Under the pieces are notes generated by a model. It was not told where the DNA came from. It made no database searches and saw only the letters and a program-made list of their open reading frames with translations. The position numbers and the translations under genes are program-made. This document shows, piece after piece, positions 1-64,000 of a DNA stretch of 64,000 nt (position 1 is the first letter of the stretch; each line of letters begins with the position of its first letter). The DNA comes from an uncultured Williamsia sp. (GTDB lineage: Bacteria; Actinomycetota; Actinomycetes; Mycobacteriales; Mycobacteriaceae): NCBI RefSeq assembly GCF_947494875.1, contig NZ_CANLWM010000005.1, positions 1 through 64,000 on the forward strand. Direction: 5' to 3'.

Positions 1-68
1 AGCTAAGCCCTCCAGCGCCGATGGTACTGCACCCTAACCAGTGTGGGAGAGTAGGACACCGCCGAACA
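1..68 (+). rRNA. rrf: 5S ribosomal RNA, 3' part
   Basis: The first 68 bases match the 3' half of an actinobacterial 5S rRNA, from the conserved 'agctaagccctccagcgccg' stretch to the terminal 'gtaggacaccgccgaaca'. The 5' part lies outside the window. A strong terminator follows at once, so this is the end of an rRNA operon. In M. tuberculosis the single rrn operon also lies a few genes upstream of nucS, which fits the gene order that follows here. Confidence 0.93.
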
Positions 69-76
69 CAACATCC

Positions 77-116
77 CACGATGCCCCCGCCTCACGGCGG
101 GGGCATCGTGCTTTTT
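77..116 (+). terminator. Intrinsic terminator of the rRNA operon
   Basis: A perfect 15-bp stem (77-91 with 96-110) closes on a TCAC loop and is followed by five T residues at 112-116. It is the only hairpin found in this window with a clear T-tract. Its place right after 5S rRNA makes it the rrn terminator. Confidence 0.93.
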
Positions 117-130
117 CGTCTCTTTTCCTC

Positions 131-706
131 TCATTCAGCGTGGGACAGCAACACGGCCCAGCCGGCAATGGATTGCGCGTCCACGATGCGCCCGCCGACG
201 ATCGCCGAGACGACTTCGTCGCGGGTCCACCAGGTCCATGTCATGTCGCTCTCCGTGCTGTCTCGATGATGCTCTCCATCGGCGAGATCCTCGGCGAGGA
301 CGATCGTGGTCTGTTGGGCGGTGAATCCCGGAGCCACGTCGAGGACCGCCAACAGTCGCAGCGTCGACGCGGCGAGTCCTGTCTCCTCCCGCAGCTCACG
401 TCGCGCCGCACCGACTGGGTCGGTGTCCACCGCGTCCGCGGTGCCGGCGGGGAACTCCCAGCGCCGTGCGCCGACGGGGTAGCGGTATTGCTCCACGACA
501 CAGAACTCCTCGACGTCGTCGACCACGCGCCGCGCGATGACCACGACGCCCGGCGCGCGGTGCACGACACCGTAGATGCCCCTGCTCCCGTCGCTGCGGC
601 GCACCACGTCCTCGGTGACCGACATCCAGTCGTTGCGATAGGTCTCGCGGCCGTCGATCCGCTGGACGTCGGCGGGGCGGGTGTCGCGGCGGGGCGTCGG
701 TGTCAC
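131..706 (-). CDS. NUDIX hydrolase (ADP-ribose pyrophosphatase-like)
   Basis: A 191-residue protein with a NUDIX fold; such enzymes split nucleoside diphosphates linked to another group, here probably ADP-ribose or a similar sugar nucleotide. The N-terminal stretch around '[15 protein letters not shown]' (residues 23-37) resembles ADP-ribose pyrophosphatases. The NUDIX box lies at about 88-111 and keeps 'RELREETGL', but has one extra residue after the leading Gly, and the first Glu of the consensus is replaced by Thr/Asp, so metal binding may differ. The GTG start at 706 is preferred because it retains the N-terminal strand; an ATG at residue 28 would cut into it. The gene is divergent from nucS, and the two promoters appear to overlap. 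Confidence 0.82.
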
Positions 707-723
707 GCCACTAGGGTGACACC
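699..723. promoter_or_regulatory. Overlapping divergent promoters of nudix and nucS with inverted repeat
   Basis: An inverted repeat with 8-bp arms, GGTGTCAC (699-706) and GTGACACC (716-723), spans the whole space between the two genes. On the plus strand TAGGGT (712-717) sits 7 bases before the nucS GTG at 725. On the minus strand CACCCT (713-718) sits 6 bases before the GTG at 706. The two candidate -10 boxes therefore share almost the same bases, and RNA polymerase probably cannot occupy both at once. Confidence 0.55.
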
Positions 724-724
724 C

Positions 725-1408
725 GTGCGCTTGGTGATCGCGGAATGTCAGGTCGACTACGTGGGACGGCTGACCGCCCACCTCCCCCGGGCGAAGCGTC
801 TCCTGCTCATCAAGAACGACGGGTCGGTGAGCGTCCACGCCGACGACCGCGCGTACAAGCCCCTCAACTGGATGAGCCCGCCCTGCCGGCTCGTCGAGCA
901 TCCCGCGCCCGAGGACAGCGATGCGTCGGCTCTGTGGGTCGTCACCAACAAGGCGGGTGAGGAGCTGCGCATCCTGCTCGGCGAGGTCGAGCACGACTCC
1001 GCGCACGAGCTCGGTGTGGATCCCGGTCTGGTCAAGGACGGGGTCGAGGCGCACCTGCAGGAGCTGTTGGCCGAACACGTCGAGACCTTCGGTCCCGGCT
1101 ACACCCTGGTGCGGCGGGAGTACATGACGGCGATCGGGCCCGTCGACCTGTTGTGTCGGGACCCGGCCGGCGGCACCGTCGCCGTCGAGGTGAAGCGGCG
1201 CGGGGAGATCGACGGTGTCGAACAGCTCACCCGGTACCTCGAGCTGCTGAACAGGGACGCGACCCTCGCCCCGGTGCACGGAGTGTTCGCCGCCCAGATC
1301 ATCAAGCCGCAGGCGCGGACGCTGGCCGAGGACCGCGGTATCCGCTGTGTCACCGTCGACTACGACGCCCTGCGGGGCATCGAGAGCACCGAGTTCCGGT
1401 TGTTCTGA
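725..1408 (+). CDS. nucS: Mismatch-specific endonuclease NucS
   Basis: A 227-residue orthologue of NucS/EndoMS, the enzyme that provides mismatch repair in actinobacteria lacking MutS/MutL. It cleaves both strands at mismatched bases and is directed by the sliding clamp. The N-terminal DNA-binding half contains the diagnostic '[11 protein letters not shown]' and '[17 protein letters not shown]'. The C-terminal RecB-like nuclease half has 'GPVDLLCRD' followed by '[20 protein letters not shown]', which supplies the D-E-K catalytic residues. The GTG at 725 is chosen because a TAGGGT box lies 7 bases upstream and mycobacterial NucS begins in the same way; a GTG at 716 would add three residues. 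A small zinc-motif protein gene follows after 2 bases. M. tuberculosis Rv1321 is the orthologue. Confidence 0.96.
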
Positions 1409-1410
1409 CC

Positions 1411-1698
1411 ATGCCTCGCCGCAACCGTCGTCCGCCCGCGACCGCACGCGGGGTGTCCGGCGGGATGGCGCGGACCGAGCGTGGTCCCGACGGGCTCGAG
1501 CGTGATCACCACGTCCGCACCATCTCCGGCGACCGGGCGACGAAGCCCTACCGGTGCCCGGGCTGCAATCAGGTCATCGCTCCCGGCACGGCACACGTCG
1601 TCGCGTGGCCGGTCGACGACCGTGACGGCGACGACCGTCGCCACTGGCACACGGGATGCTGGCGCGGACGGGGCGCGCGGACCGGGTACCGCCGCTGA
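1411..1698 (+). CDS. Small Cys/His-motif protein linked to nucS
   Basis: A 95-residue basic protein whose ATG lies 2 bases after the nucS stop, so the two are almost surely co-transcribed. The N-terminus is rich in Arg and Pro. The middle holds 'YRCPGCNQVIAPGTAHVVAW' and the C-terminus 'HWHTGCW', giving a CxxC plus HxHxxC arrangement that could bind zinc. Homologues beside nucS in Streptomyces and mycobacteria are often labelled 'ATP/GTP-binding protein', but no P-loop is visible here, so that label is not supported. A role with NucS or with nucleic acid is a guess from position and charge. Confidence 0.78.
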   Translation: MPRRNRRPPATARGVSGGMARTERGPDGLERDHHVRTISGDRATKPYRCPGCNQVIAPGTAHVVAWPVDDRDGDDRRHWHTGCWRGRGARTGYRR

Positions 1699-1704
1699 GA
1701 CGGT

Positions 1705-2721
1705 TCAGGACCGGGTGATCTGGGCGTCCTCCGACAACCCCTTGTTCAGCAGATCGGTGCTGTCGAGTTCGACGAGGTCCTCCTCGCCGTCGAGCTCCGC
1801 CAGCAGGCGCGGCAGCTCGTCGAGCTGCGATCGCACCTCCGAGAGCTGCGCGAGCATCCGACTGCGGAGCTGACGTGCACTCTGGACGAGCTCGGCCGAG
1901 CGGGTGACCCGCTCGGTGGCCAGCGAGTGCGACCGTGCCAGCAGACGCTCGGACTCGGCCCGGGCGTTGTCGACGAGTTCGCGAGCGGTGGCCTCCGAGG
2001 ACAACTCGAGCTCCTTGACCGCCTGGACGGCCTTGTCGCGGCGGGCGGCCATCGTGACGTCGAAGTCCTCCTGCGTCCGCTCACGATCGCGGTGCGCCTG
2101 GGCGTCGAGCTCCGCGGCCTCGGCCCGGGCGTTCGCGACGATCCGCTCTGCCTCCTGCTTCGCCGCGGCCATCGCCGCCGCGTGCTCGGACTCCATCGCC
2201 GCGGTGCGGTCGGCGACGAACCGCTCGTTCTCGTCGTGCGCCGTGCGGGCGGCCTCCTCCAACCGGGCCGCCTCGCCGCGCAGTCGCTGGGACTCGACCT
2301 TGGCCGCGGCGAGCTGCGAGTTCGCCTCCTCGGACGCGTCCTCCCGCAACTGTGCGGCCTCCTGTCGCGCGACCGACAGGATCTCCGCGGACTCGGACTG
2401 GGCGTTCGCGCGCATCTCCGACGCCTCGTCGGCCGCGAGCTGGAGCATCCGCGAGATGCGATCGCTCATGCCCTGCGCGGTGGTCACCGGCACGGACAAG
2501 GAGTCCACCTCGCGACGGAGCTGTTCGATCTCGTCGCGTGCGTCGTCGAGGTGCTCGGCGAGCTCGCGGGCATTGGCGGCCGCGGCGTCGCGGTCCGCGG
2601 CGATGACCCTGAGCTCCGCGTCGGACCGGGCGAAGAACTCCGCGACCTGGTCACGGTCGTAGCCGCGCATGGCGATGGCGAACGGGAGTCCGTGCGATGA
2701 GCCCTGATCGTGTTCCGGCAT
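1705..2721 (-). CDS. DivIVA-like coiled-coil protein (FilP/Scy-like position)
   Basis: A 338-residue protein. Residues 11-35 ('LPFAIAMRGYDRDQVAEFF') match the N-terminal DivIVA/Wag31 membrane-curvature motif. Almost everything after residue 35 is a long, highly charged alpha-helical coiled coil rich in Ala, Glu and Arg, broken by a short stretch near 70-80. It is probably a polar or filament-forming cytoskeletal scaffold. In Streptomyces the coiled-coil proteins FilP and Scy are encoded directly next to methylmalonyl-CoA epimerase and a thiolase, the same neighbours as here, which suggests positional orthology. The ATG at 2721 is preceded by TAAGCT with a 7-base gap, so the transcript is probably leaderless. 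The epimerase gene lies 54 bp upstream in the same direction. Confidence 0.85.
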   Translation of the reverse strand: MPEHDQGSSHGLPFAIAMRGYDRDQVAEFFARSDAELRVIAADRDAAAANARELAEHLDDARDEIEQLRREVDSLSVPVTTAQGMSDRISRMLQLAADEASEMRANAQSESAEILSVARQEAAQLREDASEEANSQLAAAKVESQRLRGEAARLEEAARTAHDENERFVADRTAAMESEHAAAMAAAKQEAERIVANARAEAAELDAQAHRDRERTQEDFDVTMAARRDKAVQAVKELELSSEATARELVDNARAESERLLARSHSLATERVTRSAELVQSARQLRSRMLAQLSEVRSQLDELPRLLAELDGEEDLVELDSTDLLNKGLSEDAQITRS

Positions 2722-2728
2722 GCCGCGT

Positions 2729-2734
2729 AGCTTA
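2729..2734 (-). promoter_or_regulatory. -10 box for the DivIVA-like gene (leaderless)
   Basis: On the minus strand TAAGCT is followed by 7 bases and then the ATG at 2721. This fits the actinobacterial TANNNT box and puts the transcription start at or next to the start codon. Confidence 0.55.
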
Positions 2735-2775
2735 CTTGCCGCCGTCGGGGCCGCAGCAGGTCCGCCGCGCAGGGA

Positions 2776-3261
2776 TCAGTGCACGTCGGCGGGCGGTTCC
2801 ACCAGCTCCAACAGCACCCCGCCCGCGTCCTTCGGGTGCACGAAATTGATGCGGGAGCCGGCGGTACCGCGCCGGGGCTCGGGGTAGAGGACGCGGAGGC
2901 CCTTCTCGGTGAGCCGACGGACGACCTCGTCGACGTCGGTGACGCGGACCGCGAGCTGCTGCAGTCCGGGACCGTTGCGGTCGAGGAACTTCGCGATCGT
3001 CGACGACTCGTCGAGGGGGGCCAGCAGCTGGATCTGGGCCGCGCGGGTCGCGCCGGCGTCGGCGGGTCCGACCATCGCCTCGATGACACCCTGCTCGGTG
3101 TTCGTCTCCTGGTGCAGGCAGACGAAACCGAGAGTGTCGGAGTACCAGGCCTTCGCGGCGTCGAGGTCGGCGACGGCGATCCCGACATGGTCGATCGCGG
3201 TCACGAGTTCCCCGAGGTCGGCCGTCGCGACAGAGGTGGGAGTGGATGCACTGGTCGACAT
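2776..3261 (-). CDS. mce: Methylmalonyl-CoA epimerase
   Basis: A 161-residue vicinal-oxygen-chelate (glyoxalase fold) protein. It interconverts (S)- and (R)-methylmalonyl-CoA on the route from propionyl-CoA to succinyl-CoA. The core starts at residue 22 with 'AIDHVGIAVADLDAA', and the metal ligands are expected at that His, at 'LQQLAVRVTDVD' in the second half, and at the Glu of 'GGVLLELVEPP'. The first 20 residues are a Ser/Thr/Ala-rich tail. The gene is divergent from a thiolase gene, an arrangement shared with M. tuberculosis (Rv1322A/Rv1323). A TACCGT box 6 bases before the ATG indicates a leaderless transcript, with a palindrome just upstream of it. Confidence 0.92.
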   Translation of the reverse strand: MSTSASTPTSVATADLGELVTAIDHVGIAVADLDAAKAWYSDTLGFVCLHQETNTEQGVIEAMVGPADAGATRAAQIQLLAPLDESSTIAKFLDRNGPGLQQLAVRVTDVDEVVRRLTEKGLRVLYPEPRRGTAGSRINFVHPKDAGGVLLELVEPPADVH

Positions 3262-3267
3262 GCTGTG

Positions 3268-3298
3268 ACGGTACCCTTGGCACCGAGCGATCGCTCGG
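3268..3298 (-). promoter_or_regulatory. mce promoter with 16-bp palindromic operator
   Basis: The minus-strand TACCGT (3268-3273) sits 6 bases before the epimerase ATG. Ten bases further upstream, CCGAGCGATCGCTCGG (3283-3298) is a perfect 16-bp palindrome of the size and symmetry typical for TetR-family operators. It covers the -35 region of mce and lies about 70 bp before the divergent thiolase start, so one regulator could control both genes. Confidence 0.6.
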
Positions 3299-3367
3299 GT
3301 CGGGCCGTACCCGCCGCCCGATCACCGGTCGCGCAGCATCCCCGAACCCAGAACGAAGAGGTCCTCA

Positions 3368-4555
3368 ATGTCGTCGGTCATCGTCGCCGGAGCGCGCACC
3401 CCCGTCGGTCGCCTGATGGGCGCCTTCAAGGACACCAGCGCCGTCGACCTCGGCGCGACCGCCATCCGCGGCGCCCTGGACAAGGCGGGCGTCCCGGCGT
3501 CGGCCGTCGAGTACGTGATCATGGGCCAGGTCCTCACCGCCGGTGTGGGTCAGATGCCCGCGCGACAGACAGCCATCAAGGCCGGGATCGGCTGGGACGT
3601 CGCCGCACTCACGATCAACAAGATGTGCCTCTCGGGCATCGACGCCATCGCCCTCGCCGACCAGCTCATCCGCGCCGGCGAGTTCGACTGCATCGTCGCC
3701 GGTGGCCAGGAGTCGATGTCGCAGGCGCCGCACCTGCTGCCGGGCAGCCGGGGCGGGTTCAAGTACGGATCCACCGAACTGGTCGACCACATGGCCTTCG
3801 ACGGCCTCTTCGACCCGTTCACCGACCAGCCGATGGGCGCGCTCACCGAGCAGACCAACGACGTCATCACCTTCACCCGTGAGCAGCAGGACGAGTTCGC
3901 CGCACAGTCCCATCAGCGCGCGGCCGCGGCCTGGAAGAACGGCGTCTTCGCCGACGAGGTGGTCCCCGTGAGCATCCCGCAGCGCAAGGGCGATCCCGTC
4001 GAGGTGACCGAGGACGAGGGCATCCGTGCGGACACGACCGCGGACACCCTCGCCCGTCTGCGTCCGGCATTCCGCAAGGACGGCACCATCACCGCGGGCA
4101 ACTCGTCGCAGATCTCCGACGGTGCCGCCGCCGTGGTCGTGATGAGCAAGGAGAAGGCGACCGAGCTCGGGTTGACCTGGCTCGCAGAGATCGGCGCGCA
4201 CGGCGTCGTCGCCGGCCCCGACTCGTCGCTGCAGGCGCAGCCGGCCAACGCCATCGAGAAGGCGTGCGCGCGTGCGGGCATCACCCCGGCGGACCTCGAT
4301 CTCGTGGAGATCAACGAGGCGTTCGCCGCTGTCGGGCTGGCCTCCACCCAGCAGCTCGGCATCGACCCGGAGAAGGTCAACGTCAACGGCGGCGCGATCG
4401 CCATCGGGCACCCCATCGGCATCTCGGGCGCCCGCATCGCACTGCACCTGGCACTGGAGCTGCAGCGCCGTGGTGGCGGCACCGGCGCGGCCGCGCTGTG
4501 CGGTGCCGGTGGTCAGGGTGACGCGCTGATCCTGACCGTTCCCTCCCGGTCCTGA
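3368..4555 (+). CDS. fadA4: Acetyl-CoA acetyltransferase (thiolase, FadA4-like)
   Basis: A 395-residue thiolase that joins two acetyl-CoA into acetoacetyl-CoA or splits 3-ketoacyl-CoA. Catalytic residues are visible: Cys87 in 'INKMCLSG', the 'NEAFA' motif, His in '[16 protein letters not shown]', and Cys378 in '[10 protein letters not shown]'. Length and motifs fit the degradative/biosynthetic acetyl-CoA acetyltransferase family, with FadA4 (Rv1323) as the positional match. The ATG at 3368 has a GAGG ribosome-binding sequence about 8 bases upstream, so unlike many neighbours this gene has a 5' leader. It is divergent from the epimerase, which links it to propionate and odd-chain or branched acyl-CoA use. 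Confidence 0.94.
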
Positions 4556-4565
4556 CGACCGCCGG

Positions 4566-4600
4566 CGTGACCTCTACTACCTGTGGTAGTAGAGGTCACG
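4566..4600. repeat. Perfect 15-bp inverted repeat (operator or terminator)
   Basis: The arms CGTGACCTCTACTAC (4566-4580) and GTAGTAGAGGTCACG (4586-4600) are perfect complements around a 5-base CTGTG spacer. The repeat lies 10 bp after the thiolase stop and 22 bp before the DUF3817 start. No T-tract follows. It could end thiolase transcription, but its closeness to the next promoter and its exact symmetry also suit an operator. Confidence 0.7.
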
Positions 4601-4622
4601 CGCGTCGGGCACAATGGTGTCC

Positions 4623-4979
4623 ATGAGCTCTGTCCTCAACCCCCGCACCGTCGCCCGCGTCTTCCGTGTCGTGGCGATCCTCGAAGCCATCTCCTGGTTG
4701 GCCCTGCTGATCGCGATGTACTTCAAGTGGGTGGAGGGACACACCGAGGCCGTCGCCGTGCCGGGCATGGTGCACGGGATCATCTTCGTCGTCTTCGTGG
4801 TCGTCTCGATCGTGACCGCGCGAGTGCTCCGGTGGACGATGCCGACCACCCTGTGGGCGTTGTTCTCCAGCATCCCGCCCTTCGGCACGCTCGTCTTCGA
4901 GATCTGGGCGCAGCGGACCGGGCGCCTCGAGCGCGACGGCGACCGCGGCGCCGTTGCCAAGCGCGCCGCATCCGTGTGA
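4623..4979 (+). CDS. DUF3817 membrane protein (first of two)
   Basis: A 118-residue protein with three predicted membrane helices: about residues 15-33 ('AILEAISWLALLIAMY'), 48-68 ('MVHGIIFVVFVVVSIV') and 75-95. The 'HG...RW...PF..FE' pattern is that of DUF3817, an actinobacterial integral membrane family of unknown function. A second copy lies at 21262-21618 in this window. The ATG at 4623 has CACAAT 7 bases upstream, a possible -10 box; an ATG at 4614 would add three residues. Two further genes follow closely (gap of 11 bp, then a 4-bp overlap), forming an operon with a thiamine-binding-like protein and an MFS carrier. A long palindrome precedes it. Confidence 0.82.
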   Translation: MSSVLNPRTVARVFRVVAILEAISWLALLIAMYFKWVEGHTEAVAVPGMVHGIIFVVFVVVSIVTARVLRWTMPTTLWALFSSIPPFGTLVFEIWAQRTGRLERDGDRGAVAKRAASV

Positions 4980-4990
4980 GGAGTGGTCCG

Positions 4991-5296
4991 GTGATCGTCG
5001 CCTTCAGCCTCGCCCCGTCCGGTGGGACCGCCGTCGCCGACGACGGCAGCATGAGCGCCGCCGTGGCCGAGGCGGTCCGCGTCGTCCGTGAGTCCGGTGT
5101 CACCCACCAGACGACGTCGATGTTCACCTACCTCGAGGGGGAGTGGGACGAGGTGATGGCCGTGGTCAAGGACGCCACCGACGCCGTCCTCGCCCTCGCG
5201 CCCCGCGTCTCGCTGGTCCTCAAGGCCGACATCCGTCCGGGTCACGACGACCAGATGACGGCGAAGGTCCGCAGGGTCGACGAGCACCTCGCGTGA
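4991..5296 (+). CDS. MTH1187-family thiamine-binding-like protein
   Basis: A 101-residue single-domain protein of the MTH1187/YqgV (DUF77) family, small ferredoxin-like-fold proteins that form tetramers; some bind thiamine-like compounds. Visible family features are 'VAFSLAPSG' at the start, 'TTSMFTYLEGEWDEVM' in the middle and 'VLKADIRPGHDDQM' near the end. The GTG at 4991 has a GGAG ribosome-binding site just after the previous stop. The stop overlaps the start of the MFS gene by 4 bp, so translation is probably coupled. Association with a transporter hints at binding a small solute, but the ligand cannot be read from sequence. Confidence 0.82.
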   Translation: MIVAFSLAPSGGTAVADDGSMSAAVAEAVRVVRESGVTHQTTSMFTYLEGEWDEVMAVVKDATDAVLALAPRVSLVLKADIRPGHDDQMTAKVRRVDEHLA

Positions 5297-6558
5297 CGCC
5301 GCCGGCCGCGGGCCGGGCGGGCCATCGCGCGACCGCGGCGTCACCCGTCTCGTGGAGGGCGCGACGCCGGGCCGTCTCGACCGTCTTCTTCGTCAACGGG
5401 TTGCTCGCCGCGATGTGGGTCGCGCACATCCCCGTCATCTCCGACGCCACCGGCGTCGACCACGGGACCCTCGGGGTCCTGCTGTTGTTGCTCGGCGGGT
5501 GCGCCTTCCTCGGGATGCAGGTGTGCGGGCCGATCATCGACCGACGGGGGTCGCGCGGGGTGATCCTGGTCGCGGCGACGACCCTGGCGGTCGCGGCGCT
5601 GCTGCCCGTGCTGGCGACCACGGCGTGGCAACTCGGTCTCGCCCTCGCTCTGTTCGGTGTCGCGAACGGCGCCATCGACGTCGGCATGAACGCTCACGCC
5701 GTGGTGGTGGAGCAGGACCGGGGGCGGCCGGTGATGTCGTCGTTCCACGGCTTCTTCTCGCTCGGTGGCCTGGTCGGGTCGGGGATCGTGGCGGGCGGGT
5801 TGTTCCTCGACGTGCCCGTCGTCCTGACCGTCGCGGTGGTGGTCGTCGCCTCGGTGGCCGGTGTCGTCGTCATCCGCCCGTCGTTGACACGGGGACCGCA
5901 CCGCTCCGACGACGTCACGCAGCAGCACGACGAGGGGTCCCGGTTCCCGATCGGGATCCGGGGACGGATCGTGCTGATGGCCGCGGTGGCGTTCGCCCTG
6001 ATGCTCGCCGAGGGCACCGCGTACGACTGGAGCGCACTGCACACGACGGAACGTTTCGGGGTCGGCGACGGCGTCGGGGCACTGGCGTTCGGGGCGTTCA
6101 GCGCGACGATGCTCGTCGGCCGATTCCTCGCCGACCGCGTCACCGCCCGTCTCGGACCGGTCGCGGTGGTGCGCGGCGGTGCGGCGACGGCTGCGGTGGG
6201 CATGGTCGTCGTGATCTCGGCGCCGACACCGGTCGTCGGGATCCTCGGGTGGGCCGTCTTCGGGATCGGGGTCGCCGGCGGCGTGCCGCAGCTGTTCACC
6301 GCGGCGGGCAACGTGACGACACAGCCCAGCGGCCGGGTCATCTCGACGGTGGTGGGGTGCGGCTATCTCGGGATGTTGGCCGGTCCGGCCGTCGTCGGGT
6401 TCATCAGCCGTGCGACCACCCTGGGCACCGCGCTGTGGGTCGCGGTGGCGGCGATGGCATTCGGCTGTGCGACCGCGGGGGTGGTCCGGGCGGCCGGAGC
6501 CCGGGGCGCCCTGCGGCGTGGTGAACCCTCGGGCGTCCGTGCCAGACTGGACGTGTGA
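5293..6558 (+). CDS. MFS transporter
   Basis: A 421-residue major facilitator with about 12 hydrophobic segments, starting after a 29-residue basic N-terminus. The first helix contains 'FFVNGLLAAMWVAHIPVIS', and loop 2-3 has a 'GPIIDRRGSRGV' motif typical of MFS. A central soluble loop (about 200-215) separates the two halves. It resembles YbjJ-like carriers of unknown substrate. The GTG start overlaps the previous stop (GTGA), and the stop overlaps the next start in the same way, so genes 4623-7538 are one transcription unit. Confidence 0.87.
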   Translation: MTPPAAGRAGHRATAASPVSWRARRRAVSTVFFVNGLLAAMWVAHIPVISDATGVDHGTLGVLLLLLGGCAFLGMQVCGPIIDRRGSRGVILVAATTLAVAALLPVLATTAWQLGLALALFGVANGAIDVGMNAHAVVVEQDRGRPVMSSFHGFFSLGGLVGSGIVAGGLFLDVPVVLTVAVVVVASVAGVVVIRPSLTRGPHRSDDVTQQHDEGSRFPIGIRGRIVLMAAVAFALMLAEGTAYDWSALHTTERFGVGDGVGALAFGAFSATMLVGRFLADRVTARLGPVAVVRGGAATAAVGMVVVISAPTPVVGILGWAVFGIGVAGGVPQLFTAAGNVTTQPSGRVISTVVGCGYLGMLAGPAVVGFISRATTLGTALWVAVAAMAFGCATAGVVRAAGARGALRRGEPSGVRARLDV

Positions 6559-7538
6559 GCCGACCTCAGAACCGCGCGCAGGCAGGCGCGCTCGCCCGCG
6601 CCGCAGCGATGTCCGGGGCTGTCGACCTCTCCGGTCTCAAGGAACGCGCCGACGCCGAACGCTCGCGCGCCGCGGCACCGCAGCGACCTCCCGCCGCCCC
6701 TCCCTCAGGGCAGGATGCGGGTGCCGCGGACGGCACCGCTGCCGTGCCGCCGATCGTCGAGATCACCGAGGCGACCTTCGAGTCCGAGGTGATTGCCCGG
6801 TCCGACCAGGTGCTCGTCCTCGTCGACCTGTGGGCGACGTGGTGCGGTCCCTGCAAGCAGCTCTCGCCGATCCTCGAACGCCTCGCCCAGCAGGCCGACG
6901 GCAGATGGATCCTCGCGACCGTCGACGTCGACGCCAACCCGCGCATCGCGCAGGCGTTCGGCGTGCAGTCGATCCCGACCGTCGTCGCCATCGCCGCCGG
7001 CCAGCCCGTGTCCGCGTTCCAGGGCGTGCAGCCCGAAGCGCAGATCTCGGCGTGGATCGACGAGATCCTCGGCAAGGTCGGTGACCGGCTGACCGGGCTG
7101 CCGACCACGGCCGAGGCGCCGGTGGAGGAGCCGGGCGACCCGCGCATGGAGGCCGCCGGAGCCCTGCTCGACGAGGGCGACTTCGACGGTGCGCTCGAGG
7201 CCTATCGCGCACTCGCGCAGGAGGATCCGTCGAACCTCGAGGCCGCCTCGGCGGCGCGCAACATCGAGTTCGTCGTCCGGGCCCGAGCCCACGACCCCGC
7301 CGTGGTCGACGCCGCGGCCCCCGGTGACGTCGACGCCGCGCTCGCCGCAGCCGACGTGCTGCTGCTGAATCAACAGCCCGAGGCCGCCTTCGACCGGATC
7401 ATCGAGGTCGTCCGGGTGACCGCGGGCGACGACCGGGCACGCGCACGCGAGCGACTGCTGTCACTGTTCGAGCTGTTCGACCCCGCGGAGACGTTCGTCG
7501 TCGCCGCGCGTCGCAAGCTCGCCAGCGCACTCTTCTGA
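6555..7538 (+). CDS. Thioredoxin-domain co-chaperone (YbbN/CnoX-like)
   Basis: A 327-residue cytosolic protein. A disordered Ala/Pro-rich N-terminus (1-65) leads to a thioredoxin domain (about 66-175) with a complete active site 'WATWCGPCK' (Cys97 and Cys100). A TPR-like helical region (about 195-327) follows. This is the layout of YbbN/CnoX, which protects unfolded clients under oxidative stress and hands them to chaperones. Keeping both active-site cysteines suggests real redox activity, unlike E. coli YbbN, which lacks the CxxC pair. M. tuberculosis Rv1324 is the syntenic counterpart. It starts on a GTGA overlap with the MFS gene and converges on glgB. Confidence 0.9.
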   Translation: MSRPQNRAQAGALARAAAMSGAVDLSGLKERADAERSRAAAPQRPPAAPPSGQDAGAADGTAAVPPIVEITEATFESEVIARSDQVLVLVDLWATWCGPCKQLSPILERLAQQADGRWILATVDVDANPRIAQAFGVQSIPTVVAIAAGQPVSAFQGVQPEAQISAWIDEILGKVGDRLTGLPTTAEAPVEEPGDPRMEAAGALLDEGDFDGALEAYRALAQEDPSNLEAASAARNIEFVVRARAHDPAVVDAAAPGDVDAALAAADVLLLNQQPEAAFDRIIEVVRVTAGDDRARARERLLSLFELFDPAETFVVAARRKLASALF

Positions 7539-7566
7539 GGGCACGCCCGGCGAGCCGGTCGGCGGG

Positions 7567-9779
7567 TCAGTCCTCGGGGACGACCCAGACCGCGCCGTTG
7601 GCGGGCAACGTCATCCGGGCCGATGCGGGACGTCCGTGCCATGACTCCGCGGTCGCCGTGACGGACCCCAGGTTCCCCTCGCCCGATCCGCTGTAGTGCG
7701 GCGCGTCGGTGTTGAGGACCTCGCGCCACACACCGGCCTGCGGCAGCCCGATGCGGTAGTCGGTGCGGGTGGTGCCGGAGAAGTTGAACACCGCCGCCAG
7801 CACGCTGCCGTCGCTGCCGAACCGCAGGAAGCTGATGATGTTGCCCGCGGTGTCGTTGGCGTCGATCCACGAGTAGCCGTTGGGTGTCGTGTCCTGGCTG
7901 TACAGCGCAGGCGTGCGGCGGTAGACGGCGTTCAGGTCGGCGACGAGCGAGGCGATCCCGGCGTGCAGTTCGCCCTCCCAGCCGGTGCGCTGGTGCCAGT
8001 CGAGGGACCGTTCCTCCGACCACTCGGCGGTCTGGCCGAAATCCTGGCCCATGAACAGCAACTGCTTCCCCGGGTGCGCCCACATGTACGCCAGCGCCAC
8101 CCGCACGCCGGCCGCCTTGGTGCGGGCGTCACCGGGCATCCGCGACCACAGCGTGCCCTTGCCGTGCACGACCTCGTCGTGGCTGATGGGGAGGATGAAG
8201 TTCTCGCTCCACGCGTACATCAGCGAGAACGTGATCTCGTGGTGGTGATGACTGCGGTGCACCTGGTCCCGGCCGAGGTAGCCGAGCGTGTCGTGCATCC
8301 ATCCCATGTTCCACTTCATCGTGAAACCCAGTCCGCCGAGCGCGGTGTCACGGGTGACGCCCGGCCATGACGTCGACTCCTCGGCGGCGGTGACCACCCC
8401 GGGGAAGGTCTTGTGGACAGTCGCGTTCATCTCCTGCAGGAACTGCACCGCCTCGAGGTTCTCCCGACCGCCGTGCACGTTGGGCGTCCACCCGCCATCG
8501 GGTCGGGAGTAGTCGAGGTAGAGCATCGACGCGACGGCGTCGACGCGCAGGCCGTCGATGTGGAACTCGTCGAACCAGAACAGCGCGTTGGCGACGAGGA
8601 AGTTCCGCACCTCGTTGCGTCCGAAGTCGAACACGTAGGTGCCCCAGTCGAGTTGCTCGCCGCGACGGGGGTCGGCGTGCTCGTAGAGCGGGGTGCCGTC
8701 GAAGCGGGCCAGTGCCCATTCGTCCTTGGGGAAGTGTGCGGGGACCCAGTCGACGATGACGCCGATGTCGCGGGCGTGCAGCGCGTCGACGAAGGCGCGG
8801 AAGTCGTCGGGGGTGCCGAACCGCGACGTCGGCGCGTAGTACGACGTCACCTGGTACCCCCAGGAACCGCCGAAGGGGTGCTCGGCGACGGGGAGAAATT
8901 CGACGTGGGTGTACCCCATCCCGGTGACGTAGTCGCCGAGTTCCTGCGCGAGCTGGGTGTAGTCGAGGCCGGTCCGCCACGAGCCGAGGTGCACCTCGTA
9001 GACGCTCATGGGTTCGTCGGTCGGCACGCCGACCGCGCGGCGGGTGATCCACTCGTCGTCGGACCACGTGTGGGTCGAGTCGTCGACGACGGACGCGGTG
9101 GCCGGTGGCACCTCGGTCCGGCGCGCCATGGGGTCGGCCTTCTCGCGGACCCCGCCGTCGCGACCGGTGATGCGGAACTTGTACCGCGTGCCGACGCCGA
9201 CGTCGGGGACGAAGACCTCCCACACGCCGCTCGAGCCGAGCGACCGCATCGGCGCCGTGCGGCCGGTCCACCCGTCGAAGGACCCGATGACGGTGACGCC
9301 CACCGCATCCGGCGCCCACACCGAGAAGGAGGTTCCGGAGACCCGCCCGTCGGGGGTGTCGAAACCCCGGAGGTGGGCGCCGAGGATGTCCCACAGCCGC
9401 TCGTGGCGCCCCTCGGCGAACAGGTGCAGGTCGAGTTCGCCGAGCGTCGGCAGGAACCGGTAGCCGTCGGCGACGACGTACTCGGTGGTCCCGCCGGAAC
9501 CGTCGGGGTACGCGACGCGGTAGCGGTAGTCGATCAGGTCCTCGATGTCGACGGCACCGACGAAGACGCCGTCGGACTGCTCGGTGAGGGGGTGGTCGAC
9601 CCCGCCGATGACGGCCGTGACCGAGACCGCGTCGGGGCGCAGCGTGCGCAGCACCGTTCCGCCGGGGACCGGGTGCGCGCCGAGGACCGAGTGCGGATCG
9701 TGGTGGGTGGCCGTCCGCAGCAGGTGCAGGTCGGCGCCGGGCACCCGCGGGTCGGGTTCGTTCGTGGTGTCGGTGGTGC

Positions 9780-9783
<4 letters not shown>
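7567..9783 (-). CDS. glgB: 1,4-alpha-glucan branching enzyme GlgB
   Basis: A 738-residue GH13 branching enzyme that cuts an alpha-1,4 glucan and re-attaches the piece through an alpha-1,6 bond. The N-terminal carbohydrate-binding modules (about 20-240) start with '[16 protein letters not shown]'. The catalytic barrel shows '[18 protein letters not shown]' (nucleophile Asp), '[13 protein letters not shown]' (acid/base Glu) and '[11 protein letters not shown]'. A beta-sandwich ends the protein. The ATG start overlaps the glgE stop as ATGA, so the pair is translationally coupled. With GlgE it forms the maltose-1-phosphate route to branched cytosolic and capsular alpha-glucan. Confidence 0.97.
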
Positions 9784-11798
<2,015 letters not shown>

Positions 11799-11861
11799 GC
11801 GGGCGTCCGCCTCTCTGCCGTCGAGGGGTGCGCGGGGACCCGCACACCTGCTCTCGGGTCA

Positions 11862-11867
11862 ACCGTA
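11862..11867 (-). promoter_or_regulatory. -10 box for glgE-glgB
   Basis: TACGGT on the minus strand lies in the 111-bp gap before glgE. It would give a leader of about 55-60 bases. It is the only TANNNT match with sensible placement in this gap. Confidence 0.4.
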
Positions 11868-11909
11868 GGGGATCGGCCCGGTGAGTGGGGACGCCCGGGC
11901 GGAGGAGCC

Positions 11910-14012
11910 TCAGACGGACGAGCGGTCGCCGAGGCGGGACAGGGCGGCACGGACCACGGCCGGGTCGGTGGTCTGCCAGTACGGCGGCAGCGAGGCACGC
12001 AGGAAACCGCCGTAGCGGGCCGTGGCCAGCCGCGGGTCGAGCACCGCGATGACGCCGCGGTCCCCGGTGCTGCGCAGCAACCGTCCCGTCCCCTGCGCGA
12101 GCAGCAGGGCGGCGTGGTGCGCGGCCACCGCGAGGAAGCCGTTGCCGCCTCGCGCCGCGACGGCACCCTGACGCGCCACGAGCAGCGGGTCGTCGGGGCG
12201 GGGGAAGGGGATGCGGTCGATGAGCACCAGCGACAGCGACGGGCCGGGCACGTCCACGCCCTGCCACAGCGACAGGGTGCCGAACAGACAGGTCGCCTCG
12301 TCGTCGGCGAAGCGCTGCACCAGCTGCCCGGTGGGCGCGTCGCCCTGACACAGCACGGGCAGCGACACCCGCTCCCGGACGGCGGCCGCCGCCTCCTTCG
12401 CGCCGCGGGTGGACGAGAACAGACCCAGCGTGCGTCCGCCGGCCGCCTCGATGAGCGCGACCATCTCGTCGAGCGTCGACGACGACATCCCCGACCGCCC
12501 GGGCGGCTCGAGATGGGTGGCGACGTAGAGGATCCCCGAGCGTGCGTGGTCGAACGGCGAACCCACGTCGAGCCCGGTCCAGCGGACCGACGCCCCGTCC
12601 GACGGGACCGTCTTGCCCGACGCGGTGAGGTCGGACAGTGCGTACACCGACTCGTCGGTCCCCGCGGGACCGGATGTCGCGGCCTGCGGTGGAACGGTCT
12701 CGCCGGCGCTGCGCCCGGCGATCGGCAGCCCCCACGTCGCGGCGAGTGCGTCGAAGTTGCCCCCGATCGTGAGCGTGGCGGAGGTCAGCACCACGGTCGC
12801 GTCGGCGAAGAGCGACGAGCGCAACAGACCGCCGACCGACAGCGGCGCCACCCGCAGCACCCGACGACGGTCGTCCTTCGTGCTGTCCTCGTCGACCCAC
12901 ACCACGTCGCGGCGACGGGACTCGTCGGGCTCGTCGAATGCGCCGAGGATGCGCACCGCGGTGTCGTGGGCCTCGTCGAGGCCGGTGATCGCGGCCGAGC
13001 GCGCGGCGGCGTCGGTCGAGTCGGTGCCGGCCTGGGGCGGGCCGATCGCCGACCGTGCGCGCCAGAGACGGTCGCGGACGGCCGCGAACACCGCGGCAGC
13101 GCCGTCGGGCAGCCGCGTCCACCGTCCGGGGGTGGTCTCGTCGAGCAGGCGCGCCAGGACCTCGCCGGCACCGGCGACGTCGTCGGCGATCTCGTCGTCG
13201 ACGAGCTTGCCGCAGCGGCGCGCCAGCATCCCCAGGGTCGCCGGGGCCATCTCGGCGGTCGCGACCGAGGTGATCCGGTCGACGAGTTCGTGGGCCTCGT
13301 CGACGATGACGACGTCGTGCTCGGGCAGGACGTTGAAGCCGCTGATCGCGTCGATCGCGAGCATCGCGTGGTTGGTGACGACGACGTCGGCGTGGCCGGC
13401 GCGGCCGCGGGCCTTCTCGGCGAAGCAGTCGGCGCCGTAGGTGCACGACGAGGCGCCGAGGCACTCGCGGGCCGACACGCTCACCTGACGCCAGGAGCGG
13501 TCGATGACCGCGGTCGGCAGGTCGTCGCGGTCACCGGTCTCGGTGTCGCTGACCCACTCGCGCAGGCGGACCACCTCGCGTCCGACGCGCGAGGAGGTGA
13601 ACGGGTCGAAGAGCTCGCCGGTCTCCTCCTGCGCCTCGCCGGAGTGGATCTTGTTCAGGCACACGTAGTTCGCGCGGCCCTTGAGGATGGCGAACACCGG
13701 CTCGCGACCGAGCGGCTTCGCGAGGGCTTTCGCGAGGCGGGGGAGGTCACGGTCGACGAGTTGGCGCTGCAGGGCGATCGTCGCGGTGGAGACCACCACG
13801 GTCGAGCCCGACTCGACCGCGTGGCGGATCGCCGGGACGAGATAGGCCAGCGACTTGCCGGTGCCGGTGCCGGCCTGCACCGCGAGGTGTTCGCCGGTGT
13901 CGATGGCGTTCGCCACCGCCGACGCCATCGCGAGCTGGCCGTCGCGGCGGGTGCCGCCGAGCGCGGTGACGGCGTCGGCGAGGAGGTCGCCGACGCCGGG
14001 GATCGTGGTCAC
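11910..14012 (-). CDS. dinG: DinG-family ATP-dependent DNA helicase
   Basis: A 700-residue XPD-like superfamily 2 helicase that unwinds DNA 5' to 3' and acts on R-loops and repair intermediates. Walker A is 'QAGTGTGKSLAY' and Walker B is 'VIVDEAHELVD'. Four cysteines in the expected window ('NYVCLNK', 'ARECLGASSC', 'GADCF') indicate the Fe-S cluster found in this family. The C-terminal motif region includes 'QGTGRLLRSTGDRG'. The GTG start overlaps the pncB stop (GTGA), giving a pncB-dinG operon as in M. tuberculosis Rv1330c-Rv1329c. Confidence 0.94.
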   Translation of the reverse strand: MTTIPGVGDLLADAVTALGGTRRDGQLAMASAVANAIDTGEHLAVQAGTGTGKSLAYLVPAIRHAVESGSTVVVSTATIALQRQLVDRDLPRLAKALAKPLGREPVFAILKGRANYVCLNKIHSGEAQEETGELFDPFTSSRVGREVVRLREWVSDTETGDRDDLPTAVIDRSWRQVSVSARECLGASSCTYGADCFAEKARGRAGHADVVVTNHAMLAIDAISGFNVLPEHDVVIVDEAHELVDRITSVATAEMAPATLGMLARRCGKLVDDEIADDVAGAGEVLARLLDETTPGRWTRLPDGAAAVFAAVRDRLWRARSAIGPPQAGTDSTDAAARSAAITGLDEAHDTAVRILGAFDEPDESRRRDVVWVDEDSTKDDRRRVLRVAPLSVGGLLRSSLFADATVVLTSATLTIGGNFDALAATWGLPIAGRSAGETVPPQAATSGPAGTDESVYALSDLTASGKTVPSDGASVRWTGLDVGSPFDHARSGILYVATHLEPPGRSGMSSSTLDEMVALIEAAGGRTLGLFSSTRGAKEAAAAVRERVSLPVLCQGDAPTGQLVQRFADDEATCLFGTLSLWQGVDVPGPSLSLVLIDRIPFPRPDDPLLVARQGAVAARGGNGFLAVAAHHAALLLAQGTGRLLRSTGDRGVIAVLDPRLATARYGGFLRASLPPYWQTTDPAVVRAALSRLGDRSSV

Positions 14013-15316
14013 GGGAGGACGAAGCGAGTCGGGACGGCCGGGTCACCCGAGGACAGACCGAGCCCCTCCCACGGGAGGCTGACGAGGGCGTCTGCGAGGT
14101 GGGCGCGGGCCTGTTCGAGGGTGGGCAGGTCGGCCACGGGCTCGCCGCCGCGCACGAGCGGGATCTGCAGCGGCCGCACCGACAGGCCGGGGGTCGCCGG
14201 CGGTTCGGTGTCGGCGGCGTACACGATCTCCTCGACGATCGTCCCTGTCTCGCGGGCGGTGCGGACCGCGGCCTTGCGTCCGCCACGCGACTCCTTGTGG
14301 CTTGCGCGCTTGGCCACGCCGATGCCGTCGACCTCGACGAGCTTGTAGACCATCCCCGCGGTCGGCGCGCCGCTGCCGGTGACGAGCTGTGTGCCCACCC
14401 CGTAGGCGTCGACGGGCTCCGCGCGCAGCGCGGCGATGCCGTACTCGTCGAGGTCACCGGAGACGACGATCCGGGTGTCGGTGGCACCGAGGTCGTCGAG
14501 CTGGGCGCGGACCTGCCGAGCCAGCACACCGAGGTCACCACTGTCGATGCGGACGCCTCCGAGGCGGCGGCCGGCCACCTCCACCGCCGTGGCGACTCCG
14601 CGGGTGATGTCGTAGGTGTCGACGAGCAGGGTGGTGCCGACGCCGAGCGCGTCGACCTGCGCGGCGAACGCCGCCCGCTCGTCGGGGCCGTCGGGACCGG
14701 TGTGGGCCAGGGTGAAGGAGTGCGCGCTGGTCCCCGCCCCCGGCACGCCGTAGCGACGCGTCGCCTCGAGATTCGACGTCGAGGCCATCCCGGCGAGATA
14801 CGCGGCGCGGGCCGCGGCGACGGCCGCCGCCTCGTGGGTTCGTCGGGAGCCCATCTCGATGATCGGCCGCCCCGCGGCCGCGCTGACCATGCGCGCACCG
14901 GCGGACGCGATCGCGCTGTCGTGGTTGAGGATCGACAGGATCAACGTCTCGAGCACGACCGCCTCGGCGAACGTGCCGCGGACGGTGAGGATCGGCGAAC
15001 CCGGGAAGAAGAGCTCCCCTTCGCGGTACCCGTCGATCGAGCCGGAGAAGCGGTAGTCGTCCAGCCAGGTGAGGGTGTCGGGGTCCAGGAACTGCTCGAG
15101 CGCGGTGAGCCGGTCGGCGTCGAACCGGAAACCGGCGAGGGCGTCGACGAGACGCCCGGTGCCCGCGACCACCCCGTAGCGGCGACCGTCCGGCAGGCGT
15201 CGGGCGAAGACCTCGAAGGTGCACGGTCGGTGCGCCGTGCCGTCCCGCAGGGCCGCGGAGACCATCGTCAGCTCGTACCGGTCGGTGAACAGAGCCGTGT
15301 TGTCGATGCTCACCAT
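14009..15316 (-). CDS. pncB: Nicotinate phosphoribosyltransferase
   Basis: A 435-residue enzyme of NAD salvage that forms nicotinate mononucleotide from nicotinate and PRPP with ATP hydrolysis. Recognisable segments are '[17 protein letters not shown]' at the N-terminus, '[12 protein letters not shown]', 'EMGSRRTHE' with the active-site His, 'VRIDSGDLG' and '[11 protein letters not shown]'. The ATG at 15316 has AGGTG immediately upstream; in-frame GTGs at 15319 and 15313 are alternatives. The gene is divergent from clpS with only 17 bp between the starts, so their promoters must overlap each other or the coding sequence. Confidence 0.95.
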
Positions 15317-15320
15317 CACC

Positions 15321-15326
15321 TACCCT
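15321..15326 (+). promoter_or_regulatory. -10 box for clpS (leaderless)
   Basis: TACCCT is followed by 7 bases and then the clpS ATG at 15334. It lies inside the 17-bp gap between the divergent pncB and clpS starts. Confidence 0.55.
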
Positions 15327-15333
15327 TGTGGCC

Positions 15334-15732
15334 ATGCGCGGACGGACGTCGATCGCAGACGCACGCACCGACCGACCGGATGAGGCACGCCTCGAGCGGT
15401 GGCGGTCGGGTGCCGTCGCGGTCGACGGTCGGCACGAATCTACCCCGGGCGGCGCGGCGGTCGCCGACCCCGACACGGCCGACGCGAACACCTCCGACGA
15501 CCGCCCGTGGGTGACGATCGTGTGGGACGACCCGGTGAACCTGATGCGCTACGTCACCTACGTGTTCCAGAAGCTGTTCGGGTACTCCGAGACCCGTGCC
15601 GCGGAACTGATGATGCAGGTGCACACCGAGGGCAGGGCCGTGGTCTCCAGCGGCGACCGCGACAAGGTCGAGATCGACGTGCGCAAGCTGCACGCCGCGG
15701 GTCTCTGGGCCACGATGCAGCGCGACAGCTGA
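15334..15732 (+). CDS. clpS: ClpS adaptor with extended N-terminus
   Basis: A 132-residue protein. Residues 48-130 are a typical ClpS core ('[20 protein letters not shown]', '[15 protein letters not shown]', '[12 protein letters not shown]') that docks N-degron substrates on the ClpC unfoldase for the ClpP protease. The first 47 residues are low-complexity and charged, about 30 longer than in M. tuberculosis ClpS (101 residues). No later in-frame ATG or GTG can shorten it before the core, and a leaderless TACCCT box supports the ATG at 15334. The next gene starts 4 bases after the stop. Confidence 0.92.
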
Positions 15733-15736
15733 GACG

Positions 15737-16324
15737 GTGCAGAACTGGAAGCGACGCGGACGTGGTGCGTCGCTGCGCATCACGAGCCGCCTCGACGTCC
15801 ACGAGAGCGAGTTGATCGCCTCGCTGGTGTCGTCGATGACCGAACTGCTCGACGAGCGTGCGTCGACCGCGCCCGACGACGAGCTCGCCGCGATGACGGG
15901 CATCGCCGTCGGCCACTCGTCGGCCCCGGAGGACGCCACCCTCGGACGACTCCTGCCCGACTTCCACCGGCCCGACCAGGACCGACACCTCGCCGCCGAC
16001 GCGGTCACCGGCGACCTCAACGGCGCACTGCGCAGCGTCCACGAGCCGCACATCATCGAGGCCAAGTCGCAGGCGCTGCGCACCGTGCTGGAGACCCTGC
16101 CGCAGGGGGGTGGTGACGTCTCGCTGACGCGTGCCCAGGCCGAGGAGTGGATGACCGCGATCAACGACGTGCGGCTGGCGCTCGGGGCCATGTTGGGCGT
16201 CACCGAGACGACTCCCGACCATCTGCCACCCGACGACCCGCAGGCCGCGCATCTGGACGTCTACCACTGGCTGACCGTCGTGCAGGAGCTGCTCGTCGTC
16301 GCGGTGATGGGCGCGTCGCGATGA
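15737..16324 (+). CDS. DUF2017 protein
   Basis: A 195-residue, mostly helical acidic protein of the DUF2017 family, which always lies downstream of clpS in Mycobacteriales (M. tuberculosis Rv1332). Typical stretches are 'WKRRGRGASLRITSRLDVHE' near the start and 'EEWMTAINDVRLALGAMLGV' and 'YHWLTVVQELLVVAVM' toward the end. It is sometimes labelled a transcriptional regulator, but no DNA-binding motif is visible. The constant link to ClpS suggests a role around Clp proteolysis; this is inference. The GTG start follows clpS by 4 bases, so expression is coupled. Confidence 0.85.
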   Translation: MQNWKRRGRGASLRITSRLDVHESELIASLVSSMTELLDERASTAPDDELAAMTGIAVGHSSAPEDATLGRLLPDFHRPDQDRHLAADAVTGDLNGALRSVHEPHIIEAKSQALRTVLETLPQGGGDVSLTRAQAEEWMTAINDVRLALGAMLGVTETTPDHLPPDDPQAAHLDVYHWLTVVQELLVVAVMGASR

Positions 16325-16337
16325 CCCCGCGCCGCCG

Positions 16338-17411
16338 ATGACCGGACTCGGCGCGATCACCGACGTCGCCGGTATCGCGGTCGGACACGCGCACCGCATC
16401 GACGACGACGCCACAGTCGCCACCCCCGACGCGCCCGGCTCCGGGTGGGCCACCGGGGTCACCGTCCTGACACTCCCGCCGGGGTCGATCGCGGCCGTCG
16501 ACGTCCGCGGCGGGGGACCGGGAACCCGGGAGACCGACCTGCTCGACCCGGTGAACTCGGTGCAGACCGCCCACGCGATCGTTTTGTCCGGCGGCAGCGC
16601 CTACGGGCTCGCCGCCGCCGACGGCGTGATGAGCGGCCTCGAGGACTCCGGCGTCGGGCTGCACATGGACGCCCGCGGGGGAGTCGTCCCGATCGTTCCC
16701 GCCGCCGTGATCTTCGACCTGCCGGTCGGCGGATGGCACAACCGCCCTGATGCCGCGCTCGGTCGGTCCGCGTTCACCGCGGCCGGGCATTCCACGGACC
16801 GGGGCTCGGTCGGTGCCGGTGCCGGTGCACGGGCGGGGGTGCTCAAGGGCGGCGTGGGGACGGCGTCCACGACCGTCGACCTGGGCGAGGGCGTGGTGGT
16901 CACCGTCGCGGCGATCATGGTCGCCAACCCCGTCGGTGACGTCCTCGACCCGACCACGGGACTGCCGTGGGACGCCGCGCCCGACGAGCTCGCGGCCCAC
17001 GGGCTCCGCGCGCCGTCGGCCGCGGAGATCGCCGCGCTCGGGGAACTGCGGGCCAAGGCCACCGTGCTCAACACCACCATCGGGGTGGTGGCGACCGACG
17101 CCCGCCTGGATCCCGCGGCGACGCGACGCATTGCGATGGCCGCCCACGACGGCATGGCCCACGCGATCCGCCCCGCTCACTCGCCGCTCGACGGCGACAC
17201 CGTCTTCGCGGTCGCCACCGGAGCCCTCGTCCCACCGTCGGATCCTCGCGTCCCCGCGGGGATGCATCCGGCGGTGCCCGCGATCGCGCGGATCGGCGCC
17301 GCGGCCGCGATCGTGACCCGGCGGGCCGTCGTCGACGCGATCCTGTCCGCGACGGCCGTCGCGAGCATCCCGGCCTGGCGCGACGTCCTGCCGTCGGCGC
17401 TGCGCGGATAG
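16338..17411 (+). CDS. P1-family (DmpA-like) self-cleaving aminopeptidase
   Basis: A 357-residue S58/P1 N-terminal-nucleophile hydrolase. The family folds as a precursor and cuts itself to expose a Ser or Thr; here Asn245-Thr246 in 'LNTTIGVVATDA' is the likely cleavage site, giving chains of about 245 and 112 residues. Other family signatures are 'ITDVAGIAVGH' at the start, 'VLSGGSAYGLAAADGV' and 'GAGAGARAGVLKGGVG'. It probably releases N-terminal residues from short peptides or amides. The M. tuberculosis counterpart is Rv1333. The mec-cysO-cysM genes that follow it in mycobacteria are absent; the rhomboid gene comes next after 57 bp. Confidence 0.9.
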   Translation: MTGLGAITDVAGIAVGHAHRIDDDATVATPDAPGSGWATGVTVLTLPPGSIAAVDVRGGGPGTRETDLLDPVNSVQTAHAIVLSGGSAYGLAAADGVMSGLEDSGVGLHMDARGGVVPIVPAAVIFDLPVGGWHNRPDAALGRSAFTAAGHSTDRGSVGAGAGARAGVLKGGVGTASTTVDLGEGVVVTVAAIMVANPVGDVLDPTTGLPWDAAPDELAAHGLRAPSAAEIAALGELRAKATVLNTTIGVVATDARLDPAATRRIAMAAHDGMAHAIRPAHSPLDGDTVFAVATGALVPPSDPRVPAGMHPAVPAIARIGAAAAIVTRRAVVDAILSATAVASIPAWRDVLPSALRG

Positions 17412-17433
17412 TCGGTCGGCGCGGACACGTCGG

Positions 17434-17439
17434 TATCCT
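17434..17439 (+). promoter_or_regulatory. -10 box for the rhomboid-murI operon
   Basis: TATCCT lies 29 bases before the rhomboid ATG, with GAGGAG as ribosome-binding site between them. This gives a short leadered transcript. Confidence 0.5.
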
Positions 17440-17468
17440 CGGGTGACCCGACACGAGGAGCGCAGGTC

Positions 17469-18146
17469 ATGGTGTCCACCGGAGCGCCGCAGGGCGCCGT
17501 CCCACCTCTCGGCGCCGGATCGGGACCCCGCGTCGGCCCCGGCCGCGAGCCGCGTCTGGCGCTGTGGATCCGATCGGCCGTCGTCATGGCCGTGGTGATC
17601 GGTGTGCTGTACGTCGTCGAGGCGTTCGACGCCGCCGCGAACTTCCGCCTCGACGACGACGGCATCCATCCCCGGGACACCGACCGGTGGTGGGGGATCC
17701 TCACCTCGCCGTTCCTGCACGCCGGCTTCGACCACCTCACCTCCAACGCGGTCCCCGCCGCGGTCCTGGGTTTCCTGCTGCTTCTCGCCCGCCGGTTCGT
17801 GATTACGACACTGGTGGTGTGGGCGTTCTCCGGGATCGGCGTGTTCCTGTTCGGCCCGGCCACCTCGGTGACCATCGGGGCGTCGGGGATCATCTTCGGC
17901 TGGCTGGCGTTCCTGCTGGTCCGCGGACTCTTCAACCGGTCACCGGCGCAGATCGGCATCGGTGTGCTGCTGCTCCTCGTCTACGGGTCGGTCCTCTGGG
18001 GTGTGGTACCCGGTCAGCCGCAGATCTCCTGGCAGGCGCACCTGTTCGGGGCGATCGGCGGGGTCGTCGCCGCGTGGGCGTTGGCCGGACGTGATCGTCG
18101 CCGCCGCGCCGCGACGTCCGCGCCGGTTCTCGAGCCCCGCCGGTGA
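17469..18146 (+). CDS. Rhomboid-family intramembrane serine protease
   Basis: A 225-residue membrane protein with about six helices. The catalytic dyad is visible as Ser139 in '[10 protein letters not shown]' and His191 in '[11 protein letters not shown]', with the '[13 protein letters not shown]' motif in helix 2 that supports the oxyanion site. It cleaves membrane proteins within or near the bilayer; the substrate is unknown. The ATG has a GAGGAG ribosome-binding site 8 bases upstream. It overlaps murI by 4 bp, and the pairing rhomboid-murI is conserved with M. tuberculosis Rv1337-Rv1338. Confidence 0.93.
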
Positions 18147-18952
18147 CCGACGTCGATCCCCGCCAGGACGCACCGATCGGGATCTTCGACTCCGGCGTGG
18201 GGGGACTGACCGTCGCGCGGGCGATCGTCGACCAACTGCCCGACGAGGACATCGTCTATGTCGGTGACACCGCGAACGGTCCGTACGGACCGCTCCGGAT
18301 CCCCGAGATCCGTCGGCATGCGCTTGCGATCGGCGACGACCTCGCCGACCGCGGCGTGAAGGTGATGGTGATCGCGTGCAACACCGCGTCGTCGGCCTGC
18401 CTGCGCGACGCCCGGGAGCGGTACCCGGTGCCGGTCGTCGAGGTGATCCTCCCGGCGGTCCGTCGTGCGGTGGCGACCACCCGGAGCGGCCGGATCGGCG
18501 TCATCGGTACGGCGGCGACGATCGCCTCGCGCGCCTACGACGACGCGTTCGCGGCCGCCCGCGGTGTGGAACTGACGACCGTCGCGTGCCCCCGCTTCGT
18601 CGACTTCGTCGAACGCGGCATCACCTCGGGGCGTCAGATCCTCGGCCTGGCGCAGGGATACCTCGAACCGCTGCAGCAGGCCCGCGTCGACACCGTCGTC
18701 CTCGGGTGCACGCACTACCCGCTGCTCTCCGGGGTCATCCAGCTCGCGATGGGCGACGAGGTCACGCTGGTCTCGAGCGCCGAGGAGACCGCGAAGGACG
18801 TCCTGCGGGTGCTCACCGAGACCGACACGCTGCGTCCGCACGACGGCAGGCCGGCGCACCGCGACTTCACCGCGACCGGTGACCCCGACTCGTTCGCCCG
18901 TCTCGCCGCGCGATTCCTCGGACCGGCCCTCGGTGCCGTCGCGCCGATCTGA
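18143..18952 (+). CDS. murI: Glutamate racemase
   Basis: A 269-residue cofactor-independent racemase supplying D-glutamate for peptidoglycan. The two catalytic cysteines are Cys79 in 'VIACNTAS' and Cys189 in '[10 protein letters not shown]'. The N-terminal '[13 protein letters not shown]' is diagnostic. The start is a GTG overlapping the rhomboid stop. Length and motifs match the active enzyme, and the gene is expected to be essential. Confidence 0.97.
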
Positions 18953-19021
18953 CGCCGTGGTCGCGGAGTCGCTGCGCGGGGCTCGTCGCTGTGGTCGGCG
19001 TCACGTGGCACAGTGAACGGC

Positions 19022-19783
19022 ATGCGAGTGACCGTCCTGGGGAGCTCGGGGAGCGTCGTCGGCCCCGAGAGTGCGGCGTCGGGGTATCTGCTCACCGTCG
19101 ACGGCCACCAACCGGTGGTCCTGGACTTCGGGCCGGGGGTGCTGGGTGCGTTGCAACGCGTGCACGACCCCAACGACGTGACGGTGATGCTCAGCCATCT
19201 GCACGCCGACCACTGTCTCGATCTCCCCGGCCTCCTGGTGTGGCGCCGCTACCACCCGGTGCCCGCGTCGCTGAAGGTCGCGCTGTGGGGACCCGACGGC
19301 ACCGGCACCCGGATCGGGGCGGCGTCGTCGGAGTACGCGGGGCAGGTCGACGACATCTCCGACACCTTCGACGTGCACCACTGGGCCGACGGCGAGTCGG
19401 TCGAGATCGGCCCGCTGACCGTGACGCCCCATCGGGTGCTGCACCCGCCGGAGACCTACGGCCTGCGGATCACCGGACCCGACGGCCGGGTGTTCGCCTT
19501 CAGCGGTGACACGGCCGAGTGCGACGCGGTCGTCGACCTCGCCCGCGACGCCGACCTCTTCCTGTGCGAGGCGTCGTGGACCCATGCGCCCGAGGAGCGT
19601 CCGCCCGGACTGCACCTGTCGGGGACGGAGGCAGGCCGGATCGCGGCGCGCGCCGGGGTGAAGTCGTTGGTGCTCACCCACATCCCACCGTGGACGGCGA
19701 TCGAGGACGTCGCCGCCGAGGCGAAGGCGGAGTACGACGGACCGCTCGACGTGGCCCAGCCGGGACGCGTCTTCGAGGTCTGA
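19022..19783 (+). CDS. Metallo-beta-lactamase-fold phosphodiesterase (Rv1339-like)
   Basis: A 253-residue MBL-fold hydrolase. The metal motif 'LSHLHADHCLDLPG' (HxHxDH) is complete, and further ligands sit in 'VTPHRVLHPPETYG', 'FSGDTAEC' and 'LTHIPPW'. Fold and gene order (before rph and rdgB) match M. tuberculosis Rv1339, reported to hydrolyse cyclic nucleotides. The ATG at 19022 begins the first strand directly; a GTG at 19013 would add three residues. CACAGT lies 7 bases upstream, a weaker -10 candidate whose first base is C instead of T. Confidence 0.9.
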   Translation: MRVTVLGSSGSVVGPESAASGYLLTVDGHQPVVLDFGPGVLGALQRVHDPNDVTVMLSHLHADHCLDLPGLLVWRRYHPVPASLKVALWGPDGTGTRIGAASSEYAGQVDDISDTFDVHHWADGESVEIGPLTVTPHRVLHPPETYGLRITGPDGRVFAFSGDTAECDAVVDLARDADLFLCEASWTHAPEERPPGLHLSGTEAGRIAARAGVKSLVLTHIPPWTAIEDVAAEAKAEYDGPLDVAQPGRVFEV

Positions 19784-19840
19784 GACAGCCCTGCCGCATC
19801 CGCCGTGCCGAGGGCCCCGCGCGGTCGCCGGTCGCGTCGT

Positions 19841-19846
19841 TAGAGT
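19841..19846 (+). promoter_or_regulatory. -10 box for rph (leaderless)
   Basis: TAGAGT is followed by 6 bases (GGCCGC) and then the rph GTG at 19853. It is one of the clearest leaderless promoters in the window. Confidence 0.6.
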
Positions 19847-19852
19847 GGCCGC

Positions 19853-20602
19853 GTGAGCAGACGAGCAGACGGACGCACCGACGACGAGATGCGGCCCATC
19901 CGGATCACCCGTGGATTCACCGACCACCCCGCGGGGTCGGTCCTCGTCGAGTTCGGCAGCACCCGCGTGATGTGCACCGCGAGCGTCGAGGAGGGTGTCC
20001 CTCGGTGGCGCCGCGGGTCCGGGCTCGGGTGGCTCACCGCCGAGTACGCGATGCTGCCCGCCGCCACGCACACCCGCTCGCAGCGGGAGTCGGTGAAGGG
20101 CAAGGTCGGCGGCCGGACGCAGGAGATCAGCCGGCTCATCGGCCGGTCGCTGCGTGCCTGCATCGACCTGGCGGCGCTGGGGGAGAACACGATCGCCCTC
20201 GACTGCGATGTGCTGCAGGCCGACGGGGGCACCCGGACCGCGGCCATCACCGGCGCGTACGTCGCACTCGTCGACGCGGTCGCACTGCTCAACGACCGGG
20301 GTCTGCTGGCCGACCCGCAACCCATCTCGTGCGCCATCGCGGCGGTGAGCGTGGGTGTCGTCGACGGACGCGTACGCCTGGACCTGCCCTACGAGGAGGA
20401 CTCGCGCGCCGAGGTCGACATGAACGTCGTCGCGACCGACGCCGGCACCCTTGTCGAGATCCAGGGGACGGGGGAGGGTGCCACGTTCTCGCGCGCCACC
20501 CTGGACAAGATGATGGACATGGCCGCGGTCGGCACCGAGAAACTGTTCGAGGCGCAGCGTGCGGCGCTCGGCGCACCGCTGCCGACCGCTCCCGGCGTGT
20601 GA
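19853..20602 (+). CDS. rph: Ribonuclease PH
   Basis: A 249-residue phosphorolytic 3'-5' exoribonuclease that trims tRNA and other RNA 3' ends. It is recognised by '[20 protein letters not shown]' at the N-terminus, '[18 protein letters not shown]' and the phosphate-binding '[20 protein letters not shown]'. The leaderless GTG start matches the usual N-terminus of the family. It overlaps rdgB by 4 bp. Confidence 0.96.
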
Positions 20603-21249
20603 GCGGTCCCGCCGCGACGACGCTGCTCGTCGCCAGTCGCAACGCCAAGAAGCTGACGGAGCTGCGACGTCTGGTCGTCTCCGAGGGCATCGAGGGTGTC
20701 ACGGTGATCGGTCTCGACGAGGTGCCCGCCTTCCCCGAGACCCCCGAGACCGGCGCCACCTTCGAGGACAACGCCCTGGTCAAGGCGGTTGACGGCTGCG
20801 CGGCAACAGGTTTCGCGTGCCTCGCCGACGACTCGGGGCTCGAGGTGGACGCCCTGCGGGGGATGCCCGGCGTGCTCAGCGCCCGCTGGTCCGGGCGCCA
20901 CGGCGACGACGAGGCGAACCTGCGACTGCTGCTCGGCCAGATGTCCGACGTGCCCGACGAACGTCGCGGTGCCGCGTTCGTCTCGGCGTGCGCCCTGGTG
21001 ACGCCGTCGGGCGGACAGCACGTCGTTCGCGGGGAGTGGCGGGGTCGGATCGTCCGGGAGCCGCTCGGCGAGAACGGGTTCGGCTACGACCCGATCTTCG
21101 TCCCCGACGACGACGACATGTCGGGCGGGTCCGTCGCCGGTCGCACCGCCGCGCAGCTGGCCCCGGCCGAGAAGGACGCCATCAGCCACCGCTCCCGTGC
21201 CCTCGAGCAGCTCCTGGCCGTCCTGCGGGACCTCGGTACCGGATCCTGA
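20599..21249 (+). CDS. rdgB: XTP/dITP pyrophosphatase (RdgB/HAM1)
   Basis: A 216-residue enzyme that removes non-canonical purine triphosphates from the pool. It begins '[15 protein letters not shown]', the substrate-binding start of the family, and contains '[10 protein letters not shown]', '[13 protein letters not shown]', '[19 protein letters not shown]' and '[11 protein letters not shown]'. The GTG at 20599 overlaps the rph stop (GTGA). The spacing to the convergent DUF3817 gene is 12 bp. Confidence 0.95.
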
Positions 21250-21261
21250 CGCTCGGCCAGG

Positions 21262-21618
21262 TCAGACGTCGAGCTGCGCGCGTACCTCGCGGGTGCGGAT
21301 GTGCTCGAACCAGAACGACAGGAACGGGATGGTGCCCGCGATGAGGGTGAGCACCGTCTTGCCGACCGGCCACCGGACCCTGATCGCGAGGTCGACGGTC
21401 ATGGCTAGGTACACGACGTAGATCCAGCCGTGGACGACCGGCACGAAGTCGAGCGAGTCGACGCTGAACCCGTACTTGAGGATCAGCTCGACGACGAGCA
21501 GCAGCAACCACAGGCCGGTGACCCAGGCGAGCACGCGGTAGCGCAGCAGTGCACCCCGGATCTTCGACACCGGCTGTGTCACCGGCTTGGCCGTCGTGAC
21601 GGGATCCGAACTGCTCAC
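21262..21618 (-). CDS. DUF3817 membrane protein (second copy)
   Basis: A 118-residue protein with three membrane helices and the family pattern 'VVHGWIYVVY ... RWPVGKTVL ... IPFLSFWFEH'. It is the positional match of M. tuberculosis Rv1342c. The GTG at 21618 is preferred because AGGAG lies 6 bases upstream; a GTG at 21654 would overlap the previous stop and add 12 residues. It is distinct from the copy at 4623-4979 and shares only the core motif. It is probably co-transcribed with the upstream LprD-like gene. Confidence 0.85.
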   Translation of the reverse strand: MSSSDPVTTAKPVTQPVSKIRGALLRYRVLAWVTGLWLLLLVVELILKYGFSVDSLDFVPVVHGWIYVVYLAMTVDLAIRVRWPVGKTVLTLIAGTIPFLSFWFEHIRTREVRAQLDV

Positions 21619-21650
21619 ACCCAACTCCTGGTTCGACTCGACGTCCGAGC

Positions 21651-22055
21651 TCACCGCGCGTCGCGGCGCGCGAGATCGGACAGATAGCGGTTGTACTCCG
21701 CGTGCGCGCGGTCCTCGGGAGACGCGCCGTCGTCGAGGACGTCGTCCGCGGCCGAGCGGGGCGCGGGACGCGGGGGGAGCACGTCGGGGCGGATCTCGGT
21801 CGCGCCGCGGGTGGCGGGATCGAGCTTGGCGACCTCTTCCGGATCGCTCTCGAGCACCACGAAGCGCCGGTAGGCGTACACGACGAACGCCGCGAACGCC
21901 GGCCACTGCAGTGCGTACCCGAGGTTCTGGCCGGTGCCGTCGGTCGACTCGAACCGCGTCCACTGCCACCACGCGAGGCCCAGGCAGGCGACGAACGCCA
22001 CCGCGACCAGCACGATGAGTGCGGGCCGGTGTCGACGACGGTGTGGACTGCTCAC
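21651..22055 (-). CDS. LprD-like small membrane protein or lipoprotein
   Basis: A 134-residue protein with a basic N-terminus ('[11 protein letters not shown]'), one hydrophobic segment (about 12-30) containing '[17 protein letters not shown]', a second around 50-65 ('[15 protein letters not shown]') and a charged Pro-rich tail. The 'FVAC' could act as a lipobox, and the M. tuberculosis positional match Rv1343c is annotated as lipoprotein LprD, but a transmembrane anchor is as likely. TACCGT 6 bases before the GTG at 22055 supports a leaderless start. The function is unknown. Confidence 0.8.
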
Positions 22056-22061
22056 GAGACG

Positions 22062-22103
22062 ACGGTACCGCGCGGCCGCGCCTCGTCGGCCGACCGTTAG
22101 GGT
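22062..22103. promoter_or_regulatory. Divergent promoters of the LprD-like gene and tRNA-Leu
   Basis: On the minus strand TACCGT (22062-22067) precedes the GTG at 22055 by 6 bases. On the plus strand TAGGGT (22098-22103) lies 12 bases before the mature tRNA-Leu. No other coding signal is seen in this gap. Confidence 0.55.
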
Positions 22104-22115
22104 GGCGCTGCACAC

Positions 22116-22197
22116 GCGCGAGTGGCGGAACTGGCAGACGCGCTGGATTTAGGTTCCAGTGGGGCAACCCGTGGGAGTTCGAGTCTCCTCTCGCGCA
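22116..22197 (+). tRNA. tRNA-Leu (anticodon TAG)
   Basis: The acceptor arms GCGCGAG and CTCGCGC pair fully. The anticodon stem CTGGA/TCCAG encloses loop TTTAGGT, with TAG at the anticodon position. A long variable arm ('GTGGGGCAACCCGT' region) and GTTCGAGTC T-loop are present. CCA is not encoded. It is a class II tRNA-Leu reading CUA/CUN codons. Confidence 0.95.
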
Positions 22198-22209
22198 CCC
22201 GTTCCGGAC

Positions 22210-22239
22210 CGCGCCGCCCGGGCATGTCGGGCGGACGCG
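22210..22239 (+). terminator. Hairpin after tRNA-Leu
   Basis: A GC-rich stem of 11 bp with one bulged A (22210-22220 with 22228-22239) and a 7-base loop lies 12 bases after the tRNA. There is no T-tract, as is common for actinobacterial terminators. Confidence 0.5.
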
Positions 22240-22247
22240 CCGCTTCC

Positions 22248-22253
22248 TAGACT
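22248..22253 (+). promoter_or_regulatory. -10 box for alpha/beta hydrolase (leaderless)
   Basis: TAGACT is followed by six bases (GACCCG) and the ATG at 22260. Confidence 0.55.
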
Positions 22254-22259
22254 GACCCG

Positions 22260-23156
22260 ATGAGCAGCGAGCCACGCCGGATCGACATCGCCCTGCCCGA
22301 GCTGCGGCTGGCCGCGCTCGCCTGGGGATCGGACGACGGTCCGCTCGCGGTCCTGGTCCATGGGTACCCCGACTCCGCGTGGTCGTGGCGGCACCTCGGA
22401 CCCGCGCTCGCCGAGCAGGGGTTCCGCGTCGTCGCACCGTTCACCCGCGGCTACGCACCGAGCGACATCCCCGCCGACGGCGACTACCACGTCGGCGCGC
22501 TCATGCACGACATCGTCGGGGTGCACCGCGAGCTCGGGGGCGACGACCGGGCGGTGCTCGTGGGGCACGACTGGGGCGCCGTCACCGCGAACGGGATCGC
22601 CGCCTGGCCGCGGTCACCGTTCCGGCGGGTGGTGTCGATGGCGGTGCCGCCCGTGCCCGCGATGACCCGGTCGGTCGCGTCGCCGGCGCAGACGGTGCGC
22701 ATGCTCGCGCGTCAGGCCCGGATGAGTTGGTACATGGCCTACAACCAGGTGCCGCGGCTGGCGGAGGCGTCTCTCGACAGGCTCATCCCCCGGCTCTGGC
22801 GCGACTGGTCACCCGGGCACGACCCGAGTGGTGATCTCCCGCATGTCTTCGACGCACTGCCCGACCGTGACCACCGGCGCGCCGCACTGGGGTACTACCG
22901 CGCGCAGGTGCGTCCGCGTCGGCCGCAGGCGCGCTATCGCGAGCTGCAGGACTTCTGGCTGAAGGGTCCGATCGTCCCGATGCTCTACCTGCACGGCGCC
23001 GACGACGGTTGCATGCAGGTCGGCTACACCCGGGGGGTGCGTGACGTGCTGCCTGAGGGCAGCGCCGTCGAGATCGTCGCGGGCGCGGGACACTTCCTGC
23101 AGGTGGAACGACCCGAGGAGGTCAACCGACTCGTCCTCGACTTCGTCGGACGCTGA
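22260..23156 (+). CDS. Alpha/beta hydrolase (epoxide hydrolase-like)
   Basis: A 298-residue cytosolic alpha/beta hydrolase. The oxyanion motif is 'HGYPDSAWSW' and the nucleophile elbow is 'VGHDWGA', where Asp replaces Ser; this is typical of epoxide hydrolases and haloalkane dehalogenases. The C-terminal His is in 'GAGHFLQVERPEEV'. The family includes soluble epoxide hydrolases, so an epoxide or related ester is the likeliest substrate. A leaderless start is indicated by TAGACT 6 bases upstream. The gene stands alone between tRNA-Leu and a convergent ABM-domain gene. Confidence 0.88.
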   Translation: MSSEPRRIDIALPELRLAALAWGSDDGPLAVLVHGYPDSAWSWRHLGPALAEQGFRVVAPFTRGYAPSDIPADGDYHVGALMHDIVGVHRELGGDDRAVLVGHDWGAVTANGIAAWPRSPFRRVVSMAVPPVPAMTRSVASPAQTVRMLARQARMSWYMAYNQVPRLAEASLDRLIPRLWRDWSPGHDPSGDLPHVFDALPDRDHRRAALGYYRAQVRPRRPQARYRELQDFWLKGPIVPMLYLHGADDGCMQVGYTRGVRDVLPEGSAVEIVAGAGHFLQVERPEEVNRLVLDFVGR

Positions 23157-23201
23157 CGGCGGACGCCCCTCGGGCCGTCTCGTGCCCCTGCCCGGGGTGA
23201 C

Positions 23202-23522
23202 TCAGTCGACCTGCATCTCGCCCATCGGGCCCCAGCCGTCGGCGCCGATCTTCTCGCTGATGATCTTCGGCGTGTGGGCGAGGTACTGCGGCAGGTCGGC
23301 GACCGCGGCCGTGAAGTGATCGCTGTTGACGTGCGCCTCGGCGCCGTCGTCGGCGAAACCCTCGGTGAGCACGTACTCGTTCGGGTCGTCGAGGCTGCGT
23401 GCCCAGTCGAAGAACATGTTGCCCGGCTCGGCGCGGGTGCCCGCGGTGAAATCGGCGACGATCGACGGCCAGTCGTCGGCGTGCTCGGGCTTCACCGGGA
23501 ACTTGACGACGATGAAGATCAC
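23202..23522 (-). CDS. Antibiotic-biosynthesis-monooxygenase (ABM) domain protein
   Basis: A 106-residue single-domain dimeric alpha/beta-barrel protein. 'VIFIVVKFPVKPEHADDW' starts the ABM fold, and 'EPGNMFFDWARSLDDPNEYVLTEGFADDGA' and 'HVNSDHFTAAVADLPQYL' complete it. Members act as cofactor-free monooxygenases, heme degraders or simple ligand binders. The GTG at 23522 has AGGAG 7 bases upstream. It lies 73 bp downstream of the alcohol dehydrogenase in the same direction, so it may be the last gene of the amidohydrolase-DUF59-ADH operon, in the place where a GroEL-like gene lies in mim loci. The substrate is unknown. Confidence 0.82.
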   Translation of the reverse strand: MIFIVVKFPVKPEHADDWPSIVADFTAGTRAEPGNMFFDWARSLDDPNEYVLTEGFADDGAEAHVNSDHFTAAVADLPQYLAHTPKIISEKIGADGWGPMGEMQVD

Positions 23523-23595
23523 GGATGCTCTCCTGGGGTGGTGGTGGACGATTCCCTGCCACGGTACGTGGCGGGGACGATGGTGACCGGAATCC

Positions 23596-24630
23596 TCACG
23601 GGGTGAGGATGGCTCGACCACGGACGTTGCCGGCGTCGAGATCGTCGATGGCACTCTGGAAGTCGTCGAGGGAGTACTTCGCGGTGTGCAGGGTCACCGC
23701 CCCCCGCGCGGCCAGCTGCATCAGGTCGCACAGGTCGTTGTACGACCCGACGAGGTTGCCCACGATGTTCTTCTCGGCCGAGATGAGATCGATCGACGGG
23801 ACGTCGATGTTCTCGCCGTATCCGACGATGTGGTAGTCGCCGGCGCGACGCGTCATCGCCAGTCCTTCTGCGGTGGTGCCGTTCTCGCCCACGAAATCGA
23901 TCACGACCTCCGCCCCGTGGCCTCCGGTCAACTCCAGCACCTGCTCGACCTGGGTGCCGTCGGCGACGATTCCGCGGTCGGCGCCGATGGACTCGGCGAG
24001 CTTGAGGGCCTGCTCGTTACGGTCGACCACGACCAGCTCGGCGGGGGTCAGGGCCTTGAGGACCTGGATCCCGATGTGCCCCAGTCCTCCCGCCCCGATC
24101 ACGACGCAGCGGTCGCGCGGCGTCAGTCTCCTCGCCGCCTTGGCCGCTGCGTGGTACGCGGTGAGGCCCGCGTCGGCGAGGGCCGCGATGTCCGCGGGTT
24201 CGAGCGAGTCGTCGATCCTCACCACGCTGCGCGCGGAGGTCTTGATGTAGTCCGCGTATCCGCCATTCGTGTCGATACCGGGGAACGCGTTGACCTCACA
24301 GTGCACATCGTCGCCGGACCGGCAGGCGCGACACAGGCCGCAGGTGATCAGCGGGTGCAGGATCACCTTGTCGCCCTCGGCCACATGGGTGACCGCGGAG
24401 CCGACCGCATGGACCCAGCCGGCGTTCTCGTGACCGATCGTGTACGGCAGTGTGACGCCGGACTTCTCGGCCCACTGACCCTCCAGGATGTGGAGGTCGG
24501 TGCGGCACACACCGGCACCGCCGATCTTCACGACGACGTCGAACGGGCCGGTGGGTTCGGGCACCGGGACCTCGGTCATCTCGAGTTTCTGGTGGTAGCC
24601 GACCACCTGGACGGCGCGCATCGTGGACAT
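23596..24630 (-). CDS. Zinc-dependent alcohol dehydrogenase (prm/mim-cluster type)
   Basis: A 344-residue medium-chain dehydrogenase. Catalytic zinc ligands are in 'GAGVCRTDLH' and 'IGHENAGWV'. The structural zinc site is 'CGLCRACRSGDDVHC', and the NAD-binding loop is 'VIGAGGLGHIG'. An acidic 'VVVDRNEQAL' after the third strand points to NAD+ rather than NADP+. It resembles the alcohol dehydrogenases found with propane/acetone monooxygenase genes (prm/mim), which oxidise 2-propanol or related alcohols. The ATG at 24630 is used (an ATG three codons later is possible). It is the third gene in the operon after amidohydrolase and a DUF59 protein, 25 bp after the latter. Confidence 0.92.
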   Translation of the reverse strand: MSTMRAVQVVGYHQKLEMTEVPVPEPTGPFDVVVKIGGAGVCRTDLHILEGQWAEKSGVTLPYTIGHENAGWVHAVGSAVTHVAEGDKVILHPLITCGLCRACRSGDDVHCEVNAFPGIDTNGGYADYIKTSARSVVRIDDSLEPADIAALADAGLTAYHAAAKAARRLTPRDRCVVIGAGGLGHIGIQVLKALTPAELVVVDRNEQALKLAESIGADRGIVADGTQVEQVLELTGGHGAEVVIDFVGENGTTAEGLAMTRRAGDYHIVGYGENIDVPSIDLISAEKNIVGNLVGSYNDLCDLMQLAARGAVTLHTAKYSLDDFQSAIDDLDAGNVRGRAILTP

Positions 24631-24655
24631 GGTCTCTCCGGTTCTGTGGGGTGGG

Positions 24656-25414
24656 TCAGGACGCCGCGCGCACCGTGAGGGCGTCGAGCGGGACGAAGGT
24701 CGGGTCGGCGGGCTCGTCGGCGTACCGGGTACCGAGAAGGCCCCTGCACCAGTGGGCATTTCCCTCGATGGAGATGCGGGTGGAACGCGCCCGACGCAGG
24801 GCATGGGTCACCGCGTCGGGCGCGTAGCCCCTACCGTCGGCGTCGACGAGGACCAGGTCGTCCGGTTCGGTGCCGAGACCGATGGCGTGCCGGCGGCTGC
24901 GCAGTGAGCGCGTGGCGTCGTCGTCGGGGAGATCGCCCAGGCGAACCGCGCCGAGGTGTTCCTCGGTGCGCTCGGGATCGGTGCGGAGCAGCCCGGTGAG
25001 GCAGCGTTCCATGGCCGCGGTGTGCGCCTTGCGCGCGAACGTGGCACGCAACTCGTCGAGATCGGAATCCGCCTCGTGCCGGAATGTCCCGCGGTATCCG
25101 GCGTCGGCGGCCAACCCGGTGTTGATGATCTCCGAGTCGTGGTGGTCGTCCAGTTCGACGACCACCACCGACGTCCACGGCAACGCGGTGAGGGCGTCCT
25201 TGGCGTCGGACGCCATGAGGTAGGCGAAGTTCGGCGCGCAGAACGAGGTGGGCAGGCGCAGATGGACCTCCACCGCGCCGTCGGCGCCGGCGTCGATCGA
25301 CCGCACGAAGCCGAGGTCGGTGATCGGTTCGTCGAGTTCGGGGTCGATCACCGCGTCGAGGGCTCGGCGGATCTCGGCGTGCCGGGTGGTGTCGAGGGTG
25401 GGAGCCGACATCAT
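24656..25414 (-). CDS. DUF59 (metal-sulfur assembly) domain protein of mim/prm type
   Basis: A 252-residue protein. Residues 11-100 are a MIP18/DUF59 domain with 'VIDPELDEPITDLGFVRSID' and a Cys in 'TSFCAPNFAYLM'; such domains help assemble iron-sulfur or other metal centres. The remaining 150 residues are a charged C-terminal part specific to this subfamily. In M. smegmatis the same type of protein is encoded between the amidohydrolase and alcohol dehydrogenase of the mim binuclear-iron monooxygenase locus. The ATG overlaps the amidohydrolase stop as ATGA. A role in maturing a metalloenzyme is likely, yet the expected monooxygenase is not in this window. Confidence 0.85.
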   Translation of the reverse strand: MMSAPTLDTTRHAEIRRALDAVIDPELDEPITDLGFVRSIDAGADGAVEVHLRLPTSFCAPNFAYLMASDAKDALTALPWTSVVVVELDDHHDSEIINTGLAADAGYRGTFRHEADSDLDELRATFARKAHTAAMERCLTGLLRTDPERTEEHLGAVRLGDLPDDDATRSLRSRRHAIGLGTEPDDLVLVDADGRGYAPDAVTHALRRARSTRISIEGNAHWCRGLLGTRYADEPADPTFVPLDALTVRAAS

Positions 25415-26448
25415 GCACCGACCATCTCGTCGGCGCCCCGGGGGCCGGTGGCGGTCTCGTCGGCGTCGGGCAGCTGCAGTTCGGCGGGCACCGGGATGTC
25501 GTAGAGCTTGGCCGCGTTGAGCCCGAGGACCTTCTTCTTCTGGTCGGTGGTGATCTTCGGGTACTCGCTGAGCTCGTCGGGGATCTGGAAGTCGACGAAG
25601 CCCTCCACCAACCACTTCGGGGTCCACAGGGCGTAGTCGGAGGAGAAGAAGATGCGGTCCTCGCCCAGCCAGTAGAGGAGCTCGCCCATGATCTGCGCGA
25701 AGTACTTGGGGCGGGTGTGCATGAAGGGGATGGCCACGGCGAGGCCCGCGTAGACGTTGGGCTCCTGGGTGGCGATCCAGCAGAAGTCCTCGAGGCGGGG
25801 GAGTCCGCAGTGCTCGACGACGAAGTTCAGATCGGTGAAGTCCGACGCCACGTGGTCGACATCGGCGACGTCGAACGCGTCGCGGTCGAGCGGTCGGATG
25901 GTGGGGCCCTTGTGGACGTGGATGTTGCGGATGCCGAGCTCGCGGCACGCCTCGAAGTACCGGTAGGCCCATGGGTCGTCGAGCTTGTAGCCGCGCGACT
26001 CCCCGTGCCATTCGGCCGTGTAGAGCTTGACGCCCTTCAGGTTGTACTTCTCGGCGTCGAGCCGCAGCTGGTCCAGTCCCTGCTCGCCGTTGCGCGGGTC
26101 GAAATGGTGGTTGTAGGTCAGTTTGTCCGGGTGCGCGGCCGCCAGCTCCGACGCCTCGTCGGTCTGGCCGAACCCCTTGTAGTAGAACTCGCCGAGATGG
26201 GCGGGCTGGAAGATCGCATGGTCGACGTGGCCGACCTCGAACAGGTCGTGCATCAGTCGGTCGCCGCCCTGGTAGAGGTACTCCTCGTAGCTCCACAGCT
26301 CCGACTCCGGCGACAGGTTGCGGTGGTAGTCGTAGAAGCAGTCGATGAACTGCTTGCCGTGGATGTTGCGCTGGTTCTCCGCGCGCGCATCCCAGAGCGC
26401 GATGTGTGCGTCGACGATGAAGTAGTCGGCGTCGGGTGTGTGATACAT
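25411..26448 (-). CDS. Amidohydrolase-2 family protein of mim/prm type
   Basis: A 345-residue TIM-barrel metal-dependent hydrolase. The N-terminal motif reads 'VDAHIALWDARAENQ', so the usual HxH pair is reduced to one His. Further barrel motifs are 'NHHFDPRNGEQG', 'GIRNIHVHKGPT', 'VEHCGLPRLEDF' and 'FSSDYALWTP'. This type accompanies binuclear-iron propane/acetone monooxygenases and is thought to help in their function; its reaction is not established. The ATG at 26448 has AGAGAGG upstream; an earlier ATG at 26481 would lack a ribosome-binding site. It is the first gene of its operon and is divergent from an AcoR/MimR-like regulator. In mim loci the monooxygenase genes would stand before it. 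Confidence 0.88.
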   Translation of the reverse strand: MYHTPDADYFIVDAHIALWDARAENQRNIHGKQFIDCFYDYHRNLSPESELWSYEEYLYQGGDRLMHDLFEVGHVDHAIFQPAHLGEFYYKGFGQTDEASELAAAHPDKLTYNHHFDPRNGEQGLDQLRLDAEKYNLKGVKLYTAEWHGESRGYKLDDPWAYRYFEACRELGIRNIHVHKGPTIRPLDRDAFDVADVDHVASDFTDLNFVVEHCGLPRLEDFCWIATQEPNVYAGLAVAIPFMHTRPKYFAQIMGELLYWLGEDRIFFSSDYALWTPKWLVEGFVDFQIPDELSEYPKITTDQKKKVLGLNAAKLYDIPVPAELQLPDADETATGPRGADEMVGA

Positions 26449-26532
26449 GTCGACCTCTCTGACGCATGTGATCAGTGCCACACGTCTGGTGCGACCGTAG
26501 GCAGCGGTCCGCGGGTGATCGAGGGGGCGACC

Positions 26533-26547
26533 GTCTCACTTTGAGAC
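26533..26547. promoter_or_regulatory. Palindromic operator between amidohydrolase and regulator
   Basis: GTCTCA-CTT-TGAGAC is a perfect inverted repeat with 6-bp arms and a 3-bp centre. It lies 85 bp upstream of the amidohydrolase start and 95 bp upstream of the regulator start. Its position fits an upstream activator site for the Fis-type regulator encoded next to it. Confidence 0.55.
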
Positions 26548-26614
26548 ACCCCCTGAGCTGCCGGACCGTCGACCCACGCTCTTGTGGCACCCGTGCGGCA
26601 TTTCGGAGGCCGAG

Positions 26615-26620
26615 TAACCT
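26615..26620 (+). promoter_or_regulatory. -10 box for the AcoR/MimR-like regulator
   Basis: TAACCT lies 21 bases before the ATG at 26642, with a GGAAGG ribosome-binding sequence between. Confidence 0.45.
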
Positions 26621-26641
26621 GGGTCACATTCGGAAGGGGTG

Positions 26642-28114
26642 ATGGATGTGGCTCAGCCGCCGGCATCTCGGCGCGATCTCACGCGGGTCGGTACGTCGAC
26701 CGGCGAGCGCCGACTGCTCGCGTCGTGGCGGCGGTCGGCCGAGTACGGGGTCGCCGACGACGCGGTCACCCCTGCTTTCACCGGAACCCACGACCTGGAC
26801 TCGCTGTTCTGGTCGTGCGGCACGGAGGTGCTCACCGACCTCTCTCACACGCTGTCCGGCGAGCCCGTCGGACTGATGCTGACCGATCCCGACGGTGTCG
26901 TCCTGCACCGCGCGAGTGGGGACTCGTCGTTGCTCGGCGCACTCGACGACGTGCGTCTCGCGCCGGGGTTCGCCTACTCCGAGCGCGAGGTCGGCACGAA
27001 CGGCCTGGGATTGGCCCTCGCCGACCGGACGCCGACCCTGGTGCGCGCCGAGGAGCACTACGCGCAGAACCTCAGCAGCTTCACGTGCGCTGCGGTCCCG
27101 GTGATCGACCCGGCCACCGGGCGGGTCGAGGGCTGCGTCAACCTGACGACCTGGTCACGATCGTCGCCGGATCTGCTTCTCGCACTGGCCCGGTCGGCGG
27201 CCGGGACCACCGCCGCCCTGATGGGAGCGCGATCGGCGGGCCGGCGTGCGCGACCCGTCCCGCGCGGGACCGTCATGCGCATCGACCTGCCGCGCCTCGA
27301 GCCCGGGGCGGGCACACTGCGCGGGTTGTCGCAGGCGTGGCGCGACGTCGTGGACCGTGCCGAGCGCGGACTGCGCGGCGGGCAGGTCGTGGCCGCAGTG
27401 GGGGAACGGGGCTCCGGACGTGCCACCGCGCTCGCCCAGGCCGCCCGTCGTGTGCGTCCGCGCGACCGCATCCTCTCCGCCGCGCCGCCCACCTCCGGCG
27501 ACGTGGTGACGTGGCTCGACCTGTGGCTGCCGGAGGTCGGCAAGGACCACACCGCCGTGATCGTCCGTGACGTCGACCGACTACCCGACTGGGTCGCGGT
27601 ACGTCTCGCCGACCTGCTCGGCCGACGACCCGCCGGCGACGTACCGGTGGTGGTGACCGCGGAACACCTCGAGGACGTCCCGATGGTCCTCCGGTCGGCG
27701 ATCGACGCGGTCGTCGACATGCCGCCGTTGCGTGACCGACCCGATGACATCGCGCCGCTCGCGGCGCATCTCGCGGAGACTGCGCGGGGACGGGCCGTCG
27801 ACATCGCTCCTGCCGCGGAACGTGCGTTGGGGGCCTACGACTGGCCGGGCAACGTCGGCGAACTCGCCGACGTCGTCCGATCGGCAGCACTGCGGGGCGA
27901 CCGGATCGACGTGGGATCCCTGCCGTCCGACGTCCTCGCCGGTGGCGGTCGACGTCTGTCGCGGATCGAGGCATTCGAGCGCGGCGAGATCGTGCGGGTC
28001 CTCGCGTCCGGGCCGCCCAGCATGAACGACGCCGCGCGGTCGCTGGGGATGAGCCGGGCGACGTTGTACCGCAAGATCACCCACTACGGCATCACCACGA
28101 CGGTGGGCGCCTGA
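26642..28114 (+). CDS. AcoR/MimR-like Fis-family transcriptional regulator without GAFTGA
   Basis: A 490-residue regulator with an N-terminal GAF-type sensor (about 50-200; 'GTNGLGLAL...HYAQNLSSFTCAAVPV'), a degenerate AAA+ region and a C-terminal Fis helix-turn-helix ('SMNDAARSLGMSRATLYRKI'). The Walker A equivalent is 'GERGSGRAT' (254-262) with Arg in place of the essential Lys. No GAFTGA loop for sigma-54 contact is present. 'LRDRPDDIAPLAAHLAE' and 'YDWPGNVGELADV' mark the rest of the AAA+ fold. This fits AcoR/MimR regulators of Mycobacteriales, which activate dioxygenase or monooxygenase operons without sigma-54. The divergent amidohydrolase operon is the likely target. An ATG at 26642 is chosen; a GTG overlaps at 26639. 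Confidence 0.88.
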   Translation: MDVAQPPASRRDLTRVGTSTGERRLLASWRRSAEYGVADDAVTPAFTGTHDLDSLFWSCGTEVLTDLSHTLSGEPVGLMLTDPDGVVLHRASGDSSLLGALDDVRLAPGFAYSEREVGTNGLGLALADRTPTLVRAEEHYAQNLSSFTCAAVPVIDPATGRVEGCVNLTTWSRSSPDLLLALARSAAGTTAALMGARSAGRRARPVPRGTVMRIDLPRLEPGAGTLRGLSQAWRDVVDRAERGLRGGQVVAAVGERGSGRATALAQAARRVRPRDRILSAAPPTSGDVVTWLDLWLPEVGKDHTAVIVRDVDRLPDWVAVRLADLLGRRPAGDVPVVVTAEHLEDVPMVLRSAIDAVVDMPPLRDRPDDIAPLAAHLAETARGRAVDIAPAAERALGAYDWPGNVGELADVVRSAALRGDRIDVGSLPSDVLAGGGRRLSRIEAFERGEIVRVLASGPPSMNDAARSLGMSRATLYRKITHYGITTTVGA

Positions 28115-28133
28115 CGACACCCACCGTGGGTGC

Positions 28134-29921
28134 CTACTTCGTGTAGAGCTTCTCGATCTCGTCGCCGTGCGCCTCGTGGATCACGTTGCGCTTCAGCTTC
28201 ATCGTCGGCGTGATCTCACCGGACTCGATCGAGAAATCGCTGTCGAGGATGGTGAACTTCTTGATCTGCTCGGCCTTGGACACCTTGGTGTTGGCCTGCT
28301 TCACCGCCTCGTCGATCTCCGAGCGCAGGTCCTCGTTGGTCGCGAGGTCGGCCATCGAGGTGTCGGCGGGCAGCGAGTGTCGCTCGAGCCATCCGGGTGC
28401 GGCCTCTTCGTCCAGGGTGATCAGGGCGGCGATGAACGGCCTGTTGTCGCCGACGACGAGGCACTGGCTCACCATCGGGTGTGCGCGGATGGAGTCCTCG
28501 AGCGGGGCGGGGGAGACGTTCTTGCCGCCCGCGGTGACGATGAGTTCCTTCTTGCGACCGGTGATCTTGAGGTAGTCGTCCTCGAGGGTGCCGATGTCGC
28601 CGGTACGGAACCACTCGCCGTCGAACGTGTCCTTGGTGGCCTCCTCGTTGTGCCAGTAGCCGGAGAACACCATCGGGCCCTTGAGGAGCACCTCGCCGTC
28701 GTCGGCGATCTTGACCGCGGCGCCCGCGACCGGACGTCCGACGGTGCCGACGCGCTGCGCCTCCGGCGAGTTGACCGTGACCGCGGCGGTCGTCTCGGTG
28801 AGGCCGTAGCCCTCGTACACCGGGATGCCGATGCCGCGGAAGAAGTGTCCGAGGCGCTCACCGAGCGGGGCGCCGCCGGAGATCGCGTCCTCGCACTTGC
28901 CGCCGAGCGCCGCGCGCAGCTTCGAGTAGACGAGCTTGTCGAACACCGTGTGCTTGGCCTTGAGGAGGATGCCCGCGCCTCCGGAGTCGAGCGCCCGCGA
29001 GTACTCGATCGCGGTGTCGGCGGCGCGGTCGAAGATCTTCCCCTTGCCGCCGTCGTGGGCCTTCTGCTTGGCGCTGTTGTAGACCTTCTCGAACACGCGC
29101 GGCACCGACAGGATGTAGCTGGGCTGGAACTTCTCGAAGTCGGCGATCAGGTTGGGGATGTCGTTGGTGTGGCCGAGGACGACGCCGCTCTCGATGGCGC
29201 CGACGGCGACCATGCGGGCGAACACGTGCGCGAGCGGAAGGAAGAGCAGCGTCGAGCGGCCCTCGCCCATCACGTGGCCGAGCGTCTGCCGGACGCTCTC
29301 GCACTCGCCGAGGAAGTTCGCGTGGGTGAGCGCGACACCCTTGGGGTTGCCCGTGGTCCCGGACGTGTAGATCAGTGTCGCCATGTCGGAGGCGTGCATC
29401 CCCGCCCGGCGCCGGTCGAGCTCGGCGTCGTCGACGTCGGCGCCGCGCTTCGCGAGGACACCCAGGACGTCGTCGTCGATGACCAGCGTCTCGCGCAGGC
29501 CCGCGGCGTCGACGACCGCGGCGTGCTGCTCCTTCTGCTTCGCCGACTCGACGAGCAGCATCGTGGTGCCGGAGTCGGAGAGGATGTACTTGACCTGGTC
29601 GGAGGCCGAGGTCTCGTAGATGGCGACGGTGGCACCACCCGCGCGCCAGATGGCGTAGTCGAGGACGGTCCACTCGTAGCGGGTCGAGGAGAGGATCGCG
29701 ACGCGGTCGCCGGCCTCGACGCCCGAGGCGATCAGGCCCTTGGCGGTGGCGTCGACCTGATCGGCGAACTCCGCGGCCGTCACGTCCGTCCAGCGGCCGT
29801 CGACGCGGCGCCGGAACAGCTGCAGGGAGCCGCGCTCCTCACGCAGACGGATCGGGCGGTCGACGATCGTGGTGTCGTCGTCCACGACGATCTCGTGCGG
29901 ACTGGTCGCTGCTGCGGTCAC
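28134..29921 (-). CDS. Long-chain fatty acyl-CoA synthetase (FadD15-like)
   Basis: A 595-residue AMP-forming ligase that activates fatty acids to acyl-CoA. The ATP-binding motif is 'LIYTSGTTGNPKG', followed by 'FLPLAHVFAR', 'YEGYGLTETTAAV', 'GEWFRTGDIGTLEDDYLKI' and 'ITGRKKELIVTAGGKN'. The catalytic Lys is in 'TPTMKLKRNV' near the C-terminus. Overall it is very close to M. tuberculosis FadD15. The GTG at 29921 has GGAGG 6 bases upstream. It stands alone, convergent with the AcoR-like regulator and divergent from deaD. Confidence 0.94.
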   Translation of the reverse strand: MTAAATSPHEIVVDDDTTIVDRPIRLREERGSLQLFRRRVDGRWTDVTAAEFADQVDATAKGLIASGVEAGDRVAILSSTRYEWTVLDYAIWRAGGATVAIYETSASDQVKYILSDSGTTMLLVESAKQKEQHAAVVDAAGLRETLVIDDDVLGVLAKRGADVDDAELDRRRAGMHASDMATLIYTSGTTGNPKGVALTHANFLGECESVRQTLGHVMGEGRSTLLFLPLAHVFARMVAVGAIESGVVLGHTNDIPNLIADFEKFQPSYILSVPRVFEKVYNSAKQKAHDGGKGKIFDRAADTAIEYSRALDSGGAGILLKAKHTVFDKLVYSKLRAALGGKCEDAISGGAPLGERLGHFFRGIGIPVYEGYGLTETTAAVTVNSPEAQRVGTVGRPVAGAAVKIADDGEVLLKGPMVFSGYWHNEEATKDTFDGEWFRTGDIGTLEDDYLKITGRKKELIVTAGGKNVSPAPLEDSIRAHPMVSQCLVVGDNRPFIAALITLDEEAAPGWLERHSLPADTSMADLATNEDLRSEIDEAVKQANTKVSKAEQIKKFTILDSDFSIESGEITPTMKLKRNVIHEAHGDEIEKLYTK

Positions 29922-30197
29922 GGGGAGCCTCCGATCGAGAGTGGTCGGCCGCCGAGAAATCGGACAATCCGGTCCGGGCGACGATGTGACACAGATTACG
30001 CGTGCCCGGGCACCGAGAACCGTAGCAACGGGCGATGAAACGATTCCGACAGGGTGTGTCATGGATCGCCTGTCGACGATGCGAGCGACACCGGCCCCGG
30101 CGACTAGAGTGCTCCGTGCAGGTCGGACACAGCTCACCGGGGGAACAGGGCACGGTCCGACGATTCGGATCGACGGCCGGGTGGCCGGGAACAGTGG
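29922..30197. promoter_or_regulatory. Divergent promoter region fadD / deaD
   Basis: A 276-bp gap without a convincing gene. On the minus strand TAATCT (29993-29998) and TACGGT (30019-30024) are candidate -10 boxes for fadD. On the plus strand TAGAGT (30105-30110) is a good -10 box for deaD and would give an mRNA leader of about 80-100 bases, unlike the many leaderless genes nearby. Long leaders on DEAD-box helicase mRNAs often serve in cold or autoregulatory control, but no specific structure was identified. Confidence 0.45.
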
Positions 30198-31973
30198 GTG
30201 TGTGGCGTGGACGGCAGTGTGTCCGACGGACAGAACGACGGCGAGCGCAGCGGCGCCGGTGACACGGCGCCGGACGTGACGTTCGCCGACCTCGACATCG
30301 CCTTCCCGGTGCTGCGGGCGCTGGAGGACGTGGGGTATGAGACCCCGTCGCCGATCCAGGCCGAGACCATCCCACCGCTCATGGCCGGACGCGACGTCGT
30401 CGGGCTCGCGCAGACCGGTACCGGCAAGACCGCGGCCTTCGCGGTCCCGGTGCTGTCGCGGATCACGACCGACGGAAAAGCCCCCAAGGCGCTCGTGCTG
30501 GCGCCGACCCGCGAGTTGGCGCTGCAGGTCTCCGAGGCGTTCGGCAAGTACGCGGCCCACCTCCCCGAGGTCCGGGTGCTCCCCATCTACGGCGGACAGT
30601 CCTACAGCGTCCAGCTCTCGGGCCTCCGCCGTGGCGCGCAGATCGTGGTGGGCACCCCCGGGCGTGTCATCGACCACCTCGACAAGGGGACGCTGGACCT
30701 GTCACAGCTGGAGTTCCTCGTCCTCGACGAGGCCGACGAGATGCTCACGATGGGCTTCGCCGAGGACGTCGAGCGGATCCTGCGGGACACCCCCGACTCC
30801 AAGCAGGTGGCGCTGTTCAGCGCCACCATGCCCAGCGCGATCCGTCGGCTGGCGCAGAAGTACCTCGACAAGCCCGTCGAGATCACCGTCAAGGCCAAGA
30901 CCGCGACGGCCCAGAACATCACGCAGCGCTACCTGCAGGTCTCCCACCAGCGCAAGCTCGACGCGTTGACACGGGTGCTCGAGGTGGAGACGTTCGACGC
31001 GATGATCGTCTTCGTCCGCACCAAGTCCGCCACCGAGGAGCTGGCCGAGAAGCTGCGCGCCCGGGGGTTCTCCGCCGTCGCGATCAACGGTGACATCCCG
31101 CAGGCGCAGCGTGAACGCACGATCGCCGCGCTCAAGGGCGGGTCGGTCGACATCCTCGTCGCCACCGACGTCGCCGCCCGCGGCCTCGACGTCGACCGCA
31201 TCAGCCATGTCGTCAACTACGACATCCCCCATGACACCGAGTCGTACGTGCACCGCATCGGCCGCACCGGTCGCGCCGGGCGTTCGGGCAACGCGCTGCT
31301 GTTCGTGTCACCGCGCGAGCGGCACATGCTGCGCTCGATCGAGCGCGCGACCCGGCAACCGCTCACCGAGATCGGGCTCCCGAGCGTCGACGACGTCAAC
31401 GCCCAGCGGGTGGCGAAGTTCGGTGAGTCGATCACCGAGAACCTCGGATCCGACGACCTCGACACGTTCCGCAAGCTCGTCGAGGACTACGCCCGCGAGA
31501 ACGACGTCGCCATGGCCGACATCGCCGCGGCGCTGGCCCTCGAGACCCGCGACGGCGGCTTCTTCCTCACCCCCGACCCGCCCGCCGGCGAGCGCGCGCA
31601 GCGCGGGGACCGGCCCGAGCGGCCGCGTCGGGAGGGTCAGCCGCGGTTCGCGACCTACCGGATCGCCGTCGGCAAGCGCGATCGCGTGACCCCGGGCGCG
31701 ATCGTCGGAGCGATCGCCAACGAGGGTGGCCTGACCAGGCAGGACTTCGGGCACATCAGCATCCGCAACGAGTACAGCCTCGTGGAGCTGCCCGACGACC
31801 TCGGACGCGAGACGTTGACCGCGCTGCGGTCGACGCGGATCAACAACAAGCCGATCAACATCGGGGTCGACCAGGGTCCGCCGCGGCAGCGGTCGTCGGC
31901 GCGCACGCACCGCGACGGCCCCGGCCGACGAGGAGCGCCCAAGGTGGCCGGCCGCGGCGGCGGACGGCACTGA
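30198..31973 (+). CDS. deaD: DEAD-box RNA helicase (DeaD/CsdA-like)
   Basis: A 591-residue ATP-dependent RNA helicase. Visible motifs are 'AQTGTGKT' (71-78), 'PTRELA', 'TPGRVIDH', 'VLDEADEM' (D177-E-A-D180), 'FSATMP', 'TDVAARGLDV' and 'HRIGRTGRAG'. A C-terminal RNA-binding domain (about 480-570; 'YRIAVGKRDRVTPGAIVGAI') of DbpA/CsdA type and a basic Arg/Gly tail follow. It unwinds structured RNA in ribosome assembly and mRNA decay. Several GTG codons (30198, 30207, 30219) could start it, and no clear ribosome-binding site decides. M. tuberculosis DeaD (Rv1253) is highly similar. Confidence 0.94.
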   Translation: MCGVDGSVSDGQNDGERSGAGDTAPDVTFADLDIAFPVLRALEDVGYETPSPIQAETIPPLMAGRDVVGLAQTGTGKTAAFAVPVLSRITTDGKAPKALVLAPTRELALQVSEAFGKYAAHLPEVRVLPIYGGQSYSVQLSGLRRGAQIVVGTPGRVIDHLDKGTLDLSQLEFLVLDEADEMLTMGFAEDVERILRDTPDSKQVALFSATMPSAIRRLAQKYLDKPVEITVKAKTATAQNITQRYLQVSHQRKLDALTRVLEVETFDAMIVFVRTKSATEELAEKLRARGFSAVAINGDIPQAQRERTIAALKGGSVDILVATDVAARGLDVDRISHVVNYDIPHDTESYVHRIGRTGRAGRSGNALLFVSPRERHMLRSIERATRQPLTEIGLPSVDDVNAQRVAKFGESITENLGSDDLDTFRKLVEDYARENDVAMADIAAALALETRDGGFFLTPDPPAGERAQRGDRPERPRREGQPRFATYRIAVGKRDRVTPGAIVGAIANEGGLTRQDFGHISIRNEYSLVELPDDLGRETLTALRSTRINNKPINIGVDQGPPRQRSSARTHRDGPGRRGAPKVAGRGGGRH

Positions 31974-32107
31974 TCCCGTCCCTCCCTGACCGGTGGATCA
32001 CGGCCGCGTAACACGGGGCACGCGTTGTGCGACCTACCGGGGAGAGTCGTCGCGACCCACGGGTCGCCGACGTTGAGAGATCGGGACACGAGGATCGGTG
32101 AGTCCAC

Positions 32108-32443
32108 ATGAGCACGGTGGATCGCATCTCGGCGGCGGAAGCCGCCGAACACACGCAGCACGGCCAGGCGGTGGTGCTCGACGCCCGTCCGCAGGTGGTC
32201 CGTCACCAGGGCTCGCTGCCCGGGGCGGTCGTGGTGGAGCCGACCGACCTCGTGGACGCGCTGGCGCCCACCTCCCCGCGCCGGATGGCCTGCATCGCAG
32301 GACTCGACACCGAGATCGCCGTCGTGTCGGTGCGGGCCCACGCGCGGCGGATCGCCGAGCAGATCGCCGGTCTCGGATACACCAACGTGCGCTGGGTGGA
32401 CGGCGGGTACCCCGCGTACCGGTCCGCGCTGCACCCGGGCTGA
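32108..32443 (+). CDS. Rhodanese-like domain protein lacking the catalytic Cys
   Basis: A 111-residue single rhodanese fold: 'DRISAAEAAEHTQ', 'AVVLDARPQVVRHQGSLPGA' and 'GLGYTNVRWVDGGYPAY' are typical. The active-site loop, which should read CRxGxR, is here 'VVSVRAHARR', with Ser in place of Cys, so sulfurtransferase activity is not expected. The protein may instead bind an anion, or act as a phosphatase-like or interaction module. It is a single gene between deaD and the helicase-nuclease gene. The gap before it (31974-32107) holds no clear terminator or box. Confidence 0.85.
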   Translation: MSTVDRISAAEAAEHTQHGQAVVLDARPQVVRHQGSLPGAVVVEPTDLVDALAPTSPRRMACIAGLDTEIAVVSVRAHARRIAEQIAGLGYTNVRWVDGGYPAYRSALHPG

Positions 32444-32519
32444 TCGTCGGGGCGGTCGAGCTCACCCCGCCTCCCGCCGAGGTGAGCGGTCGATGCGTTG
32501 CGTGTTCGACCAGGTCACC

Positions 32520-32535
32520 AGGTAGCGTTCTACCT
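32520..32535. promoter_or_regulatory. Inverted repeat and -10 candidate upstream of the helicase-nuclease gene
   Basis: AGGTAG-CGTT-CTACCT is a perfect inverted repeat with 6-bp arms. A TAGCGT (32523-32528) within it could be a -10 box. The following 80 bases contain two direct copies of GACCTCGA (about 32563 and 32581). The gene start is at 32619, with an AGAGGA ribosome-binding site, so this is a leadered and possibly regulated promoter. Confidence 0.4.
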
Positions 32536-32618
32536 ACTCGGGTCGAGTGTCGACCTGAGGTTGACCTCGAGGGAGAGCGGCGACCTCGACCGACGGTGGT
32601 GCGGGCGAAGAGGACCTG

Positions 32619-35600
32619 ATGACCGAAGCGATGTCCGGGGACGACCGGCGGGGCCGCGTGCTGCGCCTCCTGCAGTTCCTGCACGAACTCGTCGCGGCCC
32701 GGTCCACCGTGGTGCGCGACGTCGGGGACCACCCGTCGGTGCTGTGGGTCGGCGACGAGTGGAACCTGCCGGTGAAGGCGAAGGCCGCGCCCGGCTCCAC
32801 GCTCGTCGAGATCCGCGCCGACGGGCCCGCGCCGGAGGCGTACGCGCTCGCCGCCGCGATGCTCGACAGTCTGGCCGAACGTCCCGAGTCGCTGGAACTC
32901 GTCCTCGCCGCAGGCCTGCTCACGGTGTCCGACGTCGAGGCGCCCGACACCGAACCCACCATCAATCAGCACCTGCTGACGCAGTCGGTGGTCGCCGAGC
33001 ACGACCACACCGAGGGCGTCATCACCGTCCGCCTCGTCGGCGACTCGGTGCCGCGCCTGCAGGACGGACTGCTGCTCGGCGGGGTGGAGGGATTCGACCT
33101 CGGCCGCTCGGCCGCGGTGGCCGACGCGCTCGCCGGCGTGCCCTCCGTCGTCGCGGCCGGTGTCGACGACATCCTCGAGACATGGCGCACCACGGTCGCC
33201 GCGGGGACGGACGTGTCGATCGCCACGCGACCGGCCCTGGTCCTGCGCGACCGCGGGTCGGGCGCGGTGCTGGCCTACTACGAGACGATGATGACCGCCC
33301 TGCGTGAGGAGTCGGCCGACGTCCCGATCGGCCTGGCGCAGCTGGTGGAGCCGATCGAGGCCCCGGAACGGCTCGACCGCCTGGCCGCGAGCGGCGCCAT
33401 GAGCGCCGGCGAACTCGTCGAGGACGCGCTCTATCCGCTGCCGTCGAACGTCGAGCAGCGCGACATCCTCGCTCAGCTCGGCGTCGACTCCGGTGTCGTC
33501 GTGGAAGGCCCGCCAGGGACCGGCAAGACGCACACCATCGCCAACCTGATGTCGGCCCTGCTGGCCAAGGGACAGCGTGTGCTCGTCGTCAGCGAGAAGG
33601 CGCAGGCGCTGCAGGTGCTGCGGGACAAGCTGCCCGCCGAGCTGCGCGAGCTGGCGGTCGCCATCACCGACGTCACCAAGGACGGCTCCGCGTCGCTCGC
33701 CGAGAGCGTCGCGGCGATCGCCGCGCGCAAGGGGACCTTCTCCGAGCGGGTCGCGACCTCGGAGATCAAGAACCTGCGGTCCAAGCGGGACCAGGCGCGG
33801 GCCAAGCGGGAGCAGATCCTGCGGGAGATCTGGCAGCTGCGGGAGTCCGAGACCGAGAAGCACGAGTGGGTGGCGCCCGGCTACAGCGGCACCGCCGCGC
33901 AGATCGTGCGTGCCTGCCAGGACGTCGCCGACCGGTACGACTGGCTGCCCGGCCCGCTGGACGCGGTGCTCCCGCCGCTCGACACCGACGAGATGAGTCG
34001 GCTGCTCACGCTGCTGCGGGAGCGCGACGACTCGTGGGCGCGGCGTCTGGGCCAGAAGCTGCCCGACCTCGAGGACCACCTGCCGGACTCGGTGGCGCTG
34101 GAGGCGATCTGCGGACGGGTGCGCGCACAGCCGCACGAGAAGATGGCCGGCAACGGGTCGCTGCTGGCGATCCTCGCCGACGTCGACAGCGCACGTCTGT
34201 CCGCCATCAAGGCACAGTGCGACCGCCTCGCCGCGGCGGTCCGCGAGGTCCGCGGCTTCGACGCGCCGATGCAGGACATGACCGAGCGGTTGCTGTCGGG
34301 ATCGGCTGCGTACCTGTGGAACCGGGTCACGCAGATCTCCGCGGTGATCGACGAGGCGACCCAGCGTGACGCCGCGATCGGCACGCACGACGTCGTGGTC
34401 GACCCGATCCCTCCCGGCGCCGCCGATGTGTTCGCCGACGCCGCCGAGCACCTCCGCTCGGGCGGCACCTGGCGGGGTCGGTTCCGCAAGTCGCCGCAGC
34501 AGCGCGCCGTCGAGGCCCTGGATGTGACCGCGACCGTCGACGGGCGTCCGGCCACGGATGCCGCGTCGCTGCAGATGGTCGCCGACCACCTGCGCGTGCT
34601 CGAGAACGTGGCCACCGTGCAGGCGGTCCTGGCCGACGTCGACGTCGACGTCGACACGTCGGGGTCGCGGTCGGCGCAGCTCGGTCGACTGGTCTCCCTC
34701 GACGAGCAGCTCGGGTGGGTCTCGGAGTTGCTCACAGGTCGCGACGCCCTCATCCGGCGGTTGGAGTCGATCAGCCCCGGCGGGCCGCGACCCAAGAGTG
34801 TCGACGAGGTGGAGGAGGTGGCCCGTCAGACCGGTGCCATCGCCGCCACCAACGATGCCGTCCTCGCCCGGCGCGAGCTGGAGGACGCCGCGCGCAGCCT
34901 CGCCGCCGTGACCGACCAGGGCCCGTCCGAGGAGGCCGACGCGCTGGTCGCCGCGCTGACCGCGGCCGACATCGACGCGGTCAAGGACGCCCGCCGGGCC
35001 TTCACGGTCGCGCGTGCGCAGCGGGACCGGCAGGGCGCCCTCGACCTGCTGGAACTGCGCCTCAAGCAGAAGGCGCCCGGTCTGCACCGGGTCCTGGTCG
35101 ACACCGCCGACGACACCGCGTGGGACGCGCGGCTGCGTGACCTCGGGGACGCCTGGTCGTGGCGTCGTGCCTACTCGTGGGCGCAGGAGCGCAGCGATCC
35201 CGACCGCGAGTCGCGGCTGGCCGCCGACCTGGACTCGGTCGAGGCCGACATCGCCCACTTCACCGCGGGCCTCGCCGCCGCGGCGGCGTGGCGGGAGTGC
35301 CTGGAGCACATGACCGTCACCCAGGTGCAGGCACTGCAGTCCTACCGGGACCACATCACCAACCTGGGCAAGGGATCCGGCAAGCACGCCGAGCGGTTCC
35401 GCACGGCGGCGCGCTCGGCGATGACCCAGGCGCAAGGTGCCGTGCCGGCGTGGATCATGCCGATCTCGCAGGTGCTCTCGTCGATCGCGCCCGAGCAGGA
35501 CTCCTTCGACGTCGTCATCGTCGACGAGGCGTCGCAGGCCGACATCACCAGCCTGTTCCTGCTGTGGCTGGCACCGCGGGTCATCGTCGTCGGCGACGAC

Positions 35601-36788
35601 CGGCAGTGTGCGCCCGGCGGTTTCGGCGGCGCGGGGCTCGACGAGGTGTTCGCCAAGCTCGACAGCTACCTGCACGATGTCCCGCAGTACATGCGTGACA
35701 GCCTGACCCCGCGGTCGAGCCTGTTCTCCATGCTGCGCACCCGCTTCGGCCACGTGGTGCGCCTGCGGGAGCACTTCCGCTCGATGCCCGAGATCATCGA
35801 GTACTCGTCGCGCCAGTTCTACCCGGACTCGCCGCTGGTGCCCGTGCGGCAGTTCGGCGCCGATCGCCTGCCGCCGCTGCGGTCGGTGCACGTCCCGGAC
35901 GCCGTCGCGACGGGGGAGGGCTCGGCGCTGACGAACGTCGACGAGGCCGACGCCCTTGTCGCGCAACTGGTCCGGTGTCTGCGAGACGATCGCTACGACG
36001 GGCTGACCTTCGGTGTCGTCGTGCTGCAGGGGCAGCGTCAGGTCGACGTCATCACCCAGAAGCTGCGGTCGGCGATCGGTGTGGAGGAGTGGCACGAGCG
36101 GGCGCTGCGGGTCGGGACGCCGCCGGACTTCCAGGGCGACGAGCGCCACGTGGTGTTCCTGTCGATGGTCGTGTCCACCGACCGCAACCCGGTGTCGTTG
36201 ACGCGCAGCGAGTCCCAGCGCCGCTTCAACGTCGCCGCGTCGCGCGCGATGGAGCAGGTGTGGCTGTTCCACAGCGTGTTGTCGGAGGACCTGCGGCCCA
36301 ACGACCTGCGGTACTCGTTGCTGACCTACCTCGAGCGCACCCAGAACGCTCTCGTCGACCCGATGCCGACCGACATCGGGGCCACCGAACGAGCGGAGCC
36401 GTTCGAGAGCCTCTTCGAGCAGAAGATCTTCGGCGAACTGCGGGACCGCGGGTACCACGTCGTCCCGAAGGTGTCGGTGAACAACCGCGTCATCGACCTC
36501 GTCGTCACCGGTACCGACGGACGTCTCGCCGTCGAGTGCGACGGGGACGAGTTCACCAGCACACCCGAGCAGGCCCGCGCCGACATGGAGCGCGAGCGCG
36601 AACTGCGTCGCTGCGGCTGGCGTTTCTGGCGGGTGCGGGAGTCGGAGTACCTGCTCGACCCCGAGCGGGCGCTGGCGGGCCTGTGGTCCGAGCTCGAGGC
36701 CCGCGGGGTGCACCCCGAGACGGTCGGCGCCGGTGAGGATGTCGGCAGCGCGCAGCCGTGGGAGCCGATCGACCTCGGCGGTGACTGA
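32619..36788 (+). CDS. Superfamily 1 helicase fused to a Vsr/MTES_1575-like endonuclease
   Basis: A 1389-residue cytosolic protein of the COG1112 helicase group. Residues 1-280 are an unrecognised N-terminal part. Walker A is 'GPPGTGKT' (297-304), and Walker B is 'VIVDEASQAD' (D969, E970). Further motifs are 'VVGDDRQCAP', 'VRLREHFRSMPEII', 'VVVLQGQRQVDVI' and 'RRFNVAASRAMEQVWLF'. About 620 residues, much of it helical and coiled coil, separate the two helicase halves. The C-terminal 130 residues form a PD-(D/E)XK nuclease: Glu in 'FESLFEQ' (about 1263), D1293 in 'RVIDLVV' and 'VECDGDEF' (E1306), then 'RRCGWRFWRVRESE'. Such helicase-nuclease fusions occur in phage-defence systems, but a repair role is possible. 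No partner gene is apparent. Confidence 0.85.
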   Translation: MTEAMSGDDRRGRVLRLLQFLHELVAARSTVVRDVGDHPSVLWVGDEWNLPVKAKAAPGSTLVEIRADGPAPEAYALAAAMLDSLAERPESLELVLAAGLLTVSDVEAPDTEPTINQHLLTQSVVAEHDHTEGVITVRLVGDSVPRLQDGLLLGGVEGFDLGRSAAVADALAGVPSVVAAGVDDILETWRTTVAAGTDVSIATRPALVLRDRGSGAVLAYYETMMTALREESADVPIGLAQLVEPIEAPERLDRLAASGAMSAGELVEDALYPLPSNVEQRDILAQLGVDSGVVVEGPPGTGKTHTIANLMSALLAKGQRVLVVSEKAQALQVLRDKLPAELRELAVAITDVTKDGSASLAESVAAIAARKGTFSERVATSEIKNLRSKRDQARAKREQILREIWQLRESETEKHEWVAPGYSGTAAQIVRACQDVADRYDWLPGPLDAVLPPLDTDEMSRLLTLLRERDDSWARRLGQKLPDLEDHLPDSVALEAICGRVRAQPHEKMAGNGSLLAILADVDSARLSAIKAQCDRLAAAVREVRGFDAPMQDMTERLLSGSAAYLWNRVTQISAVIDEATQRDAAIGTHDVVVDPIPPGAADVFADAAEHLRSGGTWRGRFRKSPQQRAVEALDVTATVDGRPATDAASLQMVADHLRVLENVATVQAVLADVDVDVDTSGSRSAQLGRLVSLDEQLGWVSELLTGRDALIRRLESISPGGPRPKSVDEVEEVARQTGAIAATNDAVLARRELEDAARSLAAVTDQGPSEEADALVAALTAADIDAVKDARRAFTVARAQRDRQGALDLLELRLKQKAPGLHRVLVDTADDTAWDARLRDLGDAWSWRRAYSWAQERSDPDRESRLAADLDSVEADIAHFTAGLAAAAAWRECLEHMTVTQVQALQSYRDHITNLGKGSGKHAERFRTAARSAMTQAQGAVPAWIMPISQVLSSIAPEQDSFDVVIVDEASQADITSLFLLWLAPRVIVVGDDRQCAPGGFGGAGLDEVFAKLDSYLHDVPQYMRDSLTPRSSLFSMLRTRFGHVVRLREHFRSMPEIIEYSSRQFYPDSPLVPVRQFGADRLPPLRSVHVPDAVATGEGSALTNVDEADALVAQLVRCLRDDRYDGLTFGVVVLQGQRQVDVITQKLRSAIGVEEWHERALRVGTPPDFQGDERHVVFLSMVVSTDRNPVSLTRSESQRRFNVAASRAMEQVWLFHSVLSEDLRPNDLRYSLLTYLERTQNALVDPMPTDIGATERAEPFESLFEQKIFGELRDRGYHVVPKVSVNNRVIDLVVTGTDGRLAVECDGDEFTSTPEQARADMERERELRRCGWRFWRVRESEYLLDPERALAGLWSELEARGVHPETVGAGEDVGSAQPWEPIDLGGD

Positions 36789-36796
36789 CCCTCCCG

Positions 36797-37213
36797 TCAG
36801 GCCGTGATCGCAGCCCGGATGGCCGCGGCGGTGGCGTCGGGATCGGGGTCGCGGCGTGTGACGAACCCCTTCGCGAACGACAGCCGGTCACCGTGGTGGC
36901 GCGGCACGACGTGCATGTGCGTGTGGAACACCGTCTGGAACGCCGCGCGCCCGTCGTTGAGGACGAGGTTCACCCCGTCGGCGGCGATCGTCGACGCACG
37001 CAGAGCCGCGGCCACGCGACCCGCACCCGCGAACACCGCAGCACCGTCCTCTGCGGGGAGACCGGCCAGGTCCGGGGTGTGTCGGCGGGGGATGACGAGG
37101 GTGTGGCCGGGCTTCACCGGCCGGATGTCGAGGAACGCGACCACGTCGTCGTCGGCGTAGACCTGCCGGGACGGGGCCACGCCGGCCACGATCGCGCAGA
37201 AGACGCAGTCCAT
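36797..37213 (-). CDS. HIT-family nucleotide hydrolase/transferase
   Basis: A 138-residue histidine-triad protein. The triad is 'HTHMHVVPRHHGD', and the N-terminus 'CVFCAIVAGVAPSRQVYADD' carries the CxxC found in many actinobacterial HIT proteins. 'FLDIRPVKPGHTLVIPRRH' is the typical core. Members hydrolyse AMP-linked or other nucleotide conjugates such as AMP-NH2 or aminoacyl-AMP. TACTGT 6 bases before the ATG indicates a leaderless transcript. It converges with the helicase gene (8-bp gap). Confidence 0.93.
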   Translation of the reverse strand: MDCVFCAIVAGVAPSRQVYADDDVVAFLDIRPVKPGHTLVIPRRHTPDLAGLPAEDGAAVFAGAGRVAAALRASTIAADGVNLVLNDGRAAFQTVFHTHMHVVPRHHGDRLSFAKGFVTRRDPDPDATAAAIRAAITA

Positions 37214-37219
37214 GCGGTC

Positions 37220-37225
37220 ACAGTA
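37220..37225 (-). promoter_or_regulatory. -10 box for the HIT gene (leaderless)
   Basis: TACTGT on the minus strand, 6 bases (GACCGC) before the ATG at 37213. Confidence 0.55.
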
Positions 37226-37400
37226 CGAACCGCCGGAGACCGCGGTCGACGCGGCCGCATTCGATAACGATTTGATGACGAAACAGCTCCACCTCGGAGA
37301 TCAGACGCCCGATCGCGTCGCGGCGCGCTGACCTGCGCCGTGCCGGACCACGTCACCGGAGGTCGTCGGGGTCGTCGTTGTTACCCGCGGGGATACCGAC

Positions 37401-37443
37401 GGGTATACCCACGGGTCACCCCAGAACATGAGGGATCCCTCAT
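37401..37443. promoter_or_regulatory. Palindrome cluster in the fas upstream region
   Basis: The 492-bp gap between the HIT gene and fas holds no convincing gene. Within it GGGTATACCC (37401-37410) is a perfect 10-bp palindrome, and ATGAGGGATCCCTCAT (37428-37443) is a perfect 16-bp palindrome. Both lie about 260-305 bp before the fas GTG at 37706. They are good candidates for binding sites of a lipid-responsive regulator of fas. A short T-run after the second palindrome is too weak to call it a terminator. Confidence 0.5.
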
Positions 37444-37705
37444 TTTCGTGTGCGACGATGTCTCTCGTCCGCACGGCAGACGGCAGCCCGGTCACATCGG
37501 ATGAGTGACTGCGCTGTTCGTCTCCGTGACAACGACTTCCGCCGACGATCGGCGGAGGGCCGCGGTGACACACCGCATCCCGGTCACACCGGGGTGTCCA
37601 TCGGCCCGCACCCGACATCGATGTCGTCCCGCTCGTCGTGCGTCCCGTCGCGGACGCCGACGATCACCCGCCCCGACGTCCACCGACGCCCCGAGGAGAT
37701 CCCCT

Positions 37706-40700
37706 GTGACGGTCAACGAATTCCGCAACGGCACCGACGGCACGCCGTCCTCCCGCCACACCGACACCCTGATCGCGCGGCTGCGCGGAGGGACGCCCTA
37801 CGCCGTGACGTTCGGCGGACAGGGGACACCGTGGCTGCCCGCGCTGGCGGAACTCGTGATCGACGCCGAGCTCGACCACTCGCTCGCGCAGGTGGTCGAC
37901 GCTGCCGAGCGGCTCGTCGAGCCCGTCGTCGGCGAGATCGACGCCGTGCGGCCCGACGGGTTCGACCCCCTGGCGTGGGTTCACGGCCTCGCCGCCGACC
38001 GCACCGTGCCGGCCCCGACCGTCCTCGCCGGCGCGGCTCAGTCCGTCCCGGGCATCCTCCTCTCCCAGATGGCGGCCCTCGCCGCGCTGGCCAAGCAGGG
38101 CCTCGACACCGCCGAGATCGCCCCGACCGCGGTCGCGGGCCACTCCCAGGGCGTCCTCGCCGCCGACGTCGTCTCCGACGCCGGCGGCCGTGGCGCGCTG
38201 CTCGCGGTGGCGCACCTCATCGGTGCGGCGGGCGCCACCGTCGCCCGGCGGACGGGTCTGGTGGTCACGGCCGACGGCACCCCGATGGTCTCGGTGTCGA
38301 AGGTCGACCCCGCCCGCCTTGCCGCCGTGCTCGACGAGCACCGCGCGTCGCTGGTGGGTGACGACGCCCTCATCGCGCCCGTGGTCGCCATCCGCAACGG
38401 GCGGCGGTCCGTCGCCGTGTCCGGTGCCCCCCGTCAGCTGACGGCGATCGAACAGCGCTGCGCCGCGATCGCCGCGGCCGAGGCGGCCGATCGCAAGGCC
38501 AAGACCACCGGCGGTGCCCCGTTCGCGCCCACCTTCGACCCGATCGACGTGTCGATCGCGTTCCACCACCCCGCCCTCGCCGACGCCGTCGACCTGGTCG
38601 CCGAGTGGGCGGGCCGCTGTGGCCTCGACTCGGCCTGGGCGCGCGGTCTCGCCGAGGCGATCCTCGTCGCGCCGTGCGACTGGGTGCGCAGCCTCGACGA
38701 CGTCGCCGACGCCGGTGTGCGCTGGCTCCTGGATCTCGGCCCCTCCGACTCGGCCACGCGGCTGTCGGTGCCCAACGTCCGCGGACGCGGCATCGGGTGC
38801 ATCCCGGCGAGCTCTCGCGGCGGCCAGCGCAACATCTTCGCCCCCGGCGGCGTCCCGTCGGTCCCGTCCCCGTGGAGCGTGCACGCGCCGGCCCTCGCCG
38901 AGCTGCCGGACGGCCGCACCGTCGTCGAGACGGCGTTCACACGTCTGACCGGGCGCTCGCCGATGCTGCTCGCGGGCATGACCCCGACGACCGTCGACCC
39001 GGAGATCGTCGCCGCGGCGACCAACGCCGGCCACTGGGCCGAGCTCGCGGGTGGCGGGCAGGTCACCGAGGCGATCCTCGCCGAGAACCTCGATCGCCTG
39101 CACACCCTCCTGGAGCCGGGCCGCCAGGCGCAGTTCAACGCGCTCTTCCTCGACCCGTACCTCTGGAAGCTGCAGCTCGGCGGCAAGCGTCTCGTGCAGA
39201 AGGCCCGCGCCGCAGGCGCGCCGATCGACGGTGTCGTCGTCTCGGCCGGCATCCCCGAACTCGACGACGCCGTCGCGCTGGTCGAGGAACTGATCGACGC
39301 GGGGATCCCGTGGGTCGCCTTCAAGCCCGGCACCGTCGAGCAGATCCGCTCGGTGGTCCGCATCGCCGCCGAGGTGCCCGCGCACCCTGTCATCGTCCAC
39401 ATCGAGGGCGGCCGCGCCGGCGGTCACCACTCCTGGGAGGACCTCGACGATCTCGTGCTCGCCACGTACGCCGAGCTGCGCGCCCGGCCCAACGCGGTCA
39501 TCTGCGTCGGCGGTGGCATCGGCTCACCCGAGCGGGCCGCCGACTACCTGACCGGTCGCTGGTCGACCGCACACGGTTACCCGGCCATGCCGGTCGACGG
39601 CATCCTGCTGGGCACCGTCACCATGGCCACCCTCGAGGCGACCACCTCGCCCGCGGTCAAGCAGCTCCTCGTCGACACCCCCGGGTGCGACACCTGGATC
39701 GGCGCCGGCCACGCCCGTGACGGGATGGCCTCGGGCCGCAGCCAACTCGGCGCGGACATCCACGAGGTCGACAACGCCGCCTCCGCGTGCGGGCGTCTGC
39801 TCGACGCGGTCGCCGGTGACGCCGACGCCGTCGCCGAGCGCCGCGCGGAGATCATCGCCGCCCTCGACGCGACGGCGAAGCCCTACTTCGGCGACGTCGC
39901 CGAGATGACCTACCGGCAGTGGCTCACCCGCTACGCCGACCTGGCCGTCGGCACCGACCCCGGCCCCGCGCCGGTCTGGGCCGACGTCACCTGGCGCGAC
40001 CGCTTCCTGCAGATGCTGCAGCGCACCGAGGCGCGGATGCACCCCGCCGACCGCGGCGAGGTCGCGACGGCATTCGTCGACGACGCCGCCACCGACAACC
40101 CGCACGCGGCGATCGACGTGCTCGGCAGCCTCTACCCGGAGATCGACGCCGACCCGCTGCACCCGGCGGACGTCGCGTTCTTCCTCGGCCTGTGCCGGAC
40201 CCCCGGCAAGCCGGTGAACTTCGTGCCCGTCGTCGATGCCGACGTGCGTCGGTGGTGGCGTAGTGACTCGCTGTGGCAGGCCCACGACGCCCGGTACGGC
40301 GCCGACGAGGTGTGTGTCATCCCCGGCCCCGTCGCGGTCGCCGGCATCACCGAGGTCGACGAGCCCGTCGGCGCACTGCTCGACCGCTTCGAGGCGCATC
40401 TCGTCGCCGAACTCGGCTCCCGCGGAGTCGACCCCACCCCGGTGCCCAGCCGTCGCGCCGGTCTCGCCGGCCACACCGGCGTCCTCGCCACCGTGCTCGC
40501 CACCGACTCGGTCGAATGGGCGGGCCGCATGGTGCCGAACCCGATCGTCCGGCTCGGCGACGTCGATCGTTGGGAGTTCCTCGACGACGGCGACGACCGT
40601 GCCGAGCACGCACCCACCGGCGCGACCCTCACCCGGGTCGACGGCGGCGTCGAGCTCGTGGTGCCCGTCGCGTCGGCCTCGGTCACCATCCCGATGCGGC

Positions 40701-43700
40701 TCGACGCCTCCTTCGTCGACGGTGGCGCCCCCCGCGTCGACCTCGACGCCGCGTCCGCCGCGATGCGGACCATCCTCGCGGTCGCCGCGGGCGACCTGCC
40801 CGAGGTGGTCGACGGGGTCGCGACGACGGAGGCGCGCTGGGGCGCACACCTCGCCGCCGACCACGCCGGCGTCACCGCACACGGCCTGCCGCAGCACCTC
40901 TCGGCGTCGACCCCGTCGGGCAGCGGTGGGTTCGCCGTCCCCGACGCGATCGTCGGGCTGGCCTGGCCCGCGGTGTTCGCCGTCATCGGTGCGGCCCGCT
41001 CGCAGGACGGGCGCCCGGTCGTCGAGGGACTCCTCGACCTGGTCCATCTCGATCACGCCGTGTCCGTCGCCGGCGAGCTGCCGCGCGTCGACACCGACGT
41101 CGTGGTGACCGCCACCGAGCGCTCGGTGGCCGAGGTCTCCGTGGGCCGGGTCGTGACCGTCGACGTCGAGATCACCGGTCCCACCGGCTCTCTCGCCACG
41201 CTCACCGAGCGGTTCGCCATCCGCGGTCGGACCGGTGAGGGCGACCTGACCGATCCCGTCCGCGCCGGCGGCGCGGTGGTCGACGAGCGCTCGGCGACCC
41301 GCGCGCTCGTCCGGACCACGAAGGTCACCGCCCCCGCGCGGATGCACGGCTTCGCCGCGGTCTCCGGCGACCGCAACCCGATCCACACCGATCTGCGCGC
41401 CGCACGTCTCGCCGGTCTGGGGGAACCGATCGTCCACGGGATGTGGCTGTCGGCGCTGGCCCAGCACGTCGTGACGGCCACCGACGCCGACCGTCCCGTC
41501 CCGGCACCGCGCCCGCTGCTCGGGTGGACCGCCCGCTACCTCGGCATGGTCCGCACCGGTGACGAGGTGACCGTGCGCGTGGAGCGCGTCGGACTCGACC
41601 AGGGGGCCGAGGTCGTCGAGGTCACCTGCTCGGTCGACGGCGACCTGGTCCTCGCGGCCACCGGACGCCTCGCCGCCCCACGCACCGTCTACGCGTTCCC
41701 CGGGCAGGGCATCCAGAGCGCGGGCATCGGTCTCGCGGCCCGCTCCCGCTCCGCCGCGGCCCGCGACATCTGGGACCGCGCGGACGCGCACACCCGTGCG
41801 GCCCTGGGCTTCTCGATCCTCGCCGTGGTCCGCGACAACCCCACGCGCCTCGTCGCGCGGGGCACCACCTACACCCACCCCGACGGCGTGCTCTTCCTGA
41901 CGCAGTTCACGCAGGTCGCGATGGCGACGCTGGGTGTCGCGCAGATCGCCGAGCTCCGCGAGGCCGGCGGCTTCGTCGAGGGTGCGATCACCTGCGGACA
42001 CTCGGTCGGTGAGTACAACGCGCTGGCCGCCTGCGCCGGTGTCCTCCCGCTCGAGGCCGTCCTCGAGGTCGTCTTCCAGCGTGGCGAGGCCATGCACCAC
42101 CTCGTCCCGCGAGACGAGCTGGGACGCAGCAACTATCGGCTCGCCGCCATCCGGCCCAGCCAGTTCGGTGTCGCGGACGACGAGGTCGTCTCGTTCGTCG
42201 CCGAGGTCTCGCGTGGCTGCGGCGAGTTCCTCGAGGTCGTCAACCTCAACCAGCGGGGCACCCAGTACGCCATCGCCGGCACCGTCCGCGGGCTGGAGAA
42301 CCTCGAGGCGCACATCGAGCGTCGTCGCGCCGAGGTCGGCGGCAAGCGAGGCTTCATCCTCATCCCGGGCATCGACGTGCCGTTCCACTCGAGCGTCCTG
42401 CGTGACGGGGTGCCGGAGTTCCGTGCGCGGCTGCAGGAGCTGCTGCCCGAGAACCTCGATCCCGACGTGCTGATCGGGCGATACATCCCGAACCTGGTCC
42501 CGCGACCGTTCACCCTCGATCGCGACTTCGTGGTCGAGATCGCCGACCTCGTGCCGTCGCAGCCGCTGGCCGACGTCCTCGACGACTGGGAGGCCGCGTC
42601 CGCCGATCGCTCGTCGCTGGCCCGGATCGTCCTCGTCGAGCTGCTCGCCTGGCAGTTCGCGAGCCCGGTCCGCTGGATAGAGACCCAGGACCTGCTGTTC
42701 GCCGGCCGCGAGACCGGCGGCCTCGGTGTCCAGCGGTTCGTCGAGGTCGGTGTCGCCACCGCCCCCACGCTCTCCGGGCTGGCGACCAACACCCTCAAGC
42801 TCGACGACTTCGCGGACTCCGCCGTGCAGGTGCTCAACGTCGAGCGCGACAGCCAGGTCCTGCTCGCGCAGGACGAGGCGCCCGAGGAGATCGACGACGA
42901 TCCCACGGGATCGGCATCAGAGGAGAAGCCCACGGAGCCGGTCCCGGCCGCCGCTCCCGTCGCCGCCGCACCGGCCCCCGCCGCCGCGGCAGGACCCCGT
43001 CCCGACGACCTCGCCTTCACCCCGGCCGATGCGGTCCGCGCGGTCATCGCGCTGTGGACGAAGATGCGCCCGGACCAGATCGGTGCCGCCGACACCATCG
43101 AGGCGCTGTGCGACGGTGTCTCGTCACGACGCAACCAGCTGCTGCTCGACGTCGGCGCCGAGCTCGGTCTCGGCGCGATCGACGGTGCGGCCGAGGCCGA
43201 CATGGGCTCGCTGGCGTCGACCGTCGACGCCCTCGCGCGTGGCTACAAGCCGTTCGGCTCGGTGCTCACCGACGCCGTCGGCGACGCGCTGCGCAAGGTG
43301 CTCGGACCGATCAACAAGCGGCCCTCGCACATCGAGGACCGGGTGTCGTCGGTGTGGCAGCTCGGGCCCGGCTGGGCCCGTCACACCACCGTCGCGCTCG
43401 CGCTGGGCACCCGCGAGGGTGCGTCGGTCCGCGGCGGGGATCTCGGCGGGCTGGTCGACGGGCCGCTGGGCTCCGTCGACGCCCTCGACGCGGCGATCGA
43501 CGCCGCGGTCGCCGCGGTCGGCGCACAGCGCGGTGTCGCGGTGAGCAAGCCGGCCGCCGAGTCCGCCGGTGGCGCCACCGTCGACGCCGCGGCGCTCGGT
43601 GCGCTCACCGAGCAGTTCACCGGTCGCAGTGGCGCGTTGGCGAGCGCGGCACGCACCGTCCTGCGCAAGCTCGGACTCGACGACGACGTCGCCGAGATCG

Positions 43701-46700
43701 ATCCGGGCGCGGCCGACGAGGCCCGCGCGGCACAGGTCCTGTCCGAGCGTGTGTCCGCCGAGCTCGGCTCGGACTGGCTTCGCATCGTCACGCCGGCCTT
43801 CGACGCCCGCACCGCGGTCCTCGTCGACGACCGCTGGGCCAGTGCCCGTGAGGATCTCGCACGTCTGTGGCTGGTCGACGACCATTCCCTCGACGCCGAC
43901 TTCGAGACGGTCACCGGGCGCTTCGCCGGTGCCGGCCACACGGTCGCCCAGCAGGCGACGTGGTGGCAGGGCAAGGCGCTGCACGTCGGTGACGGTGTGC
44001 GGGCCCGGGTGTACGCCCAGATCGCCCATCTCGCCGAGGATCCCGCTCCGGGCCGGTTCGCGGGCGAGGTCGCGGTGGTGACCGGCGCCTCCTCGGGGTC
44101 CATCGCCGCGGCGGTCGTCGGACGACTGCTCGCCGGCGGTGCGACCGTCGTCGCGACCACCTCCCGCCTCGACGGGTCCCGTCTGTCGTTCTTCAAGCAG
44201 CTCTACCGCGAGCACGCCCGCGACGGCGCGGCCCTGTGGGTCTCGTCGGCGAACATGTACTCCTACACCGACGTCGACGACCTCGTGGAGTGGATCGGGA
44301 CCGAGCAGTCGGAGACCGCAGGCGGCTCCACCACGGTCGTCAAGCCGGCGCTGCGCCCGACGTTGCTGTTCCCCTTCGCCGCGCCGCGGGTGGCCGGCGA
44401 CCTGTCCGACGCCGGCCCGCGGGCCGAGCTGGAGATGAAGGTCCTGCTGTGGTCGGTCGAGCGTCTGATCGCCGGCCTCGGTGAGCTCGGTGCCGACCAC
44501 GACATCGACGGCCGCGTGCACGTCGTGCTCCCCGGCTCGCCCAACCGCGGCATGTTCGGCGGGGACGGCGCCTACGGCGAGAGCAAGGCCGCCCTCGACG
44601 CGCTGGTCGCGCGGTGGTCCGCGGAGTCCTCGTGGAACACCGGAGTGACGCTGGCGCACGCGATCATCGGATGGGTGCGGGGCACCGGACTCATGGGCCA
44701 CAACGACCCCATGGTGTCGGCGGTCGAGGCCGCGGGTGTGCGCACGTGGTCGACGGCGGAGATGGCCGACGAACTGCTCGGGCTGTGCGCGCCGGAACGG
44801 CGTGCCGACGCACGGACGGCACCGATCGTCGCCGACCTCACCGCGGGACTCGGCGAGGCCGATCTCGACCTGGCCGCCCTCGCGGCGCAGGCACAGGAGC
44901 AGGCCGCGACCGTCGAGACCGTCACCGAGACCGCGCCGGTGACGGTGTCGGCCCTGCCGGCGCCGGCGCGCCCGGCGACGGGCACCACGCCGTCATGGCC
45001 CGAACTCGCCGTCGACCCCGCGGACCTCGTGGTCATCGTCGGTGCAGGCGAACTCGGCCCGTACGGGAGCGCCCGGACCCGTTTCGAGATGGAGGTGTCC
45101 GAAGAGCTGTCCGCGGCCGGTGTGCTCGAACTCGCCTGGAGCACAGGGCTCGTCCGCTGGGAGCAGACCCCGAAGCCCGGCTGGTACGACACCGAGAGCG
45201 GCGACCCCGTCGCCGAGCACGAGATCGCGGACCGCTACCACGACGCGGTCGTCGAGCGCTGCGGCATCCGCCGCTACGCCGACGACGGGGCGATGGTCGA
45301 CAACGCGGCCCCGCTGCTCACGTCGGTCTTCCTCGACGAGGACCTCACCTTCACCGTCGCCTCGGAGGAGGAGGCCCGCGCGTTCGCGGCGTCCGACGCC
45401 GAGCGCACCAGCGTGACCGCGCTGGAGTCGGGGGAGTGGGAGGTCACCCGCCGGGCCGGCACGGAGATCCGCGTCCCGCGTCGGTTCTCGTTGAGCCGCA
45501 CCGTCGGTGGGCAGATCCCGACCGGATTCGACCCCACCGTGTACGGAATCTCCGCCGACATGGCGTCGTCGCTCGACCGCGTCGCCCTGTGGAACCTCGT
45601 CGCCACCGTCGACGCGTTCCTCGGCTCCGGCTTCGACCCCGCCGAGCTGATGCGGTGGGTGCACCCCGGCCTCGTCGCCAACACCCAGGGCACCGGCATG
45701 GGCGGCATGGAGTCGATGCGATCGCTCTACATCGACACCCTGCTCGGTGAGTCGAAGGCGAACGACATCCTGCAGGAGGCGCTTCCGAACGTCATCGCCG
45801 CGCACGTCGTGCAGTCCTACGTCGGAAGCTACGGCGCGATGATCCACCCGGTCGCCGCCTGCGCGACCGCCGCGGTCTCCGTCGAGGAGGGCGTCGACAA
45901 GATCCGGCTCGGCAAGGCGCTGTTCGCGGTGGCCGGCGGTTTCGACGACCTGTCCGTCGAGGGCATCGTCGGGTTCGGCGACATGTCGGCCACGGCCGAC
46001 TCCGGGGCGATGGCCGCGCGGGGCATGGATCCCCGCCGGTTCTCCCGCGCCAACGACCGCCGCCGCGCCGGGTTCGTCGAGTCCCAGGGCGGCGGAACGG
46101 TTCTGCTGGCCCGCGGCGACGTCGCGGCGGACATGGGACTGCCGGTCCTCGGTGTGGTGGCGTGGGCGCAGAGCTTCGGCGACGGCGTGCACACCTCCAT
46201 CCCGGCCCCGGGTATCGGAGCCCTCGGCGCGGCCCGCGGTCGCACCGAGTCGCCGATGGCGCGCGCCCTGCGCGACCTCGGCGTCAGCGCCGACGACGTC
46301 GCGGTGGTGTCCAAGCACGACACGTCGACCAAGGCGAACGATCCCAACGAGGCCGACCTGCACGAGCGGGTGGCCGGCGCGCTCGGCCGCAACGACGGTG
46401 CACCGCTGTTCGTGGTGTCGCAGAAGTCGCTGACCGGACACGCCAAGGGCGGTGCCGCGGCGTTCCAGCTGATCGGGCTCTGCCAGATGCTCAGCGAGGG
46501 CGTCGTCCCGCCCAACCGCAGCCTGGACTGCGTCGACGAGGCGATGCGCGAGCACCCGCACCTCGTGTGGGTGACCGAGGCGCTCGATCTCGGCGAGCGG
46601 TTCCCGCTCAAGGCGGGTCTGCTCACCAGCCTCGGCTTCGGCCACGTGTCCGGTCTCATCGCGGTGGTGCACCCGGAGGCGTTCGTCGCCGCTCTCGACC

Positions 46701-46942
46701 CCGAGCGTCAGGCCGCGTACCGGGAGGCCGCGGCGCAGCGGTCCCGCGAGGGTGCGCGCCGTCGGCTGGAGGCGATGTGCGGCGGGGCGCCGCTGTACCA
46801 GCGCCCGCCGAACCGTCGTCTCGGCGACGACGGCCCGGACCCCGACCGTGAGGCGGCGATGCTCCTCGACGAGTCGGTGCGCCTCGACTCCGGCGGCGAC
46901 TACCCGGCGGCGTACGCCGGGTCGGGCGCGGCACGGCGGTGA
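37706..46942 (+). CDS. fas: Type I fatty acid synthase (single-chain, AT-ER-DH-MPT-ACP-KR-KS)
   Basis: A 3078-residue multifunctional synthase that builds C16-C26 acyl-CoAs, the precursors of membrane lipids and mycolic acids. Catalytic landmarks in order: acetyl-transferase 'GHSQG' (S147); enoyl reductase FMN region (about 420-740, 'LLAGMTPTTVDPEIV', 'CVGGGIGSPERA'); dehydratase 'SGDRNPIHTD' (H1227); malonyl/palmitoyl transferase 'CGHSVGEYNALA' (S1433); acyl carrier 'DGVSSRRNQ' (S1806/1807 phosphopantetheine site); ketoreductase 'VTGASSG' (2125-2131); ketosynthase 'AACATAAVS' (C2719) and 'SKHDTSTKAND' (H2871). Length is close to M. tuberculosis Fas (3069). The GTG at 37706 is chosen because GAGGAG lies 7 bases upstream; a GTG at 37505 would add 67 low-complexity residues. 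acpS overlaps its stop. Confidence 0.98.
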   Translation: MTVNEFRNGTDGTPSSRHTDTLIARLRGGTPYAVTFGGQGTPWLPALAELVIDAELDHSLAQVVDAAERLVEPVVGEIDAVRPDGFDPLAWVHGLAADRTVPAPTVLAGAAQSVPGILLSQMAALAALAKQGLDTAEIAPTAVAGHSQGVLAADVVSDAGGRGALLAVAHLIGAAGATVARRTGLVVTADGTPMVSVSKVDPARLAAVLDEHRASLVGDDALIAPVVAIRNGRRSVAVSGAPRQLTAIEQRCAAIAAAEAADRKAKTTGGAPFAPTFDPIDVSIAFHHPALADAVDLVAEWAGRCGLDSAWARGLAEAILVAPCDWVRSLDDVADAGVRWLLDLGPSDSATRLSVPNVRGRGIGCIPASSRGGQRNIFAPGGVPSVPSPWSVHAPALAELPDGRTVVETAFTRLTGRSPMLLAGMTPTTVDPEIVAAATNAGHWAELAGGGQVTEAILAENLDRLHTLLEPGRQAQFNALFLDPYLWKLQLGGKRLVQKARAAGAPIDGVVVSAGIPELDDAVALVEELIDAGIPWVAFKPGTVEQIRSVVRIAAEVPAHPVIVHIEGGRAGGHHSWEDLDDLVLATYAELRARPNAVICVGGGIGSPERAADYLTGRWSTAHGYPAMPVDGILLGTVTMATLEATTSPAVKQLLVDTPGCDTWIGAGHARDGMASGRSQLGADIHEVDNAASACGRLLDAVAGDADAVAERRAEIIAALDATAKPYFGDVAEMTYRQWLTRYADLAVGTDPGPAPVWADVTWRDRFLQMLQRTEARMHPADRGEVATAFVDDAATDNPHAAIDVLGSLYPEIDADPLHPADVAFFLGLCRTPGKPVNFVPVVDADVRRWWRSDSLWQAHDARYGADEVCVIPGPVAVAGITEVDEPVGALLDRFEAHLVAELGSRGVDPTPVPSRRAGLAGHTGVLATVLATDSVEWAGRMVPNPIVRLGDVDRWEFLDDGDDRAEHAPTGATLTRVDGGVELVVPVASASVTIPMRLDASFVDGGAPRVDLDAASAAMRTILAVAAGDLPEVVDGVATTEARWGAHLAADHAGVTAHGLPQHLSASTPSGSGGFAVPDAIVGLAWPAVFAVIGAARSQDGRPVVEGLLDLVHLDHAVSVAGELPRVDTDVVVTATERSVAEVSVGRVVTVDVEITGPTGSLATLTERFAIRGRTGEGDLTDPVRAGGAVVDERSATRALVRTTKVTAPARMHGFAAVSGDRNPIHTDLRAARLAGLGEPIVHGMWLSALAQHVVTATDADRPVPAPRPLLGWTARYLGMVRTGDEVTVRVERVGLDQGAEVVEVTCSVDGDLVLAATGRLAAPRTVYAFPGQGIQSAGIGLAARSRSAAARDIWDRADAHTRAALGFSILAVVRDNPTRLVARGTTYTHPDGVLFLTQFTQVAMATLGVAQIAELREAGGFVEGAITCGHSVGEYNALAACAGVLPLEAVLEVVFQRGEAMHHLVPRDELGRSNYRLAAIRPSQFGVADDEVVSFVAEVSRGCGEFLEVVNLNQRGTQYAIAGTVRGLENLEAHIERRRAEVGGKRGFILIPGIDVPFHSSVLRDGVPEFRARLQELLPENLDPDVLIGRYIPNLVPRPFTLDRDFVVEIADLVPSQPLADVLDDWEAASADRSSLARIVLVELLAWQFASPVRWIETQDLLFAGRETGGLGVQRFVEVGVATAPTLSGLATNTLKLDDFADSAVQVLNVERDSQVLLAQDEAPEEIDDDPTGSASEEKPTEPVPAAAPVAAAPAPAAAAGPRPDDLAFTPADAVRAVIALWTKMRPDQIGAADTIEALCDGVSSRRNQLLLDVGAELGLGAIDGAAEADMGSLASTVDALARGYKPFGSVLTDAVGDALRKVLGPINKRPSHIEDRVSSVWQLGPGWARHTTVALALGTREGASVRGGDLGGLVDGPLGSVDALDAAIDAAVAAVGAQRGVAVSKPAAESAGGATVDAAALGALTEQFTGRSGALASAARTVLRKLGLDDDVAEIDPGAADEARAAQVLSERVSAELGSDWLRIVTPAFDARTAVLVDDRWASAREDLARLWLVDDHSLDADFETVTGRFAGAGHTVAQQATWWQGKALHVGDGVRARVYAQIAHLAEDPAPGRFAGEVAVVTGASSGSIAAAVVGRLLAGGATVVATTSRLDGSRLSFFKQLYREHARDGAALWVSSANMYSYTDVDDLVEWIGTEQSETAGGSTTVVKPALRPTLLFPFAAPRVAGDLSDAGPRAELEMKVLLWSVERLIAGLGELGADHDIDGRVHVVLPGSPNRGMFGGDGAYGESKAALDALVARWSAESSWNTGVTLAHAIIGWVRGTGLMGHNDPMVSAVEAAGVRTWSTAEMADELLGLCAPERRADARTAPIVADLTAGLGEADLDLAALAAQAQEQAATVETVTETAPVTVSALPAPARPATGTTPSWPELAVDPADLVVIVGAGELGPYGSARTRFEMEVSEELSAAGVLELAWSTGLVRWEQTPKPGWYDTESGDPVAEHEIADRYHDAVVERCGIRRYADDGAMVDNAAPLLTSVFLDEDLTFTVASEEEARAFAASDAERTSVTALESGEWEVTRRAGTEIRVPRRFSLSRTVGGQIPTGFDPTVYGISADMASSLDRVALWNLVATVDAFLGSGFDPAELMRWVHPGLVANTQGTGMGGMESMRSLYIDTLLGESKANDILQEALPNVIAAHVVQSYVGSYGAMIHPVAACATAAVSVEEGVDKIRLGKALFAVAGGFDDLSVEGIVGFGDMSATADSGAMAARGMDPRRFSRANDRRRAGFVESQGGGTVLLARGDVAADMGLPVLGVVAWAQSFGDGVHTSIPAPGIGALGAARGRTESPMARALRDLGVSADDVAVVSKHDTSTKANDPNEADLHERVAGALGRNDGAPLFVVSQKSLTGHAKGGAAAFQLIGLCQMLSEGVVPPNRSLDCVDEAMREHPHLVWVTEALDLGERFPLKAGLLTSLGFGHVSGLIAVVHPEAFVAALDPERQAAYREAAAQRSREGARRRLEAMCGGAPLYQRPPNRRLGDDGPDPDREAAMLLDESVRLDSGGDYPAAYAGSGAARR

Positions 46943-47340
46943 GCGTGCTCGGTGTCGGCATCGACATCGTGTCGGTGCCCGAGTTCGCCGAGCAGATGAC
47001 GCAGGCGGGCACGACGTTCGCCGACCGGTTCACGGTCGGTGAGCGTCGTGACTCCGCGGCCGGGACCGGCGACGACGCACGGCATCTCGCGGCCCGATGG
47101 GCGGCGAAGGAGGCCGTGGTCAAGGCGTGGTCGCTGAGTCGGTTCGCGTTGCCGCCGGCGATGGAGGCGGTCGAGCACAGCGACATCGAGGTCGTCACCG
47201 ACGCCTGGGGTCGCCCGTCGATCCGCTTGTCCGGGACCATCGGGGAGCACCTGCGCGACGCCACGGTCCACATCTCGCTGACCCACGACGGGCCGTCGGC
47301 GGCGGCGGTCGCGGTGATCGAGGCGCCGGACCGGACCTGA
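46939..47340 (+). CDS. acpS: Holo-ACP synthase AcpS
   Basis: A 133-residue 4'-phosphopantetheinyl transferase that arms the carrier domain of Fas. The metal-binding 'VGIDIVSVPEF' at the start and 'RWAAKEAVVKAWS' in the middle are diagnostic, and 'VHISLTHDGPSAAAVAVIE' ends the domain. The GTG overlaps the fas stop by 4 bp, giving coupled, near-stoichiometric production. The fas-acpS pair is conserved in mycobacteria (Rv2524c-Rv2523c). Confidence 0.97.
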   Translation: MSVLGVGIDIVSVPEFAEQMTQAGTTFADRFTVGERRDSAAGTGDDARHLAARWAAKEAVVKAWSLSRFALPPAMEAVEHSDIEVVTDAWGRPSIRLSGTIGEHLRDATVHISLTHDGPSAAAVAVIEAPDRT

Positions 47341-47342
47341 GC

Positions 47343-47966
47343 TCAGGTCTCGGGGTCCTCGAGGAGCAGGTAGCCGGTCAGCATCCGCTTGAGCTCGGCG
47401 ACGGTGCGCGCGTGGTCGTGGCCGTCCTGCACCGAGAAGCTGAGCAGCGAATAGGCGGTGTGCACGAGCACCTCCGACATCATCGTGCGTCGCGCCCGCT
47501 GGCTCGGGGTGAGAGGCGCGATGATGCGCGCGACCATCTCGGCGAGGGCACGCTCGTGGACCATCGCGGTCGCGCGGGTCGCGGGAGTGGACTGCACCGC
47601 GAGCCACACGGCACGCCGCGACGGGTCGTCGCGCCACAGCGACGCGAGGTGGTCGAGGAACTTCTCCAGCAGTCGCGGCCAGTCGAGCGAGGGGATCTCC
47701 TCGCCGAACGCGGCCAACGCGTCCTGGACCCCCACCGCGTCCTGCCGGTCGAGTTCGCAGACGATGACGTACTTGTTCGCGAAGTACTGGTAGAGCGTCC
47801 CGATCGGCACGTCGGCGCGGGCCGCGATCTCCTCGCACGTCAGCGACTCGAAACCGACCTCGATGAGCAGCGACCTCGCCTCGACGAGCATCGCCTCGAA
47901 CCGGCGGCGGCTGCGCTCCTGCGTCGGTCGCTTACGGGGCACCAGGGGTGCCGTCGGGTCACCCAT
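47343..47966 (-). CDS. TetR-family transcriptional regulator
   Basis: A 207-residue regulator. The DNA-binding domain is at about 12-62 ('RPTQERSRRRFEAML', 'LTCEEIAARADVPIGTLYQYF'). The C-terminal ligand domain contains 'SRRAVWLAVQSTP' and 'TAYSLLSFSVQDG'. It lies 12 bp after bcp in the same direction and converges on acpS with 2 bp between stops. It is not similar to the FasR regulator of fas, so control of fas should not be assumed from position. The ligand is unknown. Confidence 0.9.
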   Translation of the reverse strand: MGDPTAPLVPRKRPTQERSRRRFEAMLVEARSLLIEVGFESLTCEEIAARADVPIGTLYQYFANKYVIVCELDRQDAVGVQDALAAFGEEIPSLDWPRLLEKFLDHLASLWRDDPSRRAVWLAVQSTPATRATAMVHERALAEMVARIIAPLTPSQRARRTMMSEVLVHTAYSLLSFSVQDGHDHARTVAELKRMLTGYLLLEDPET

Positions 47967-47978
47967 GGTCGATGGCGG

Positions 47979-48449
47979 TCACACCGCGATGTCGCGGCGG
48001 AGCTTGGCGACGTGGCCGGTGGCCCGGACGTTGTACTGGGCGACCTCGATGGTCCCGTCGGCGTCGACGAGGAACGTCGAGCGGATCACGCCGGTCACGG
48101 TCTTGCCGTACATGGTCTTCTCGCCGAACGCACCCCACTCGGTGAGCACCGTCTTGTCCGGGTCCGACAGCAGCGGGAAGGTCAACTCCTGCTCGTCCCG
48201 GAACTTCGCGAGCTTGGCGGGCTTGTCGGGGGAGATGCCGACGACGTCGATCCCCGCCCCGGACAACTCGGCGAGGTTGTCGCGGAAGTCGCAGGCCTGC
48301 TTCGTGCATCCCGGTGTCGACGCCGCGGGGTAGAAGTACACGACGACCTTGCGGCCGGCGTAGTCGGCGAGGGAGACGGGGTTGCCGTCCGCGTCGGGCA
48401 GCGTGAAGGCCGGGGCGGTGTCACCGGGAGCGAGCCGTCGTGTCGTCAC
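47979..48449 (-). CDS. bcp: Peroxiredoxin Bcp (PrxQ)
   Basis: A 156-residue thiol peroxidase that reduces hydrogen and organic peroxides. 'PGDTAPAFTLPDADGNPVSL' opens the fold. The peroxidatic Cys is in 'YFYPAASTPGCTKQACDFRD', with a second Cys five residues later as in PrxQ. 'VVGISPDKPAKLAKF' and 'YGKTVTGVIRSTFLVD' follow. A TACCGT box 7 bases before the GTG at 48449 supports a leaderless start. M. tuberculosis Rv2521 is the orthologue and also lies beside acpS. A tetR gene follows in the operon. Confidence 0.95.
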   Translation of the reverse strand: MTTRRLAPGDTAPAFTLPDADGNPVSLADYAGRKVVVYFYPAASTPGCTKQACDFRDNLAELSGAGIDVVGISPDKPAKLAKFRDEQELTFPLLSDPDKTVLTEWGAFGEKTMYGKTVTGVIRSTFLVDADGTIEVAQYNVRATGHVAKLRRDIAV

Positions 48450-48456
48450 GCGTGAC

Positions 48457-48462
48457 ACGGTA
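48457..48462 (-). promoter_or_regulatory. -10 box for bcp (leaderless)
   Basis: TACCGT on the minus strand, 7 bases before the GTG at 48449. Confidence 0.55.
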
Positions 48463-48631
48463 GCCGAGCGTCGACCGCCGGTCGTGGCCACGGAGGTGTC
48501 CGGGCGGTGGGTCGTGTCCGGTCACGGCGTCGGTGAACTACGGTTGCCAGAAGAGTGCCCGGCCACCGTGTCGGGACGACCACCGGCGGGCCCGATCGAG
48601 GCGTCGACCCGCCGACGACGATGGAGGACAC

Positions 48632-48853
48632 GTGGCACGCGACCCCGACAGCATCGAACGCGACATCGTCCGCGCCCGCGAGGATCTGGCCTCCACCCTG
48701 GACTCGCTCGCCGAGCGCGCCAACCCGCAGCGTCTCGCCGAGGACGCCAAGAACGGAGTCGTCGCCACCCTCAACGCACCGGCGGTCAAGTACCCGCTGA
48801 TCGGTGTGGGTGTCCTGGTCCTGGCGCTGACGATCAAGAAGCTCGTCAGCTGA
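48632..48853 (+). CDS. DUF3618 small membrane protein
   Basis: A 73-residue protein. The amphipathic N-terminal half 'DPDSIERDIVRAREDLASTL' is the DUF3618 signature, and residues 50-68 form one membrane helix ('YPLIGVGVLVLALTIKK'). The GTG at 48632 has GGAGG 4 bases upstream. It is the counterpart of M. tuberculosis Rv2520c, next to bcp there as well. The function is unknown; the family is often found with other small envelope proteins. Confidence 0.88.
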   Translation: MARDPDSIERDIVRAREDLASTLDSLAERANPQRLAEDAKNGVVATLNAPAVKYPLIGVGVLVLALTIKKLVS

Positions 48854-48855
48854 TC

Positions 48856-49506
48856 TCACCGCGCGGTCGTCGTCCCGGACGGCCGCGCGCTCTCGGCGAC
48901 GAACAGTGCCTCGGTCGCCGCGACCGCGCACTCCGTGACGTCGGCCAGCGGCGCGCCCGCCTCGACCTGTGCGGCGATGAGTTCCCGGAGGCCGCCGACG
49001 AGCAGCACCACCATCGGACGTGACGGCGGGCGGTGGCCCTCCCGCCGGAGGTCGTCGCTGTCGGCGAGGTCGCAGACGAGGTCGACGAACCCCTCCCGCG
49101 TCGCGCGCTCGACGTCGCGCGCGCCCGCCCGCAGTGTCGGGGCGTCGCGGATCCAGCTCAGCGTGATCGCCGGTTCCGCCGACGCCCCGGTGATCCACGT
49201 CCGGATCCCCACACGCACCTGATCGCGCCAGGGCGCGCTGCGATCGATCTCTCGGTAGATGAGGTCCATCTGACCCTGGCTGACGGTGGCGAGCATCGCG
49301 GCGAAGCACTGTTCCTTGTCCCCGAAGTGCTCGTAGAACGTGCGCCGCGACATGTGCGCGAGACGCACGACGTCGGCGACGGTCGTGTCCCGGAAACCGC
49401 GGTCGACGATGGACGTCGCGAGGGCGTCGATGAGACGGCCGCGCACGTCGTCGGTACGGGCGATCTCGCGGGGGGACGGGAGCGCGCTCGCCCCGTCGGA
49501 TTCCAT
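48856..49506 (-). CDS. TetR-family regulator divergent from a P450 gene
   Basis: A 216-residue regulator with the helix-turn-helix at about 24-70 ('DVRGRLIDALATSIVDRGF', 'TTVADVVRLAHMSRRTFYEHF'). It is divergent from a cytochrome P450 gene, as in M. tuberculosis Rv0135c/Rv0136 (cyp138). TACGCT 7 bases before the ATG at 49506 gives a leaderless start. An 8-2-8 palindrome lies between the two genes and is a good target for it. Confidence 0.91.
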   Translation of the reverse strand: MESDGASALPSPREIARTDDVRGRLIDALATSIVDRGFRDTTVADVVRLAHMSRRTFYEHFGDKEQCFAAMLATVSQGQMDLIYREIDRSAPWRDQVRVGIRTWITGASAEPAITLSWIRDAPTLRAGARDVERATREGFVDLVCDLADSDDLRREGHRPPSRPMVVLLVGGLRELIAAQVEAGAPLADVTECAVAATEALFVAESARPSGTTTAR

Positions 49507-49513
49507 GGTGGCG

Positions 49514-49581
49514 AGCGTATCGGGCAGATCGGGGCGCTCCGGGCGACGCCCGTCGACAATCCTGGTACGCCTGCGTACCAT
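49514..49581. promoter_or_regulatory. TetR/P450 divergent promoter with palindromic operator
   Basis: The minus-strand TACGCT (49514-49519) serves the regulator. TGGTACGC-CT-GCGTACCA (49563-49580) is a perfect 8-2-8 inverted repeat. A plus-strand TACCAT (49576-49581), the likely P450 -10 box, overlaps its right arm, so binding would block P450 transcription. Confidence 0.6.
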
Positions 49582-49624
49582 CGTCGGCACCGGCGACCGC
49601 CACCGCGCAGAGACGAGGGTTCCC

Positions 49625-50956
49625 ATGAGCATCCCGACCACCGAGCGCTCCGCCGCGCCGACGACACCACCGAGCCCGCGCGTCCCGCGTCCGCTGATCG
49701 CCGGCGCGACGGTCCTCAACCGCCGCGCCGGGCTGGAGTGGCTGCGATCGCGACACGGGTCGGTCTTCACCATCGACATCCCGGTGTTCGGCTCGACGGT
49801 GGTCGTCGCCGATCCCGCGGTCGCGCGCGAGGTGTTCCGCGCCCCCACCGACGTCCTCGAGTCCGTCGAGCAGAACCTCGGCCGTGTCCTCGGGCCGAAC
49901 TCGATGTTCGCGCTCACCGGGGATCGGCATCGCCGCGAACGCAAGCTCCTCGCGCCCCCGTTCCACGGTCGGCGACTGCGGGCCTATCAGGACGTCATCG
50001 CCTCCGCGGCGCGGGCCGAGATGGCGACGTGGCCCACCGACCGCGAGTTCGCGACGATGCCGTCCTTCATGCGCATCACGCTGGACGTGATCATCACGGC
50101 GGTCTTCGGCGCCCACGGCCCGGAGTTCGACCGTCTACGGATCGTGTTGCCGCGCATGGTCGAACTGGGTTCGATGCTCGCGGTCGTGCCGCTGCCGCAC
50201 CTCGAGTCGCTCGGTGACCACAGCCCGTGGGGTCGACTGCGTCGATGGCGCCGCGAGTACGACGCGATCGTGGGCCGACTGATCGACGCCGCGCAGCGCG
50301 CCGACGATCTCGACGACCGGGACGACGTGCTGTCGATGATGGTGGCCAGCCGCTACGACGACGGCAGCCCCATGACGCGCGACGAGATCGCCGACGAACT
50401 GCTGACGATGCTCGCCGCCGGACACGAGACGACCGCGACGACCCTGGCGTGGGCCGTCGAGCGGATCCGGCGTCACCCGGCGCTGATCGGACGGCTCGTC
50501 GCCGAGCGCGACGCCGGCGGCAGCGACCTCCTCGAGGCCACGATCCTGGAGGTACAGCGGGCGCGACCGGTGATCGACGTGACTTTCCGGACCGTCGTGG
50601 CGCAGGAGGCGCAGCTCGGCGAATGGACGGTGCGGCGCGACCAGTCGGTGATGGTGGGAATCGGACTCATCCACTCCGACCCTGCCGTCTGGCCGGACCC
50701 CGAGCGATTCGACCCCGACCGATTCGTCGGCGGCCGACCGGATCTCACCGAGTGGATCCCGTTCGGGGGAGGCTCACGGCGCTGCATCGGTGCCTCGTTC
50801 GCGTCGATGGAACTGCTCGTGGTGCTGCAGACCCTGCTCGACGACCTCGTCCTCGAGGCGACGACCCACCCGGGGGAGCGGTGGCGTCCGCGCGGCGTCG
50901 CCTATGCGCCCGCGCGGGGCGGGCGTGCGCGGGTGACCAGGCGGCACAGCGCCTGA
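49625..50956 (+). CDS. Cytochrome P450 (CYP138/CYP135-like)
   Basis: A 443-residue heme monooxygenase. The oxygen-binding I-helix is 'MLAAGHETTATTLAW', the ExxR motif is 'EVQR', and the heme loop is 'PFGGGSRRCIGASFA' with the Cys ligand. The N-terminus 'SPRVPRPLIAGATVLNRR' lacks a membrane anchor, so it is soluble. It resembles mycobacterial CYP135/138 enzymes with unknown lipid-like substrates. The ATG has GAGGG upstream. Its last 55 bp overlap the convergent endolysin-like gene. Confidence 0.93.
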   Translation: MSIPTTERSAAPTTPPSPRVPRPLIAGATVLNRRAGLEWLRSRHGSVFTIDIPVFGSTVVVADPAVAREVFRAPTDVLESVEQNLGRVLGPNSMFALTGDRHRRERKLLAPPFHGRRLRAYQDVIASAARAEMATWPTDREFATMPSFMRITLDVIITAVFGAHGPEFDRLRIVLPRMVELGSMLAVVPLPHLESLGDHSPWGRLRRWRREYDAIVGRLIDAAQRADDLDDRDDVLSMMVASRYDDGSPMTRDEIADELLTMLAAGHETTATTLAWAVERIRRHPALIGRLVAERDAGGSDLLEATILEVQRARPVIDVTFRTVVAQEAQLGEWTVRRDQSVMVGIGLIHSDPAVWPDPERFDPDRFVGGRPDLTEWIPFGGGSRRCIGASFASMELLVVLQTLLDDLVLEATTHPGERWRPRGVAYAPARGGRARVTRRHSA

Positions 50957-52140
50957 CGCAGGCGGTCGAACAGGCCCGGCGCGGCCGGCGGTCGTGACGG
51001 CGGCGGCGACACCCGGGTGACCCCCGAGGCCTCCGTCCACCGCAGTGAGCCGCCCAGGAAGTCCTGGCGGCGTCCGTCGCCGTCGGCGTACTCGTCGGAC
51101 ACCGGCCAGCCGAGTGACCCGGCCTGTGCACCCAGTTCCGTGTAGCGCGCCCCGATCGCCCCGTGCGTCCAGTATCCGGTCCGGGACCCGTTCTGGCGGA
51201 ACAGGACACCCCCGGCGAACGGCTGTGTGCCGCCGCCGTCGACGACGCTGTGAGGGCCGGCCGGATAGCCCAGTGGTCCACGCTCGAACCTCAGGTCGGC
51301 CCAGGCCTCGAAGAGTCCGTCGTGGGGGATCGGCTCCGCATGCACCCGCCCGTCGGCGGTACGCGGCATCGTCGGTGACCAGTAGATGTGCGCGTGCTCG
51401 AACTCCGCGAACCGACCGAGCCCGTCGGGGCAGGTGACCTCGCCGACGGTGATGCGGCGCCCGATCCACGCGGCGGCGACGCGGGCCGCCTCGTCGATCT
51501 CGTTCAGCGGCGGCGCACCGATCCCACAGGCCGACGCGAACTCGTCGGCGGTCAGGCCGTCGGCGGAATTCATGTCGCAGTTGCCGAACGGCGGTGCGCC
51601 CTCGGGCAGTCCGCCGCCCCAGCCCTGTCCGTCGGTGTACTGGTGGGCGATCTGTCCGGGCAGGTCGGGGTTGCTGCCGTACCCCGCCCCGATGACCCGC
51701 AGTCCGGGTGGCCGTGTGCGCCACATCGCGGAGAAGTCCGCGGCGTTCGCGTATCCGATGACCCGACGGGCGTTGCCCCCGCAGTACCCGACGAGATCCC
51801 AGTAGGCGCGGTTGATCCAGTCCGACCCGTCGCCCGACGGGTTGCCACCGGACTCGACGTCGAGCATGAGCACCACCCGAGGGTGCAGCCCGCCGTTCCG
51901 GTCGATCTGGTCGCGCAGCGTCGCGGCCGTCTCCTGCCAGTTCGGACGGACGTAGCAGTAGACGATGCCGACGGTGAGGCGTCCGGTGTCGAGCGAGCGG
52001 CGGATCCATGTGTAGTTCGCGGCGAAGTTCGGGTCGCGGAACGTGCCGTCGTTCGCGCGGATCGACAGGATGGGATACGGGTAGGTGTCGTCCACGGGTG
52101 GCTGGTAGTACGAGACGTCGGCGAAGAGGGTGTCGGTCAT
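50902..52140 (-). CDS. Endolysin-like glycoside hydrolase-like protein with LGFP repeats
   Basis: A 412-residue protein. Residues 1-200 resemble a GH25/DUF1906-type glycoside hydrolase-like barrel: 'TLFADVSYYQPPVDD', 'VGIVYCYVRPNWQE', 'VVLMLDVESGGNPSG' (acidic catalytic residues) and 'AHQYTDGQGW'. Residues 270-385 hold LGFP repeats ('GPLGYPAG', 'GSLGWPVSDEYADGD'), a wall-associated motif of Mycobacteriales. No signal peptide or membrane segment is seen, even from an earlier start, which recalls phage endolysins that need a holin. No holin or other phage gene is near. It sits beside tRNA-Lys, on the opposite strand. It may be a domesticated phage lysin. Confidence 0.8.
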   Translation of the reverse strand: MTDTLFADVSYYQPPVDDTYPYPILSIRANDGTFRDPNFAANYTWIRRSLDTGRLTVGIVYCYVRPNWQETAATLRDQIDRNGGLHPRVVLMLDVESGGNPSGDGSDWINRAYWDLVGYCGGNARRVIGYANAADFSAMWRTRPPGLRVIGAGYGSNPDLPGQIAHQYTDGQGWGGGLPEGAPPFGNCDMNSADGLTADEFASACGIGAPPLNEIDEAARVAAAWIGRRITVGEVTCPDGLGRFAEFEHAHIYWSPTMPRTADGRVHAEPIPHDGLFEAWADLRFERGPLGYPAGPHSVVDGGGTQPFAGGVLFRQNGSRTGYWTHGAIGARYTELGAQAGSLGWPVSDEYADGDGRRQDFLGGSLRWTEASGVTRVSPPPSRPPAAPGLFDRLRQALCRLVTRARPPRAGA

Positions 52141-52224
52141 CGCATCCCACTGTGCCCGGCCGGTCCGACGACGTCCCGATGCGCCCGGCCACCACGGGAT
52201 TTCCGGACCCGCCGGTCGACCTGT

Positions 52225-52230
52225 TAGTGT
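52225..52230 (+). promoter_or_regulatory. -10 box for tRNA-Lys
   Basis: TAGTGT lies 18 bases before the mature tRNA-Lys 5' end. Confidence 0.5.
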
Positions 52231-52248
52231 CTCTTCTCGCGCCACCGC

Positions 52249-52321
<73 letters not shown>

Positions 52322-52327
52322 CCCGAG

Positions 52328-52369
52328 GAGAGCCCTCGTCGCGACCGATCCGGTCCGACGGGGGCTCTC
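52328..52369 (+). terminator. Hairpin after tRNA-Lys
   Basis: A 14-bp stem with one G-T wobble (52328-52341 with 52356-52369), extended by a 4-bp inner stem, starts 7 bases after the tRNA. There is no T-tract, but the length and position make it the likely terminator. Confidence 0.6.
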
Positions 52370-52423
52370 GTCGTCGGGACCGACGTCCGGGCGTGCCGTG
52401 ACCTCGGCGTGACGAGGTTCTCG

Positions 52424-52429
52424 TACACT
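52424..52429 (+). promoter_or_regulatory. -10 box for the L,D-transpeptidase gene
   Basis: TACACT would give a leader of about 100 bases before the ATG at 52539, with GGGAG as ribosome-binding site. Confidence 0.45.
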
Positions 52430-52538
52430 GATGCGGTCTGCCTGAGGGGGTCGGGCGTGAGGCCGCGATGGGCGTCGTCCGCGGTCGAGGGGCGCAGCGG
52501 CGCGCACGAGTCGGTGAACAGATGTATTCGGGAGTGCA

Positions 52539-53768
52539 ATGGTGTTCGGACGGTCCAGTCGTCGTGTCTCGTGGTCGGTGGCGGCGGTCGCTGTCGTCGC
52601 GGTGATCGCGACAGCGTGTTCGGCGGGGACGGCGGCCCCCACGTACAGCGACAAGGTCGCCAGCAACGTCGGATTCGACGACCTGCTGCGTCCGGCCATC
52701 TCCGTCACCGGGTTCGCGGGCGCGCCGCTCACCGATCGCGCGGCCGGCGTCCAGCCCGGTGCGCCCCTGAAGGTCACCGCGCAGTCGGGCACTCTCACCG
52801 ATGTCCGCATCCCCAAGGCCGACGGTGCCGGGAACGTCGCCGGCGTGTTCAACGCCGATCGCACGACATGGACCTCGACCGAGCCGCTCGGCTACGGCAC
52901 CACCTACACGCTGTCCGCGGATGCCCGCGGGATCGCCGGGGCATCGGCTGCGCAGATGTCCTTCACGACACGCTCCCCGAACAACCTCACCGACGCGTAC
53001 CTGCTGCCGGAGAACAACTCCACGGTCGGCATCGGTCAGCCGGTGGCCATCCGCTTCGACGAGCCCATCACCGACCGCAAGGCCGCGCAGGACGCGATCA
53101 CCGTGCGCACCGACCCCCCGGTGGAGGGTGCGTTCTACTGGCTGAGCGACAGCGAGCTGCGCTGGCGGCCGCAGAACTTCTGGAAGCCGGGCACCAAGGT
53201 GCACGTCGACGTGAACACCTACGGCATCGATCTCGGTGACGGCGTGTTCGGTCAGCAGAACAAGACCCTCGACTTCACCATCGGCCGCGCCCTCGTCGCC
53301 ACGGGCGACGACAACACCAAGCAGGTGTCGGTCGCGATCGACGGCAAGGTGGTCCGCACCATGCCGGTGTCGTTCGGCAAGGACAGCTCGCCGACCAATC
53401 CCGGCACCTACATCGTCGGTGACCGCGTGCCGAGCATCATCATGGACTCGTCGACGTACGGCGTCCCGGTGAACTCGCCCGGCGGCTACCGCGAGACCGT
53501 CTACTTCGACACACAGATGTCCTACAGCGGGATCTACCTGCACGCCGCCCCGTGGTCACTCGGCGACCAGGGCAACACCAACGTCAGCAACGGATGTCTG
53601 AACGTCAGCCCCGCGAACGCCGAGTGGTTCATGAACACAGCGCTGCGCGGCGACATCGTCGTCGTCAAGAACACGATCGGCCCCGTTCTCCCGGGCACCG
53701 ACGGACTCGGTGACTGGAACATCCCGTGGGACGTCTGGAAGAAGGGGAACGCGGGCGGCAACGCCTGA
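52539..53768 (+). CDS. L,D-transpeptidase lipoprotein (LdtB/LppS-like)
   Basis: A 409-residue cell-wall enzyme that makes 3-3 peptide cross-links. A signal peptide (1-26) ends in the lipobox 'VIATAC', so Cys27 should be lipidated and the protein anchored outside the membrane. Two Ig-like domains (about 50-270) precede the YkuD catalytic domain (280-385). The catalytic motif runs from His335 ('YLHAAPW') through 14 residues to 'SNGCLNVS' with Cys353; the usual SHGC has Asn351 in place of His. The M. tuberculosis LdtB gene (Rv2518c) is close to fas-acpS-bcp, so this is the likely counterpart. Confidence 0.92.
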   Translation: MVFGRSSRRVSWSVAAVAVVAVIATACSAGTAAPTYSDKVASNVGFDDLLRPAISVTGFAGAPLTDRAAGVQPGAPLKVTAQSGTLTDVRIPKADGAGNVAGVFNADRTTWTSTEPLGYGTTYTLSADARGIAGASAAQMSFTTRSPNNLTDAYLLPENNSTVGIGQPVAIRFDEPITDRKAAQDAITVRTDPPVEGAFYWLSDSELRWRPQNFWKPGTKVHVDVNTYGIDLGDGVFGQQNKTLDFTIGRALVATGDDNTKQVSVAIDGKVVRTMPVSFGKDSSPTNPGTYIVGDRVPSIIMDSSTYGVPVNSPGGYRETVYFDTQMSYSGIYLHAAPWSLGDQGNTNVSNGCLNVSPANAEWFMNTALRGDIVVVKNTIGPVLPGTDGLGDWNIPWDVWKKGNAGGNA

Positions 53769-53799
53769 CCGGCTCCACCACACTGCCATTCGCCAGTGT

Positions 53800-53805
53800 T
53801 ACGCT
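53800..53805 (+). promoter_or_regulatory. -10 box for the acyl-CoA dehydrogenase gene
   Basis: TACGCT lies 75 bases before the ATG at 53881; the leader carries GAGGAGAGG upstream of the start. Confidence 0.45.
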
Positions 53806-53880
53806 CCGCGTTGACACGATGGCCGGGTGGATCGGCCGTCCCATGCGGCGCCCCCGCGCCCGAGGAGAGGCAGTTCCCCG

Positions 53881-55023
53881 ATGGCACAGCGTTCCCCGTG
53901 GATGACCGACGACCTCGACGACCTGCGCAGCATGGTGCGCGGGTTCATGGACAAGTCGGTCGCGCCCAACGTCGACAAGTACATCGAGCAGCACCACGTC
54001 GACCGTGACCTGTGGAACCAGGCCGGCGAACTGGGACTGCTGTGCATGTCGATCCCCGAGGAGTACGGCGGCGGGGGCGGCACGTTCGCCCACGAGTCGG
54101 TGCTCATCGAGGAGCAGGCTCGCATCGGTGACTCATCGTGGGGCGTGTCGCTGCACAACGGGATCATCGCCCACTACCTGCTGGCGTACGGCTCCGAGGA
54201 GCAGAAGCAGGCGTGGCTGCCGAAGATGGCGTCGGGCGAGGTGGTCGGTGCCATCGCGATGACCGAGCCCGGCACCGGCTCGGACCTGCAGAACGTGAAG
54301 ACCCGCGCGATCCGCGACGGCGACGAGTACGTCATCGACGGCTCGAAGACGTTCATCACCAACGGGTCCCAGGCCGACCTGATCGTCGTGGTCGTGAAGA
54401 CGGACACCTCGGAGGGCGCCAAGGGCATCTCGCTGGTGCTGGTCGAGGGTGACCGCGAGGGCTTTCGCCGCGGGCGCGTCCTGGACAAGATCGGCCAGCG
54501 CGGCCAGGACACCTCCGAGCTGTTCTTCGACGGCGTCCGCGTCCCCACGTCGAATCTCCTCGGGACCGAGGAGGGCCAGGGCTTCATCCAGCTGATGCAG
54601 CAGCTCCCGCAGGAGCGGCTGATCATCGCGGTCGCGTCGATCGCCGGGATGGAGGCCGCGATCGACCACACCCTGCGCTACACCAAGGACCGACAGGCGT
54701 TCGGGCGCCCCGTGTTCGGGTTCCAGAACACCAAGTTCAAGCTCGCCGAGGCCGCCACCGAGACGCGGGTCGGTCGCGTCTTCGTCGACGACTGCATCGT
54801 CAAGCACCTCGACGGGCAGCTCGACATCCCCACGGTCGCCATGGCCAAGTGGTGGACCACAGATCGTGCGATGAGCGTCCTCGACGAGTGCCTGCAGTTG
54901 TTCGGCGGTTACGGCTACATGAGCGAGTACCCCGTGGGTCGGATGTGGGCCGACGCCCGCGTGCAGAAGATCTACGCCGGCACGAACGAGATCATGAAGG
55001 AGATCATCGCGCGGTCGCTCTGA
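53881..55023 (+). CDS. Acyl-CoA dehydrogenase (long-chain/isovaleryl type)
   Basis: A 380-residue FAD enzyme introducing the 2,3 double bond of acyl-CoA. FAD-binding motifs are 'AIAMTEPGTGSDLQNVKT' and 'TFITNGSQADL', and the C-terminal signature is 'CLQLFGGYGYMSEYP'. The position of the medium-chain catalytic Glu is Ala here ('YAGTNEIMKE'), while helix G carries a Glu in 'SIAGMEAAIDHTL' (E258), the arrangement of long-chain and isovaleryl-CoA dehydrogenases. The ATG at 53881 has a GAGGAGAGG ribosome-binding region 11 bases upstream. A long palindrome lies just after the stop. Confidence 0.93.
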   Translation: MAQRSPWMTDDLDDLRSMVRGFMDKSVAPNVDKYIEQHHVDRDLWNQAGELGLLCMSIPEEYGGGGGTFAHESVLIEEQARIGDSSWGVSLHNGIIAHYLLAYGSEEQKQAWLPKMASGEVVGAIAMTEPGTGSDLQNVKTRAIRDGDEYVIDGSKTFITNGSQADLIVVVVKTDTSEGAKGISLVLVEGDREGFRRGRVLDKIGQRGQDTSELFFDGVRVPTSNLLGTEEGQGFIQLMQQLPQERLIIAVASIAGMEAAIDHTLRYTKDRQAFGRPVFGFQNTKFKLAEAATETRVGRVFVDDCIVKHLDGQLDIPTVAMAKWWTTDRAMSVLDECLQLFGGYGYMSEYPVGRMWADARVQKIYAGTNEIMKEIIARSL

Positions 55024-55037
55024 CGGCGACGATCTCG

Positions 55038-55085
55038 CAGGCGCCTGTGATGGGGGTTCCCCCCATCACAGGCGCCTGTTATCGT
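55038..55085 (+). promoter_or_regulatory. marR promoter with double operator in a 19-bp perfect hairpin
   Basis: CAGGCGCCTGTGATGGGGG (55038-55056) is repeated in exact inverse at 55060-55078 around a TTC centre. Each end also contains the 10-bp palindrome CAGGCGCCTG (55038-55047 and 55069-55078); their centres are 31 bp apart, about three helical turns. TATCGT (55080-55085) follows at once and is 7 bases before the GTG at 55093. The site should control the marR-mmpL operon and may also end the upstream dehydrogenase transcript. Confidence 0.7.
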
Positions 55086-55092
55086 CGTGGGC

Positions 55093-55548
55093 GTGTCACG
55101 GTCGCAGGCGCGGTGGACCGACGAAGACATCGCCGGTCTCCCCGCCTGGACGCTGGTCCAGGCCTACCACCCGATCGCTCGACGGTTCCATGAGATCTTC
55201 GCCGCCGAGCAACTGACGCCGGTGCAGTTCGGGGTGCTGCTCCAGCTCGAGGCGACACCGGGCATCTCCCAGGCCCAACTCGCCCGCAAGATCCTCGTAC
55301 GTCAACAGAGCATGGCCGAACTGCTGTCGGGTCTCGTCGAACGAGGTCTTCTCGCACGGGATCTCGACGCGCGGCGTGGTCGGACGGTACCCATCGTCCT
55401 CACCGACGCCGGACGTGATCTCGTCCTCCGTGCAGCCGATGCGGTGGCGCAGTTCAATCGAGCCGCCCATCTGGGGCTCACCGAAGCCGAATCCCAGACC
55501 CTGAACAGCCTGTTGCACAAGGTGATCGCCGCGTCTCGCGAATGGTGA
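55093..55548 (+). CDS. MarR-family regulator
   Basis: A 151-residue winged-helix regulator. The DNA-recognition region is 'TPGISQAQLARKILVRQQSM', and the wing is 'LARDLDARRGRTVPIVLTDAG'. The N- and C-terminal helices form the dimer. The GTG at 55093 is chosen because TATCGT lies 7 bases upstream; a GTG at 55087 would add two residues. It precedes an MmpL-type exporter by 42 bp. MarR proteins typically repress their own operon until a phenolic or toxic ligand binds, and a paired palindrome at its promoter fits this. Confidence 0.92.
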   Translation: MSRSQARWTDEDIAGLPAWTLVQAYHPIARRFHEIFAAEQLTPVQFGVLLQLEATPGISQAQLARKILVRQQSMAELLSGLVERGLLARDLDARRGRTVPIVLTDAGRDLVLRAADAVAQFNRAAHLGLTEAESQTLNSLLHKVIAASREW

Positions 55549-55590
55549 CGCGCTGATCACCGGTGCCTGTCGGGAGACCGAGGAGTTCTC

Positions 55591-57651
55591 ATGGATGCTC
55601 TTGCACGATTCGTCACGTCCCACCGGTGGTGGGTCATCGCCGCCTGGATCGTCCTGACCGCCGTCGGCGGATTCGGCGCGTCCAAGGCGGTGTCGGCGCT
55701 CAGCTACGACTTCGGACTCCCCGGCCAGCCGGGTTACGAGACGAACGTCGACATCGTCACGCAATTCGGGTCCGGTGGTGCGAACGCGCCCATCCTGCTG
55801 GTGGCAGAGGGTGAGGACCGACGGCTCGCAGCCGCCGACGGTGCCGCGGTCGCGTCCGCCGCACAACGGGCAGCACCGGGTGCGCGTGTCACGTCGTTCG
55901 CCGATCACCCGGAGTTGCTGTCGCGCACCGGGACGACCGGCGTGACCCTGGTGTACCCGACGCCGCGCGGGGGCGCGGAACCCTATGTCGCCGCGACTGC
56001 AGCGCTTGAGGCCGCAGCGCGGACGGCCGCCACATCGACCGGTGTCGGGGTGACGGTCACCGGTGCCGACGCCCTGGCGAGTGGGGGCGAGTCCGGTGGG
56101 GTCGACATCCTCGCCGAGACCCTCTTCGGCGGTGTCGGTGCTCTCATCGTGCTCGCCCTCGTGTTCGGGTCGTTCCTCGCGCTCATGCCGCTGATGGTGG
56201 CGGCCGCGTCGATCCTCACGACGTTCCTGATCCTCTGGGGACTGACTGCGGTCACCGACGTGTCGTTCATCGTGCAGTACCTGTTGGCGCTCATCGGTCT
56301 CGGCGTCGCCATCGACTACGCCCTGCTGATCGTGACGAGGTGGCGTGAGGCGCGCGGTCAGGGTCTCGACGACGTCACCGCGGTGCGGGAGTCGCTGACC
56401 ACTGCCGGCCGGTCCGTGCTCTTCTCGGGTCTCACCGTCGCGGTCAGCCTGGCGGCGTTGATCGCCCTGCCGGTGCCCTTCCTGCGCAGCATCGGGTTCA
56501 CCGGTCTGCTCATCCCGCTCCTCAGCGTGGCCGTCTCGCTGACACTGCTGCCCGCGTTGCTGCTCGTCGCGGGACGCAGACTCGAATGGCCACACCGCAG
56601 AGGCACCAGCCCCGACAGTCGGCTCTGGCGCCGCGTGGGGACCACCGTGGTCCGCCACCGGTGGATCTCGGCGATCGCCGCCCTGGCGGTGCTGGTGGTC
56701 CTCGCCATCCCGGTGTTCTCCCTGAATCTCGCCGACCCCACCAACGACTCACTCGCATCGCGCGGGGGGCCGGCGGGAACGGCCATCGCAGCCGTGGAGA
56801 ACTCCGGACTCGGCGCCGGACTGACGAAACCGGTCGAGGTGGTCACCGACCGACCGGACGTCCTCGCGTCCCGGCTCAGCGAGGTCCCTGGTGTGGCAGG
56901 CGTGGTGGCGCCGGAGTCCTGGCGTTCCGGGGACGCCCACATCGTCGACGCGTGGACGACCGACGACGTGTCCACGTCCGCCGGTGCCGACGCGGTGGCG
57001 CGGATCCGCGCCGCCGCCGAGGCCGACGACGCGCGTGTCGGCGGCGTCGCGGTGCAGAACGCCGATTTCATCGACGCCGTCTACGGCAACGCGTGGTGGG
57101 TGCTCCTCGTCATCGTGGTGGTGACGTTCGCGCTGCTGGCGCGGGCGCTGCGCTCGATGGTGCTGCCGTTGAAGGCGTTGGTGCTCAACGTGATCTCGTT
57201 GGGCGCCGCCTACGGCATCACGGTGTTCATCTGGCAGGACGGGTTCGGCACCGAACTGCTGTTCGGGCAGCAGTCGTCGGGCGCGATCACCGTGTGGATC
57301 CCGATCGCGGTGTTCGCCTTCCTGTTCGGGTTGTCGATGGACTACGAGGTCTTCCTGCTCAGCCGGATCCGCGAGGAACACGAGGCGGGCGTCGAGACCG
57401 ACACCGCGACCGTGACAGGCCTGACTCGCACCGGTCGACTCGTGACCTCGGCCGCGATCATCCTGTTCCTGGCGTTCATCTCGCTGTCCCGCGTCCCGAC
57501 GACCGACGTCAAGATCCTGGCCACCGCGCTCGCGCTCGGCATCCTCATCGACGCGACCATCGTCCGAGGCGTCCTGGCCCCGGCTCTCGTCGCCGCCCTG
57601 GGCCGCGCCAACTGGTGGGCACCGTGGCGGCGGGAGCGTGCGAGGTCCTGA
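55591..57651 (+). CDS. MmpL-family RND exporter
   Basis: A 686-residue inner-membrane protein with the two-fold RND plan: helix 1 at 12-32 ('HRWWVIAAWIVLTAVGGFG'), a periplasmic loop, helices 2-6 (about 180-330; 'LGVAIDYALLIVTRWREA'), a cytosolic linker, helix 7 ('RWISAIAALAVLVVLAIPVF'), a second loop and helices 8-12 ('FLFGLSMDYEVFLLSRIREE'). The paired 'DY' motifs in helices 4 and 10 carry the proton-relay residues. It is shorter than most MmpL lipid exporters and more like actinobacterial drug-efflux members. GAGGAG lies 6 bases before the ATG. It is transcribed with marR. Confidence 0.92.
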   Translation: MDALARFVTSHRWWVIAAWIVLTAVGGFGASKAVSALSYDFGLPGQPGYETNVDIVTQFGSGGANAPILLVAEGEDRRLAAADGAAVASAAQRAAPGARVTSFADHPELLSRTGTTGVTLVYPTPRGGAEPYVAATAALEAAARTAATSTGVGVTVTGADALASGGESGGVDILAETLFGGVGALIVLALVFGSFLALMPLMVAAASILTTFLILWGLTAVTDVSFIVQYLLALIGLGVAIDYALLIVTRWREARGQGLDDVTAVRESLTTAGRSVLFSGLTVAVSLAALIALPVPFLRSIGFTGLLIPLLSVAVSLTLLPALLLVAGRRLEWPHRRGTSPDSRLWRRVGTTVVRHRWISAIAALAVLVVLAIPVFSLNLADPTNDSLASRGGPAGTAIAAVENSGLGAGLTKPVEVVTDRPDVLASRLSEVPGVAGVVAPESWRSGDAHIVDAWTTDDVSTSAGADAVARIRAAAEADDARVGGVAVQNADFIDAVYGNAWWVLLVIVVVTFALLARALRSMVLPLKALVLNVISLGAAYGITVFIWQDGFGTELLFGQQSSGAITVWIPIAVFAFLFGLSMDYEVFLLSRIREEHEAGVETDTATVTGLTRTGRLVTSAAIILFLAFISLSRVPTTDVKILATALALGILIDATIVRGVLAPALVAALGRANWWAPWRRERARS

Positions 57652-57671
57652 CAAGGCGTGTCCGGTGACGA

Positions 57672-57704
57672 CGACGGCCCCCTCCGCGTGGGAGAGGGCC
57701 GTCG
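57672..57704. terminator. Bidirectional hairpin between mmpL and tRNA-His
   Basis: A 14-bp stem with one mismatch (57672-57685 with 57691-57704) around GCGTG lies between the mmpL stop and the convergent tRNA-His 3' end. It lacks a T-tract on either side but is the only structure that could end both transcripts. Confidence 0.5.
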
Positions 57705-57709
57705 GTCGG

Positions 57710-57783
57710 GGTGGATGACGGGACTCGAACCCGCGACAGCCAGGATCACAACCTGGTGCTCTACCAACTGAACTACATCCACC
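57710..57783 (-). tRNA. tRNA-His (anticodon GTG)
   Basis: On the minus strand, acceptor arms GTGGATG/CATCCAC pair, with the extra 5' G (57783) opposite discriminator C (57710) that is specific to tRNA-His. The anticodon arm CCAGG-TTGTGAT-CCTGG gives GTG. CCA is not encoded. tRNA-His also neighbours orn in M. tuberculosis. Confidence 0.96.
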
Positions 57784-57866
57784 ATCGGTCCCGGTCGCCC
57801 GGAACCAGGGTCACACTCTATCCGCACCGGCCGCACCAAGACCAATCGGTTCTCGGTGCGTCCGCC

Positions 57867-58466
57867 TCAGGCCTCGCCGAGGCCGCGGACGACCTGCTCG
57901 ATCTGCGACGTGTCGGGTCCGGGAGGGGCGACGAACACCGTCTCCCGGTAGTACTTGAGCTCCCTGATCGACTCGCGGATGTCCGCCAGAGCGCGGTGGG
58001 CGAGGCCCTTCTCGGGCTGACCGAAATAGATCTTCGGGTACCAGCGCCGCGACAACTCCTTGATGGAGCTGACATCGATCATCCGGTAATGCAGGTAGCC
58101 GTCGAGCGTCGGCATGTCGCGGGCGATGAACCCGCGGTCGGTCGCGATCGAGTTGCCGGCGAGCGGCGCGGACCCCGAGGACGTCACGTGCTCCTTGATG
58201 TAGTCGAGGACCATCTTCTCTGCCTCGGCGAGCGTGATGGTCGACTGCCGGACCTCGGTGGTGAGTCCGGAATGGGAGTGCATCTTCTTGACGACGTCGG
58301 GCATCGCGTCCAGGTCGGCGTCGTCGGCGTGGATCACGACGTCCACGCCCTCACCGAGGATGGTGAGGTCGCTGTCGGTGACCAGCGCGGCGATCTCGAT
58401 GAGTTTGTCCGAGTCGAGCCGCAGACCGGTCATCTCGCAGTCGATCCACACCAGTTTGTCCTGCAC
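57867..58466 (-). CDS. orn: Oligoribonuclease
   Basis: A 199-residue DEDDh 3'-5' exonuclease that degrades two- to five-base RNA and pGpG-type products. The catalytic acids are D9 and E11 in 'WIDCEMTGL', with further acids in '[12 protein letters not shown]' and the '[11 protein letters not shown]' motif. The GTG at 58466 is supported by TAAGGT 6 bases upstream (leaderless) and by the exact family N-terminus. It is divergent from a HerA-like ATPase, as Rv2511 is from Rv2510c. Confidence 0.97.
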
Positions 58467-58472
58467 CCGACA

Positions 58473-58493
58473 ACCTTAGCGGGCCGTTAGGGT
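58473..58493. promoter_or_regulatory. Divergent promoters of orn and the HerA-like gene
   Basis: The minus-strand TAAGGT (58473-58478) is 6 bases before the orn GTG. The plus-strand TAGGGT (58488-58493) gives a leader of about 40 bases with GGGGGA before the ATG at 58541. Confidence 0.55.
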
Positions 58494-58540
58494 TGGCCCC
58501 GGCCCAGTAGGCCGCACCAGCAGCGACGGGGGACGACGGG

Positions 58541-60112
58541 ATGACGCAGGCAGACGGCTCGCAGCGTAGCGCGGCGCAGGAGATCGCGGCGGGCTACGCC
58601 GTCGACGGGGCGGCGCTGGAACTCGGCGCGGTGAGCGTCGACGGCGTCGTCGACGCCGGGGCGCAGGTGCGGATCCCGCTCGCGATGATGAACCGGCACG
58701 GTCTCGTCGCAGGGGCGACCGGCACCGGCAAGACCAAGACGTTGCAGGTCATCGCCGAGCAGCTCTCGACCGCAGGCGTGCCCGTCGTCATGGCCGACAT
58801 CAAGGGCGACCTGTCGGGCCTGAGCCGCCCCGGCGAGCCGTCGGACCGGATCAGCAAGCGCGTCGCGGAGATCGGCGACGACTGGGCGCCGGCCGGCCAT
58901 CCATGCGAGTTCGTGTCGCTCGGCACCGGTGGAGTCGGTGTGCCCATCCGCGCGACGGTGACGTCGTTCGGTCCGATCCTGCTCAGCAAGGTGTTGGGGC
59001 TCAACGACACCCAGGAGTCGACGCTGCGCCTGATCTTCCACTGGGCCGACACGCGAGGCCTCGCGCTGCTGGATCTCAAGGACCTCCGCGCGGTCATCGC
59101 CCACCTCACCGGCGACGAGGGCAAGGCCGACCTCGCGGAACTCGGCGGGGTCTCGAAGGCGACGGCCGGTGTCATCCTGCGGTCGCTGACGACGCTGGAG
59201 GCCGACGGCGGCGACACGTTCTTCGGCGAGACCGAGATCGAGCCCGCCGACCTGCTGCGGACCACACCCGACGGTGCAGGGATCATCACGCTGTTCGAAC
59301 TCGGCGATCAGGCCGCGCGTCCGGCCCTGTTCTCGACCTTCCTGATGTGGATCCTCGCCGACCTCTTCGAGTTCCTCCCCGAGGTCGGCGACACCGACAA
59401 GCCGAAGCTGGTCTTCATCTTCGACGAGGCGCACCTGCTCTTCAGCGACTCGTCGAAGGCGTTCGTCGAGCAGGTCGAGCAGACGGTGAAGTTGATCCGC
59501 TCGAAGGGCGTCGGGGTGTTCTTCTGCTCGCAGCTGCCCACCGACATCCCCAACCAGGTGCTGTCGCAGCTGGGCGCACGCATCCAGCACGCCCTGCGGG
59601 CGTTCACCCCGGACGACCAGAAGGCGCTGTCGAAGACGGTCAAGACCTATCCGACGTCGACCGCCTACGACCTGGAGAAGGCGTTGACGTCGTTGGGGAT
59701 CGGCGAGGCGATCGTGACCGTGCTGTCGGAGCGGGGCGCACCGACCCCGGTCGCCTGGACCGTCGTCCGTCCGCCGCGGTCGCTGATGGCGGGCATCGGG
59801 GCCGAGGCGATGACCGCTGCGGCGACGGCGAGTCCGCTGCACGCGAAGTACGCCGAGACCATCGACCGCGAATCGGCCTACGAGAAGCTGAACGCGAAAG
59901 TCCTCGCTCCCGCCGACACATCAGCCGCCCCGGAGGCGCCTCCCGTCCCGGCACCCGCATCGGAGGCCCCGAAGCCCGCCGGCAAGCCCGAACCCGGTGT
60001 GGTGCAGGAGATCCTGGGCAACCCCGCGGTGAAGAGCTTCATGCGTTCCGCCGGCAGTGCGCTGGGGCGCGAGATCACCCGGTCGCTGTTCGGCACCGGC
60101 CGCCGACGGTAG
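58541..60112 (+). CDS. HerA-like ATPase (DUF853, YjgR/Rv2510c-like)
   Basis: A 523-residue RecA/FtsK-fold ATPase. An N-terminal barrel ('MNRHGLVAGATGTGKTKT') leads into Walker A at 58-65, and the Walker B region is 'KLVFIFDEAHLLF'. 'SKGVGVFFCSQLPTDIPN' and 'LGARIQHALRAFTPDDQKAL' are diagnostic of the DUF853 (YjgR) group. The last 80 residues are Pro/Ala-rich and probably flexible. DUF853 proteins are widespread and uncharacterised; a DNA-translocase activity is inferred from the HerA relation. It converges with cmrA (3-bp gap). Confidence 0.9.
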   Translation: MTQADGSQRSAAQEIAAGYAVDGAALELGAVSVDGVVDAGAQVRIPLAMMNRHGLVAGATGTGKTKTLQVIAEQLSTAGVPVVMADIKGDLSGLSRPGEPSDRISKRVAEIGDDWAPAGHPCEFVSLGTGGVGVPIRATVTSFGPILLSKVLGLNDTQESTLRLIFHWADTRGLALLDLKDLRAVIAHLTGDEGKADLAELGGVSKATAGVILRSLTTLEADGGDTFFGETEIEPADLLRTTPDGAGIITLFELGDQAARPALFSTFLMWILADLFEFLPEVGDTDKPKLVFIFDEAHLLFSDSSKAFVEQVEQTVKLIRSKGVGVFFCSQLPTDIPNQVLSQLGARIQHALRAFTPDDQKALSKTVKTYPTSTAYDLEKALTSLGIGEAIVTVLSERGAPTPVAWTVVRPPRSLMAGIGAEAMTAAATASPLHAKYAETIDRESAYEKLNAKVLAPADTSAAPEAPPVPAPASEAPKPAGKPEPGVVQEILGNPAVKSFMRSAGSALGREITRSLFGTGRRR

Positions 60113-60115
60113 GCC

Positions 60116-60919
60116 TCAGCCGCCGAGTTTGCGGTAGAACCCGCCGACGATCGGCGCGACGATCGCGCGCGGGGTGTACCCGCCCGCCACCGACATCGCC
60201 TTCGACAGGGCTCCCGGCACGACGCGCATCTTGTTGCGGGCCAACGCGTCCAGGCTCAGTCGCGCGACGCCGGCACTGTCGTCCCAGAGGAAGCCGGGCA
60301 CCATCTTGTCGACGATGCTGGCGTCCTCCGGCGACGGCTCCTCGGTGCGGACCGGCCCCGGCGCCAGCAGTGTGACGTTGACGCCGGCACCGGCGACCTC
60401 GCCGCGTACCGACTCGCTGAAGGTGTTCACGAACGCTTTCGACGCGGCGTAGGTCGCATTGTTCGGGATGGGCATGTTTCCCGCCGCGGACCCCACCATG
60501 AGGATGCCGCCGGACCCGCGCTTCACCATCTGCGGCAGGACGGCGAGCGTCAGATCGTGGACGGCGGTGACGTTGAGACGGACCTGCGCGCGTTCGTAGT
60601 CCGCGTCGAGGTCGACGAGGGCGCCGAATGTCGCGATGCCGGCGTTGTTGCAGAGCAGCGCGATCTCCCGGTCGGCGAACTCGGCGCACAGCACCTCGAC
60701 GGCCGCGGGATCGGAGAGGTCACTCGGGCGGACCTCCACGTCGACGCCGTGCGCGGCACGGAGCTCACCCGCGGTCTTCTCGAGGATCTCGCCCCGGCGG
60801 GCGACGAGGATCAGCGAGTAACCGCGGCGCGCGAGTTCGCGGGCGAGTGCGTCGCCGATTCCGGACGACGCGCCCGTGACGACGGCGCGGTTGGACTGCG
60901 ACGGTGCGGTCAGTGCCAT
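60116..60919 (-). CDS. cmrA: Mycolate reductase CmrA (short-chain dehydrogenase)
   Basis: A 267-residue NADPH-type SDR. The cofactor loop is 'VTGASSGIGDALA', and 'LLCNNAGIATFG' and the catalytic 'NATYAASKAF' (Tyr-x3-Lys) follow. It is highly similar over its length to M. tuberculosis Rv2509 and Corynebacterium CmrA, which reduce the 3-oxo group in the last step of mycolic acid synthesis; the C-terminal 'RAIVAPIVGGFYRKLGG' is shared. Position next to orn and the DUF853 gene is also conserved. TACGAT 7 bases before the ATG gives a leaderless transcript. Its presence implies a mycolate-bearing envelope. Confidence 0.94.
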   Translation of the reverse strand: MALTAPSQSNRAVVTGASSGIGDALARELARRGYSLILVARRGEILEKTAGELRAAHGVDVEVRPSDLSDPAAVEVLCAEFADREIALLCNNAGIATFGALVDLDADYERAQVRLNVTAVHDLTLAVLPQMVKRGSGGILMVGSAAGNMPIPNNATYAASKAFVNTFSESVRGEVAGAGVNVTLLAPGPVRTEEPSPEDASIVDKMVPGFLWDDSAGVARLSLDALARNKMRVVPGALSKAMSVAGGYTPRAIVAPIVGGFYRKLGG

Positions 60920-60926
60920 GGCGCCG

Positions 60927-60932
60927 ATCGTA
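60927..60932 (-). promoter_or_regulatory. -10 box for cmrA (leaderless)
   Basis: TACGAT on the minus strand, 7 bases before the ATG at 60919, inside the 21-bp gap after the fadH stop. It gives cmrA its own promoter even though fadH runs in the same direction. Confidence 0.5.
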
Positions 60933-60940
60933 ACGGGGGC

Positions 60941-62977
60941 CTACAGCGCCGCGGCGACCTCGGTGCCCTGACGGATCGCGCGCTTCGCGTCGAGCTCGGC
61001 CGCGACGTCCGCCCCACCGATGACGTGCGTGGCGACACCCGCGACGGTCAACGGGTCGACGAGGTCGCGGACCGACTCCTGGCCGGCGCACACGACGACG
61101 GTGTCGACCTCGAGGACGCGGGGCCCCTTCTCGGAGTCGGGGAAGCTCAGGTGCACACCGTCGTCGTCGATGCGGTCGTAGCGGGCGCCGGAGATCTGCT
61201 CGACTCCCTTCATCTTGACCGTCGCGCGGTGCACCCAGCCGGTGGTCTTGCCCAGCGACTTGCCCTGCGATCCGGGCTTGCGTTGCACCAGGTACACCGT
61301 GCGGGCCGCCGCGGTGGGCCGGGGCTTCGTCACGAATCCGGGGGTGTCGAGGTCGTCGGTCACACCCCACTCCTGGTCCCATTCCTTCGCGTCGAGCGTG
61401 GGGGAGTCGGTGACGGTGAGGAACTCGGTCAGGTCGAATCCGATGCCACCGGCACCGATCACGGCGACGCGGTCGCCGATCTCACGGTCGCCGAGCACGG
61501 CCTCGGCGTAGGTCATCACCGACGGGTGGTCGATGCCGGGGATCTGCGGCACGCGCGGGGTCACACCGGTCGCGATGACCACGTCGTCGAACTTCTCCGA
61601 GACCAGGCGCTCCGCGTCGGCACGGGTGTCGAGATGCACGGCGACACCGAGGACCTCGAGACGGCGCGTGAAGTAGCGGATGGTCTCGGAGAACTCCTCC
61701 TTGCCGGGGATCCGCGCGGCGATGGCGAACTGGCCGCCGATGGCGGGGCCCGCGTCGAACAGTGTGACGCGGTGGCCGCGCTCGGCGGCGGAGACGGCCG
61801 CGGACAGACCCGCGGGTCCGGCACCGATCACCGCGACCCGACGAGCGGAACGCGTCGGGGAGAGGACCAGAGTGGTCTCGCGGCCGGCCTGCGGGTTGAC
61901 CAGGCACGAGACCTTCTTGCCGACGAAGGCGTGGTCGAGGCAGGCCTGGTTGCAGCCGATGCATGTGTTGATCTCGTCGGCGCGCCCGGCCTGCGCCTTG
62001 GCCGGCAGGTGCGGGTCGGCCAGGAGCGGGCGGGCCATCGACACCGCATCCACACGACCGCGGCTCAGGACCTCCTCCGCCACCTCGGGGGTGTTGATGC
62101 GGTTGGACGCGATCAGCGGGATGGTCACCTCCTCGCGCAGACGCTCGGTGAAGCGCACGAACGCCGCCCGCGGCACCGACGTCGCGATGGTGGGCACCTT
62201 CGCCTCGTGCCACCCGATGTCGGAGTTGATGGCGCTCACGCCGTGCGCCTCGAGAGTTCTTGCGAGCAGGTCGATCTCGTCCCAGGTCTGCCCGCCCTCG
62301 ACGAGGTCGGCGATCGACTGCCGCATGATGATCGGGTAGTCGGCGCCGACACGCGAGCGGATCTCGTCGACGATCGCGACGACGATGCGCTGCCGGTTCT
62401 CCGTCGAGCCGCCCCAGCGGTCGGTGCGTCGGTTGGTGCGCGGGCACAGGAAGGTGTTGAGCAGGTAGCCCTCGCCACCCATGATCTCGACGGCGTCGTA
62501 GCCGGCGTCACGGGCGAGGACCGCGGTGCGCCCGTAGGAGCGGATGACGTGGCGGATCATCGCGTCGGTCATCTTGATGGGGCGGAACGGGTGGATCGGC
62601 GACTTCTCCCATTCGACCGACCACTTGAACGGTGTGTACCCGTAGCGGCCCGCGTGCAGGATCTGCATCGCGATGTGTCCGCCCTCGGCGTGCACGGCCG
62701 CGGTGGCGCGACGGTGGCGGCGCGCGTCGAACCGGTTGGTGAGCTTGGCGCCGAACGGGAGCAGCAGACCGGTCCGTGTGGGCGCGATGCCGCCGGTGAT
62801 GATGAGCCCGACACCGCCCCGGGCCCGCTCCGCGTAGTAGGCCGCGAGGCGCTTGCCGTCGAAGAACCGTTCCTCGAGCCCCGTGTGCATCGACCCCATG
62901 ACGATGCGGTTGCGGATGGTCATCCCACCGATCGTCAACGGCTGGAACAGGTTCGGGTACGTGTCGGTCACGGTCAT
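60941..62977 (-). CDS. fadH: NADPH-dependent 2,4-dienoyl-CoA reductase (FadH)
   Basis: A 678-residue flavoprotein with an old-yellow-enzyme barrel (1-340; 'LFQPLTIGGMTIRNRIVMG', 'RWGGSTENRQRI'), a 4Fe-4S segment ('CIGCNQACLDH', then 'VSCLVNPQAGRE') and FAD/NADPH domains ('VAVIGAGPAGLSAAVSAA', 'VAVIGAGGIGFDL'). It removes double bonds at even positions of unsaturated acyl-CoA during beta-oxidation. Length is near that of E. coli FadH (672). The ATG at 62977 overlaps the padR stop as ATGA, so the regulator and enzyme are one operon. Confidence 0.94.
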   Translation of the reverse strand: MTVTDTYPNLFQPLTIGGMTIRNRIVMGSMHTGLEERFFDGKRLAAYYAERARGGVGLIITGGIAPTRTGLLLPFGAKLTNRFDARRHRRATAAVHAEGGHIAMQILHAGRYGYTPFKWSVEWEKSPIHPFRPIKMTDAMIRHVIRSYGRTAVLARDAGYDAVEIMGGEGYLLNTFLCPRTNRRTDRWGGSTENRQRIVVAIVDEIRSRVGADYPIIMRQSIADLVEGGQTWDEIDLLARTLEAHGVSAINSDIGWHEAKVPTIATSVPRAAFVRFTERLREEVTIPLIASNRINTPEVAEEVLSRGRVDAVSMARPLLADPHLPAKAQAGRADEINTCIGCNQACLDHAFVGKKVSCLVNPQAGRETTLVLSPTRSARRVAVIGAGPAGLSAAVSAAERGHRVTLFDAGPAIGGQFAIAARIPGKEEFSETIRYFTRRLEVLGVAVHLDTRADAERLVSEKFDDVVIATGVTPRVPQIPGIDHPSVMTYAEAVLGDREIGDRVAVIGAGGIGFDLTEFLTVTDSPTLDAKEWDQEWGVTDDLDTPGFVTKPRPTAAARTVYLVQRKPGSQGKSLGKTTGWVHRATVKMKGVEQISGARYDRIDDDGVHLSFPDSEKGPRVLEVDTVVVCAGQESVRDLVDPLTVAGVATHVIGGADVAAELDAKRAIRQGTEVAAAL

Positions 62978-63555
62978 GCCTTCGCTGTCGTGGTGATGGG
63001 CTCGGGGGCGTCGGAGGAGATCTCGGCGTCGAGTGCGGTGATGACCTCGTCGCACCAGTCGACGAGCCCCTCCTCGACGCGGATGCCGCCCTGGAGGACG
63101 AGCCGCTGGTGCAGGCGGCGCCCCCGGGTGGCGGTCGAGGGGGTCAGATCGGTGTCGGCGAACCGGCGATACAGCGACAGCCGCTCCATGTGGGCGTCGC
63201 GGTGACGACGGAACTCGGCGACGAGATCGCGCAGATCGCCGTGTTCGGCCGCGCGGAGGCGGACGCTGAGTTCGTCACGCAGACGGGGGACCGGCGCGGG
63301 GTCGGAGACCCACGCGCGCAACGCGTCTCGACCCGCCGCGGACAGTGTGTAGACCTTCTTGTCCGGGCGGCCCTCCTGCGCCACGTCTTGCATGTCGACG
63401 AGTCCGTCGGTGTGCAGCTTCTTGAGGGTGCGATAGATCTGCTGGTGCGTCGCGGACCAGAAGTAGCCGATGGAGCGCTCGAACTGGCGGCTGATCTCGT
63501 AGCCCGTCCCGGGCCGCTCGGCGAGCGACACCATGATCGCGTGCTCGAGTGCCAT
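62974..63555 (-). CDS. PadR-family regulator
   Basis: A 193-residue regulator. The winged-helix domain is at 1-80 ('ALEHAIMVSLAERPGTGYEI', 'YFWSATHQQIYRTLKKLHTD', 'KKVYTLSAAGRDALRAW'), and the C-terminal helical dimer part (PadR Vir-like) is at 95-180. The ATG at 63555 is preceded by TAGCCT with a 6-base gap (leaderless). It overlaps fadH by 4 bp, so it probably controls fadH and itself. The ligand is unknown, perhaps an unsaturated acyl-CoA; this is inference. Confidence 0.92.
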   Translation of the reverse strand: MALEHAIMVSLAERPGTGYEISRQFERSIGYFWSATHQQIYRTLKKLHTDGLVDMQDVAQEGRPDKKVYTLSAAGRDALRAWVSDPAPVPRLRDELSVRLRAAEHGDLRDLVAEFRRHRDAHMERLSLYRRFADTDLTPSTATRGRRLHQRLVLQGGIRVEEGLVDWCDEVITALDAEISSDAPEPITTTAKA

Positions 63556-63561
63556 GCCGGA

Positions 63562-63629
63562 AGGCTAATACGCACTCACGCACAGTGCAACTAGGTGCAT
63601 ATGCCCGCTCGCGGTCGGCTGCCTAGGCT
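63562..63629. promoter_or_regulatory. Divergent leaderless promoters of padR and the DinB-like gene, with repeats
   Basis: The minus-strand TAGCCT (63562-63567) is 6 bases before the padR ATG. The plus-strand TAGGCT (63624-63629) is 7 bases before the ATG at 63637. Between them lie two ACGCAC copies (63570-63575, 63578-63583) and two GTGCA copies (63585-63589, 63595-63599; one helical turn apart), partly inverse to each other. These are candidate PadR binding elements. Confidence 0.5.
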
Positions 63630-63636
63630 GCCGGGC

Positions 63637-64000
63637 ATGACGGATCCCGAGGTGCCCGGTCGCGACGAACCGCCCGTCGCCGCCGGCGAGGTGGAGACGC
63701 TGCGATCGTTCCTGGCCTTCCAACGCGCCACCTTCGCCTGGAAGTGCGAGGGACTCGACGCGCGTGGTCTCGCGACCACCGTGGCCGCGTCGTCCATGAC
63801 GCTCGCCGGCATGCTCAAACACCTCGCCTTCGTCGAGACGCAGTGGGTGCTGTTCCGCCTCGTCGGCGAGCCGTGGCCGCAGCCGTGGGCCGATGTCGAC
63901 TGGTCGGCCGATCCGGACTGGGACTGGGAGTCGGCCGCACAGGACAGTCCGGAGGAGCTCTGGGCCCTGTGGCGTCGATCGGTGGACGCCGCCGAGGCCG
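63637..64000 (+). CDS. DinB/DUF664-family protein, 3' end outside the window
   Basis: The frame from ATG 63637 stays open to the window end (121 codons). It reads 'MTDPEVPGRDEPPVAAGEVE', then 'TLRSFLAFQRATFAWKCEGL' and 'LKHLAFVETQWVLFRLVGEP', the four-helix-bundle pattern of DinB/DUF664 proteins with a His in the position of the metal ligand. In Mycobacteriales such proteins include mycothiol-dependent enzymes and uncharacterised members. TAGGCT 7 bases before the ATG supports a leaderless start. The Trp-rich 'DVDWSADPDWDWE' stretch is typical of the family. Confidence 0.85.
   Translation, partial: MTDPEVPGRDEPPVAAGEVETLRSFLAFQRATFAWKCEGLDARGLATTVAASSMTLAGMLKHLAFVETQWVLFRLVGEPWPQPWADVDWSADPDWDWESAAQDSPEELWALWRRSVDAAEA

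Follow-up and report, generated by a model that had tools for sequence, protein, structure and literature searches.

The locus analyzed here lies in a window of 64,000 nucleotides (the whole stretch of DNA that was examined) from an uncultured Williamsia sp. and encodes an amidohydrolase (AMI), a DUF59 protein, and a zinc-dependent alcohol dehydrogenase (ADH) next to a divergent regulator. We interpret it, with a probability of about 0.6, as a catabolic operon that is complete in itself and controlled by its regulator (AMI-DUF59-ADH, often with an ABM gene) and not as the leftover of a monooxygenase cluster. The observed basis for this reading is a conserved gene set, the divergent regulator, a conserved operator, and the occurrence of the set where no soluble di-iron monooxygenase (SDIMO) was found. 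Since the set occurs here and in many relatives as an operon of its own, with a regulator and without a monooxygenase, it probably contributes one step to the catabolism of small alcohols or ketones, which is also used by mim clusters.

Pfam matches and coordinates (Table 1) agreed with the gene content and order given in the preliminary description, i.e. regulator, AMI, DUF59 protein, and ADH, followed by ABM. The AMI and DUF59 genes overlap by 4 bp. With its divergent regulator, a palindrome about 100 bp ahead of AMI, three genes running in one direction, and no adjacent mim gene, the locus fits the definition of a stand-alone operon.

Table 1. Features of the locus in window coordinates. 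Start codons of ADH and ABM were picked by comparison with relatives.
Feature	Position	Strand	Remarks
AcoR/MimR-like regulator	26639..28114	+	Divergent from the operon; Pfam GAF, AAA_lid_14, HTH_8 (Fis-type HTH)
Operator palindrome	26532..26548 (core 26533-26547)	.	Between the divergent regulator and AMI genes
Amidohydrolase (AMI), PF04909	25411..26448	-	Amidohydro_2, E 1.9e-49; metal motif HIA, not HxH
DUF59 protein	24656..25414	-	N-terminal FeS_assembly_P (DUF59), E 2.2e-15; helical C-terminal domain
Zn-dependent medium-chain alcohol dehydrogenase (ADH)	23596..24630	-	ADH_N, 2e-27; ADH_zinc_N, 2.8e-21
ABM-domain protein	23202..23522	-	Final gene of the set; Pfam ABM, E 1.4e-17
Alpha/beta hydrolase	22260-23156		Not a member of the set (comparison of 80 loci)

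Gene neighborhoods were compared for 80 loci, the best among at least 573 relatives; this list favors the window's own clade. Genes were called by a simple codon-position rule and not taken from an annotation. Three loci are present twice in the collection (L043/L123, L044/L124, and L046/L125), and distinct counts are therefore given separately. Among these best 80 loci, DUF59 was found in all 80, ADH in 78, a homologue of the regulator in 77, and an ABM homologue in 43, while any mim monooxygenase gene was present in only four. Stand-alone loci of many genera displayed one common layout with the operator ahead of AMI. No other gene family detected by this gene caller, oxygenase families included, recurred broadly beside the set in the 80 loci. 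Both the ABM protein and the nearby alpha/beta hydrolase had been suggested as parts of the pathway. The former belongs to the set, as its 43 loci indicate; the latter does not, as a close homologue (68-90% identity) occurred in three of the 80 loci, all from Williamsia (L043, L044, and L046), and 11 loci had homologues of only 27-35% identity. A FadD-like ligase was likewise rejected as a member (80-96% homologues in 3/80 loci, again all Williamsia).

No SDIMO was found: a search of the own Williamsia-like genome (4.77 Mb, rated 100% complete) for SDIMO homologues with PF02332 gave no match, whereas the identical search was positive in 15 of 61 genomes (14 above the cut-off). None of the eight genomes of the genus (the own genome and seven genus-mates) contained a PF02332 match. 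Searches with PF02406, and with PF02461 for a copper monooxygenase as partner, yielded no matches in the own genome, and no control genome was positive for either. Two GroEL copies are encoded in the own genome outside the window; because their identity to the mim GroEL in locus L136 is only 50% and 49%, a close mimG, encoding the dedicated GroEL-like chaperonin MimG, is absent. The ABM gene does not, as had been proposed, stand where GroEL would be. In three classical loci (L136, L137, and L138) it comes after GroEL, and in M. smegmatis the antibiotic biosynthesis monooxygenase gene MSMEG_1979 follows groL (MSMEG_1978) in the consulted part of PMC5445863. ABM is thus a regular member of classical mim loci, and compared with those only groEL and mimABCD, which encodes the hydroxylase subunits, reductase, and coupling protein of the SDIMO, are missing here. 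Of the initial observation, gene set, order, and SDIMO absence stood, and the placement of ABM did not.

These absences could reflect a relic, Williamsia or a recent ancestor having had the whole mim operon at this place and having lost mimABCD and groEL. Operator and gene order are indeed as in mim loci, and two mim-linked mycobacterial AMI rows (L052 and L062) fall inside the 11-row clade of the window in the AMI tree. However, the five rows nearest to the window are all stand-alone, as are 31 rows of the surrounding 36-row clade (two linked, three uncertain). The layout common to many genera, the lack of an SDIMO match in all eight genomes of the genus, and the intactness of every gene at the locus also speak against a relic, which we regard as very improbable. 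Loss of mimABCD from this locus was rejected as the main reading on the genus-wide SDIMO search and the AMI tree, and the earlier suggestion that the monooxygenase was lost or lies elsewhere found no support in either.

Of 91 distinct stretches upstream of AMI, 84 contain the operator, TGTCTCA-N3-TGAGACA (match threshold of at least 11 of 14 letters), which starts 90-146 bp ahead of the gene. In the seven stretches lacking it, AMI lies in or beside a mim cluster. With duplicates included, it was found in 87/94 stretches compared to 1/94 shuffles, a weak control (single-letter, one shuffle per stretch). An identical palindrome precedes mimA in nine out of nine loci (L132-L140) as well as in L052 and L078. 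At a threshold of at least 12 of 14 letters, it was not seen in Acidimicrobiia loci. The exact core is present as a single copy in the own genome; sites with one mismatch number three (two between ORFs and one within an ORF, according to the simple gene caller), compared to one for the reversed control pattern. The regulator is 43% and 38% identical, across two pieces, to the mim regulator of L136. No match to Sigma54_activat (PF00158), the AAA+ domain that marks AcoR/DhaR-type sigma-54 activators, was obtained for it, nor for the mim regulators encoded in L136 and L052. The Peribacillus counterpart does carry a Sigma54_activat match (E 7.3e-67).

The metal motif of AMI, HIA, occupies residues 15-17 at the end of strand 1 and departs from the HxH usual for Amidohydro_2; in the clade of the window, one metal-ligand histidine has been lost (HxH to HxA). 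Among 115 AMI rows, residue 17 is alanine in 91 (86 distinct), histidine in 23, and glycine in one. The Actinomycetes HxA clade, to which the window's AMI belongs, received a support of 97 by SH-aLRT, the sole support measure of a tree built with residue 17 included. The predicted AMI structure is a moderate model (mean pLDDT 79), whose best Foldseek matches include 5-carboxyvanillate and dihydroxybenzoate decarboxylases, LigJ, and ACMSD. A sequence search of the PDB returned one weak match for AMI (3irs) and none for the DUF59 protein, whose C-terminal domain had no convincing fold match. AMI has the Pfam family (PF04909) and the barrel fold in common with LigW, the dihydroxybenzoate decarboxylases, LigJ, and ACMSD, but its identity to them is just 10-19% by Foldseek, and the second histidine of their motif is alanine in the window's clade.

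Such fold matches would suit an ADH operon for other substrates, e.g. longer secondary or aromatic alcohols, in which AMI would decarboxylate an aromatic or dicarboxylic intermediate; enzymes of the ADH family accept a wide range of substrates. The low identity and the moderate model weaken this case, as do the repeated association of the set with propane/acetone monooxygenase loci and the finding that no aromatic pathway genes recurred among the neighbors in the 80 loci. We consider this alternative unlikely.

Across genomes, AMI proved to be a near-constant companion of mim-type monooxygenases, linked or unlinked. AMI (at least 54% identity) was present in 25 of the 28 genomes with a mim-type monooxygenase, in five of them at a distant place (G039, G047, G054, G060, and G134); the three without it (G221, G327, and G409) are all fragmented assemblies. 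This pattern, together with the assignment of DUF59 proteins to iron-sulfur assembly factors by family, is what a maturation set would predict, in which AMI and DUF59, with ADH as a passenger, help to assemble or shield the metal centre of an oxygenase whose genes lie elsewhere and serve another metalloenzyme in Williamsia. Yet 31 of 56 AMI carriers lack a mim-type monooxygenase, the 80 loci show no recurrent oxygenase family of another kind next to the stand-alone set, and the set comes with a regulator and an operator of its own, so that we give maturation little credence. AMI carriers without an SDIMO above the cut-off amounted to 7 of 18 in a set of 61 genomes; a survey of 396 genomes from the phylum gave 24 of 40. 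The recurrence of the set as a unit in SDIMO-free genomes supports the idea, raised at the outset, that the three proteins have a function of their own.

AMI-DUF59 pairs without an adjacent SDIMO also occur in Acidimicrobiia, Peribacillus, Thermomicrobium, Rhizobium, and haloarchaea, and of 18 plasmid records, 17 have DUF59 beside AMI and one, a 32% match, does not. In Thermomicrobium and two haloarchaea, the pair is accompanied by ADH, and mim genes are absent within 9 kb. This partner is not mandatory, since Peribacillus and Rhizobium N324 carry AMI-DUF59 with no homologue of the window's ADH within 9 kb.

For the catabolic operon, the following scheme can be proposed. The regulator would sense a small alcohol or ketone (2-propanol, acetone, or acetol) and switch the operon on. 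Oxidation by ADH may yield acetone from 2-propanol, or methylglyoxal from acetol. AMI, as a decarboxylase/ACMSD-like barrel whose metal is probably supplied or guarded by its DUF59 partner, would perform the adjoining step on a ketone, hydroxyketone, or 2-oxoaldehyde. Once propane or acetone has been hydroxylated, the mim/prm clusters would need the same step, and this would account for the repeated presence of the module in them.

That the substrate is a C3 compound is a tentative suggestion. Glycerol-dehydrogenase (GldA) genes adjoin the set in L113, L115, L177, and L180, partly close relatives (L113/L115 and L177/L180), and lie farther off in L106, L166, L183, and L189. Glyoxalase I is encoded near L181, L188, and L189 and on Rhizobium, Ponticoccus, and Bradyrhizobium plasmids, and DJ-1/PfpI near the set in Peribacillus. 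Genes of the GldA, glyoxalase, or DJ-1 type were not found beside the window's operon, and the four GldA matches in the own genome were all below the cut-off. GldA lies inside the locus in three of the best 80 loci. More speculative still, and rather doubtful, is the notion that AMI-DUF59 constitutes a new two-protein metalloenzyme of small ketone or oxoaldehyde metabolism (e.g. acetol or methylglyoxal) in bacteria and haloarchaea, with an HxA variant in Actinomycetes. The odds of both proposals are lowered because glyoxalase and DJ-1 queries had no match anywhere in the best 80 loci and ADH is missing from two plasmid loci. In the Ponticoccus cluster, AMI-DUF59 adjoins GMC and glyoxalase genes of its own, so that AMI would not be needed there for the acetol step that PMC8630023, in the part consulted, draws for Methylacidiphilum.

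In the consulted parts of the literature (PMC7176365, PMC6849523, and others), maps of propane/acetone monooxygenase clusters show the amidohydrolase and DUF59 genes without a function. If the metalloenzyme proposal were true, these "accessory ORFs" would supply the missing step from acetone to central metabolism. Since AMI, DUF59, and ADH form an operon under a regulator and an operator of its own in hosts without a detected SDIMO, their role is open to a simple, monooxygenase-free genetic test, and the type-specific residue (A17 or H17) offers biochemists a handle. Possession of AMI-DUF59-ADH by a genome does not indicate that propane or acetone is hydroxylated.

Within the open-access texts and excerpts consulted, no description of the stand-alone operon was found, the only precedent being a split in Mycobacterium sp. 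AT1, where the first three accessory genes lie elsewhere in the chromosome than mimABCD-GroEL (Johnston et al. 2017, PMC6849523). Its locus L054 is a regulator-AMI-DUF59-ADH-ABM unit as in the window; unlike the window's genome, where none was found, AT1 retains the monooxygenase. The consulted part of that study draws no conclusion on a self-standing operon. In Actinomycetospora chiangmaiensis, Adh1, a proposed acetol dehydrogenase, and an amidohydrolase-like protein, given no function in the part consulted, are encoded in the mim cluster and were abundant on 2-HIBA and acetone (PMC7176365); there, unlike in the window, the AMI/ADH set stands together with the monooxygenase. The window differs from the prm/mim locus itself (SDIMO group V; M. 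smegmatis MSMEG_1970-1979, Gordonia TY-5, and Rhodococcus BCP1) in having neither mimABCD nor a close mimG, a shorter regulator (491 aa compared to 580 and 625 aa in the two mim regulators scanned), and HxA in AMI instead of the HxH of most mim-linked copies. Shared are the AMI-DUF59-ADH order, ABM, an AcoR/Fis-type regulator, and the palindrome ahead of the first gene. The preliminary description was right in relating the set to the accessory half of prm/mim loci, and its idea that the set has a function of its own is supported; loss or relocation of the monooxygenase and membership of the hydrolase are not. Compared with one classical mim-linked set (L136), identity reaches 76% for ADH, 72% for AMI, 58% for DUF59, and 44% for ABM.

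The amidohydrolase (AMI; PF04909), DUF59 and Zn-alcohol dehydrogenase (ADH) genes of the window form a real, well-conserved unit, namely an independent operon made of the accessory half of the propane-acetone monooxygenase (prm/mim) locus. The genes for the ABM-domain protein, ADH, DUF59 protein and AMI lie on the minus strand, are transcribed in the order AMI-DUF59-ADH-ABM, and stand divergent from a plus-strand regulator gene. Pfam bore out the domains of all set genes and of the regulator, which matched GAF, AAA-lid and Fis-type HTH. Sigma54_activat had no match in this regulator, nor in the mim regulators of L052 and of the classical mim-linked reference set L136 (L and G numbers denote loci and genomes); the Peribacillus counterpart retains it. 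The stretch is Williamsia-like, since the closest named relatives by AMI identity are Williamsia herbipolensis (97%) and W. serinedens (95%).

Features of the window and of compared loci and plasmids
Feature	Position	Strand	Description
tRNA-Leu gene	22116-22199		directly before alpha/beta hydrolase gene
alpha/beta hydrolase gene	22260-23156	+	first gene of the region
exact operator core	26533-26547		GTCTCA-N3-TGAGAC
one-mismatch operator copy, own genome	G000:C2 near 613293 (L195 1099-3633)		between two ORFs
L065 set	1-5600		regulator pieces, operator, AMI-DUF59-ADH, then 65% mim-like GroEL
Peribacillus plasmid			sigma-54 regulator, AMI, DUF59, DJ-1/PfpI
Halomicrococcus and Halorarius plasmids			AMI-DUF59, divergent ADH
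Thermomicrobium plasmid			IclR, DUF59, AMI, ADH
Rhizobium N324 plasmid			AMI, DUF59, gloA

Conservation was assessed in the best 80 loci of at least 573 relatives in a species-genome collection. DUF59 was present in all 80, ADH in 78 (the L086 and L089 stretches stop before its position), a homologue of the regulator in 77 and one of ABM in 43; any mim monooxygenase gene was found in only four (L052, L062, L078 and L103). No further gene family recurred broadly among these loci: the next clusters covered at most 12, with the exception of a 24-locus cluster overlapping DUF59 on the opposite strand. A DUF1097 membrane protein gene, perhaps encoding a transport protein of the operon, followed ADH in 14 of the 80. 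We noted this arrangement in L071, L076, L079, L083, L084, L096, L097, L099, L106, L111, L114, L117, L119, L121 and L182. The layout of L065, with no mim monooxygenase gene within its 10 kb stretch, is intermediate between stand-alone and mim loci.

The preliminary description had reported the four monooxygenase genes as missing, and a search of the whole genome agreed. PF02332 (hydroxylase subunits of soluble di-iron monooxygenases, SDIMOs) gave no match in the own genome (GCF_947494875.1; 4.77 Mb in 17 contigs, completeness rating 100%) or in any of the eight genomes of its genus, itself included, while the identical search matched 15 of 61 genomes, 14 above cut-off. PF02406 also had no match in the own genome, nor in any control genome. 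The two GroEL copies are 50% and 49% identical to mim GroEL. Thus neither mimABCD nor a close mimG was found. The suggestion that ABM stands in the place of GroEL proved wrong: ABM follows GroEL in L136, L137 and L138, as MSMEG_1979 comes after MSMEG_1978 in M. smegmatis (PMC5445863), and this same ABM gene is also listed in the locus comparison of PMC4428276.

Co-occurrence was counted in a 61-genome set and a 396-genome phylum set, whose members are mutually related, so that counts are not independent (MimA at least 73% identical to L136; AMI at least 54%). In the smaller set, all 11 genomes with mim-type MimA carried AMI; in the larger, 14 of 17 mim-type genomes did (16 recognized via MimA, G364 via MimB and MimC), the three others (G221, G327 and G409) being fragmented assemblies. 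AMI presence, conversely, does not imply mim: no SDIMO above cut-off was found in 7 of the 18 AMI carriers of the smaller set or in 24 of the 40 of the larger (three of the 40 with fragments only). Pooled, with two shared carriers counted once, 31 of 56 AMI carriers lacked a mim-type enzyme, among them G145 and G177 with another SDIMO type. SDIMO carriers that were non-mim-type or untyped had AMI in 0 of 3 and 2 of 9 cases (sequences were taken in for seven of the nine, all but G110 and G349). Within the genus of the window, six of eight genomes carried AMI.

A quick IQ-TREE phylogeny of 57 AMI rows (SH-aLRT support) placed 31 stand-alone Actinomycetes copies, two mim-linked mycobacterial copies (L052 and L062) and, classed as uncertain, L065, L078 and L103 in one 36-row clade (support 97). 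Its sister comprised four mim-linked copies (support 98), both lying within a clade of support 100; Acidimicrobiia copies and some other mim-linked rows fell outside. The mim-linked label requires 6 to 7 changes on the tree, at least four of them forced by starred branches; the module has therefore entered or left mim loci more than once. Residue 17 corresponds to the second His in HxH, and no other position held a different fixed residue in each of two groups (at least 97% in one, at least 90% in the other): among 115 rows, 91 had Ala (86 distinct), 23 His and one Gly. This change tracks lineage, not mim linkage: L052 and L062 are linked yet carry Ala, and stand-alone Acidimicrobiia still carry His. 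K141, H179 and H213 were invariant. Three of the His-17 rows are distant paralogues (L186, L187 and L190) without the first His and D271. AMI paralogues of this kind (32-37% identity), with no adjacent DUF59 homologue, are found in numerous genomes across the phylum. In Acidimicrobiia-like loci (L175-L178, L181, L184, L188 and L189) the trio has several neighbours in common, any one of which occurs in at most 8 of 12 loci; in L184 mimABCD is added beside it, a possible view of insertion or loss.

On plasmids, DUF59 adjoined AMI in 17 of 18 records, the exception being a 32% match in Nonomuraea. Neighbourhoods were read in 16 records, with mim searched within 9 kb. Mim genes lay beside AMI-DUF59 in ten (Paracoccus, Caballeronia (two), Rhodococcus (two), Ponticoccus, Bradyrhizobium, Aminobacter, Gemmobacter and Rhizobium CB3060) and were absent from this range in the five tabulated records. 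No homologue of the window ADH lies nearby in Peribacillus or Rhizobium N324. AMI-DUF59 is thus the tight pair, with ADH a frequent, not obligatory, partner.

We consider it somewhat probable (about 0.6) that the set is a self-contained catabolic operon for small alcohols or ketones. ADH would oxidize a small secondary alcohol or hydroxyketone, AMI would act on a neighbouring metabolite, and DUF59 would serve the metal of AMI. Mean column identity is 86% for AMI and 57% for DUF59 (32 rows each). The AMI model (mean pLDDT 79) is a predicted barrel whose Foldseek matches include decarboxylase, LigJ, ACMSD and uronate isomerase rows (10-19% identity). The modelled N-terminal (DUF59) domain of the DUF59 protein resembles 3lno and 2cu6 (best Foldseek rows, E ~1e-3, probability 1.00); its C-terminal part is helical, with invariant H221 and C223. 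That the substrate is a C3 compound (2-propanol, acetone or acetol) is tentative, at rather worse than even odds. Pointers are the conversion of acetone to acetol in mim biochemistry (PMC7176365), a secondary alcohol dehydrogenase known from Gordonia TY-5 (as cited in PMC6849523) and neighbour genes: (i) GldA-type glycerol dehydrogenase, which adjoins the set in L113, L115, L177 and L180, lies no more than 1.5 kb away in L166 and stands at a distance of 4-9 kb in L106, L183 and L189; (ii) glyoxalase I, found on three plasmids as well as near L181, L188 and L189; and (iii) DJ-1/PfpI in Peribacillus. Against a C3 substrate, only three of the best 80 loci have GldA and none has glyoxalase or DJ-1. 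Moreover, an acetol route as proposed for Methylacidiphilum (PMC8630023) would already be covered in Ponticoccus, whose cluster encodes its own GMC and glyoxalase genes.

Of 94 upstream stretches, 87 contain the palindrome TGTCTCA-N3-TGAGACA (at least 11 of 14 letters), beginning 90-146 bp ahead of AMI; once three duplicated loci are dropped the count is 84 of 91, and after one single-letter shuffle per stretch it was 1 of 94. In all seven exceptions (L052, L062 and L136-L140) AMI belongs to or adjoins a mim cluster. The same palindrome precedes mimA in all nine of L132-L140 and in L052 and L078; in L139 it additionally precedes the rearranged ADH-AMI-DUF59 genes. At 12 or more letters it was absent from Acidimicrobiia loci L175-L181, L183, L184, L188 and L189. 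The own genome holds a single exact core and three one-mismatch sites, versus one for the reversed control pattern. The ORFs flanking the one-mismatch copy in L195 are, by eye from their first residues, a putative Rieske-type oxygenase and cytochrome P450.

Conserved palindromes near prmA were noted earlier (PMC4428276). Separation of the two halves was also seen within genomes. In four Mycobacteriales (G039, G047, G054 and G060), mimABCD-groEL and AMI-DUF59-ADH-ABM are separated by ~93 kb to 1.3 Mb, and each part has a regulator; in G134 AMI and mim are ~1.3 Mb apart. Such a split had already been pointed out for Mycobacterium sp. AT1 (PMC6849523); L054 is the stand-alone locus of that strain.
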